This document shows, one piece after another, positions 1-35,311 of a stretch of 35,311 nucleotides of DNA (position 1 is its first letter; each line of letters starts with the position of its first letter). Both the position numbers and the translations under genes were made by a program. The notes below the pieces were generated by a model, which saw only the letters and a program-made list of their open reading frames with translations, was not told where the DNA came from and made no database searches. Source of the DNA: Gammaproteobacteria bacterium (GTDB taxonomy: Bacteria > Pseudomonadota > Gammaproteobacteria > Steroidobacterales > Woeseiaceae); assembly GCA_009937605.1 (NCBI GenBank), contig JAACFG010000012.1, positions 1-35,311 on the forward strand, in the 5' to 3' direction.

Positions 1-234
1 ATTTAGGTTGGTTCTTACGCTTGATTTTGCCTTCGCAAAGTCCAGCGCAAGCACCCACACAAATTATCTGATTGAATTGTTAAAGAACGAGCCCCGGTCA
101 GCGTGACAGCCTTGGCTGCCGATTGAATAGGGCGGACCCACCATTATACAGGCGAAGGAGGCCTAAGCAATAATCCTCGTGCGCCTGTACTTTCTTTTGG
201 GAGCCCACTGAGGTCCACCGTGTCCCTCAGCGAG
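1..234 (-). other. rRNA operon leader (5' of a 16S rRNA gene outside the window)
   Basis: On the minus strand this stretch reads as a gammaproteobacterial rRNA leader. It contains CGTTCTTTAACA at 78-89, a close match to the boxA antitermination element (E. coli TGCTCTTTAACA), followed by TGTGTGGG at about 53-60, as in E. coli leaders after boxA. Two promoters lie directly upstream. The 16S gene itself must lie to the left of base 1. The leader identity is seen in the sequence; the operon is inferred because it is off the edge. An rRNA operon beside tyrS also fits the Pseudomonas gene order as I recall it. Confidence 0.85.
143..170 (-). promoter_or_regulatory. rRNA promoter P2
   Basis: A second minus-strand promoter lies about 98 bases downstream of P1: -35 TTGCTT (170-165), a 16-base spacer, -10 TATAAT (148-143), then a G-rich discriminator. 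Tandem P1/P2 promoters about 100 bases apart are the classic layout of enterobacterial rRNA operons. The -35 is weaker than that of P1. Confidence 0.7.
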
Positions 235-240
235 CCGCGC

Positions 241-292
241 ATTATACGGGCGATTTGATGCCCGTCAACACCTTTTTGAAGTTTTTTTTCGA
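241..292 (-). promoter_or_regulatory. rRNA promoter P1 with UP-like A-tract
   Basis: On the minus strand there is a -35 TTGACG (268-263), a 16-base spacer and a perfect -10 TATAAT (246-241). A GC-rich discriminator (GCGCGGCTCGC) follows, as is typical of stringently controlled rRNA promoters. Directly upstream of the -35 lies an A-rich segment (292-269) with runs of eight and five A, which fits an UP element contacted by the RNA polymerase alpha subunit. The predicted start is near 234. Confidence 0.85.
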
Positions 293-303
293 TTAGCTGA
301 AAC

Positions 304-384
304 GGGGGGTCGGAGGGGGGCTCCGGGCAGGCGGGAGGCCCGCAAAAGTAGCACTTTCCCCCGGGAAAAAGCGGCTTTTCCCGG
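304..384. other. G-rich, hairpin-dense intergenic block (possible G-quadruplex)
   Basis: Between the rRNA promoters and the next gene lies a run of G-tracts on the plus strand (304-309, 315-320, 325-327, 333-335). With loops of 4-5 bases these satisfy the usual G3+ four-tract quadruplex pattern. Overlapping hairpins are visible: CGGAG/CTCCG (311-325), GCGGG/CCCGC (331-343), and a perfect 9-base stem CCGGGAAAA/TTTTCCCGG around a 6-base loop (361-384). No U-tract follows these stems on the minus strand, so I do not call them a clean terminator of the gene at 493. No gene was seen in 1-492. Confidence 0.45.
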
Positions 385-492
385 CTTCTGACCTAATCCT
401 GGCGATCGGCCATGCCGATGTGACCGCAGCCGTATTCCAGGGCTCTGGCCCGGATTTACTCGGGAATCCCGCAGAGACTTAAGCAGCCGGCG

Positions 493-1653
493 TCAGGCCT
501 CGTCGCGTGCCGCGCGCCAGTCCTTGTATTCCTGCTGGTCGATCAGCCCCCTGAGGAATCGGTCGCGCCGGAGTTTCTGGGGAGTCAGCAGGTGTCCAAA
601 TTGATCTTCAAGCTGTGTCATAGCTTCGGTTGCCCCGGCGTAGTCCTCCGCCGCAGTGCGCACCCGGAGCAGAGACCACCAGGCCAGCTCAAGGTCGGGC
701 TCCACCTGGGTAGCGTTCTGCGCAAATTCCTCTGCCCGCTGCATGTCGCCCAACGCCATGGCCGCGGTGGCCTTGAGCGTTTCCGTCGCCCCATCGACAA
801 CGCCCAGTCCCTTCTGCAGCGTCTCCAGCTCCGTGATCGCCCGATCGAACTGACTCGTCACTATGAAGAATTCAATCAGCGGCTGACTAAACAGGGGGTC
901 GTTCGGGAAGTTCGTGGCCACTGCTTCAATGGCACGGCCCAGCCTGGCCCGATCGTTCCATGTCTGCGTCATCTGGAGGTTCAGTCTGATCACAACGCGT
1001 TCAGACTTCAGGGGTTCCTCCATCGCATCGTAAATACTGAAAAACCGCGCATGGGAGTTGTCACGTGTCGCTTTGAGGAGTTCCGAAACCTGGAACAACT
1101 GGCCGTCATCGACACTCTTGTTTTCGAGCAGCTGCCGAGTGGCCTCCTGGGTTGGCAGCGTACGCACGAACGACTCAGCCGCTTCTTTCGAGAAAAGCTC
1201 ACCCCTATAGTAGTCAGTCCAATCCACGATGCCGATGCGCCCGTTCGATTCGACAGTCAGCTCGTACACGTGATAGGCAAAGCGGTAACCGGACGACTCG
1301 TAACGCACCAGCGCACGTGCCGAATCGCCATAGCTCTCGAAGGCCACAACGGTGCCAACTATCTCGCCTTGCGATGGCGGGAAGGACTCGACAAACAGTT
1401 CCTGAACCCACTCATCGAACAAGCTACTAAGCTGATCGCGTATCTCCGCCTCGATCAGGTAAGCCCCTGTGACCCGGCCCAGCAAGGCGTCCTTGTCGAT
1501 CGCATCCTGAAAACTCTTGAACGAGTTGTTGTTGAGATCGTCGATGACTGCCCGGAAACTCCCCTGAGCATATTCATCGTTCGATTGCGCGGCGGACAGC
1601 AGTGGCACTGTCACCAGTGAGAGCGCCATCACGATAGCCAAAAGCCTTTTCAC
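493..1653 (-). CDS. exported TPR-like repeat protein
   Basis: This encodes 386 residues from a GTG at 1653. That start has a strong Shine-Dalgarno (GGAGGGG, 6 bases upstream) and begins a textbook signal peptide (VKRLLAIVMALSLV..., cleavage probably after LLSAAQ). An upstream ATG frame exists but would overlap tyrS and bury the signal peptide. The mature N-terminal half (to about residue 170) matches no family I recognise. The C-terminal half is helical with TPR character: it contains a FPNDPLFSQPLIEF segment followed by helix pairs ending AEEFAQNATQVEPDLELAWW, and its alanine/leucine spacing is typical. It probably acts as a periplasmic or outer-membrane-associated scaffold; this is inferred. 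It follows tyrS on the same strand with a 49-base gap and lies just upstream of the rRNA promoters. Confidence 0.7.
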   Translation of the reverse strand: MKRLLAIVMALSLVTVPLLSAAQSNDEYAQGSFRAVIDDLNNNSFKSFQDAIDKDALLGRVTGAYLIEAEIRDQLSSLFDEWVQELFVESFPPSQGEIVGTVVAFESYGDSARALVRYESSGYRFAYHVYELTVESNGRIGIVDWTDYYRGELFSKEAAESFVRTLPTQEATRQLLENKSVDDGQLFQVSELLKATRDNSHARFFSIYDAMEEPLKSERVVIRLNLQMTQTWNDRARLGRAIEAVATNFPNDPLFSQPLIEFFIVTSQFDRAITELETLQKGLGVVDGATETLKATAAMALGDMQRAEEFAQNATQVEPDLELAWWSLLRVRTAAEDYAGATEAMTQLEDQFGHLLTPQKLRRDRFLRGLIDQQEYKDWRAARDEA

Positions 1654-1702
1654 TGCATTCCCCTCCAGCCCGCGCGTGGCCATCCAGCCACTGCCAGCAG
1701 TT

Positions 1703-2902
1703 TCAGGCAAGGGTGACGCGTGCAAACTTGCGCTTACCCACCTGGTATATATGTGTGCTGCCCGCCTCGATCAGCAGCCCGCGATCTTCAACCTTTTCGC
1801 CATCGATCTTCACGGCGCCCTGCTTGATCATGCGAAACGCCTCTGACGTGCTGCTGACCAGCCCCGCCCCTTTTAGAAGGTGCGCGATGCCGAGCCGACC
1901 ATCCTGACTGTCGAGTGCCTTCTCGGGAATTTCATCCGGCATGGCCCCCTTCTGAAAGCGCGCTATGAACTCGTCTCTCGCGCCCTCCGCCGCAGTGTCA
2001 TCATAGAATCTGGCAACAATTTCCATTCCAAGTTCAAATTTTGCGTCGCGAGGGTTCATACCATCGCCTACCGCTTTCTTCAGCTTCGCGATTTCCTCGA
2101 GCGAGCGGAAACTCAGAACTTCGAAATATCGCCACATCAGGTCATCGGATATGGACATGAGTTTGCCAAACATCTCGCCCGGCGCATCGGTGATACCAAT
2201 GTAGTTGTCGAGCGACTTTGACATTTTTTGTACGCCATCAAGCCCCTCGAGAAGCGGCGTAGTCATGACAATTTGGGGTGCCTGGCCGAAATCCTGCTGC
2301 AGCTGTCGGCCCACCAGCAAATTGAATTTCTGGTCGGTTCCACCCAGTTCGACGTCAGCTTTGAGTGCGACCGAGTCGTATCCCTGCACCAGCGGATACA
2401 GGAATTCGTGGATCGAAATTGACTGCCCGCCTTTGTAGCGCTTGCTGAAATCGTCGCGTTCGAGCATTCGAGCCACCGTGTGACGCGCGGCGAGCTTGAT
2501 GAGGCCCGCTGCATCCATGTCACCCATCCAGGTCGAATTGAACTCGACGCGTGTTTTGTCCGCGTCCAGGATCTTGAAGATCTGGGCCTCGTAAGTTGCG
2601 GCATTCGCCTTGATCTCGTCGGGCGACAGCGGTGGACGCGTGGCGTTCTTTCCCGAGGGGTCACCGATCATCCCCGTGAAGTCCCCGATCAGGAATACGA
2701 CATCGTGCCCCATAAGCTGGAACTGCCGCATCTTGTTGATCAGCACCGTGTGGCCAATATGCAGATCAGGTGCCGTCGGGTCGAAGCCTGCCTTGACGAC
2801 CAATGACCTGCCTTCCTTGAGTTTCGCCTCAAGCCCATCCTCGGGCAATACCTCGTCCGTGCCGCGGCTAAGCTCCGCGATTTGTTCCTTAATACTGCTC
2901 AT
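1703..2902 (-). CDS. tyrS: tyrosyl-tRNA synthetase (TyrZ-like class)
   Basis: This cytoplasmic class I aminoacyl-tRNA synthetase charges tRNA-Tyr with tyrosine. The 399-residue product has the Rossmann catalytic core with the HIGH signature at residues 48-51 and the class I loop KMSKS at 226-230. A C-terminal S4 RNA-binding domain begins around residue 335 ([11 protein letters not shown]..., ending with a VGKRKFARV-like strand). Length and motifs match the roughly 400-residue TyrZ-type bacterial enzymes rather than the 420-residue E. coli TyrS. The gene is divergent from the M23 peptidase gene, and a downstream same-strand exported protein gene follows. Proximity to an rRNA operon, an M23 gene and anmK is, as I recall, a conserved arrangement in pseudomonads. 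Confidence 0.97.
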
Positions 2903-2972
2903 TGACCTTCATTTCTTGGTGGCGGCGTTGGCCGCGTTGAGTACGCGCGAACTGTAGCATTGTCACGCGGTT

Positions 2973-3001
2973 TTGACCTCCAAAATACCAGACGGTAGAG
3001 T
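2973..3001 (+). promoter_or_regulatory. candidate sigma-70 promoter for the mepM-like/anmK/ppk1 operon
   Basis: TTGACC (2973-2978), a 17-base spacer and TAGAGT (2996-3001) lie upstream of the peptidase gene, with a predicted start near 3008. The 129-base gap between tyrS and this gene is divergent and is the only room for a promoter for the three tightly packed downstream genes. Hexamer quality is moderate. Confidence 0.5.
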
Positions 3002-3031
3002 AGCGGCATCCAACATAACGGGGACGCAGAC

Positions 3032-4426
3032 TTGAATCGTCCAGCAAGTCCACTTCTTCACGATTACAAGCCGTCTGCCACGCGAAAGCCCGCCAAATCC
3101 AAGGCTATTTGGTGGTTTGTGGCTGGCCTCGGAATCCCGTTACTGGGTATTGCCCTGGTCACCGGACTTAGCACCAACGATCCGCTGCCTCCCATCTCAG
3201 ACACCCCTGTCATGACGTCGGTGAATACCGTGGCATTGCCAGTCGACGAAATGGACGCGGCGGCGATCACCAGTGATGTCCTGGAGCCCGAAATCGAGGT
3301 CGAACCCGAGCCGGACTACGACAGGCTAACGCTTACGGTCGGGCGCGGCGATACGATGGAGAAGCTGTTTCGCAAGAACAGCCTCAGTATCAGTCACCTT
3401 ATGCAAATAGCCCAGCTCGATGAAGCGAAGCAGCGCTTTCGCCGTATCAAACCTGGCGACGAGTTTGAGGTCGAGCACGAAGAAGGCCAGGTCTTCGGCA
3501 TGTACTCCAAACTCGACCTGACAACCGCGCTCCAAATCGGCAGAGTGGATGACACTTTCACGGCGCAGATAATCGAGCGGCCAGTCGAGCGGCGCAAGCG
3601 GCATGCGTATGGTGTCATCGAGAGTTCGTTGTTTGAAAGCGCGGCGCAAGCTGGCCTTTCAGACAAAACGATTATGAACGTCGCCGGTATTTTCGCGTGG
3701 GACGTCGATTTCATACTCGACATTCGCACGGGCGATAACTACTACGTCCAGTTCGAGGAAATCTGGCAGGACGGCGAGTACGTGACGGACGGCGAGATTA
3801 TCGCGGCTGAGTTTAATAACAACGGTCGGCAGATCCAGGCTGTTCGTTTCAAGGATGGCGAAAATAATACGGACTACTTCACGCCCGAGGGCGACAGCGT
3901 CCGCAAGGCATTTATTCGTGCGCCGGTGGACTTCACACGTATCAGCTCGAACTTCAATCCGAAACGGCGCCATCCCATTCTCAATACGATTCGCGCGCAC
4001 CGCGGTGTCGATTACGCAGCACCTCGGGGCACGCCTATCAAAGCAGCCGGCGACGGTAAAGTCATCTTCCGCGGCACCAAGTCAGGCTATGGCCGGGTTG
4101 TCATCCTGCAGCACGGCGGGAATATAACGACGCTGTATGCGCACATGTCCAGCTATGATGCCAAGGCAAAACTCAGCACTCGTGTTCGTCAGGGACAAAC
4201 GATCGGTTACGTTGGCATGACCGGCCTCGCTACGGCCAACCACCTGCACTACGAGTACCGGCTCAACGGTGTGCATCGTAATCCGCGCACTGTTTCACTT
4301 CCCGATGCCGAGCCGATCGCTGACCAGTACCGGGAACAGTTCCTCACTGAAGCGGCGCCCATCCTCGAGGAACTGGAGCGCTTCAAGAGCACACAGGTAG
4401 CTTCCATCGCGTTCGACGCACCGTAG
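3032..4426 (+). CDS. MepM-like M23 peptidoglycan endopeptidase
   Basis: This is a membrane-anchored murein DD-endopeptidase of family M23, which cleaves peptide cross-links to let the wall expand. Of 464 residues, about 25-45 form one transmembrane anchor (AIWWFVAGLGIPLLG...). Next come an OapA/LysM-like module (about 95-170, LTLTVGRGDTMEKLF...), a linker, and a C-terminal M23 domain. Visible zinc and catalytic residues are H323 and D327 (HRGVDYAAP), H371 (YAHMS), and H404/H406 (HLHYEY). The start is TTG at 3032, preceded by a weak GGGGAC; no ATG lies upstream of the membrane segment, so TTG is the reasonable choice. It is followed after 5 bases by anmK, coupling cross-link cleavage with recycling of anhydro-muropeptide sugar. 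Confidence 0.92.
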   Translation: MNRPASPLLHDYKPSATRKPAKSKAIWWFVAGLGIPLLGIALVTGLSTNDPLPPISDTPVMTSVNTVALPVDEMDAAAITSDVLEPEIEVEPEPDYDRLTLTVGRGDTMEKLFRKNSLSISHLMQIAQLDEAKQRFRRIKPGDEFEVEHEEGQVFGMYSKLDLTTALQIGRVDDTFTAQIIERPVERRKRHAYGVIESSLFESAAQAGLSDKTIMNVAGIFAWDVDFILDIRTGDNYYVQFEEIWQDGEYVTDGEIIAAEFNNNGRQIQAVRFKDGENNTDYFTPEGDSVRKAFIRAPVDFTRISSNFNPKRRHPILNTIRAHRGVDYAAPRGTPIKAAGDGKVIFRGTKSGYGRVVILQHGGNITTLYAHMSSYDAKAKLSTRVRQGQTIGYVGMTGLATANHLHYEYRLNGVHRNPRTVSLPDAEPIADQYREQFLTEAAPILEELERFKSTQVASIAFDAP

Positions 4427-4431
4427 AGTCG

Positions 4432-5535
4432 ATGCCCGGGTATTACATTGGTCTGATGTCCGGCACGAGCATGGACGGCATCGACGCCGTGGTCGCCTCG
4501 TTCGATGAGAATCGCGTGGATTTGCACGCGACGTTGAGCCTGGAATACGAAAACCAACTCCGTCAGGACCTGATCCAGGCAGCCAACACTCCCATTGACT
4601 GCCCGATCGAGAATATCGGCCATCTCGACAAGCAGGTCGGCGGGGCGTTTCGCGATGCGGCACTCAATGTGCTGCAGGCGTCGGACATCAATGCACGAGA
4701 AATCACAGCCATCGGCAGCCACGGCCAGACTGTCCGCCATCAACCGGACGCAATTTCGCCCTACTCCCTGCAAATCGGCAACCCGGAGACTATCGCCAGC
4801 GGCACAGGGATTGTGACAGTCGCCGATTTTCGCAGTGCCGATATTGCGGCTGGCGGCCAGGGAGCGCCGCTGGTGCCGCCTTTTCACGACTGGCTGTTCG
4901 GCGATTCAAACAAACACCGCGCCATCCTGAACATAGGCGGAATCGCCAACGTGACTTTGCTCGGATCGTCCGGCGATCCTGTAACCGGATTCGATACCGG
5001 ACCTGGGAACACGCTCCTCGATCGGTGGATCAGGCAGGACCGCGACGAGACTTTCGACCGCGATGGTGCCTGGGCGGCACGGGGCAAGGTTATCGACGCG
5101 TTGCTCGAGCGATTGCTCGACTATTCTTACTTCGAGAAATCACCACCGAAAAGCACGGGACTTGAGGAGTTCAACCTCGAATGGCTAACTGCTCACGAGG
5201 TTCTGGATTACAAACCAGTCGATGTGCAGGCGACTCTTTGCGAGCTGACCGCGCGGACAATAGCCAGCGACGTTCGGGATTACGCGCCATCGACCGAAGA
5301 GATTTTTGTTTGCGGAGGCGGTGCACACAACCCTGACCTGCTTGCTCGCCTCGCAAGAATCTTGCCAGAAATACGTATCGACTCTACGGCAGCTGTCGGT
5401 TTACATCCCGATTGGGTTGAAGCCGCGGCGTTCGCATGGCTCGCTATGCGAACCGTCAATAATCAGACAGGAAATCTGCCAAGCGTGACCGGTGCCCGCC
5501 GCAAGGTCGTGCTCGGCGCGATACACTCACCGTAG
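4432..5535 (+). CDS. anmK: anhydro-N-acetylmuramic acid kinase
   Basis: AnmK hydrolyses the 1,6-anhydro bond of anhydroMurNAc and phosphorylates it to MurNAc-6-phosphate in the cytoplasm, recycling murein sugars. The 367-residue product begins with the family signature (YYIGLMSGTSMDGIDAVV). It carries GSHGQTVRH around residue 97, NIGGIANVT around 165, and a glycine-rich FDTGPGNTLLD segment around 185; the FVCGGGAHNP motif lies near residue 289. Length is normal for the family. It lies 5 bases after the M23 gene and 2 bases before ppk1, so the three are almost certainly co-transcribed. AmpD, which feeds anhydroMurNAc into this pathway, is encoded near 34.4 kb in the same window. Confidence 0.96.
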   Translation: MPGYYIGLMSGTSMDGIDAVVASFDENRVDLHATLSLEYENQLRQDLIQAANTPIDCPIENIGHLDKQVGGAFRDAALNVLQASDINAREITAIGSHGQTVRHQPDAISPYSLQIGNPETIASGTGIVTVADFRSADIAAGGQGAPLVPPFHDWLFGDSNKHRAILNIGGIANVTLLGSSGDPVTGFDTGPGNTLLDRWIRQDRDETFDRDGAWAARGKVIDALLERLLDYSYFEKSPPKSTGLEEFNLEWLTAHEVLDYKPVDVQATLCELTARTIASDVRDYAPSTEEIFVCGGGAHNPDLLARLARILPEIRIDSTAAVGLHPDWVEAAAFAWLAMRTVNNQTGNLPSVTGARRKVVLGAIHSP

Positions 5536-5537
5536 AA

Positions 5538-7592
5538 ATGGACAGCAATTACATCAATCGCGAACTCAGTTTGCTTGAGTTCCACAAGCGAGTGCTTGCG
5601 CAGGCGTTCGACCCCGAGGTGCCGTTACTCGAGCGCCTGCGATTCCTCTGTATCAGTTGCACGAATCTCGACGAGTTCTTCGAAATCCGTGTCGCGGGCC
5701 TGAAGCAGCGCATGGAGATCGGCGCACCGGCCCAGGGACTTGAGAAGATCCCGGCACAGGCGGTATTCGATAAGGTCCACGTTGAAGTCGCGGACCTCAT
5801 TCGCCGTCAGTACGAACTGCTCAACAACGTCATGTTCCCCGAGCTTACGAAAGCGGGTGTCCACTTTGTCCAGAGCGAGGAGTGGAATGACGAGCAAAAG
5901 GCATGGCTAAGCGAGTATTTTGATGAGCAGGTCGTGCCGGTTCTGACGCCGCTCACGTTCGATCCTTCGCGTCCGTTCCCGCGCATCCTGAACAAGAGTC
6001 TCAACTTCATTGTGCGCCTGCACGGCCGGGATGCGTTCGGGCGTCGCCGGCACCGCGGCATGGTACAGGCACCGCGCTCTCTCCCGCGGATCATCGAATT
6101 ACCAGAACACCTGAGCGAACCGAACGGGCACAGTTACGTGTTCCTCTCGACCATTATTCGAGTGCATGTCGATCGCTTGTTTCCGGGCCTCGAGGTCGAT
6201 GGTTGCTACCAGTTCCGGGTTACTCGAAACAGTGACCTCTATATTGATGACGAAGAGGTCAGCGATCTCGTGCGCGCGCTCGAGGGCCAGCTTGAAGCCA
6301 GCCGCTATGGTGCTGCTGTGCGCATCGAGATTGGGCACGAGTGTCCGGAGGACTTGCAGGAGTTCTTGCTCGATCACTTCAGCCTGCAAGAGTGCGATAT
6401 GTACCTGGTCGAGGGGCCAGTCAATCTGAATCGTATGAGCACCGTGTGTGGAATCGGTGACCGACCCGAACTCCTGTACGAGCCCTTCACGCAAGGCTTA
6501 CCCGATGAGTTGCTGACGGACGAGGACATATTCGAAGTCTTGTCCAAGAAGAACGTGCTGCTGCATCACCCCTACCAGTCTTTCGCACCGGTTATCGAGT
6601 TCATAGCACTGGCCGCCGTCGATCCTGACGTGTTGGCCATCAAGCAGACGCTATATCGCACGGGCGCCGACTCGCCTATCGTCGATCATCTTGTGACTGC
6701 GGCGCGTTCCGGTAAGGAAGTAACCGTTGTCATCGAGCTCATGGCACGCTTCGATGAGGCCGAAAACATCGCGCTGGCGAATCGTCTCCAGGAAGCTGGG
6801 GCGCATGTCGTCTACGGCCTGGTCGGCTTCAAGACGCACGCGAAAATGGTGCTCGTCGTGCGCCGCGAGGACGACAAGCTCGTACGCTACGTCCACCTGG
6901 GCACCGGCAACTACCACCACGCGACAACCTCGGTTTACACCGACTATGGCTATCTATCGAGCAGCTCAAGGCTTGGCGAGGATGTTCATAAGCTGTTCCT
7001 GCAACTGACCAGCCTGACCGAAGCCGTCGGCATGACTCGCATGTTGGCATCACCGTTCAGCCTGTTCGACGCGCTTATCGACAAGATCAGGCGGGAAACG
7101 GAGAACGCGGAAGCCGGCAAGGATGCGCGCGTCATCGCGAAGGTCAATTCCCTGAACGAGCCTCAATTAATCGATGCTCTGTACGAAGCATCGCAAGCTG
7201 GCGTGAAAGTCGACCTGATCGTACGGGGGATCTGTACGTTGCGCCCAGGCGTAAAGGGCTTGTCGGAGAATATTCACGTTCGCTCGATTGTCGGTCGATT
7301 CCTCGAACACTCGCGCGTCTACTATTTCCTGAATGACGGCGACGAAGAGTTCTACTGTTCGAGCGCAGACTGGATGGAGCGCAATATGTTCCGCCGTAAT
7401 GAATCGTGCTTCGAAATTCGCCAGAAAGCGATGAAGGAGCAGATCCGGCAGCACCTGGAGCTGTTCCTTGCCGATAATTGCCAGGCCTGGGTCCTGGCTG
7501 GCGACGGGAGTTATGAACGGCTAACAGCGCGCAAAGAAGAACGCGTCTCCGCCCAGGAGACATTCCTTGAGCATCTTGCTGCTCAATCCTGA
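5538..7592 (+). CDS. ppk1: polyphosphate kinase 1
   Basis: PPK1 reversibly transfers the gamma-phosphate of ATP onto inorganic polyphosphate at the inner membrane or in the cytoplasm. The 684-residue product has the usual order: helical N domain (YINRELSLLEFHKRVLAQA), head domain, then two phospholipase-D-like C domains. The autophosphorylated histidine sits in FKTHAK (H434) and the second catalytic histidine in LEHSR (H591), numbering nearly identical to E. coli H435/H592. The YVHLGTGNYH motif is intact. The ATG lies 2 bases after the anmK stop. The partner exopolyphosphatase gene ppx is not adjacent but lies 6 kb away at 13579, beyond an accessory block. The gene is convergent with tetR, with only 13 bases between the stops and no hairpin terminator visible. 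Confidence 0.97.
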   Translation: MDSNYINRELSLLEFHKRVLAQAFDPEVPLLERLRFLCISCTNLDEFFEIRVAGLKQRMEIGAPAQGLEKIPAQAVFDKVHVEVADLIRRQYELLNNVMFPELTKAGVHFVQSEEWNDEQKAWLSEYFDEQVVPVLTPLTFDPSRPFPRILNKSLNFIVRLHGRDAFGRRRHRGMVQAPRSLPRIIELPEHLSEPNGHSYVFLSTIIRVHVDRLFPGLEVDGCYQFRVTRNSDLYIDDEEVSDLVRALEGQLEASRYGAAVRIEIGHECPEDLQEFLLDHFSLQECDMYLVEGPVNLNRMSTVCGIGDRPELLYEPFTQGLPDELLTDEDIFEVLSKKNVLLHHPYQSFAPVIEFIALAAVDPDVLAIKQTLYRTGADSPIVDHLVTAARSGKEVTVVIELMARFDEAENIALANRLQEAGAHVVYGLVGFKTHAKMVLVVRREDDKLVRYVHLGTGNYHHATTSVYTDYGYLSSSSRLGEDVHKLFLQLTSLTEAVGMTRMLASPFSLFDALIDKIRRETENAEAGKDARVIAKVNSLNEPQLIDALYEASQAGVKVDLIVRGICTLRPGVKGLSENIHVRSIVGRFLEHSRVYYFLNDGDEEFYCSSADWMERNMFRRNESCFEIRQKAMKEQIRQHLELFLADNCQAWVLAGDGSYERLTARKEERVSAQETFLEHLAAQS

Positions 7593-7605
7593 CCATAGCC
7601 TTGCG

Positions 7606-8220
7606 CTAATCGGCCGACTGCGTCCGCCGGAATTCATTCAGAACCGAGTCGATCAATGTATCGACCAGCTTTGACATGGAAAACGCGCCACCAAGGTACA
7701 GCTTGCCCGTTAACGCGAGAATGCAGATGCCGTGAATGCCGCTCCAAAGGGCAGTAGCTGCGTGCGCGACCTCCTGGGGAATATGGTTCGGTGAGAGCTC
7801 CCGAAAATTCTCGGCCACCATCTCGAAGACGACATCGCGGCGCACGCCCATCAGCTCCGGCGTCGGCACTCCTGGCGGCGCCTGATGCTCGAATATGACC
7901 CGCCAGCGATCCGGGTGCTCGGTCGCGAAATCCACATACACAGCCGCCATCGCCCGAATTCGGCCTTCCGGACTGCGCTTTTTGCCGACCGCCTTCTGCA
8001 TTCGCGCCACTATTTCGTCGATCGTCTGTGCATTCATGTGAATGACGAGATCGTCAAAATTACGGAATACATGGTACAGCGTTCCCACCGTGTAGCCGAT
8101 GTTCGAGGCGACTTTTCTGGCTGTAAGTGCTTGAAACCCTTCAGTTTCAACAATCTTCGTCGCCGCGTCGATCGCCATCTTCCGGATTTCCTCACGACTG
8201 TGGTCGCTACGCCTGCCCAT
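7606..8220 (-). CDS. TetR/AcrR-family transcriptional repressor
   Basis: This is a 204-residue one-component regulator. The N-terminal helix-turn-helix is clear: SREEIRKMAIDAATKIV, then residues of the type LTARKVASNIGYTVGTLYHVF with the family's GT-Y-F tail. The C-terminal ligand domain resembles the TetR_C_33/WHG type (VYVDFATEHPDRWRVIFEH). The ligand cannot be read from sequence. It is transcribed divergently from the VIT/vWA gene, and the shared 148-base gap holds three copies of an inverted repeat (TTGAAC-N3-GTTCAA and variants) that overlap a promoter. It therefore most likely represses the vWA gene and itself. Confidence 0.9.
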   Translation of the reverse strand: MGRRSDHSREEIRKMAIDAATKIVETEGFQALTARKVASNIGYTVGTLYHVFRNFDDLVIHMNAQTIDEIVARMQKAVGKKRSPEGRIRAMAAVYVDFATEHPDRWRVIFEHQAPPGVPTPELMGVRRDVVFEMVAENFRELSPNHIPQEVAHAATALWSGIHGICILALTGKLYLGGAFSMSKLVDTLIDSVLNEFRRTQSAD

Positions 8221-8270
8221 GCATTATGTCCTGTTGGAAATGGCCTGCCCAAGCCAAACAGTACCATTAT

Positions 8271-8356
8271 TTGAACATCGTTCAATAATCATGTATAAAT
8301 TAAACACCGTTTAATACAGCGGTTTTTATTTGGCTTGATATTGAACGTTGTTTAAT
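8271..8356. promoter_or_regulatory. three-operator TetR control region with overlapping promoter
   Basis: Three near-identical palindromes lie between tetR and the vWA gene: TTGAACATCGTTCAA (8271-8285), ATTAAACACCGTTTAAT (8299-8315) and ATTGAACGTTGTTTAAT (8340-8356). The shared consensus is TTRAAC-N3-GTTYAA, with centres 29 and 41 bases apart. The left half of site 1 also reads as a -35 (TTGAAC, 8271-8276), 17 bases from TATAAA (8294-8299). A repressor on sites 1 and 2 would therefore block this promoter, and site 3 sits just before the ribosome site AGGAGA (8358-8363). That the neighbouring TetR protein binds here is inferred. Confidence 0.8.
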
Positions 8357-8368
8357 TAGGAGAAAGTC

Positions 8369-10444
8369 ATGAAGTCCAGAAGCATCATCAGTTTCATCAC
8401 GGTCATTCTGACCCTGCTTGCGGCAGGATCGGCCAATGCAGCCGGGTTGCTGATACCGCAAGGGCAATCCAGTTCGCTGGATATCCGCGATCACAGAGTC
8501 AATGTAGTCGTTGAAGACGGCTACGTTGTTACGGAGATCGACCAGGTTTTCGTTAACGCCGGGGCCAGCGAGGTGGAGGCTGTTTACAGTTTCCCTGTGC
8601 CCTCGCACGCGGCAGTCGCTGAATTCACTTACTGGATCGACGGCAACCCCGTAACCGGGGAGGTGCTGAAGAAGCAGGAAGCCCGGGACCTGTATGAACA
8701 GGAGAAGTCCCAGGGTCGTGAAACCGCGCTCGCGGAGAAGGATGAATACCGGACGTTTGATATTTCGGTGTACCCCGTTCGCGCGAACAGCGACGTACGT
8801 ATTCGCCTTGTTTACATCCAGAGTGCGGCTACGGATACGGGCATCGGGCGTTACGTCTATCCGCTGGAAGAAGGTGGTGTCGACGAAGAACGAAAAGCGT
8901 TCTGGGAAGTACGTGACTCCGTAAAGGGTGCCTTTAGCTTCGACTTCGAACTGAAGTCTTCCTATCCCGTGGACGCCGTTCGTCTGCCGGAACAGCCTAA
9001 TGCCGTGCTCAACAAGATTGATACAGGCCACTGGACTGTCGACCTGCATGCGGCAGGGACTTCGCCGGTTGACGAGGAATTCGAGTCACAGGTAGCCGCC
9101 CTCGAGGCGGGCGAGACACCTGCACCCTCCTCTACTTCGTCGGGAATCGCCAAGCTTGACACGGATATCGTTGTCTACTGGCGCCATGCTCCGGGTTTGC
9201 CCGGGACTGTGGACCTTGTTACACACAAACCCGATGCGAACGGCCGCGGTACCTTCATGCTGACGTTTACACCGGGCGACGACCTGCCTGTCATCGAAGA
9301 CGGCAGGGACTGGGTCTTTGTACTCGACGTCTCTGGTTCGATGCAGGGCAAGTTCGCGACGCTTGCAGACGGCGTCCAACAGGCGCTCGGTAAGCTAAAT
9401 CCGGCCGACCGCTTTCGTATTTTCACATTCAACGACTCGTCACGAGAGTTAACAAGCGGCTTTGTCGTCGCCAGCACAGAGAACGTGACGCACTACGCGC
9501 AGGCTGTCGGACAACTGCAGTCAAGCGGCGGCACAAATCTCTATGCGGGCCTGCAAGCCGGACTGAGCAACCTCGACAGCGATCGTTCTTCGGGTATCGC
9601 CCTGGTCACCGACGGCGTAGCCAATGTCGGTGTCACCGAAAAGAAAGACTTCCTGAAAATGATGGAAAAACACGATGTAAGGCTGTTCACGTTCATCCTG
9701 GGCAACAGTGCCAATCGACCACTGCTCGAAGCCATGACCGAAGTCTCAAATGGCTTCGCAATGGAAACCTCGAACAGTGACGATATCTCCGGACAGCTAA
9801 TGTTAGCGACGGCAAAGATTCGTCACGCCGCCCTCCACGATGTGAATCTGTCAATCGACGGCCTCAAGGTCGCTGATTTCACACCAGAGAAGATAGGCAG
9901 CCTTTACCACGGCGAGCAGCTCAAGATCCTGGGGCACTATTGGGGCAGCGACGAAGCCCGCGTGCGCCTGACGGGCAAGGTGGCTGGCAATGACGTCGAG
10001 TACAAGACTCGGTTTTCGATGCCGGTTCAGTCCGATCTCAATCCGGAACTGGAGCGGATCTGGGCCTACGCCACGATCGAAAACCTGCAAGCGAAGATGG
10101 ACTACTTCGGTGCTGACCAGGATACCGAGGACGCCATTACCGATCTTGCGGTCGAGTACGGGCTGGTTACTGACTTTACGTCGATGATCGTCGTCCGTGA
10201 CGAGATCTTTGCGGCGCAGGGCATCAAGCGTACGAATCGCGATCGAGTCGCAACCGAACAGGCTGCGCGGGAAGTGCGCGCGCAACAGAAGCCACAGAGC
10301 CGACGCGTCGACCAACACCAGCCGATGTACCCGAAGAAACGTCCGTCAACCGGCGGCGGTGGATCGGGTGGCGGAGCCTTTGGACTGCCGATGCTGCTGG
10401 CGTTATTGGGTGTGGTGATGTTCCGACGACGAAAGGAGGTTTGA
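8369..10444 (+). CDS. VIT and vWA domain protein with GlyGly-CTERM tail
   Basis: This 691-residue surface or secreted protein resembles inter-alpha-trypsin-inhibitor heavy chains. Order: signal peptide (residues 1-24, ending AAGSANA); VIT domain (about 30-160, with DQVFVNAGASEVEAVYSFPVP); vWA domain (about 315-490) with an intact MIDAS D-x-S-x-S at D320/S322/S324 (DVSGSMQ) for divalent-metal-dependent adhesion; a long tail; and a C-terminal sorting segment from about residue 661. That last segment is a Gly/Ser-rich run, a hydrophobic stretch (FGLPMLLALLGVVMF) and RRRKEV. Gly-rich plus TM plus Arg is the GlyGly-CTERM pattern, known to be processed by rhombosortase on type II secretion substrates. 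The ribosome site AGGAGA precedes the ATG. Three TetR operators lie upstream and an intrinsic terminator downstream, so it forms its own transcription unit. Confidence 0.92.
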   Translation: MKSRSIISFITVILTLLAAGSANAAGLLIPQGQSSSLDIRDHRVNVVVEDGYVVTEIDQVFVNAGASEVEAVYSFPVPSHAAVAEFTYWIDGNPVTGEVLKKQEARDLYEQEKSQGRETALAEKDEYRTFDISVYPVRANSDVRIRLVYIQSAATDTGIGRYVYPLEEGGVDEERKAFWEVRDSVKGAFSFDFELKSSYPVDAVRLPEQPNAVLNKIDTGHWTVDLHAAGTSPVDEEFESQVAALEAGETPAPSSTSSGIAKLDTDIVVYWRHAPGLPGTVDLVTHKPDANGRGTFMLTFTPGDDLPVIEDGRDWVFVLDVSGSMQGKFATLADGVQQALGKLNPADRFRIFTFNDSSRELTSGFVVASTENVTHYAQAVGQLQSSGGTNLYAGLQAGLSNLDSDRSSGIALVTDGVANVGVTEKKDFLKMMEKHDVRLFTFILGNSANRPLLEAMTEVSNGFAMETSNSDDISGQLMLATAKIRHAALHDVNLSIDGLKVADFTPEKIGSLYHGEQLKILGHYWGSDEARVRLTGKVAGNDVEYKTRFSMPVQSDLNPELERIWAYATIENLQAKMDYFGADQDTEDAITDLAVEYGLVTDFTSMIVVRDEIFAAQGIKRTNRDRVATEQAAREVRAQQKPQSRRVDQHQPMYPKKRPSTGGGGSGGGAFGLPMLLALLGVVMFRRRKEV

Positions 10445-10456
10445 TCCATCTTTTCC

Positions 10457-10483
10457 GGGCCCCGAAAGGGGCCCTTTTCTTTT
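10457..10483 (+). terminator. intrinsic terminator of the vWA gene
   Basis: A perfect 7-base stem GGGCCCC/GGGGCCC closed by a GAAA tetraloop is followed by TTTTCTTTT. It begins 13 bases after the vWA stop codon. Confidence 0.93.
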
Positions 10484-10517
10484 ACAAGTGATTGTTTTTA
10501 GTTTATTTTTTTCGTAT

Positions 10518-10537
10518 TACTGTATATAATTACAGTA
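10518..10537 (+). promoter_or_regulatory. LexA-type SOS box overlapping the HNH gene promoter
   Basis: The palindrome TACTGTATATAATTACAGTA differs from the canonical gammaproteobacterial SOS box TACTGTATATATATACAGTA only in the central bases and keeps CTGT-N8-ACAG exactly. The hexamer TATAAT (10525-10530) inside it is a perfect -10 element, with an AT-rich upstream stretch supplying a weak -35 (TTTATT, 10502-10507, 17-base spacing). LexA bound here would cover the -10. The site lies 24 bases before the ATG of the HNH gene. Confidence 0.85.
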
Positions 10538-10561
10538 CCTAAAACTACGCAAGGATGTGCC

Positions 10562-11767
10562 ATGAACCCTGCAGCGAACCTCACACCGATCGAGGATCTT
10601 GATCGCAGTATCCTGACCCTCTGCACGCACATTAACGCCGCGACATACGAGCTGCTCATGCTAATCCGCCAATTCGATGAGCGCGCGGGATTTGTGCAAT
10701 GGGGACTCGAGAATTCCGCCGAATGGTTGGCCTGGCGGTGCGATTTGAGTATGACGACAGCACGCGAGAAGGTTCGCGTGGCACATGCTTTGAAATCCTT
10801 GCCCGGAATTTCAAGCGCTTTTGCGACCGGCGAATTATCGTACTCGAAGGTACGATCACTAACGCGGGTTGCAAACCGGGACAATGAGAGCGATCTATTG
10901 GCGTTCGCATTACGGCATACAGCGACCCATGTTGCAGAGCGCTGCCGGGAACTACGCTGTGGTTCCGATGCGTCGATCACAGAGGCAGCCGGCGCCTACG
11001 CCAATCGTTCGTTGCGCCTGCGGCGCGATCATCAAAGAAACATGATGACAATTACTGTTGAACTCCCGCTGGATACTGCGGAGTTGGTTGAGAAAGCCCT
11101 GGATAAGGCCCATGACGACGAGGCGCTCAACATCCCGGACTTGGCCGACACGGCCTGGTCGACCCGTCAGGCGGACGCGTTTGTGAATATGGTTAGAGGA
11201 TTCCTGGGAGGCAACGGCGATGAAGACCATGCCAGGGATAACTACCTTGTAACAGTCCACGTCGACCAGTCGGCACTCGCCGATGGCAATGGGCGTTCCG
11301 CACTCCCGATCGAATCCGTGAAACGACTGTGTTGCGACAGTCATGCGGTCGTCATTACCGAGGATGAGGCTGGGGAGCCCCTGAGCATCGGGAGAAAGAC
11401 GCGAATCGTGCCGAAGGCTATCCAGAGAGCCTTGCGGGCGAGGGACAATGCCTGCTGCCGGTTCCCCGGCTGCAAGAATCGCCGCTACCTGCACAGTCAT
11501 CATGTCGAGCACTGGTCGAATGGCGGTAAGACGAGCCTCGACAACCTGATGCTGCTGTGCACCCGGCATCACACGCTGGTGCATGAGGGTGGCTTCCGGA
11601 TAGAAAAAGATTTTCAGGATCACTGGTACTTTCAGCGACCGGATGGAATTGCTGTTCCCGAGTGTGGCTATGTTTCCAGACCGTACGAAAATCCTCCACG
11701 TGGAGGATTGTTGAGCGTAGCGGAAAATATGGCCGGGGAATCGCCCCCACCCCAATATCTGCACTAG
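10562..11767 (+). CDS. DUF222/HNH endonuclease (13E12-repeat type)
   Basis: The 401-residue product has an N-terminal DUF222 helical region (ANLTPIEDLDRSILTLCTHI; LAWRCDLSMTTAREKVRVA) and a C-terminal HNH nuclease domain. The HNH part shows R-x-N-x-C-C-R-F-P-G-C, then HSHHVEHW (H311, H313, H314), the family's asparagine (SLDNLMLLC) and RHHTLVHEGG, so the catalytic and structural residues look complete. This is the architecture of the actinobacterial 13E12 family, some members of which lie under SOS control. AAGGA lies 7 bases before the ATG. An SOS box overlaps the promoter, so it is probably DNA-damage inducible. The DNA substrate is unknown. It is convergent with the HAF-repeat gene. Confidence 0.9.
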   Translation: MNPAANLTPIEDLDRSILTLCTHINAATYELLMLIRQFDERAGFVQWGLENSAEWLAWRCDLSMTTAREKVRVAHALKSLPGISSAFATGELSYSKVRSLTRVANRDNESDLLAFALRHTATHVAERCRELRCGSDASITEAAGAYANRSLRLRRDHQRNMMTITVELPLDTAELVEKALDKAHDDEALNIPDLADTAWSTRQADAFVNMVRGFLGGNGDEDHARDNYLVTVHVDQSALADGNGRSALPIESVKRLCCDSHAVVITEDEAGEPLSIGRKTRIVPKAIQRALRARDNACCRFPGCKNRRYLHSHHVEHWSNGGKTSLDNLMLLCTRHHTLVHEGGFRIEKDFQDHWYFQRPDGIAVPECGYVSRPYENPPRGGLLSVAENMAGESPPPQYLH

Positions 11768-11768
11768 C

Positions 11769-11838
11769 CAGCCGCTCGGCTGACTCAGATTTACTCTCGC
11801 TAACGTCCGCTAGACTGCGGAGCGAAGCCGAGTGGCTG
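11769..11838. repeat. long nested inverted repeat downstream of the HNH gene
   Basis: CAGCCGCTCGGCT (11769-11781) pairs with AGCCGAGTGGCTG (11826-11838), 12 of 13 bases. Inside, TCGCT pairs with AGCGA (11821-11825) and CCGC with GCGG (11817-11820), with a bulge, giving one extended hairpin. It begins 2 bases after the HNH stop. No T-run follows, so it is not a standard intrinsic terminator; it could be an mRNA 3'-end stabiliser or a dispersed repetitive element. Confidence 0.5.
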
Positions 11839-11892
11839 ACCGCCTGCTTACTAGTCTTGCTCAGGTTCAGTGGACATTGAATAAGACACAAA

Positions 11893-11915
11893 AACCCCGG
11901 CACAAGGCCGGGGTT
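11893..11915 (-). terminator. intrinsic terminator between HNH and HAF-repeat genes
   Basis: A perfect 9-base stem AACCCCGGC/GCCGGGGTT has a 5-base loop. Read on the minus strand it ends in TTTTTGTGT, so it best serves the HAF-repeat gene, whose stop is at 11955. On the plus strand the following bases (CTTGG) are poor, so help to the HNH gene is uncertain. The rest of 11839-11954 shows nothing else I can support. Confidence 0.85.
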
Positions 11916-11954
11916 CTTGGCGAAACAAGCAACGTTGTAAATAACCCAATAGGA

Positions 11955-13430
11955 CTACTGCGGCGTGGCAACAAATCCGTGAGCCGCAAATTGATCAGCT
12001 GCGATCCCGACGATGACGCCCGAGTCGCTTATTCCTTCAGGAAGCGTCCGATCATAGCCCGGAAATTCCAGTGCATCTCCGCTGTCGACGTTAACAGGCG
12101 CGCAAGATGTATTTCGAGCAAGCTTGACTGCAAAGCCTTTGCGTTTTCCGGAAGCAGGGTCAAGGAAATCGCCGACAACGACACCCGCATCGTTGATGCC
12201 GCGGGCCTGAGTTCTTTGGCCATTGACCTGAAAAAAGACCACAGCTCCGTCGATAGTACGCAGCCAACCGTATCGTTCGAATCTATCCGCGGGACGTGTT
12301 GAGTCGCACGGGTCTTGGTCGCCCCAGAATATTGCGCTCCCAACAACCTCACCCTTGGCGTTCATGCCATGCGCAATCGTGAATGCGCTGGGCACGATGT
12401 CGGTGAAAGTCTTTCTTTTAGGGTCGTAGATGAAGCCAGTCGTCCCGTCGGGCGAATCACGATAGCCACTGACCATACCTCTGCTGTTGATGCCTCGGGG
12501 CACTGTTTGGAATGTCGCATCCGGGTGTGAAAAGAATGCGAATGTGGAGTCTTTGCTGCGTATGTATCCATCGCGCGTGGAACCGTCCAGGCTTATTACC
12601 GAGCCGACCATGTCGCCTGAGTTCGATATACCGACGACGCTCATGCCGCTATAGCCGGCCGGCGCGGCAATATCTGTGAGGCTGCCGAGCGTCAATGAGT
12701 AGACGAATGGATAGATTGAATCAGCGACTCCGATGCCAACCACTTCGCCACTCTGATTGATTCCAAACACCTGCGTGGCGGACGTTCCAGGGTGATCGAG
12801 AAGTTGAAAATCGTAAGCTGCGGGTTCCGGAGGTGGGGGCGGTGTATCGTCGACGGTGGCTACGATCACGTTGCCCGTGTGTACTGCCTCAACGTAGTGA
12901 CTTTCACCGACTGTATTATCATCAAAAAAGTGAATCAGTTGTTCCAGTTTTCCATTTATGAAACCCGCGAAATTATAATGGACGCTGTACGCTGCGCCCT
13001 CGCTATTGACCCCCCCGCCGTTGAATCCCATGGCGTCGACATCTTCATCGGCATAAGCGCCGTCGAAATCAAATAGCAGCTCCGTCTCAGTCGCCGAAAA
13101 ATAATTCCAGGCATTGCCTCCCGTCATACCACCTGTTGCCGATGAAATAACAATGGGCCCATGCGCCGGTGGTGGGTCGGACAAGTTATCGTTCGTCTCA
13201 AACGACCAGCTAATAATGTCCTCTGGGCCGATCTGACCCGGGATCGCGTTGTTATCGATCGTTACTGACCCCACAACCGTCCCCGGTCCCACTGTCCGAT
13301 CGAAGTAGTAGATGGTCTGCGCCTGAGATCCAAGCGAGTAAAAAAGCAAGCTGGCGGCGAACAACTTGAGCATGCCTATCTTATGTCGTCCAGCAAATCT
13401 GCCCCCTAAGTCGAGCTGATCCATACTCAT
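11955..13430 (-). CDS. secreted HAF-repeat protein
   Basis: This 491-residue exported protein starts at the ATG at 13430, which has AAGGGAA 8 bases upstream; a frame opening 11 codons earlier lacks such a site. The signal peptide is LKLFAASLLFYSLGSQAQ. The mature N-terminal half (to about residue 190) looks like a beta-rich PEP-CTERM-style module. A proline linker (TPPPPPEP) leads to a C-terminal array of at least six HAF-type repeats: GINQSGEVVG, GISNSGDMVG, GINSRGMVSG, GMNAKGEVVG, GINDAGVVVG and GISDSGVIVG. No C-terminal PEP or GlyGly sorting tail is present, so it is probably released. The function of HAF repeats is unknown. It has its own terminator and probably its own promoter in the AT-rich 13464-13578 gap. 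Confidence 0.85.
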   Translation of the reverse strand: MSMDQLDLGGRFAGRHKIGMLKLFAASLLFYSLGSQAQTIYYFDRTVGPGTVVGSVTIDNNAIPGQIGPEDIISWSFETNDNLSDPPPAHGPIVISSATGGMTGGNAWNYFSATETELLFDFDGAYADEDVDAMGFNGGGVNSEGAAYSVHYNFAGFINGKLEQLIHFFDDNTVGESHYVEAVHTGNVIVATVDDTPPPPPEPAAYDFQLLDHPGTSATQVFGINQSGEVVGIGVADSIYPFVYSLTLGSLTDIAAPAGYSGMSVVGISNSGDMVGSVISLDGSTRDGYIRSKDSTFAFFSHPDATFQTVPRGINSRGMVSGYRDSPDGTTGFIYDPKRKTFTDIVPSAFTIAHGMNAKGEVVGSAIFWGDQDPCDSTRPADRFERYGWLRTIDGAVVFFQVNGQRTQARGINDAGVVVGDFLDPASGKRKGFAVKLARNTSCAPVNVDSGDALEFPGYDRTLPEGISDSGVIVGIAADQFAAHGFVATPQ

Positions 13431-13529
13431 AATTGCGTTCCCTTTATCTTGGCTCGAAAACATAGAGGCAGCCGCCCCTCTTACTGTCTTTCGAGTGGTT
13501 GAGTTTTGTAGTTATTTATTATTTGCCAC

Positions 13530-13551
13530 TTGTACGGGTTTATACGTACAA
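13530..13551. promoter_or_regulatory. inverted repeat upstream of the HAF-repeat gene
   Basis: TTGTACG and CGTACAA form perfect 7-base arms around an 8-base AT-rich spacer. It lies 100 bases upstream of the HAF gene start, in the AT-rich gap after ppx. The size and symmetry suggest a regulator site; no regulator is identified. No ppx terminator was seen in this gap. Confidence 0.5.
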
Positions 13552-13578
13552 AAGACAGAGCTTTTTGACATAAGAGGA

Positions 13579-15114
13579 TTACTGCACTTTCAGGTCGTAG
13601 CCGATCTGTCGAAGGAAGTCCTGCTCACGCTCAAGATCGGCAATCGTCAGTGGATTCTCGGCGAGCCAGTCAGCGTCGAAGTGAATGGCCAGGCTATCGT
13701 CATCGGCATCAATGGTCACAGGGACCTGCTCGACTTCCTTGCGGCTGCGATTGAGCAATACCGCGAGACGCAGGATGATCAGCAATCGCATGCCCGCTTC
13801 GCGCCATAATTCGGGCAGCGCTTCGAAACCCTGCCGGTTGATACGATGGCGCTGCCCGCCGATCAACGCGGCGAGCAGGCGTTGTTCGGCCCGCGGGAAC
13901 CCAGGCATGTCCGCGTGTTCGGCGATGTACGCGCCATGACGCTGGTAGCCATCGTGCGATATGTCGAGGCCGATTTCGTGCAGCCGCGAAGCCCAGTCCA
14001 GCACGTTGCCGGCGATCTGGCTGGAAAAACCCCATTTGTTCTTGCACTGAGCATAAAGATCGGCTGCTGTTCGGGTAACGCGTTCTGCCTGCTGCTCGTC
14101 TACCTGGTAGCGCGATTCCATTGCCCGAACCGACCGCTCGCGAGCATCCTCGTGCTGCAGGCGTCCCAGCAAATCGTAGAGCAGGCCCTCGCGCAGTGCC
14201 CCTTCGGATACCTGCAGGTCGTCAATCTTCAGTACCCGGATCAGCTCGGCCAGAATTGCCAGGCCGCCCGGCCAAACCTGGGCGCGGCGATCGGACAATC
14301 CTTGCAATGACAATTCGGACACAGACTGGACCTCAAGCACCTTGTCGATGAGCTGCTCTACCGCATCCAGGGTGAGTCCGGATTCAGAAATTTGAAGCTC
14401 GCGTGCAACGGCCTCTGTCGATCGAATCGTGCCTGATGTGCCGATCGCTTCGACGTCGCTTGCGTCCCGGAAGAACGCCTTGACCGGTCGCAGCTCGAGT
14501 TGGGCAGCCAAACGCGCCTTGTTAAATCCCGCTCGGGTGATCTCACCGTTCGGGAAGAAACGCTCGGTCATTGACACGCAGCCGAGATGCAGGCTTTCGA
14601 GTGCCTTGGGCCGCGCGGCCTGGCCGAGTATGAGTTCAGTGCTGCCACCACCGATATCCATGACGAGCCTGAATCCCTCGGTTGGCGGCAAGCTGTGAGA
14701 CACACCGTTGTAGATGAGCCGCGCTTCCTCGATACCGGAGATAATTTCAATCGGGTGACCTAACGCGGTCTCCGCTTCGACCATGAAGGTCGAATCCTCG
14801 CGCGCGCGCCGAATGGTGCTGGTACCGGCCGCGCGAACGCTCCCGGCCTTCATATCCCGCAATCGTTCGCCGAAGCGAGAAAGGCAGTCGAGCGCACGTT
14901 GGCGCGCGTCGGGCGAGATGTCCCCACTGTCTGACAGGCCTTCTGCCAGGCGGACGGTTTCGCGGATTCGATCGAGGATCGCAAGCTGGCCGTGACGCAG
15001 CTCGCCGACAATCATGTGAAAACTGTTGGAGCCGAGGTCTACGGCCGCAATGATTTCCGCTTGGTTGGACTCAGACGGTGAAGGACGACCCGCAGCCACA
15101 GGTGGTTTGTGCAT
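13579..15114 (-). CDS. ppx: exopolyphosphatase (Ppx/GppA family)
   Basis: The enzyme removes terminal phosphates from polyphosphate (or acts on pppGpp) and counteracts PPK1. The product is 511 residues from the ATG at 15114; a frame opens 20 codons further up, inside erpA, without support. The N-terminal actin-like ATPase fold starts with [17 protein letters not shown] and includes [12 protein letters not shown] and a [14 protein letters not shown] phosphate-binding loop. The C-terminal part (about 310 on) is the HD-like helical domain ([23 protein letters not shown]). Length matches Ppx rather than short Ppx/GppA forms. Its 5' end overlaps the erpA stop by 44 bases, so it ends the DUF6776-bactofilin-erpA-ppx operon. 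Ppx and GppA cannot be separated with certainty by eye. Confidence 0.92.
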
Positions 15115-15433
15115 TCGGATTCCGGATGATGAACTGCGCTCCCTGCAGGTCTTCCTTGTAGTCGATCTCGGCACCCATGAGGTATTGAATGCTCATCGGG
15201 TCGACCAGGAGTGTCACCCCGTCGTTCTCGACCTGGCTGTCACCGTCCTCGATGTCCTCGTCGAACGTGAAGCCATATTGGAAGCCCGAACATCCGCCAC
15301 CCGAAATAAACACCCGCAGTTTGAGGTTCGGATTGGCTTCTTCCGCGATGAGTTCGCCCACTTTGCTCGCGGCGGCGTCGGTGAAGACAATGCCGTTTGG
15401 CGCCTGTGGTGCAATATTCGTTGCTGTCGTCAT
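15071..15433 (-). CDS. erpA: iron-sulfur cluster insertion protein ErpA
   Basis: This A-type carrier delivers Fe-S clusters to apoproteins, in E. coli notably those of isoprenoid synthesis (IspG/IspH). The 120-residue product has the three invariant cysteines in [11 protein letters not shown] (about residue 48) and the C-terminal CGCGSSF (about 113-119). The leading [18 protein letters not shown] and [18 protein letters not shown] segments are also typical. The length is standard. The gene lies 24 bases after the bactofilin gene and overlaps the start of ppx. In pseudomonads erpA sits next to anmK; here the two are about 10 kb apart. Confidence 0.95.
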
Positions 15434-15457
15434 TCTATTTCGTTCCCTGACAGCCGC

Positions 15458-15880
15458 TTACTCGTTTGCGGCGGCTGCCGCTTCGTCTAGTCGATTGGTT
15501 TGTTCAAGCAATGGTACCTGCCCTTCGGGCTGGTGTACTAGTTTGCCATTTATCTCGGCACCGATCGCCATTTCGATCAGATTGTAATACACATTACCAA
15601 CGACACGCGCGGTCGGCCCAAGTTCCACTCGCTGGCTGGCGAAGACATCGCCCCTGACGATACCGTTCAGCACGACATAAGGCACGGTGACACCGCCGTC
15701 GACAGTGCCGATATCGCTGATGGAGAGCGCCGAATCTGTGTCCGGATCCGCCGTGACGCTGCCGTTGACTGTTCCGTCGACATGGCAGCCGCCCAAGAAA
15801 TGCAGGTCGCCATTGACCTTGCTATTGGGGCCGATAAGCGTTTCCACGACCGTGTGTCTGCGTTGTTTCTTTCCGAACAT
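15458..15880 (-). CDS. bactofilin (polymer-forming cytoskeletal protein)
   Basis: Bactofilins self-assemble without nucleotides into filaments at the membrane and guide wall-modifying enzymes and cell shape. The 140-residue product begins MFGKKQRRHTVVETLIGPNS, close to the family's usual start. It then shows repeating short beta-strands with regularly spaced V/I and G (VNGDLHFLGGCHVDGTVNGSV ... GIVRGDVFASQRVELGPTARVVGNVYY), the signature of the right-handed beta-helix, and a disordered tail. The ATG at 15880 has GGAGAG upstream; an alternative TTG six codons earlier would overlap the upstream gene stop. It is co-transcribed with the DUF6776-like protein, 14 bases upstream, and with erpA. Confidence 0.92.
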   Translation of the reverse strand: MFGKKQRRHTVVETLIGPNSKVNGDLHFLGGCHVDGTVNGSVTADPDTDSALSISDIGTVDGGVTVPYVVLNGIVRGDVFASQRVELGPTARVVGNVYYNLIEMAIGAEINGKLVHQPEGQVPLLEQTNRLDEAAAAANE

Positions 15881-15894
15881 CTGGTTCTCTCCAA

Positions 15895-16614
15895 TCAACC
15901 CTGGCTCGTCGCCCAGGCAAAACTCTCTTCTATGCTCGAGATCGAGCGGGTTCTGGAGCGCACTTCAACGCGCACGCGCTCCGGGGTGAAGCCGTCCGGC
16001 AACACGATCTGCCGGTCGAAATCCTGAAAATATCGAAACGAAAAAGGCCACGCCTGGTCCGTGTCGGGCGGCAACAGGTCGCTCAGTGCGTAAGACTTCG
16101 CCTCGCCGTCCTCATTGCCCTCTACACTCAAGGCGACGTCGCCGGAAACTTTGCGATCGTGCTTCATGGCCTGTACCAGAACGAGTCGCAAGATGAACTC
16201 ACGCTCTTCGGCGCCTCTCGTCAGCTTGAAGTCCTGGACTCTCAGCCCGGGCTTGCCGTCTGCAGGCGACACGATGCCGCGATAGAAAGCAATCGCATCC
16301 TGCTGCTCCACGATTTTTGCCTGGAGCGTTATCAGGTTGGTTTCCACGTCCTTGTAGGCCTCACGCTCGATGTCGCGATGCGTCACTTGCAGTGCGACCT
16401 CCTGCTTCAGCACCTCTATCTCATCATTGAGCGTATCAATGTGGTCTTCGAGCGCTTCGCGCTGGTTTGCTGCATCAACGGTGTCGTAGCCGGCGGTAAT
16501 GCGGCCGTACTCGAACACGAGATAGCCTGCGATCAGGACGAGCAGCACGAGAAACGCCCGAACCATTAAGGTCCGCGCCGTTCCGTGCGTTTGCAGGTGA
16601 GATTTTGCTGCCAC
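15895..16614 (-). CDS. DUF6776-like membrane-anchored coiled-coil protein
   Basis: The 239-residue product starts from GTG at 16614 with AGGCGG 7 bases upstream. Residues 17-36 (VRAFLVLLVLIAGYLVFEYG) form one membrane anchor. Residues 48-110 are a coiled coil with heptad leucines/isoleucines (LEDHIDTLNDEIEVLKQEVAL...). The C-terminal domain (about 115-235) is beta-rich (GLRVQDFKLTRGAEEREFILRLVLVQ) and probably periplasmic. I associate this architecture and its position next to a bactofilin and erpA with DUF6776; the family name is from memory. No enzymatic motif is visible. It may anchor or guide the bactofilin encoded 14 bases downstream; this is inference from context. Confidence 0.8.
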   Translation of the reverse strand: MAAKSHLQTHGTARTLMVRAFLVLLVLIAGYLVFEYGRITAGYDTVDAANQREALEDHIDTLNDEIEVLKQEVALQVTHRDIEREAYKDVETNLITLQAKIVEQQDAIAFYRGIVSPADGKPGLRVQDFKLTRGAEEREFILRLVLVQAMKHDRKVSGDVALSVEGNEDGEAKSYALSDLLPPDTDQAWPFSFRYFQDFDRQIVLPDGFTPERVRVEVRSRTRSISSIEESFAWATSQG

Positions 16615-16680
16615 TCTTTTACCGCCTAGCCAAAAGACATTATGTTACGCGGAGCGCGCGGCCCACAAAAGTGCTCCAGG

Positions 16681-17280
16681 TCACGGATTTGGCTCTTCGA
16701 CAGCAGATTTCGCCGCTTTTTCCGCTTTCGCGATGTCCTTCTCAAACGCGGCCCGCCAACGCCGTGGCCACCAGCGAGGTTGATTCGGCAGGCCGTCCGG
16801 GTGCACGTGGTGCCCGAGCTCATACAGAGCGCGCGCGTATACCCGCCGTTTGAAATAGATAACCTCGTTCACGGGACGCCAGAATGGCACCCAGCGAATC
16901 CGATCAAATTCCGGCTTGTCACCGCGGTCAAAACGCACGCGGTCATCTTCTGAAAGCATGCGGAGAATGAACCAGCGCTGTTTTTGGCCGACACACAGCG
17001 GTTTGCTGTGCCGGCGAATGAACTTATCCGGGAGACGGTAACGCAGCCAATCGGCAGTCACGCCAAGCAACTCGACGTCATCGGACTCGAGACCGACTTC
17101 CTCGTGTAGTTCACGAAACATGGCTGTTTCGGGCTCTTCGTCGACCAGCATCCCACCCTGGGGAAATTGCCAGCCCTTGGCACCTACGCGACCGCCTAAC
17201 ATTAATTTGTTATCGGCGTTCACGAGGATAATGCCGACATTTGCCCGAAAGCCCTCGGCGTCAATCCAATCGCTGCTCAT
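16681..17280 (-). CDS. rppH: RNA pyrophosphohydrolase
   Basis: RppH removes pyrophosphate from 5'-triphosphorylated RNA, starting RNase E-dependent decay; it is cytoplasmic. The 199-residue product has an exact Nudix box, G-x5-E-x7-REL-x-EE-x-GL, at residues 42-64. Typical RppH segments surround it: FRANVGIILVN at the N terminus, GWQFPQGG, DWLRYRLPDKFIRR, and KPLCVGQKQRWFILRML. The C-terminal 45 residues (Arg/Trp-rich, then Lys/Ala-rich) extend beyond the 160-176-residue enterobacterial forms. It begins with an ATG 72 bases from the divergent btuC-like gene. Confidence 0.95.
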   Translation of the reverse strand: MSSDWIDAEGFRANVGIILVNADNKLMLGGRVGAKGWQFPQGGMLVDEEPETAMFRELHEEVGLESDDVELLGVTADWLRYRLPDKFIRRHSKPLCVGQKQRWFILRMLSEDDRVRFDRGDKPEFDRIRWVPFWRPVNEVIYFKRRVYARALYELGHHVHPDGLPNQPRWWPRRWRAAFEKDIAKAEKAAKSAVEEPNP

Positions 17281-17352
17281 TGCAACCGCACTAAAACTCT
17301 AACTGCTGATTACTTTACACTATCCTCCGCCGCTCGCCCCAGGAGATTCTTC

Positions 17353-18342
17353 TTGTTCACAGGCCGCACCGTAAGTCTGCTCGCTGTACTGCTGCTGATT
17401 GTTGCGGCCGCGTTCCTGTTGGCGATTTCGATGGGCAGCGCTGACATCAGATTCTCGGAGGCCTTGCTGGCTCTGCGCGGTGATGCGCCAGACCAGGCGC
17501 AGTCACTGGTCACCGAATTGCGGCTTCCTCGAGCCCTCACCGCGTTTGCGGTTGGCGGCTTATTGGCCGTTGCCGGGGTGCTCATGCAGGTCCTGCTGCG
17601 CAATCCGCTCGCCGAGCCCTACATACTCGGCAGCTCGGGTGGTGCTGCTGTCGCGGCCTTGCTCGCGATGAGCCTTGGCATGGGAAGCTTCGTCGTCGAT
17701 GCGTCGGCGTTCGGCGGAGCTATGGCGGCAACCCTGCTCGTATTCGCGATAGCGCAAGGTTCGGGAAGCTGGACGCCAACTCGCCTCCTGCTGACCGGGG
17801 TGGTGCTCGCCGCGGGTTTCAGCGCCGCGACGACCCTGTTGCTTGCGCTCAGTCCGGACCAGAACCTGCGCGGCATGCTCTTCTGGCTGATGGGAGATCT
17901 CAGCTTCGCGTTCGATCCGGAGAGGTGCCTGATTCTTCTCGCTGTTCTTGTCGCCGCGGGCACGCTCGGCGCCCGGCACCTCAACGTGCTGTCTCGCGGT
18001 GAGTTGCAGGCGGCCATCGTCGGTCTGCCCGTGCGTTCTTTCCGCTATTTCATATTCATAGCCGCTGCGCTTGCGACCGCACTGTCGGTGACCACGGTCG
18101 GTGTAATCGGCTTCATCGGCCTCGTTGTCCCGCACCTCGTGAGACTCGTAGCGGGGAGCGATCATCGCGTGGTCCTGCCCGCGTCGGCACTGGCAGGCGG
18201 AGCGTTGCTTGTGATTGCGGATACCCTGGCGCGCACGATAATGGCACCGCGACAACTGCCGGTCGGGGCGCTTACCGCGGCCATTGGTGTGCCGTTGTTC
18301 CTGATATTGATGAACCGGATTCGAGCCGAGCGCTACCGGTAG
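17353..18342 (+). CDS. BtuC/FecCD-family ABC permease
   Basis: This inner-membrane permease belongs to a cobalamin or siderophore importer. Of 329 residues, roughly ten hydrophobic helices are visible, with family motifs LRLPRALTAFAVGGLLAVAGVLMQVLLRNPLAEPYILGSSGGA (about residues 55-97) and GFIGLVVPHLVRLVAGSDHR (about 255-275), the coupling-helix region. TTG at 17353 has a good AGGAG 7 bases upstream. No ATPase or binding-protein gene is adjacent, but a BtuD-like ATPase and BtuF are encoded 12-16 kb away, so cobalamin is the likely substrate (inference). The stop overlaps the convergent lipoprotein gene by 10 bases. Confidence 0.92.
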   Translation: MFTGRTVSLLAVLLLIVAAAFLLAISMGSADIRFSEALLALRGDAPDQAQSLVTELRLPRALTAFAVGGLLAVAGVLMQVLLRNPLAEPYILGSSGGAAVAALLAMSLGMGSFVVDASAFGGAMAATLLVFAIAQGSGSWTPTRLLLTGVVLAAGFSAATTLLLALSPDQNLRGMLFWLMGDLSFAFDPERCLILLAVLVAAGTLGARHLNVLSRGELQAAIVGLPVRSFRYFIFIAAALATALSVTTVGVIGFIGLVVPHLVRLVAGSDHRVVLPASALAGGALLVIADTLARTIMAPRQLPVGALTAAIGVPLFLILMNRIRAERYR

Positions 18343-19202
18343 CCGGCCCTTTCAGCCAGTAAGCGCGCATCTTCGTCGCGCCAGCCGGCGATACCCGCAT
18401 TGCTCGCGGAAAGCCCGCCCAATTCGTCGGGTTGATAGCCCGATAATAACCAGGTGACGAGAGCTTGCGCCGCATCCGCATTTTCAGCGTGTCGAGAAAT
18501 GCCGATTCCGTCGATCAGCAGATAGCCCGGTTGCGGAACAATTACATTGATGGAGCTGCCATCGGGAACGCTGGAGATAATGCCAATCTCGCATTCCCCC
18601 CGCTCAAGCGCAGCGTGAAGCGCTGTCTCATCCGCGAACGGCGTCGTGGCGAGATTGCGAACCCAGTTACGCACCAGGCGCTCTGTAGTTTTGACGCCCA
18701 GCTCGTCGATCAGGAGCCCGACTAACGCCTGGTTTGCCGCCAGATCAAATGACGTCAGGCACAAGCGACCAGCAATCTCCGTCGTGCCCAGCCCCTTGAG
18801 GTCTGCAACCGAACCGATGTCCGCACCGGGTGCCACACCGATAAGAACCTGACGGAACCCGAGCGCCGCCCACGACCCGTCCGGATCCTTGAGCTCTGAC
18901 GGGACATTGGAAAGCGAATTACCAGTAATCGGTCGCAATGCTCCTTCGTCAGCGGCCCGCCAGATATCAATCGCATTGGACGTTATCAGAACGTCGGCGC
19001 GCGGCGAATCCTGCTTGGCAATCACCTCGGCGCTAATGTCCGCGCTCGCGCCGGCAACCATCGTTACGGCGAAATCGCTCTCGGCAAACCTCTTCCGCAG
19101 ATCTTCCTCGAGCTCGCTCGGCACATAGACAACGACTGGCGCCGGCGGTACAGAGTCGCAAGCGGCCAAGGCCGCGACCACAAGCAGCAGCCACGGCCTC
19201 AC
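18333..19202 (-). CDS. extracellular substrate-binding lipoprotein
   Basis: This 289-residue periplasmic binding protein has a lipoprotein signal peptide (RPWLLLVVAALAAC, lipobox LAAC, Cys15). The fold is type II periplasmic, like FbpA or other bacterial solute-binding proteins: VVVYVPSELEEDLRKRF at the start, DVLITSNAIDIWRAADEGALRP, and WAALGFRQVLIGVAPGA. Substrate could be iron, an anion or another small ion; it cannot be told. No permease of that class is nearby. GTG start (19202) overlaps the diguanylate cyclase stop as GTGA, so the two are translationally coupled. This suggests a sensory role for the binding protein rather than transport, which is speculative. Confidence 0.85.
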   Translation of the reverse strand: MRPWLLLVVAALAACDSVPPAPVVVYVPSELEEDLRKRFAESDFAVTMVAGASADISAEVIAKQDSPRADVLITSNAIDIWRAADEGALRPITGNSLSNVPSELKDPDGSWAALGFRQVLIGVAPGADIGSVADLKGLGTTEIAGRLCLTSFDLAANQALVGLLIDELGVKTTERLVRNWVRNLATTPFADETALHAALERGECEIGIISSVPDGSSINVIVPQPGYLLIDGIGISRHAENADAAQALVTWLLSGYQPDELGGLSASNAGIAGWRDEDARLLAERAGYR

Positions 19203-20299
19203 GCGGCTTCAACCTCGACACGATCGCGCCCTGCAGACTTCGCCGCGTACAACGCCACGTCGGCCCGGGCGATCAGCGAATCACCCAGCGTCTTCAGGTC
19301 CTTGTCGTCGTCCCTCGGACTTACCTCGGCGATACCGATCGACGCGGTAATCGTCACGGATTCCCCATTCGGCAAGGCCATCGCACTCTCTGCAATCTTC
19401 TTGCGAATACGTTCCGCGAGTTTCGCCGCCGAACTGACGTCGGTCGCCGGCAGTAGCACAACAAACTCTTCGCCACCGTAGCGAGCCGCGACATCACTCG
19501 CGCGCACCTGGGATTCGATGCGTGCGGCAAGCTCGCGGAGCACGGCATCACCCGCCGCATGACCCCACGTATCGTTGACCTGCTTGAAGTGATCGACATC
19601 GAGCATCAGGCATACGAGCCGTGATTTGTCGCGGCGCGCCCGCGCCAGCTCTTCATTGAGGCGGACCGTCAGGTAGCGGCGATTGTGCCAACCGGTCAGG
19701 ACATCGGTGAAACCACTGCGCATCAGGCGCGCGCGGTTGATGACATTCTCTATGCAGAACGAGGCGATGATGCCCAGGTGCGCAAGAAAGTCGCTCGCGT
19801 GCACCCGGGTAAAGCGCAGCGGATCGTTGCTGCAGAGGTTGATGCTGCCAAGCAGCTTGCCGCGATGTGAAAGCGGAATCATGGCAATGCTCTTGGCGTC
19901 ACTGGCGCGAGGACATATGAGCTGGTGATCGCAGGCGGCAAAAGTACCCAGCCAGGGTTGCTGCAGCGCAATGTATTGCGGCGCCAACCCCGAAACGGAT
20001 TCGACGACCAGCAGGTCCTGGAATTCCTCTGCCGGGGTGCCGTTGGCCAGTAGCAGGTGGCGGATATCGTGGTCGGGATCGCACAGGACAACGCTCACGT
20101 ACTCGACGCCGTAGCTGACCCTGAGTCCGTCGATCAAGGTGCGTATCAGGTCATCCAGGTTTTCTGCTTGCAGCAGGCGCAGTTCACGCCCCTGGGCACG
20201 CCGCATGATTTCGTCATTGCGTGCCACTTCTGTAGTGAGGTCATCGAGCTGGCGGCGCGTTGCCTCAAGCTGTGCCGCTAGTTCTTCCTTTGACGTCAT
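19199..20299 (-). CDS. diguanylate cyclase with N-terminal DUF484/GAF-like sensor
   Basis: The enzyme makes cyclic di-GMP from two GTP. Of 366 residues, 1-40 are a coiled coil, about 45-190 resemble a DUF484/GAF sensor (LRLLQAENLDDLIRTLIDGLR; AKSIAMIPLSHRGKLLGSINL), and 200-366 are the GGDEF domain. The active site reads GGEEF (275-279), preceded by an RxxD inhibitory site (R266-ASD), so catalysis and product inhibition both look intact. There is no membrane segment, so the input signal is cytoplasmic. The ATG comes 4 bases after the tyrA stop and the stop overlaps the downstream lipoprotein gene, placing it in the middle of a three-gene operon. Confidence 0.93.
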   Translation of the reverse strand: MTSKEELAAQLEATRRQLDDLTTEVARNDEIMRRAQGRELRLLQAENLDDLIRTLIDGLRVSYGVEYVSVVLCDPDHDIRHLLLANGTPAEEFQDLLVVESVSGLAPQYIALQQPWLGTFAACDHQLICPRASDAKSIAMIPLSHRGKLLGSINLCSNDPLRFTRVHASDFLAHLGIIASFCIENVINRARLMRSGFTDVLTGWHNRRYLTVRLNEELARARRDKSRLVCLMLDVDHFKQVNDTWGHAAGDAVLRELAARIESQVRASDVAARYGGEEFVVLLPATDVSSAAKLAERIRKKIAESAMALPNGESVTITASIGIAEVSPRDDDKDLKTLGDSLIARADVALYAAKSAGRDRVEVEAA

Positions 20300-20303
20300 G
20301 ATG

Positions 20304-21389
20304 TCAGCTCCTCAGAGCGAGATATTCGCGCCCCTTTTCCATGAGTTCGACAAATGCTTGCTCATCACCATCGGCAACAGTTTCCCTTATCCGTCGCGCA
20401 GCATCACATAGTGCGTCAAGCGGCCCCAATCCGAACTTGTTCAAGTTCTGAATTTCAAAATACAGGTGTGGATTGTCCTGCGCTACGGCTGCGGACACCA
20501 GCAACTGCGAGTCAAATGTGGTCGATGACAATTTTGCGAGTTTCGGCGCCGCTTCGCCACTCTCGGCAAGTGCTGTAAAGAACGCTATGCTCAATGCGTG
20601 GGACAAGCCGAGAACGTACGCAATCAGGCGATCGTGATCATCAAGTCCCATATCCAGTTGTTCGACCATGGTTGGCGCAAACAGCTCTTTGGCATCGACA
20701 GTCGCCTGGGAGTCGCCCGCGTCGCAGAAAATCAGGTGGCGACCCGATAGCAAGCGGGTATCCGGCCCGAACATCGGGTGTAATGACGTTACCCTGCATC
20801 CGGCTGCTTGCAGCTCTTTCAGGCCATCGAGCAAGGGCGACTTTAGAGAACCGATGTCGAATATGAGCCCCCTGGGTTTGAGCACCGCGAGTTGCGCAAG
20901 TATTCGGCCCGAAACAGCGAGCGGCGCTGCGACCGCGATGACGTCGAAATCTACGCCGGCATCGGTCCAGTTTCTGTACCGGTTCGGCCCGTCATCGACC
21001 GTGACGTCCGCAACGGTAGTCGAGAATCCCTGCGAAGCGAAAAACTCAGCAAACCAGCGACCCATTTTGCCGGCACCACCGATAACGAGAGCGCGTCGGC
21101 CATCCCCCTTGCCTTCTGCAACGACCCGGTCGCGCTCCTGGCTTTCAAGTGACGTGCGAATCAGTAACTCGAGCAGGGCTTCGACAAGATCGGGATCGAC
21201 GCCCAGCTCTTCGGCCTGAGCCCTGCCCATATCCAGCACGTCCTTCTCGCGCGCATAGTCGCGCGTGCCGGTTCCGGTGCCGCGTTTGCTCTTGCCGATT
21301 TCGCCGACAATTTTCTGCCGTTCAGCGATCAGCTCAACGAGCTGCCGATCAACAGCCGACAGACTCTTCCGTAGTTCATCGAGATCCAT
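20304..21389 (-). CDS. tyrA: bifunctional chorismate mutase/prephenate dehydrogenase
   Basis: TyrA converts chorismate to prephenate and then, with NAD, to 4-hydroxyphenylpyruvate for tyrosine synthesis. The N-terminal AroQ mutase domain (DLDELRKSLSAVDRQLVELI...) occupies about 1-85. The dehydrogenase follows, with a nucleotide-binding glycine motif VIGGAGKMGRWF (about residue 102) and the LHPMFGPDTRLLSGRHL segment (about 225). I chose the ATG at 21389 (361 residues) because it aligns with the E. coli T-protein start. A GTG 10 codons upstream (21419) is possible but lies just 6 bases from a strong hairpin. The product matches the gammaproteobacterial fused type, not stand-alone TyrA. A diguanylate cyclase gene follows after 4 bases. 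Confidence 0.94.
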   Translation of the reverse strand: MDLDELRKSLSAVDRQLVELIAERQKIVGEIGKSKRGTGTGTRDYAREKDVLDMGRAQAEELGVDPDLVEALLELLIRTSLESQERDRVVAEGKGDGRRALVIGGAGKMGRWFAEFFASQGFSTTVADVTVDDGPNRYRNWTDAGVDFDVIAVAAPLAVSGRILAQLAVLKPRGLIFDIGSLKSPLLDGLKELQAAGCRVTSLHPMFGPDTRLLSGRHLIFCDAGDSQATVDAKELFAPTMVEQLDMGLDDHDRLIAYVLGLSHALSIAFFTALAESGEAAPKLAKLSSTTFDSQLLVSAAVAQDNPHLYFEIQNLNKFGLGPLDALCDAARRIRETVADGDEQAFVELMEKGREYLALRS

Positions 21390-21425
21390 AACCTCGTCTT
21401 TTACAGGAGACTCGGTCACAGTGAA

Positions 21426-21454
21426 AGCCGACCCGATCGCAGATCGGGCCGGCT
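21426..21454 (-). terminator. hairpin between the small basic protein gene and tyrA
   Basis: AGCCGACCCGATC and GATCGGGCCGGCT form a 13-base stem with one mismatch and a 3-base loop. On the minus strand it is followed by only TTTC, so it is a weak intrinsic terminator for the gene ending at 21482. Because it directly precedes tyrA, it could instead act as an attenuator or 5' structure of the tyrA transcript. Confidence 0.6.
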
Positions 21455-21481
21455 CTGTACTTCCTCTACTCTGAACGACCG

Positions 21482-21874
21482 TTAGTGGCGGTGGCGGCGG
21501 CGGTCGCGACGGTCCCGGTCACGATTCCGGTCTCTGTCCCGGTCGTGATGGTGATCGCGATACCGGTAGTAATCGGCCCAGTAATTGTCGCTGCGATAGT
21601 AGGTCTTGCCCCAACGTCTCTCCCAGCGATAAATATCGTAGAGCTGGTTCCAGGCGAGGCGCCGATCGCGTTTTAGCCTGCTGTGCCTGTACCACTTCCG
21701 AAATGTACGGTCGTGTTTCAGCCAACGTGGCATGCGGTCGGATCGACGAACGTCGATCTGGTAATACGCCGGTGGCTGGTAGGTGTGGCGTACTTCCTTG
21801 TGCGCTGCGGCCTCTGGCGAGTTCATCAGCATGAGGCCACCGGCAATTAGCGCTGTCGTCATTATCTTGTTCAT
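21482..21874 (-). CDS. small exported Arg/His-rich basic protein
   Basis: The 130-residue product starts from the ATG at 21874, which has GGAGG 5 bases upstream and opens a signal peptide (MNKIMTTALIAGGLMLMNSPEAAA). A longer frame from 21994 has no ribosome site. The mature protein is strongly basic and aromatic: a conserved-looking core with MPRWLKHDRTFRKWYRHSRL and RLAWNQLYDIYRWERRWG, then a low-complexity tail of alternating Arg/Asp and His. The tail suggests metal or polyanion binding; it is RcnB-like in general character, but I do not assign the family. It is divergent from frmA, with 123 bases between the starts. Confidence 0.75.
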   Translation of the reverse strand: MNKIMTTALIAGGLMLMNSPEAAAHKEVRHTYQPPAYYQIDVRRSDRMPRWLKHDRTFRKWYRHSRLKRDRRLAWNQLYDIYRWERRWGKTYYRSDNYWADYYRYRDHHHDRDRDRNRDRDRRDRRRHRH

Positions 21875-21979
21875 AACATCCTCCGGTTTGTCCCAGTGCA
21901 GCCTCAGGGTAGATGCGAGCACATGAACCGGGAGTGAATTCGTGAGAACATCGGCAGCAATAAATTCTGTAAAAAATGA

Positions 21980-23107
<1,128 letters not shown>

Positions 23108-23110
23108 ACC

Positions 23111-24637
23111 GTGTCCAGAGTCGCTGTCGCAACCACGTCGCAGCTTGCGGCCGATGCGGCCCGTGAAGTCGCTGAGATTGGTGGAAACGCCGTCGACTGC
23201 GCTCTGGCCGCCGCCCTGCTGACGATCAATACCGAACCCGGCGTTTGTGCGCTGGGCGGCAGTGCATTTATCACTATCTGGAGCGCCGGCGAAGACCCGA
23301 TAACCGTGGACGGCAATGTCGCCGTGCCGGGCAAAGGCGTGGCCGACGAAGACCGCAAACAGGGAGCGGTTGAGGTTTCACTCGACTATGGCGGCGGCAT
23401 AGAAACACTGGTCGGACCCGGATCCGTGTCTGTCCCGGGCACGCTCGCCGCGGTGGAGGACGCCTGGAGGAATTACGGTAGTGCTCCGTGGCCGGCGATC
23501 TTCGCGCCAACGATTCGTGCGTGTCGAGACGGCTTTCCATTGTCAGGGGCCTGCCGGTACTACCTTGGTTATTCGGGTGACATCATTTTTGGTCGCAGCA
23601 AGGATGGCCACACGGCGCTGCACCACGACGACGGCTCGCTGCTCGATGCGGGCGACACTGTCATCGTGCCGCACCTCGCCGACACGCTCGACGCGATCGC
23701 CAACGAAGGCGCCAGACTCTTTTACGAGGGCGAAATTGCGCGCGCGATCGCAGAGCACTGCCGGAATGGCGACGGCATGCTGACGCTCGAAGACCTGCGG
23801 AGCTACCGCGCGATCGAGCGAGCCCCGCTGATGAGCCGGATTGGCGACTGGCAGCTCGCAAGCAACCCACCGCCCGCGGTCGGCGGCGCCGTATTGACCG
23901 CAATGTTACTCGCGTGTGCCGATCTCGATATCGAACGGTGGGACGCAACCGCGCTGGCACAACTAATTGAGGCACAACGTGCTTGCCTCGATTTTCGCCA
24001 GCGGCACCTCGATCTTGCCGAGGATGTCGGTCCCGAGGCTGCGCGCCTTGTCGAGACCGCGCGCAGCGGTCGCCTGTTGTCTCGCTGGACGTCGGCCTCA
24101 ACCGTGCACACGTCGGTCGTCGATGACAGCGGCAATGGCTGTGCCATCACCGCTTCGTCGGGCTACGGCTCGGGTGAAATGCCGGATGGTACGGGCTTGT
24201 GGCTGAACAACTGCCTGGGGGAAATCGAGCTGAATCGCCGCGGCCTCGACGCGGGACCGCCGGGCGCGCGGCTTCCGTCGAACATGGCCCCCAGTGTCGC
24301 GCGGCGTGATGGTGCTGTACTTGCTGTCGGCTCTCCAGGGGCGGATCGAATTACGACAGCGATGCAACAGTTCCTGATCAACTACCTGCAGATCGGTATG
24401 CCGTTGGCCGACGCAATCGCGCATCCGCGGGTACATGTCGACACGAGCGGCGCGGATATCCAGCTCAAGGCAGAGCCTAACCTGGACCTGCCCGAGGTCG
24501 ATCTTCCGGTTACGGTCTTTCCTGAACTCGTTATGTATTTTGGTGGTGTCGGCGCCGCGGTCTTTGACAGTGACGCTGGATTCGATGTCGCGGCCGACCC
24601 CCGCCGGGAAGGCGGAGTATTCAGCCCCGACACATGA
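23111..24637 (+). CDS. gamma-glutamyltransferase-family protein without signal peptide
   Basis: This Ntn-hydrolase-family enzyme would cleave the gamma-glutamyl bond of glutathione or its conjugates. The 508-residue product starts at GTG 23111 and matches the family along its length: GGNAVDCALAAALLTINTEPGVCALGG (N-terminal), VGPGSVSVPGTLAAVEDAW, the cleavage site STVHTSVVDDSGN with nucleophile Thr331, and LPSNMAPSVARRDGAVLAVGSPGADRI near the C terminus. Typical GGTs are periplasmic with a signal peptide; here none is visible, so it is predicted cytosolic. It lies 3 bases after frmA and overlaps the next gene by 4 bases (ATGA), suggesting a joint role in handling glutathione adducts (inferred). 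Confidence 0.9.
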   Translation: MSRVAVATTSQLAADAAREVAEIGGNAVDCALAAALLTINTEPGVCALGGSAFITIWSAGEDPITVDGNVAVPGKGVADEDRKQGAVEVSLDYGGGIETLVGPGSVSVPGTLAAVEDAWRNYGSAPWPAIFAPTIRACRDGFPLSGACRYYLGYSGDIIFGRSKDGHTALHHDDGSLLDAGDTVIVPHLADTLDAIANEGARLFYEGEIARAIAEHCRNGDGMLTLEDLRSYRAIERAPLMSRIGDWQLASNPPPAVGGAVLTAMLLACADLDIERWDATALAQLIEAQRACLDFRQRHLDLAEDVGPEAARLVETARSGRLLSRWTSASTVHTSVVDDSGNGCAITASSGYGSGEMPDGTGLWLNNCLGEIELNRRGLDAGPPGARLPSNMAPSVARRDGAVLAVGSPGADRITTAMQQFLINYLQIGMPLADAIAHPRVHVDTSGADIQLKAEPNLDLPEVDLPVTVFPELVMYFGGVGAAVFDSDAGFDVAADPRREGGVFSPDT

Positions 24638-26367
24638 TGCGCCTACTACTCGCCACTATTGCTACCGCTCTGTTCCTGGGCACATCCGCCGCGAGCCAGG
24701 CGGACGAAACCATCACGCGCGGTACCAAACTGGCAGTCGATGCGTCGGCGGACGGCCGCCTGGCAATGGATCTTGCGGGCGGTATTTGGATAGTCCCGCC
24801 CGACGGCGGCGAGGCAACCCTGGTCACTTCGGATCTCGCTTCAGCCTATCGACCGCGGTGGTCGCCGGATGGCTCTCGAATCGCCTATACCGCCGCGGGG
24901 GAAAATAGCGGCATTTGGCTCTACGATTTCGCGAGCGACACGACGCACCGATTGAGCGAGGGTTCGTACTTTGATTTGCATCCGGCATGGCACCCTTCAG
25001 GCGATCGTATTACCTACGTATCCGACCGAAAGGGCTCCGGCTACGATCTCTGGGAAGTGGATGTGCCAACCGGGCTGCGCTGGCGCCTCAGCGATCAGGC
25101 GGGCGACGAAACGGAGCCCTCGTGGTCTGCGGACGGACGGGACCTGGTTTATGTACACCATCAAGGCGACCAGTGGTCGATCGTTATTCGACGCCAGGGA
25201 CGACCAGAGGAAGTGCTGGTCACTGGCACTGATCGGCTGGCCGGCCCATCATGGCGACCCGACGGCAGCCTGATTACTTTTTGGCGCGAAAGCGACACGG
25301 GTACATCGCTGGACATGGTGATCTTGTCGCAGCCCAGGCTGCTGCGACGTTACGCCGACGGTGAAGACTATGTCACCGCTCCCGTCAGCTGGCTCGACAG
25401 GCACCGGATGTACTACTCGGCGGGCGGGCTTATTCGGCAACGGCTGTTTAATTCCTGGTCGTCTACAACCGTGCCGTTTAACGCGACGATTATCGCCAGG
25501 CCGGACATCGAGATTGAACCCGTGCGCCGCAACCTGCCCCGCGTTGGTGAACCCGAGGGATCCATTGTGATTCACGCCGCGCGGCTGTACGACGGGCTGG
25601 GCAGCGACTATCGCGAGAATGTCGATATTGTCATCGATGGCGGCCGCATCCGCACGGTCGCCGCACATGCGGATCACGCCGGGGCCATTGTTTTCGATAT
25701 GGGTGACCTGGCCGTTCTGCCCGGGCTCGTCGATGTACAGGCGCGCCTGCCAGACGAAACCAACGAAACCACAGGCCCGGTGCTGCTCGCGGCCGGCATA
25801 ACAACCATCGTAAGTGACCACCCGGATGCCGAGCATTTAAACACCGTCTGGTCCGGCAAGGACATGCCGGGGCCGCGCCTGCTGCCTGCGGCTGATTGGC
25901 CCATCGGCAGCTTCTCCGGCCTGGCCGACAGCAATACACCGGGCCTCGATTCACTTCTGAACACACGCCAGGCGCGATTGATCGGCTTTGACGGCGTGGT
26001 CGTGCGACGCTTTAGCGAGCCACCTTCGATCGACCACGGCGCGACCACCATGGTGCTGGGCAGCCAGCCAAATGGCCTGCCCGCCGGAATCGCGCTCCAC
26101 GCCGAACTGCGGGCCCTGGTTGCCGCAGGATTACGGCCAGAGCAGGCCCTGGGCGCGGCCGGCGTCAATGCAGCGGCGGCGCTTGGCGTGGACCCAACCC
26201 TGGGACGCGTAGCCACGGGTGCAGTCGGTGACCTGGTTCTCGTCGACGGCGACCCCTTGCAGCAGGTCAATGACGCGATAAAAGTCGTTGCCGTCGTACG
26301 CAATGGCCGCTTCTACTCCGTGGCAGGACTGATTGACCGGGTCAACGCGGCCCAAACTGTCGAATAA
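24634..26367 (+). CDS. TolB-propeller/amidohydrolase-like protein lacking metal ligands
   Basis: The 577-residue exported protein has a signal peptide (LLLATIATALFLGTSAASQA). A TolB-type WD40-like propeller follows (about 30-290, with repeated PRWSPDGSRIAYTA, PAWHPSGDRITYVSD, PSWSADGRDLVYVH and PSWRPDGSLITFW). An amidohydrolase-like region begins about 308 (IVIHAARLYDGLGSDYRENVD). The family's first metal motif, normally LPGxxDxHxH, reads LPGLVDVQARL: Q369-x-R371 replaces H-x-H. The barrel between that and the C-terminal GAVGDLVLVDGDPLQQ is only about 160 residues, far shorter than usual. It is probably a pseudoenzyme or binding protein. It overlaps the preceding GGT gene by 4 bases. Confidence 0.85.
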   Translation: MMRLLLATIATALFLGTSAASQADETITRGTKLAVDASADGRLAMDLAGGIWIVPPDGGEATLVTSDLASAYRPRWSPDGSRIAYTAAGENSGIWLYDFASDTTHRLSEGSYFDLHPAWHPSGDRITYVSDRKGSGYDLWEVDVPTGLRWRLSDQAGDETEPSWSADGRDLVYVHHQGDQWSIVIRRQGRPEEVLVTGTDRLAGPSWRPDGSLITFWRESDTGTSLDMVILSQPRLLRRYADGEDYVTAPVSWLDRHRMYYSAGGLIRQRLFNSWSSTTVPFNATIIARPDIEIEPVRRNLPRVGEPEGSIVIHAARLYDGLGSDYRENVDIVIDGGRIRTVAAHADHAGAIVFDMGDLAVLPGLVDVQARLPDETNETTGPVLLAAGITTIVSDHPDAEHLNTVWSGKDMPGPRLLPAADWPIGSFSGLADSNTPGLDSLLNTRQARLIGFDGVVVRRFSEPPSIDHGATTMVLGSQPNGLPAGIALHAELRALVAAGLRPEQALGAAGVNAAAALGVDPTLGRVATGAVGDLVLVDGDPLQQVNDAIKVVAVVRNGRFYSVAGLIDRVNAAQTVE

Positions 26368-26402
26368 TTTGACAAAATACGGCACGCGGCGGCATCGCGT
26401 TC

Positions 26403-26430
26403 CTTAACAGCTGAATAATCAGGTGTTTAG
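26403..26430. promoter_or_regulatory. dyad upstream of the sigma-54 promoter (possible enhancer site)
   Basis: CTTAACA and TGTTTAG form arms with 6 of 7 bases complementary around a 14-base spacer. The dyad centre is about 160 bases upstream of the sigma-54 -12 element, a usual distance for an enhancer-binding-protein site. The rest of 26368-26564 has no supported gene. It shows a short hairpin GGCGG/CCGCC (26500-26512) without a T-run. Confidence 0.35.
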
Positions 26431-26564
26431 CGTGTGCTTTTCCCCGAATAGATGAACAAGCGCGGTTCGAATCGTCGGTTTTGTTTACAATAATGACTTG
26501 GCGGACCCCGCCTGGAGCATTGAGCAATCGCTAAATCATTGAATTTCTGTCTGCTGCGGGACAG

Positions 26565-26580
26565 TTGGCACAGCTCTTGC
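26565..26580 (+). promoter_or_regulatory. sigma-54 promoter
   Basis: TTGGCACAGCTCTTGC matches the RpoN consensus (TGGCAC-N5-TTGC) with GG and GC exactly 10 bases apart, followed by TTTT. The predicted transcription start is about 26591. No real gene begins close behind it; the next start codon of a confident gene is at 26829, beyond a terminator. Confidence 0.85.
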
Positions 26581-26590
26581 TTTTAATACT

Positions 26591-26795
26591 CTGCCCAAGC
26601 GAAGTGCAATTGCGCGTGGGAACGTGTATCGGCCAGAAAAAGGATTTAGACGCCAGAAGAACAATAACTATAAAAATAAGATCAGAATCCAACAATTATA
26701 AGAAAGTATCTGTCTCCGGTTACCCAATTCGCAGTTGCCTCTTTTGAAAAAAAGAGAATCTAGCCCCGCCGCTAACGCCGCGGGGCTTTTTCTTT
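26591..26795 (+). ncRNA. candidate sigma-54-dependent small RNA, CrcZ-like
   Basis: This stretch of about 205 nt runs from the sigma-54 start to an intrinsic terminator. Visible parts in order: a 5' hairpin (CCCAAGCG/CGCGTGGG, 26594-26620); an unpaired-looking A-rich segment (about 26635-26710); a hairpin CTCTTTT/AAAAGAG (26739-26756); and the terminator. The A-rich segment contains AAGAACAATAA (26657-26667) and AAAAATAA (26672-26679), which fit the AAnAAnAA motif that Hfq and Crc bind; AACAATAA (26660-26667) also fits the stricter AAYAAYAA form. The Pseudomonas CrcZ/CrcY RNAs share these traits: RpoN promoter, A-rich motifs, terminator. A weak 47-codon frame from GTG 26604 to TGA 26747 is an alternative, with no ribosome site. 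Function and homology are inferred. Confidence 0.6.
26762..26795 (+). terminator. strong intrinsic terminator ending the candidate sRNA
   Basis: AGCCCCGC (26762-26769) pairs perfectly with GCGGGGCT (26780-26787) around a 10-base loop and is followed by TTTTTCTTT. It ends 33 bases before the methyltransferase gene, so the sigma-54 transcript should stop before that gene. Confidence 0.93.
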
Positions 26796-26828
26796 GGCTA
26801 GAATAGCCACTTACAGAGGGGGCCGATA

Positions 26829-27653
26829 ATGAGCACAACGACAAGAACAAGCATCTTCATTGCGATAAGCACCGTAATCGCCCTGGCGATGAGTGCATGT
26901 GGCAAACATGCGGACGAAGAACACGCCGCAGCGCACGTCGCAGAAGAAGCGCCTGCGGAGCCTGCAACATCCATTTACGAGGATGCGGTGGCGAATGACG
27001 CGCGACCGGAGGCAGACCGCGCGCGCGATGCCGGACGTAAACCGGCCGAGGTTCTCGAGTTCCTGGGCATCAAGCCGGGCATGACTGTCCTCGACATGTT
27101 CTCCGGTGGTGGCTACTACACGGAAATACTGGCGTACGTCGTCGGCGACGGCGGCCAGGTCATCGCTCAGTCGAATGAGGCCTACCTGCAATTCGTGGGC
27201 GATGAGTTCGAGGAACGCTACCTGGGCGGCCGGCTGAGCAATGCGCAGGTCTTGATGGCCGAGAATAACGAACTGACGCTCGCGCCAGAGTCACTCGACG
27301 CAGTCATGCTTGTACTTTCCTTCCACGACCTTTTTTATGCGGCACCCGATCAAGGCTGGCCCGCATATGACGTGCCCGCGTTTCTCGCGGAACTGCACAC
27401 GGGACTGCGGTCGGGCGGCATTGTCGGGATTATCGATCACTATGCAGCGGAAGGCGCGTCGAGCGATACGGGCGGCACCACGCACCGCATTGACCCGGCG
27501 ATCGTCGTCGCAACAATGTCCGAGGCGGGATTTGAACTCGATGGACAGAGCGACATGCTGCGCAACCCGGATGACGACTATGACAAGATCGTGTTTGATC
27601 CGGAACTGCGCGGCAAGACCGATCGCTTCGTTATGCGATTCCGCAAGCCCTAG
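26829..27653 (+). CDS. exported class I methyltransferase-like lipoprotein
   Basis: The 274-residue product opens with a lipoprotein-type signal (SIFIAISTVIALAMSAC, Cys24) and a charged Glu/Ala linker. A class I SAM-methyltransferase fold follows: GMTVLDMFSGGGYYTEILAYVVGDGGQVIAQ (motif I, about residues 88-118), LDAVMLVLSFHDLFYA (motif IV region) and LRSGGIVGIIDHYA (motif V/post). It resembles the predicted exported methyltransferases I know as COG4798. SAM is not normally found in the periplasm, so whether it methylates is open. GAGGGGGCC precedes the ATG. The amidase gene follows after 6 bases. Confidence 0.85.
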   Translation: MSTTTRTSIFIAISTVIALAMSACGKHADEEHAAAHVAEEAPAEPATSIYEDAVANDARPEADRARDAGRKPAEVLEFLGIKPGMTVLDMFSGGGYYTEILAYVVGDGGQVIAQSNEAYLQFVGDEFEERYLGGRLSNAQVLMAENNELTLAPESLDAVMLVLSFHDLFYAAPDQGWPAYDVPAFLAELHTGLRSGGIVGIIDHYAAEGASSDTGGTTHRIDPAIVVATMSEAGFELDGQSDMLRNPDDDYDKIVFDPELRGKTDRFVMRFRKP

Positions 27654-27659
27654 TCACGT

Positions 27660-29189
27660 ATGCGCCAGGTATGGTTAAGCATCGCTTTCACGACACTGGT
27701 GGCGTGCTCGGGCGCTGATCCGGATTTCTCCGAAGCGAGTATCGCGGACCTGCACGACCGGATGCAGCGCGGCGAGGTAACATCGGCAGAACTTGTCGAC
27801 TGGTACATCGATCGCATTGAGGCCCTCGACCAGGCCGGGCCCGGCCTTAACGCGATTATCGAAATCAACCCGGATGCGCGGCACATCGCGGCTGCGCTGG
27901 ACCGGGAATGGAAAAGCTCCGGTCCGCGCGGCCCGTTACATGGCATACCTGTTGTACTCAAAGCGAACATCGACACGGCCGACCAGATGTATACGAGCGC
28001 TGGATCACTTGCGCTCGCCGAACATGTGCCCGATGAAGATGCCTTCTTCGTTAAACGTCTGAGAGACGCCGGGGCCGTTATTCTGGCCAAAACCAATCTC
28101 AGTGAGTGGGCCAACTTCCGTTCATCGCACTCGTCGAGCGGCTGGAGCAGTGTTGGTGGGCAGACACTCAACCCTTACGACACGTCTCGATCGCCTTGTG
28201 GTTCATCGAGCGGCTCCGGCGTTGCTGTTGCCGCAAACCTCGCCGTCGTCGCAATTGGAACTGAAACGGATGGGTCCGTGGTCTGCCCGTCCGGGATGAA
28301 CGGCATCGTCGGTATAAAGCCGACGCTCGGTCTTGTCAGTCGCAACGGAATTATTCCCGGTGCGCACAGCCAGGACACAGCCGGACCAATGGCGCGCTCG
28401 GTTCGGGACGCGGCGATTCTGCTGACAGCGATGACCGGTATTGACGCGGAAGACCCGGCAACGTCCGCGGCCGAGATTCATCATGACTACTCCGCGAACC
28501 TGACCGCCGACGGGCTAAGCGGCAAACGAATCGGCGTTATTCGCTCGTACTATGGCGCTGGCTCGAACCCGAAGGTTGAAGCGATTTACGATGCGAGCAT
28601 TGCGGCACTCGAGGCTCAAGGTGCCCAGATTGTCGACGACATCCATATCGCGATCGGCGAGATGTACGACGACGAGAACGAAGTGTTCTTGTACGAGCTC
28701 AAGGCAGACCTCGATGCCTATTTCAACGCATCGGGTGCCCCGGTTGAGTCACTGGCCGATGTCATCGCGTTCAACAAAGCGCACGCCGACACCGTCATGC
28801 CCATTTTCGGGCAGGACTACTTCCTGCTCGCACAGGAGAAAGGCCCACTGACTGAGGCGGCCTACCTCGCAGCACTTGAAAACAGCAAGCAAGCGGCGCG
28901 GACCGGCATTGACAGTGCGCTGGACGACAACAAGCTTGACGCGCTGATCGCCCCTACAAACGGTCCGGCATGGATGATCGATCACGTGAACGGAGATACC
29001 TTCAGCATCGGTAGCTCCTCGCTGGCCGCCGTGTCCGGATACCCGAATATTACCGTTCCGGCCGGCTTCGTGTCCGGGCTACCAATCGGACTGTCCTTCA
29101 TTGGAAAACCCTGGAATGAGAAGCAGCTCATAGAGATAGCCTACGCGTTCGAGCAAGCTACGAGAGTAAGACGAGCCCCGGCCTTATAG
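27660..29189 (+). CDS. amidase signature-family lipoprotein
   Basis: This 509-residue Ser-cisSer-Lys amidase is exported, with lipobox LVAC near residue 16. The triad reads K101 (VVLKANID), S182 in the CGSSSGSG loop, and S206 in TETDGSVVCPS. The S182-S206 spacing of 24 is the same as in FAAH and GatA. The glycine-rich GMNGIVGIKPT follows. The substrate amide is unknown; a role in GatCAB tRNA amidation is unlikely because of the export signal. It begins 6 bases after the methyltransferase-like gene, so the two envelope proteins are co-expressed. The metzincin-like gene follows after 29 bases. Confidence 0.93.
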   Translation: MRQVWLSIAFTTLVACSGADPDFSEASIADLHDRMQRGEVTSAELVDWYIDRIEALDQAGPGLNAIIEINPDARHIAAALDREWKSSGPRGPLHGIPVVLKANIDTADQMYTSAGSLALAEHVPDEDAFFVKRLRDAGAVILAKTNLSEWANFRSSHSSSGWSSVGGQTLNPYDTSRSPCGSSSGSGVAVAANLAVVAIGTETDGSVVCPSGMNGIVGIKPTLGLVSRNGIIPGAHSQDTAGPMARSVRDAAILLTAMTGIDAEDPATSAAEIHHDYSANLTADGLSGKRIGVIRSYYGAGSNPKVEAIYDASIAALEAQGAQIVDDIHIAIGEMYDDENEVFLYELKADLDAYFNASGAPVESLADVIAFNKAHADTVMPIFGQDYFLLAQEKGPLTEAAYLAALENSKQAARTGIDSALDDNKLDALIAPTNGPAWMIDHVNGDTFSIGSSSLAAVSGYPNITVPAGFVSGLPIGLSFIGKPWNEKQLIEIAYAFEQATRVRRAPAL

Positions 29190-29218
29190 CCGGGAAACCG
29201 ACATTCCCGGAAAGGCCG

Positions 29219-29989
29219 ATGTTCAAGGCAGTACGCATTTCGATATTGCTGCTAATCCTGTTCTTCGTCGTGGTCAGCCAACTGCTGACCCAGGCAAGAA
29301 GCACGGATTGGAATAACAGCCTGTGGGTCAAGATCTACCCGATCAATGCCGACGCCAGTGCCGAGGCGACCAAGTACATCGATGGGTTGGATGTTGGGAA
29401 CTTCGAGGGCATAGAAACGTTTCTGGCGCGCGAGACAGAACGTTACTCGAGAGCCCTCGAGCGACCGGTTCGAATCGAGCTTGGCGAGCCAGTACTTGAG
29501 CAACCGCCCGAGCTGCCAGCAGACCCCAATATGTTCTCTGTCATGACCTGGTCGCTGAAAATGCGCTGGTGGGCGGGCTCTGTAACCGACGCGCAAGACC
29601 GCATCGAACCGGATGTCCGTATCTTCGTGCGCTACCACCGACCCGACCTGGCTGTCACGCTCGAAAACTCCGTCGGCCTGCAGAAAGGCATGGTCGGTAT
29701 CGTGAACGGCTATGCGAGTCGGCGGCACCGCGGCACCAACAATGTCATTATCGCTCACGAGTTCTTACACACGCTTGGCGCGACCGATAAGTACTCGCCC
29801 GCCGATGGCCATCCGATCGGCCCGGACGGCATCGCCGAGCCCGCGCGTTCGCCGCTGTACCCGCAGCGCTACGCCGAGATCATGGGCGGCCGCATCGCGC
29901 TGGCCGAAGACGATTCCGTGATCCCCAAGAGCCTCAAATACGCGGTCATCGGCTCGCTCACAGCCAGCGAGATAAACCTGACCGATTGA
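29219..29989 (+). CDS. membrane-anchored metzincin-like putative metalloprotease
   Basis: The 256-residue product has an N-terminal signal anchor (ISILLLILFFVVVSQLL). I do not recognise the family. It carries HEFLHTLGATD at residues 180-190, which matches HExxHxxGxxD, the extended zinc site of metzincins with Asp as third ligand (as in snapalysin). A downstream YAEIMGG (Met222) could supply the Met-turn. The N-terminal part (residues 30-170) has no recognised motif. The catalytic glutamate E181 is present, so it may be active in the periplasm. It follows the amidase gene and overlaps the leading frame of the ABC ATPase gene. Substrate unknown. Confidence 0.7.
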   Translation: MFKAVRISILLLILFFVVVSQLLTQARSTDWNNSLWVKIYPINADASAEATKYIDGLDVGNFEGIETFLARETERYSRALERPVRIELGEPVLEQPPELPADPNMFSVMTWSLKMRWWAGSVTDAQDRIEPDVRIFVRYHRPDLAVTLENSVGLQKGMVGIVNGYASRRHRGTNNVIIAHEFLHTLGATDKYSPADGHPIGPDGIAEPARSPLYPQRYAEIMGGRIALAEDDSVIPKSLKYAVIGSLTASEINLTD

Positions 29990-30030
29990 CACGGCTTTTG
30001 CTGCCCGCCGCTGTGAGCTACGCTCAGCGT

Positions 30031-30825
30031 ATGAGCAAGTCCGGCCGCACACTGTTTTCCTGCCGCAACCTGCGGGTCGACGTTTCGGGACGTACGCTTG
30101 TCGACGAACTCGAACTCGAGGTCGGTCACGGCGAATTGCTGGCCGTGCTTGGCCAGAACGGTTCTGGCAAGACGCTGACGATGCATACACTGGCCGGGTT
30201 GCGCACGCCATCCGCAGGGACCGTCCAGCTTCTGGGCGAAGACATTGCCGCGTCCGGACGCCAGGATATCGCGCGACATCTTGCATTGTTGCCGCAGCAC
30301 GTTGACGACATTTTCCCCGCTACGGTACTCGACACGGCCATGATCGGGCGGCACCCGCATATCGGGCGCTTTCAATGGGAGTCGGCCGAGGATTTCGAGA
30401 TTGGTCGCGAGGCCCTGGCGTCGGTTGATCTTGATGGACTTGCCCGCCGCGATGTCCTGACACTGTCAGGAGGCGAGCGGCGTCGGCTGGCGATTGCGCA
30501 GGTGCTCACGCAACAACCTGACGTCTACCTGCTGGATGAGCCGACGAATCATCTCGATCCGCAGCACCAGCTCGACACGCTACGCCTTTTCAGGGAAAGG
30601 GCCGATGCGGGCGCGGCAGTCGTCGCCAGCCTGCATGATGTCAACCTGGCCGTGCGTTACGCAGACCGCTGCCTGCTTCTTTACGGTGACGGACGCTGGG
30701 ACCTCGGCGGCACAGACGAGGTGCTCGATGAACAGCGACTGAGTCGGCTGTATGCCACGCCCATGGAGGCGGTCAATTGGCGGACCACCCGCCTGTTCAT
30801 CGCATCAGGCGACGTAGCCCCGTAG
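30031..30825 (+). CDS. BtuD/FecE-like ABC transporter ATPase
   Basis: This is the cytoplasmic ATP-hydrolysing subunit of a cobalamin/siderophore importer. The 264 residues carry Walker A GQNGSGKT (41-48), Q-loop LLPQHVDDIF, signature LSGGERRRLAIAQVL, Walker B VYLLDEPTNHLD and H-loop SLHD. The ATG at 30031 is preferred to a TTG 15 codons earlier, which would overlap the metzincin stop. Sequence type fits BtuD/FecE, and the nearby adenosyltransferase and BtuF genes point to cobalamin. The matching permease lies at 17353. The 3' end overlaps the convergent phosphatase gene by 21 bases. Confidence 0.9.
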   Translation: MSKSGRTLFSCRNLRVDVSGRTLVDELELEVGHGELLAVLGQNGSGKTLTMHTLAGLRTPSAGTVQLLGEDIAASGRQDIARHLALLPQHVDDIFPATVLDTAMIGRHPHIGRFQWESAEDFEIGREALASVDLDGLARRDVLTLSGGERRRLAIAQVLTQQPDVYLLDEPTNHLDPQHQLDTLRLFRERADAGAAVVASLHDVNLAVRYADRCLLLYGDGRWDLGGTDEVLDEQRLSRLYATPMEAVNWRTTRLFIASGDVAP

Positions 30826-31593
30826 CAATTCCAGGTATTTCGCGTGCAGCGAGGAATTCGCGGCAAGAACCGAGCGAATGCCAAGTGTTGGTGTTTCACC
30901 GTTGAGATCGGTGAAGACTCCGCCGGCCTCGTTGACGATGATCGATAACGCTGCAATGTCCAGGATATTTACGTCGGATTCAATGACCGCTTCGATCTTG
31001 CCCGCCGCCAACAGGTGGTAATGATAGAAATCACCGTAGCCGCGAATCCGGTCGGCGCGCTCAACAATTCTGCCAAGTGACGTCCAGCCGACGCTTCCTG
31101 CGAGTGACTTGAGATTCCCGACCGACACGGCTGCGCGATCGGGATTATCGATACGGCTCACTTTGAGTGGTTTGCCGTTGAGCCATGCGCCCTGGCCTTT
31201 CTCGGCCCATGCCAGCTCATCCATCATCGTGCCGCTCGACACGCCCATGATGATCTCGCCGTTGTGCATCAGCGCTATCTGTGTCGAAAAGAATGGGTAC
31301 TGCCTCACAAACCCCTTGGTCCCGTCGATTGGGTCGACCAGCCAAAGATAGTTGGCATCCGCCTGCGTACGCCCGGTTTCCTCGCCATAAAAACCATGGT
31401 CGGGAAATTCGCCGAGAATGATCTCGCGGATCGCCTGCTCGCATTCCACGTCGGCCTGCGTTACTGGTGTCAGGTCATCCTTGGTCGTCACGGTGAAGTT
31501 GCCGGCGTAATAGGATCGGCTGATTTCTGCGGCCCGGCTGGCAGCTGCGAGGGCGACTTTGAGAAAGCCGGACGCGGTGTTTTCATCGAACAT
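30805..31593 (-). CDS. inositol monophosphatase-family phosphatase (histidinol-phosphatase-like)
   Basis: This Mg-dependent sugar/nucleotide phosphatase has 262 residues from the ATG at 31593; a longer frame from 31638 lacks support. Metal-site motifs are complete: E-E in GEETG, DPIDGTKGF (the family's DPxDGTxxF), and a C-terminal VNILDIAALSIIVNEAGG (equivalent to WDxAAG). The DPIDGTKGF form and overall length resemble HisN-type histidinol-phosphate phosphatase and 3'(2'),5'-bisphosphate nucleotidases, so the substrate is ambiguous. It is divergent from the cobalamin adenosyltransferase gene. Confidence 0.88.
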   Translation of the reverse strand: MFDENTASGFLKVALAAASRAAEISRSYYAGNFTVTTKDDLTPVTQADVECEQAIREIILGEFPDHGFYGEETGRTQADANYLWLVDPIDGTKGFVRQYPFFSTQIALMHNGEIIMGVSSGTMMDELAWAEKGQGAWLNGKPLKVSRIDNPDRAAVSVGNLKSLAGSVGWTSLGRIVERADRIRGYGDFYHYHLLAAGKIEAVIESDVNILDIAALSIIVNEAGGVFTDLNGETPTLGIRSVLAANSSLHAKYLELLRGYVA

Positions 31594-31643
31594 GGCCACG
31601 GGCAGACTATGGCGGCATCCGCGCCTCGAGACAAGCACCTTTC

Positions 31644-31672
31644 TTGACAGTGTTGCGGCCGCTACCTAAGGT
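31644..31672 (+). promoter_or_regulatory. candidate promoter of the cobalamin adenosyltransferase gene
   Basis: A perfect -35 TTGACA (31644-31649), a 17-base spacer and TAAGGT (31667-31672) are present. The predicted start falls at or next to the ATG (31679), so a leaderless mRNA is possible. TAAGGT also resembles a ribosome-binding site (7 bases before the ATG), in which case the real promoter lies elsewhere. Confidence 0.5.
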
Positions 31673-31678
31673 CGCGCA

Positions 31679-32230
31679 ATGGGAAATCGACTCAGCAAGA
31701 TCTACACGCGAACCGGTGACGACGGTACCACCGGCCTCGGCGACGGCAGCCGCACACCCAAGGACAGCGTGCGCGTGGAAGCCTACGGCACGGTCGACGA
31801 GGCAAACAGCGCGATTGGCATCGTACTCGCCAGCGATGCCGTCCCACCTGATGTGCGCAATTGCCTTACCGAAGTGCAACATGATTTGTTTGAACTCGGC
31901 GGGGAGCTCTGCATCCCTGGCCATAGTGCCGTTAGCGCTGAATTTGTCGACCGCCTTGAGCGAGACCTCGATGGATTTAATGACGACTTGCCGCGCCTCA
32001 AGGAATTTATCCTCCCTGGCGGTGGTCCCGCCGCCGCAACATGCCATCTGGCCAGGACAATCGTACGTCGAGCCGAGCGACGGGTCTTCACATTGTCGCG
32101 AACGGAAGATGTGCGCCCCGAGGCAATCCGGTACCTGAATCGTTTGTCCGATTTGCTGTTTGTTGTGGCGCGCGTGCTCGCGCGTGCGGAGAACGGTCAG
32201 GAGGTGCTCTGGAACCGCGAGCGCAGTTAA
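31679..32230 (+). CDS. PduO-type ATP:cob(I)alamin adenosyltransferase
   Basis: The enzyme transfers the adenosyl group of ATP to cob(I)alamin, making coenzyme B12 in the cytoplasm. The 183-residue product has the PduO signature KIYTRTGDDGTTGLGDGSR at residues 7-25, VEAYGTVDEANSAIG (about 33-47), ELGGELC, and the C-terminal R-x-x-ERR and LNRLSDLLFVVAR segments. The type is clear; it is not CobA/BtuR. It lies among btuD-like and btuF genes, consistent with salvage of imported corrinoid. It is convergent with the acetyltransferase gene, with a 4-base overlap. Confidence 0.95.
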   Translation: MGNRLSKIYTRTGDDGTTGLGDGSRTPKDSVRVEAYGTVDEANSAIGIVLASDAVPPDVRNCLTEVQHDLFELGGELCIPGHSAVSAEFVDRLERDLDGFNDDLPRLKEFILPGGGPAAATCHLARTIVRRAERRVFTLSRTEDVRPEAIRYLNRLSDLLFVVARVLARAENGQEVLWNRERS

Positions 32231-32658
32231 AGCGACTTACGCATCAACACAGCGTCACCTGGACAAAGCCCCGAGAATTCCTCTGTTGACTGAATTGCCG
32301 CTGGCGCAGCAGTCCTTTCCATCACACGATAGCCAAGGCGATCGAAATAAGGTTCGGCGTCGATCGTCAGCAGCCACAAGGCCTCCACCCCCTGCTCACG
32401 GGCCAAAGCCTCCAGCGCGGCAACAAGCTGACGCCCAATGCCGTCGGCACGCGCGTCGGCAGACACCACCAACGATCTCAGCAGACCGACCTTGCCGAAT
32501 GACTCCAGGCCAATTGCCCCAGCGAAGCGGCCATCGACTTCAGCGACGAACGCTAACTGATCGACAGACAGGTCCGCGACCGGCAATCCTGCAGCCTCCA
32601 GATGGACCCTTGCAGAAGCAAGATCGCCACTGCAGGCCGGCCGAATCTCGATGTTCAT
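32227..32658 (-). CDS. GNAT acetyltransferase, ArsN2-like
   Basis: The 143-residue product from the ATG at 32658 overlaps the btuF stop (ATGA). The single GNAT domain has the acetyl-CoA motif ...LLRSLVVSADARADGIGRQLV (RxxGxG/A as DGIGRQL), followed by LEALAREQGVEALWLLTIDAEPYFDRLGY. The LLT...YF...GY pattern is that of ArsN2, an acetyltransferase of arsenic-resistance loci. No other ars gene is present, so the arsenic link is doubtful; it is best read as a small-molecule acetyltransferase. Confidence 0.82.
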   Translation of the reverse strand: MNIEIRPACSGDLASARVHLEAAGLPVADLSVDQLAFVAEVDGRFAGAIGLESFGKVGLLRSLVVSADARADGIGRQLVAALEALAREQGVEALWLLTIDAEPYFDRLGYRVMERTAAPAAIQSTEEFSGLCPGDAVLMRKSL

Positions 32659-33515
32659 TGTGCTGCCGCGCGATTTCGTCGGGCCTGGTCGAGGGCGACG
32701 CAAACAGCCTGGCCCGCTATGACCAAGCGAGGAATCGGTCGGCCGATCGTCTCGTCCGACAGCAGGAACTGGTTACCGTATCGATTGGCAGCGAGGCGTT
32801 GCCACCGAGCCCAATCGGCAAACGCATCGTCACCCAGGTTTGCGCCTGCAAGCATCACCTCCGGATCCCTGTCGAGTACAGCTTCAACCGATACTGACGG
32901 TGCCATTTCATCGAGATCGTCGAACACATTGCGGCCCCCGCATATGCTGATGATCTCGCTGATGAAATGCTCCCGATTAATCGTATAAAGCGGGCGCGTC
33001 GAAATCTGGAAGAACACGGTGATCGGCTCGGCATCCCGATACTGGTCGGACAAGCGATCGAACGCGACCGTGTACTGCTCCGCAGCCGCCTCGGCCGTGG
33101 CGCGCTGCCCGGTAAGTTCGCCAAGCCTGATCATGGCCGCACTTACGTCGGCAAGACTTCGTGTACGAATTGCTTCGACGCGATAGCCGCGGCCGCGCAA
33201 CTCGTCGACCGTGTGCGCGGGCATGCCGCTTTCCCAGACGAGCAGCAGGTCGGGATCAAGGAGGGCCAGTTGCTCCTGGTCTACAGTAAACGCATCACCG
33301 ACCTCGGGAAGCTCGAGTACCTCTCTTGGGTAGTCGGACCAGGAACTGACGCCAACGAGCCTGTCGCCTGCACCGATGGCGAACATGATTTCCGACAAGT
33401 GCGGCGCGAACGTCACGACACGTTTGGCGACATCACCGTTGCTGGATTCCGGTGCTTGTTTGGAGCAGGCGCAGAGCAGCGCGCAAATGCACGCCAGCGC
33501 CAACGTCCTGATCAC
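32655..33515 (-). CDS. btuF: cobalamin-binding lipoprotein, BtuF-like
   Basis: This is the periplasmic substrate-binding component of a vitamin B12 ABC importer. The 286-residue product starts with a lipoprotein signal (lipobox LCAC, Cys17). It shows family motifs RVVTFAPHLSEIMFAIGAGDRLVGVSSWSDYP, DLLLVWESGMP and ICGGRNVFDDL (the lobes of a type III binding protein). GTG start (33515) overlaps the ampE stop as GTGA. E. coli BtuF is a free periplasmic protein; this one is lipid-anchored. It is co-transcribed with ampD-ampE upstream and an acetyltransferase downstream, an unusual operon. The BtuD-like and BtuC-like genes are elsewhere in the window. Confidence 0.88.
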   Translation of the reverse strand: MIRTLALACICALLCACSKQAPESSNGDVAKRVVTFAPHLSEIMFAIGAGDRLVGVSSWSDYPREVLELPEVGDAFTVDQEQLALLDPDLLLVWESGMPAHTVDELRGRGYRVEAIRTRSLADVSAAMIRLGELTGQRATAEAAAEQYTVAFDRLSDQYRDAEPITVFFQISTRPLYTINREHFISEIISICGGRNVFDDLDEMAPSVSVEAVLDRDPEVMLAGANLGDDAFADWARWQRLAANRYGNQFLLSDETIGRPIPRLVIAGQAVCVALDQARRNRAAAQ

Positions 33516-34423
33516 TGCGTAAAGCCGTACAACGTCATGGCAGCAATGATGACGGCCCAGATCAGCAGCAGTTTGAAGACCAGGTGATTCGCAGCTTGCG
33601 CGCCACGGATCGCGCGCTCCAAGCTCGTTTCGTCCGGACGGTCCTGCAGTGCTAGTGCGGCAATACCAACACGCGCGAGGAGGTTTTCACTGCGCTCGGA
33701 GGTCGATGCGTCGAGATCCTCTGTCGGGGCGCGCAGCGCGGCGATTGCGTCGTCCATGTGACCGGCGGCCGCATAGCCAATGGCGGTCAATCGAGCAGGA
33801 ATCCATGCCAGCCAGCCATGCAGCATTACCGCCGCGTCGCGAATACGCTCCGAGTTGCCAGCGGTCTGCTCTTCGCGGGCGGCGTTGAAAACCGCACGAC
33901 GCCGGATCAGGTCGGTGACCCGGTAGGCCCAGGCTGCCAGCGGACCCAATACGACAAACCAGAATACAACGGCGAACAGGCGATTATTGGCCTGCACACA
34001 TACAGCCGCTTCAACGAAGTTCGTCCGCTCGCGCGCATCTTCCGGGACATCTCCCTCGACGATCGCTTTCGCCGCATTGTGAATGGGATCGGGCTCGTCG
34101 CTTTCCAGGGCCCTGCAGTACTCGCCCACCTGCTCGCCAATATCGTGGGGGCCGAGGGAAAAGAACAAGACGACAACCGCCAGCAACAGGTAAGTAAAAC
34201 CGGCCAGCGTATCGCCCAGGAACCAGATCACTGCGGCGATCGGCAAAACCAGAAATACCGCGAGCAGCACAACCGGAATAATCGCGGGCCAGGTTGGCAG
34301 CCGATCCGCCAAACGAAAGCCAGCATCGATTATGCGGTCCATCCAGCGCATACGCCGCCAGTGGAACAACTGCGTGGCAAGCCGCTCGATAGCCAGTCCG
34401 ATGAGTAATGCGATCAGGTTCAT
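33512..34423 (-). CDS. ampE: AmpE-like regulatory membrane protein
   Basis: This inner-membrane protein is encoded with ampD and may sense or modulate beta-lactamase/murein signalling. The 303-residue product has about four hydrophobic helices: residues 46-67 and 72-90, one about 150-168, and the C-terminal LLLIWAVIIAAMTLYGF. Positions of NRLFAVVFWFVVLGPLAAWAYR and the final helix match E. coli AmpE as I recall it. Its position directly after ampD (6 bases) supports this. AmpE is distantly related to CobD/CbiB, but the length, ends and ampD linkage decide for AmpE. A GTGA overlap connects it to btuF. Confidence 0.9.
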   Translation of the reverse strand: MNLIALLIGLAIERLATQLFHWRRMRWMDRIIDAGFRLADRLPTWPAIIPVVLLAVFLVLPIAAVIWFLGDTLAGFTYLLLAVVVLFFSLGPHDIGEQVGEYCRALESDEPDPIHNAAKAIVEGDVPEDARERTNFVEAAVCVQANNRLFAVVFWFVVLGPLAAWAYRVTDLIRRRAVFNAAREEQTAGNSERIRDAAVMLHGWLAWIPARLTAIGYAAAGHMDDAIAALRAPTEDLDASTSERSENLLARVGIAALALQDRPDETSLERAIRGAQAANHLVFKLLLIWAVIIAAMTLYGFTQ

Positions 34424-34429
34424 AGTGCG

Positions 34430-35008
34430 TCAGTTTCCGGGCCCGAGACCATCATACAATCTGAACCAGTCGAAAGCAGGTCCCGGATCGGTTTTGCGAC
34501 CGGGTGCGATGTCACAATGGCCAGCAATCTCGCGCGCTGAAATGCCAGGGTAGGCGGCGCACAACGCGTTGACCACGGCCTGCAACGCGGGATATTGCCG
34601 ATCATCGTACGGTGTTTCATCCTCTCCTTCGAGTTCGATACCGATGGAAAAGTCGTTGCAGCGAGATTGCCCGCGGAAACGGGACTCTCCAGCATGCCAC
34701 GCGCGCTCGGTAAATGGGACAAACTGGATGACAGTCCCATCGCGACGGATAAGCAGATGCGCTGACACTTCCATGCCGCGAATCTCTTCAAAATAGGGAT
34801 GTGCATTCCAGTCGAGTCTGTTGGTGAACAGGGCCTCGATCTCCGATCCACCAAACTGGCCGGGCGGGAGACTGATCCCATGAACCACGATCAGGGACGG
34901 ACCGCCACCGCAGGGTCGCGCGTCCTGATTGGGACTGGGGCACTGCTCGGCGGGCTCCAGTAGTCCGGTGGCTTTGTCGACCGCGAATAGGCATGATTTC
35001 GAAACCAT
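34430..35008 (-). CDS. ampD: 1,6-anhydro-N-acetylmuramyl-L-alanine amidase
   Basis: AmpD is a cytoplasmic zinc amidase that cuts the stem peptide from anhydro-muropeptides during wall recycling; its loss derepresses ampC in many bacteria. The 192-residue product has SPNQDARP near the start, zinc ligands H43 (VVHGISLPPGQFGG) and H164/D174 (GHCDIAPGRKTDPG), each about 10 beyond E. coli H34/H154/D164, and E-containing IELEGEDETPYDDRQY. The released anhydroMurNAc would be used by AnmK, also encoded here. Its ATG is the complement of the rsmE ATG (CATG at 35006-35009). Confidence 0.96.
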   Translation of the reverse strand: MVSKSCLFAVDKATGLLEPAEQCPSPNQDARPCGGGPSLIVVHGISLPPGQFGGSEIEALFTNRLDWNAHPYFEEIRGMEVSAHLLIRRDGTVIQFVPFTERAWHAGESRFRGQSRCNDFSIGIELEGEDETPYDDRQYPALQAVVNALCAAYPGISAREIAGHCDIAPGRKTDPGPAFDWFRLYDGLGPGN

Positions 35009-35311
35009 GAAGACGAGGCTATTTGTTTCCGGTCAATTGATCAACGGCGGCGAGCTTCTGCTTGAAGGAGATCGCGCACGCTACCTCGGGCGCGTACTGC
35101 GTCTCGCCGTCGGTGACGAAGTTTCGCTTTTCAATGGCGAGGGTCCGGAGTGGTCCGCAACGATTGGTGCCATGACGAAGAGTACGGCCACATTGCATAT
35201 CGGCGAAAGCCACGAGGCTAAAACTGAGTCATCGCTCAAGATTCACCTGGTCCAGGGTATTTCGCGCGGTGAGCGCATGGACTTCGTCGTGCAAAAAGCC
35301 ACTGAGCTCGG
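35007..35311 (+). CDS. rsmE: 16S rRNA (uracil-1498-N3)-methyltransferase, 5' part
   Basis: RsmE methylates U1498 of 16S rRNA using SAM. Only the first 101 codons lie in the window, and the frame runs off the right edge. It reads MKTRLFVSG, then LEGDRARYLGRVLRLAVGDEV and SLFNGEGPEWSATI (the PUA-like N-terminal domain), and ends in QGISRGERMDFVVQKATELG, the start of the SPOUT methyltransferase domain. The start codon overlaps the divergent ampD start codon; no Shine-Dalgarno is visible. Confidence 0.93.
   Translation, partial: MKTRLFVSGQLINGGELLLEGDRARYLGRVLRLAVGDEVSLFNGEGPEWSATIGAMTKSTATLHIGESHEAKTESSLKIHLVQGISRGERMDFVVQKATEL

Follow-up and report, generated by a model that had tools for sequence, protein, structure and literature searches.

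The window analysed here, a stretch of 35,311 nt, is contig C131 of a Woeseiaceae genome (G000) that is 86.6% complete; the Woeseiaceae are a family of marine-sediment bacteria. Positions 26368-26828 form a gap between a gene for a protein with a PD40 propeller and an amidohydrolase domain and a downstream gene (26829-27653) whose product weakly matches the methyltransferase PCMT. This gap holds a conserved noncoding RNA gene together with a sigma-54 promoter, an upstream enhancer box and an intrinsic terminator (Table 1). The window copy matches covariance model (CM) R1 with an E value of 3.9e-42, the copy itself belonging to the training set of R1, and the probable RNA start was placed from promoter spacing and from the edge of conservation.

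Table 1. Features of the RNA locus, in positions of the window
Feature	Position	Strand	Basis
PD40 propeller and amidohydrolase protein, synteny marker	24634-26367	+	Pfam; upstream neighbour
Enhancer box CGTCGGTTTTGTTTACA (Haft "motif 1", predicted PrsR site)	26473-26489	+	GTCG and TTTACA columns 90-100% in 50 copies
Partly conserved A+T-rich stretch GCTAAATCATTGAA, between enhancer and promoter	26530-26543	+	12 of 14 columns at least 70% in 50 copies
Sigma-54 promoter TTGGCACAGCTCTTGC (-24/-12)	26565-26580	+	Direct reading; GG and GC invariant in 50 copies
Noncoding RNA gene, 201 nt	26591-26791	+	CM R1 match and alignment A1
Candidate target-pairing block TGCCCAAGCGAAG	near RNA 5' end
Closing stem 1, 5' arm (GCAATTGC)	26606-26613	+	RNAalifold, covariation test
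Stem 2, 5' arm TGGGAAC	26617-26623	+	Covariation and permutation tests
Near-invariant block GGATTTAGACGCCAGAAGAA	26642-26661	+	19 of 20 columns invariant in 50 copies; block unused as probe
ARN/AAnAAnAA tract 1, candidate Hfq distal-face site	26657-26680	+	Period-3 variation across copies; family enrichment
ARN tract 2, degenerate in own copy	26691-26705	+	AATAAYAATAA or similar in most A1 rows
Stem 2, 3' arm GTTACCC	26719-26725	+	Covariation and permutation tests
Closing stem 1, 3' arm (GCAGTTGC)	26731-26738	+	RNAalifold, covariation test
Possible small hairpin CTCTTTT-GAAA-AAAAGAG	26739-26756	+	At least 5 Watson-Crick pairs kept in 74/74 unique copies
Intrinsic terminator	26762-26791	+	Sequence, window fold, RNAalifold, covariation test

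A first-pass annotation of the window had described a consensus RpoN promoter followed by about 200 nt without a convincing gene and a strong intrinsic terminator, and all three elements were recovered. Sites of the form TGGCACN5TTGC are only mildly enriched in the genome (17, versus 7 for a reversed control pattern), and a lone box is thus weak evidence; the case for the promoter rests on conservation, since the -24 GG and -12 GC are invariant in 50 copies where most flanking columns vary. The rpoN gene is present in this genome and, counting it, in 70 of 73 genomes of the genus. The strong terminator lies about 180 nt beyond the sigma-54 consensus and is missing from the list of a simple terminator scan that permits only loops of 3-8. 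Upstream of the promoter, the A+T-rich stretch GCTAAATCATTGAA is a possible DNA-bending site.

A covariance-model and synteny comparison, which the annotation had proposed, found the RNA, its promoter and its upstream gene conserved in relatives. Using positions 26540-26800 as the blastn query, we obtained a match in 54 of 99 genomes including the window's own, two of the 54 being terminator-only matches outside the genus, and most alignments ran from the -24 box to the terminator. Fifty genus copies were aligned, five of 55 rows having been left out because they were partial or covered the terminator only. In this alignment hardly any variation is seen in the enhancer box, the promoter, a 5' block, a central block and the terminator, and the intervening and flanking DNA is mostly variable. 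The block GGATTTAGACGCCAGAAGAA is a candidate seed or protein site, judging from its conservation. CM R1 was built from 58 copies, which match it by construction, and found the RNA in 64 of the 73 genus genomes (own genome included) and in 21 genomes from other Woeseiaceae genera. The misses listed within the family include at least eight g27 genomes of 1.1-2.0 Mb and three genus members of only 1.4-1.5 Mb, a pattern that points to loss of the RNA in the course of genome reduction. An exact search for GGATTWAGACGCCAGAAGAA matched 74 stretches from named assemblies, labelled as Woeseiaceae, Woeseia or unclassified Proteobacteria or Gammaproteobacteria, with two labelled Chromatiales. One genus copy (L052; G036:C220, ~7110-7230) has lost the greater part of its core block and ARN tracts to an internal deletion, with promoter and terminator left in place, reflecting either real decay or misassembly.

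The gene is noncoding: 43 of 74 unique copies contain no ATG at all, no start is common to the copies, and the frames end at differing stops. The 47-codon GTG frame, whose clear conservation as a protein would by the annotation's account have spoken against a regulatory RNA, is unconserved across copies. At the level of structure, RNAalifold returned the closing stem 1, a GGAU/AUCC pairing and the terminator. What had been described as a local 5' hairpin is really one arm of this long-range stem, as RNAalifold and the covariation test both indicate. Stem 2 was read from the alignment and then tested; it has two-sided changes at all seven pairs among 58 sequences, with 83.1% of cells paired, and five of its seven pairs are standard in the window copy. 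In an alignment built from sequence and not from structure, 94.7% of cells pair. The covariation and permutation statistics ignore the relatedness of the copies; read in that way, two-sided cells number 62 versus 17.1 ± 3.5 in shuffles (0/500 reaching 62), cognate arms of stem 2 pair at -10.16 kcal/mol versus -8.07 ± 0.24 for permuted arms (0/10000 permutations as good), and the cognate arm is the better partner in 4370 of 5368 swaps, with a null result for a neighbouring control segment (2870/5000). The minimum-energy fold of the window copy is of modest stability (z -2.0). The possible small hairpin 3' of the closing stem is absent from that fold, where its A-rich side is base-paired to the U tail, and was not called by RNAalifold.

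Related RNAs occur in two other families, here f15 and f6. CM R1 gave weak full-length matches in three f15 genomes, and the three RNAs served as the source of a second model, R2, which matched 33 f15 genomes (one over 49 nt only). Reciprocally, R2 matched 38 Woeseiaceae genomes, in each case at the R1 locus; the window's genome was not among these at E 0.01. The best 30 f15 loci all carry the box (8-10 of 10 bases) and the promoter (10-12 of 12), spaced 89-90 nt start to start versus 91 in the window, and both elements are present at a 31st f15 locus (L326) too. In f6, seven genomes have a related RNA, and four of the seven kept loci have box and promoter 88-91 nt apart; the remaining loci (L317, L319 and L320) keep the RNA body and terminator and lack the upstream sigma-54 site and PrsR box, a possible case of promoter replacement.

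The upstream gene serves as a synteny marker. Its homologue was detected at 122 of 127 redundant Woeseiaceae loci, upstream and on the same strand at all 121 that could be placed, and at 16 of 30 f15 loci and 6 of 7 f6 loci. Control loci gave none (0/28 false CM matches, 0/32 PEP-CTERM-box loci), and among 36 other loci of the window's genome the homologue appeared only in one stretch that belongs to the window itself. Weak cross-family CM scores are insufficient alone, R3 having given matches judged false down to E 7e-6. Given that the amidohydrolase neighbour recurs at f15 and f6 loci and is absent from the controls, and with the reciprocal matches and the box plus promoter also in hand, we take the RNAs of the three families to be orthologous on this comparative evidence. 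An extension beyond the order was rejected: R3 on 369 genomes of the class gave one strong f15 match and 28 weak loci in 27 other genomes, which we regard as A-rich false positives, their best box-plus-promoter score being 14/22 versus 19-21 in the four f6 promoter loci. We also left out one f6 match (L318) as not RNA-like and judged the short R2 matches in G134, G088, G121 and G222 (49-96 nt) to be terminator-type; the one in G121 (L324), which scored 17, is a borderline case. On the downstream side, the commonest cluster in f15 is an ABC-ATPase-like protein (15 loci), and a cobalamin riboswitch lies 3' of one f15 sRNA locus (L288:2588-2837).

The enhancer box, with the form GTCG-N6-TTTACA, lies about 110 nt 5' of the RNA start and is as conserved as the promoter; it had been omitted from the first-pass description. 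In the accessible text of Haft et al. 2006 (PMC1569441), PEP-CTERM genes are preceded by a 17-nt motif 1 ending in TTTACA and then by a sigma-54 motif 2, with a spacer of 62.8 ± 10.6 nt (range 32-92), and motif 1 is predicted from a phylogenetic profile to be the site of the response regulator PrsR. The window fits this arrangement as described in that text, with the box and the promoter in the two positions and a spacer of about 74 nt. Across the genus, the combined box and sigma-54 pattern has 91 matches in 62 of 73 genomes, versus 10 for a reversed control, and by our count 55 of the 91 are at the sRNA and 36 elsewhere. At 33 of these 36 sites the downstream protein was examined; it carries PF07589 in 15/33 and TIGR02595 in 14/33, several further proteins have near-PEP tails, and the PF07589 matches imply that the box marks PEP-CTERM genes in the genus. 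In the window's genome the sole strict match is that of the sRNA, and the reversed control likewise gives one there.

PrsR itself is encoded in this genome (707.8 bits, cut-off 502.6). Across the 73 genus genomes, 54 have both sRNA and PrsR, 10 the sRNA only, 2 PrsR only and 7 neither (Fisher p 3e-4, uncorrected for phylogeny, genome size and completeness). Exceptions on both sides include nearly or fully complete genomes: G021 (100% complete) has the sRNA and no PrsR above the cut-off, and in G005 (98% complete) PrsR and a gene with a PEP-CTERM box are present and the sRNA gave no match. As far as the accessible portions of these reports go, a DNA-affinity assay with the PEP-CTERM regulator of D. 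vulgaris showed enrichment of the five PEP-CTERM targets predicted for it (PMC3333781), and RpoN is required for a PEP-CTERM gene in Aquincola (PMC9850573). We consider it very probable that the sRNA is under RpoN/PrsR control.

Several other sites in the genus bear on the extent of this regulon. A PrsR-type box precedes GlxA-like proteins far under the equivalog cut-off at L203 and L210, and SbnA-family PLP enzymes above the cut-off at L197 and L216, so the PrsR regulon may reach past PEP-CTERM proteins. At L205 and L214 the box is followed by large surface-type proteins with choice-of-anchor Z repeats, the PEP-CTERM tail being absent within the examined stretch. A different enhancer motif, two TGTCCG-N4-CGTACA boxes, lies upstream of a sigma-54 site in the window's genome (L154; G000:C96:15002); the same contig encodes an uncharacterised NtrC-type response regulator (L138), and this site is possibly autoregulatory. 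At L226 (1832-5314), some 0.7 kb that includes a short ORF separates prsR from a GlrR/QseF-like activator gene facing it, and the same pairing is seen in many genus genomes. The leaders of box-controlled genes contain AAnAAnAA in 6/33 cases versus 36/1600 random windows, a comparison uncorrected for base composition that we did not use as evidence.

The A-rich AAnAAnAA motifs pointed out in the annotation hold up for the family and not for the single copy. They occur in all 74 Woeseiaceae copies (median 7, minimum 3; shuffle mean 0.8) and in all 30 f15 copies (median 9; shuffle mean 0.9), and the three in the window copy do not reach significance by themselves (at least three arise in 360 of 5000 dinucleotide shuffles), nor does its longest ARN run (1860/5000 shuffles). 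The tracts differ among copies in repeat number and vary with a period of three, as the Hfq distal face would allow; this face takes A-R-N repeats, according to the accessible text of PMC8121710. A search for hfq, which had been suggested together with one for crc, found the gene in the window's genome and in 65 of 73 genus genomes in all. Hfq is a likely partner of the sRNA.

Taken together, the reading we favour, and hold to be reasonably probable, is that the product of 26591-26791 is a stand-alone sRNA that belongs to the PrsR/RpoN (PEP-CTERM, exosortase) regulon, is bound by Hfq and either titrates it or guides it to targets. When the surface-protein programme is switched on, phosphorylated PrsR would bind the box and activate sigma-54 polymerase at the promoter; the resulting RNA would end at the terminator, and its long-range closing stem would present the single-stranded block and the ARN repeats. 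The distal face of Hfq would then engage the ARN tracts and the proximal face the 3' U tail, and induction of the surface programme would thereby occupy Hfq or bring it to targets, shifting the translation of Hfq-controlled mRNAs. This would amount to CrcZ-like logic without CbrAB or Crc.

As to whether the RNA acts by titration rather than by base pairing, we find the balance even. In the logic of Azotobacter CrcZ, as given in the accessible text of PMC5429807, one RNA occupies several Hfq hexamers, and with two or three ARN tracts in about 200 nt such occupation is no less likely than the action of one anchored sRNA that works by base pairing. The invariant blocks point to a specific partner of some kind and leave base pairing a live alternative. 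A more specific version, in which an Hfq sponge evolved outside CbrAB/Crc and was wired into the exosortase programme so that PrsR would induce surface proteins and, through ARN repeats, Hfq titration, is tentative and falls somewhat short of being probable. Were it true, it would describe an old RNA gene that three families of a single gammaproteobacterial order carry next to the same amidohydrolase gene.

The best-surviving alternative is a classical base-pairing Hfq class II sRNA, whose ARN tract is a distal-face anchor and in which GGATTTAGACGCCAGAAGAA and/or TGCCCAAGCGAAG pairs with a conserved mRNA. Conservation of these blocks far beyond structural need argues for it, as does the precedent of MgrR, a class II sRNA with two Hfq sites (PMC6239178, accessible text); several ARN tracts per RNA exceed what an anchor needs, however, and the block is only partly kept in f15, and we regard this alternative as a serious but doubtful one.

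The assignment to PrsR also has a competitor. In enteric bacteria, GlrR/QseF is the sigma-54 activator of GlmY/GlmZ, and the GlrR consensus is TGTC-N10-GACA. The activator here could be a GlrR/QseF-like protein encoded near prsR: such a gene is found close to prsR (626.5 bits to GlrR, under the cut-off of 763), some f15 boxes read TGTC-N9-GACA, near that consensus, and the ten sRNA-bearing genus genomes without PrsR above the cut-off would be accounted for. Against this, the box is that of PEP-CTERM genes, which the accessible text of PMC1569441 links to PrsR by phylogenetic profile, and the D. vulgaris DNA-affinity assay, as given in the accessible part of PMC3333781, joins a PEP-CTERM regulator to its predicted targets. 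We therefore think a GlrR-like activator unlikely and retain PrsR as the predicted one.

RpoN control combined with A-rich Hfq/Crc motifs had been taken as the hallmark of Pseudomonas CrcZ/CrcY, and a homologous or convergent system had been proposed. Rfam includes a CrcZ family, and CrcZ is about 400 nt long, roughly twice the length of this sRNA. No Rfam family reached its gathering score on the window RNA or on seven related loci, and in the scan of the RNA the CrcZ family was not among the matches at gathering scores or at E up to 10. Two ExoIII-size Exo_endo_phos proteins of the window's genome were compared with solved structures; the one nearer Crc has as its best match the exodeoxyribonuclease 2jc5, a Neisseria AP endonuclease, with Crc second, and it has QET, GDWN and SDH, at catalytic positions, where Crc has QDT, GSLY and SQH. 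The search for crc thus found no true Crc in this genome, 86.6% complete, the nearest protein keeping residues that Crc has replaced, and no cbrB-like gene is adjacent, as had been stated. A true CrcZ/CrcY homologue under CbrAB and Crc would share with this RNA a sigma-54 promoter, a stand-alone transcript and AAnAAnAA motifs, as in Azotobacter CrcZ (PMC5429807, accessible text), but we rejected CrcZ membership on the Rfam negatives, the PrsR-type enhancer box and the residues of the Crc-like protein, and such homology is extremely improbable. Of the proposed hallmark, the sigma-54-type promoter, the stand-alone RNA, the family-wide motifs and the Hfq gene stand, and the link to CbrAB-Crc is unsupported; convergence of logic may be what remains of the proposed kinship.

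Equally hard to credit is a leader or tiny-protein gene, which the AAN repeat, readable as Asn/Lys codons (GFRRQKNNNYKN...), might recall: the repeats look codon-like, but many copies lack ATG, no start is common to them and in-frame stops differ, the paired arms covary, and a terminator precedes the next gene, whose homologue is found at only 70 of 127 loci.

Returning to an sRNA of the PrsR/RpoN regulon, we found no description of this RNA in the literature on PEP-CTERM/exosortase systems, PrsK/PrsR and Woeseia small RNAs, nor of any regulatory RNA for PEP-CTERM/exosortase systems, in a survey of titles and abstract openings that covered few subscription journals. The predicted role of these systems is the sorting of proteins to the exopolysaccharide layer (PMC1569441), and floc formation involves a PEP-CTERM gene (PMC9850573), both as stated in the accessible text. 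A conserved sRNA under the PEP-CTERM box would add a post-transcriptional layer to exosortase systems and would give PrsR a well-conserved target in the Woeseiaceae. The logic of CrcZ, in which a two-component system, RpoN and an A-rich Hfq decoy are joined, may have arisen here with another input and without Crc.

Compared with known systems, the RNA resembles CrcZ, CrcY and CrcX of Pseudomonas and Azotobacter in being a stand-alone sRNA with several AAnAAnAA motifs that is, here by prediction, RpoN-dependent and controlled by a two-component system; it differs in its PrsR-type box, in a length of about 200 nt, in having no Rfam match, in the lineages that carry it and in that Crc was not found. 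GlmY/GlmZ and the Qrr sRNAs are likewise sigma-54-dependent and about 100-200 nt long, whereas the RNA described here has no Rfam match and a different enhancer box. With the Hfq class II sRNAs, such as MgrR and ChiX, it shares an ARN tract and a 3' terminator U tail, here seen family-wide, and it departs from them in its several ARN tracts, its sigma-54 control and the lack of a known target. Lastly, with the PEP-CTERM/PrsK-PrsR regulon, as set out in the accessible text of Haft et al. 2006, the locus has in common motif 1, the spacer and the sigma-54 motif 2, together with a prsR gene in the same genome; the difference is that the controlled unit there is a PEP-CTERM protein gene and here is a noncoding RNA.
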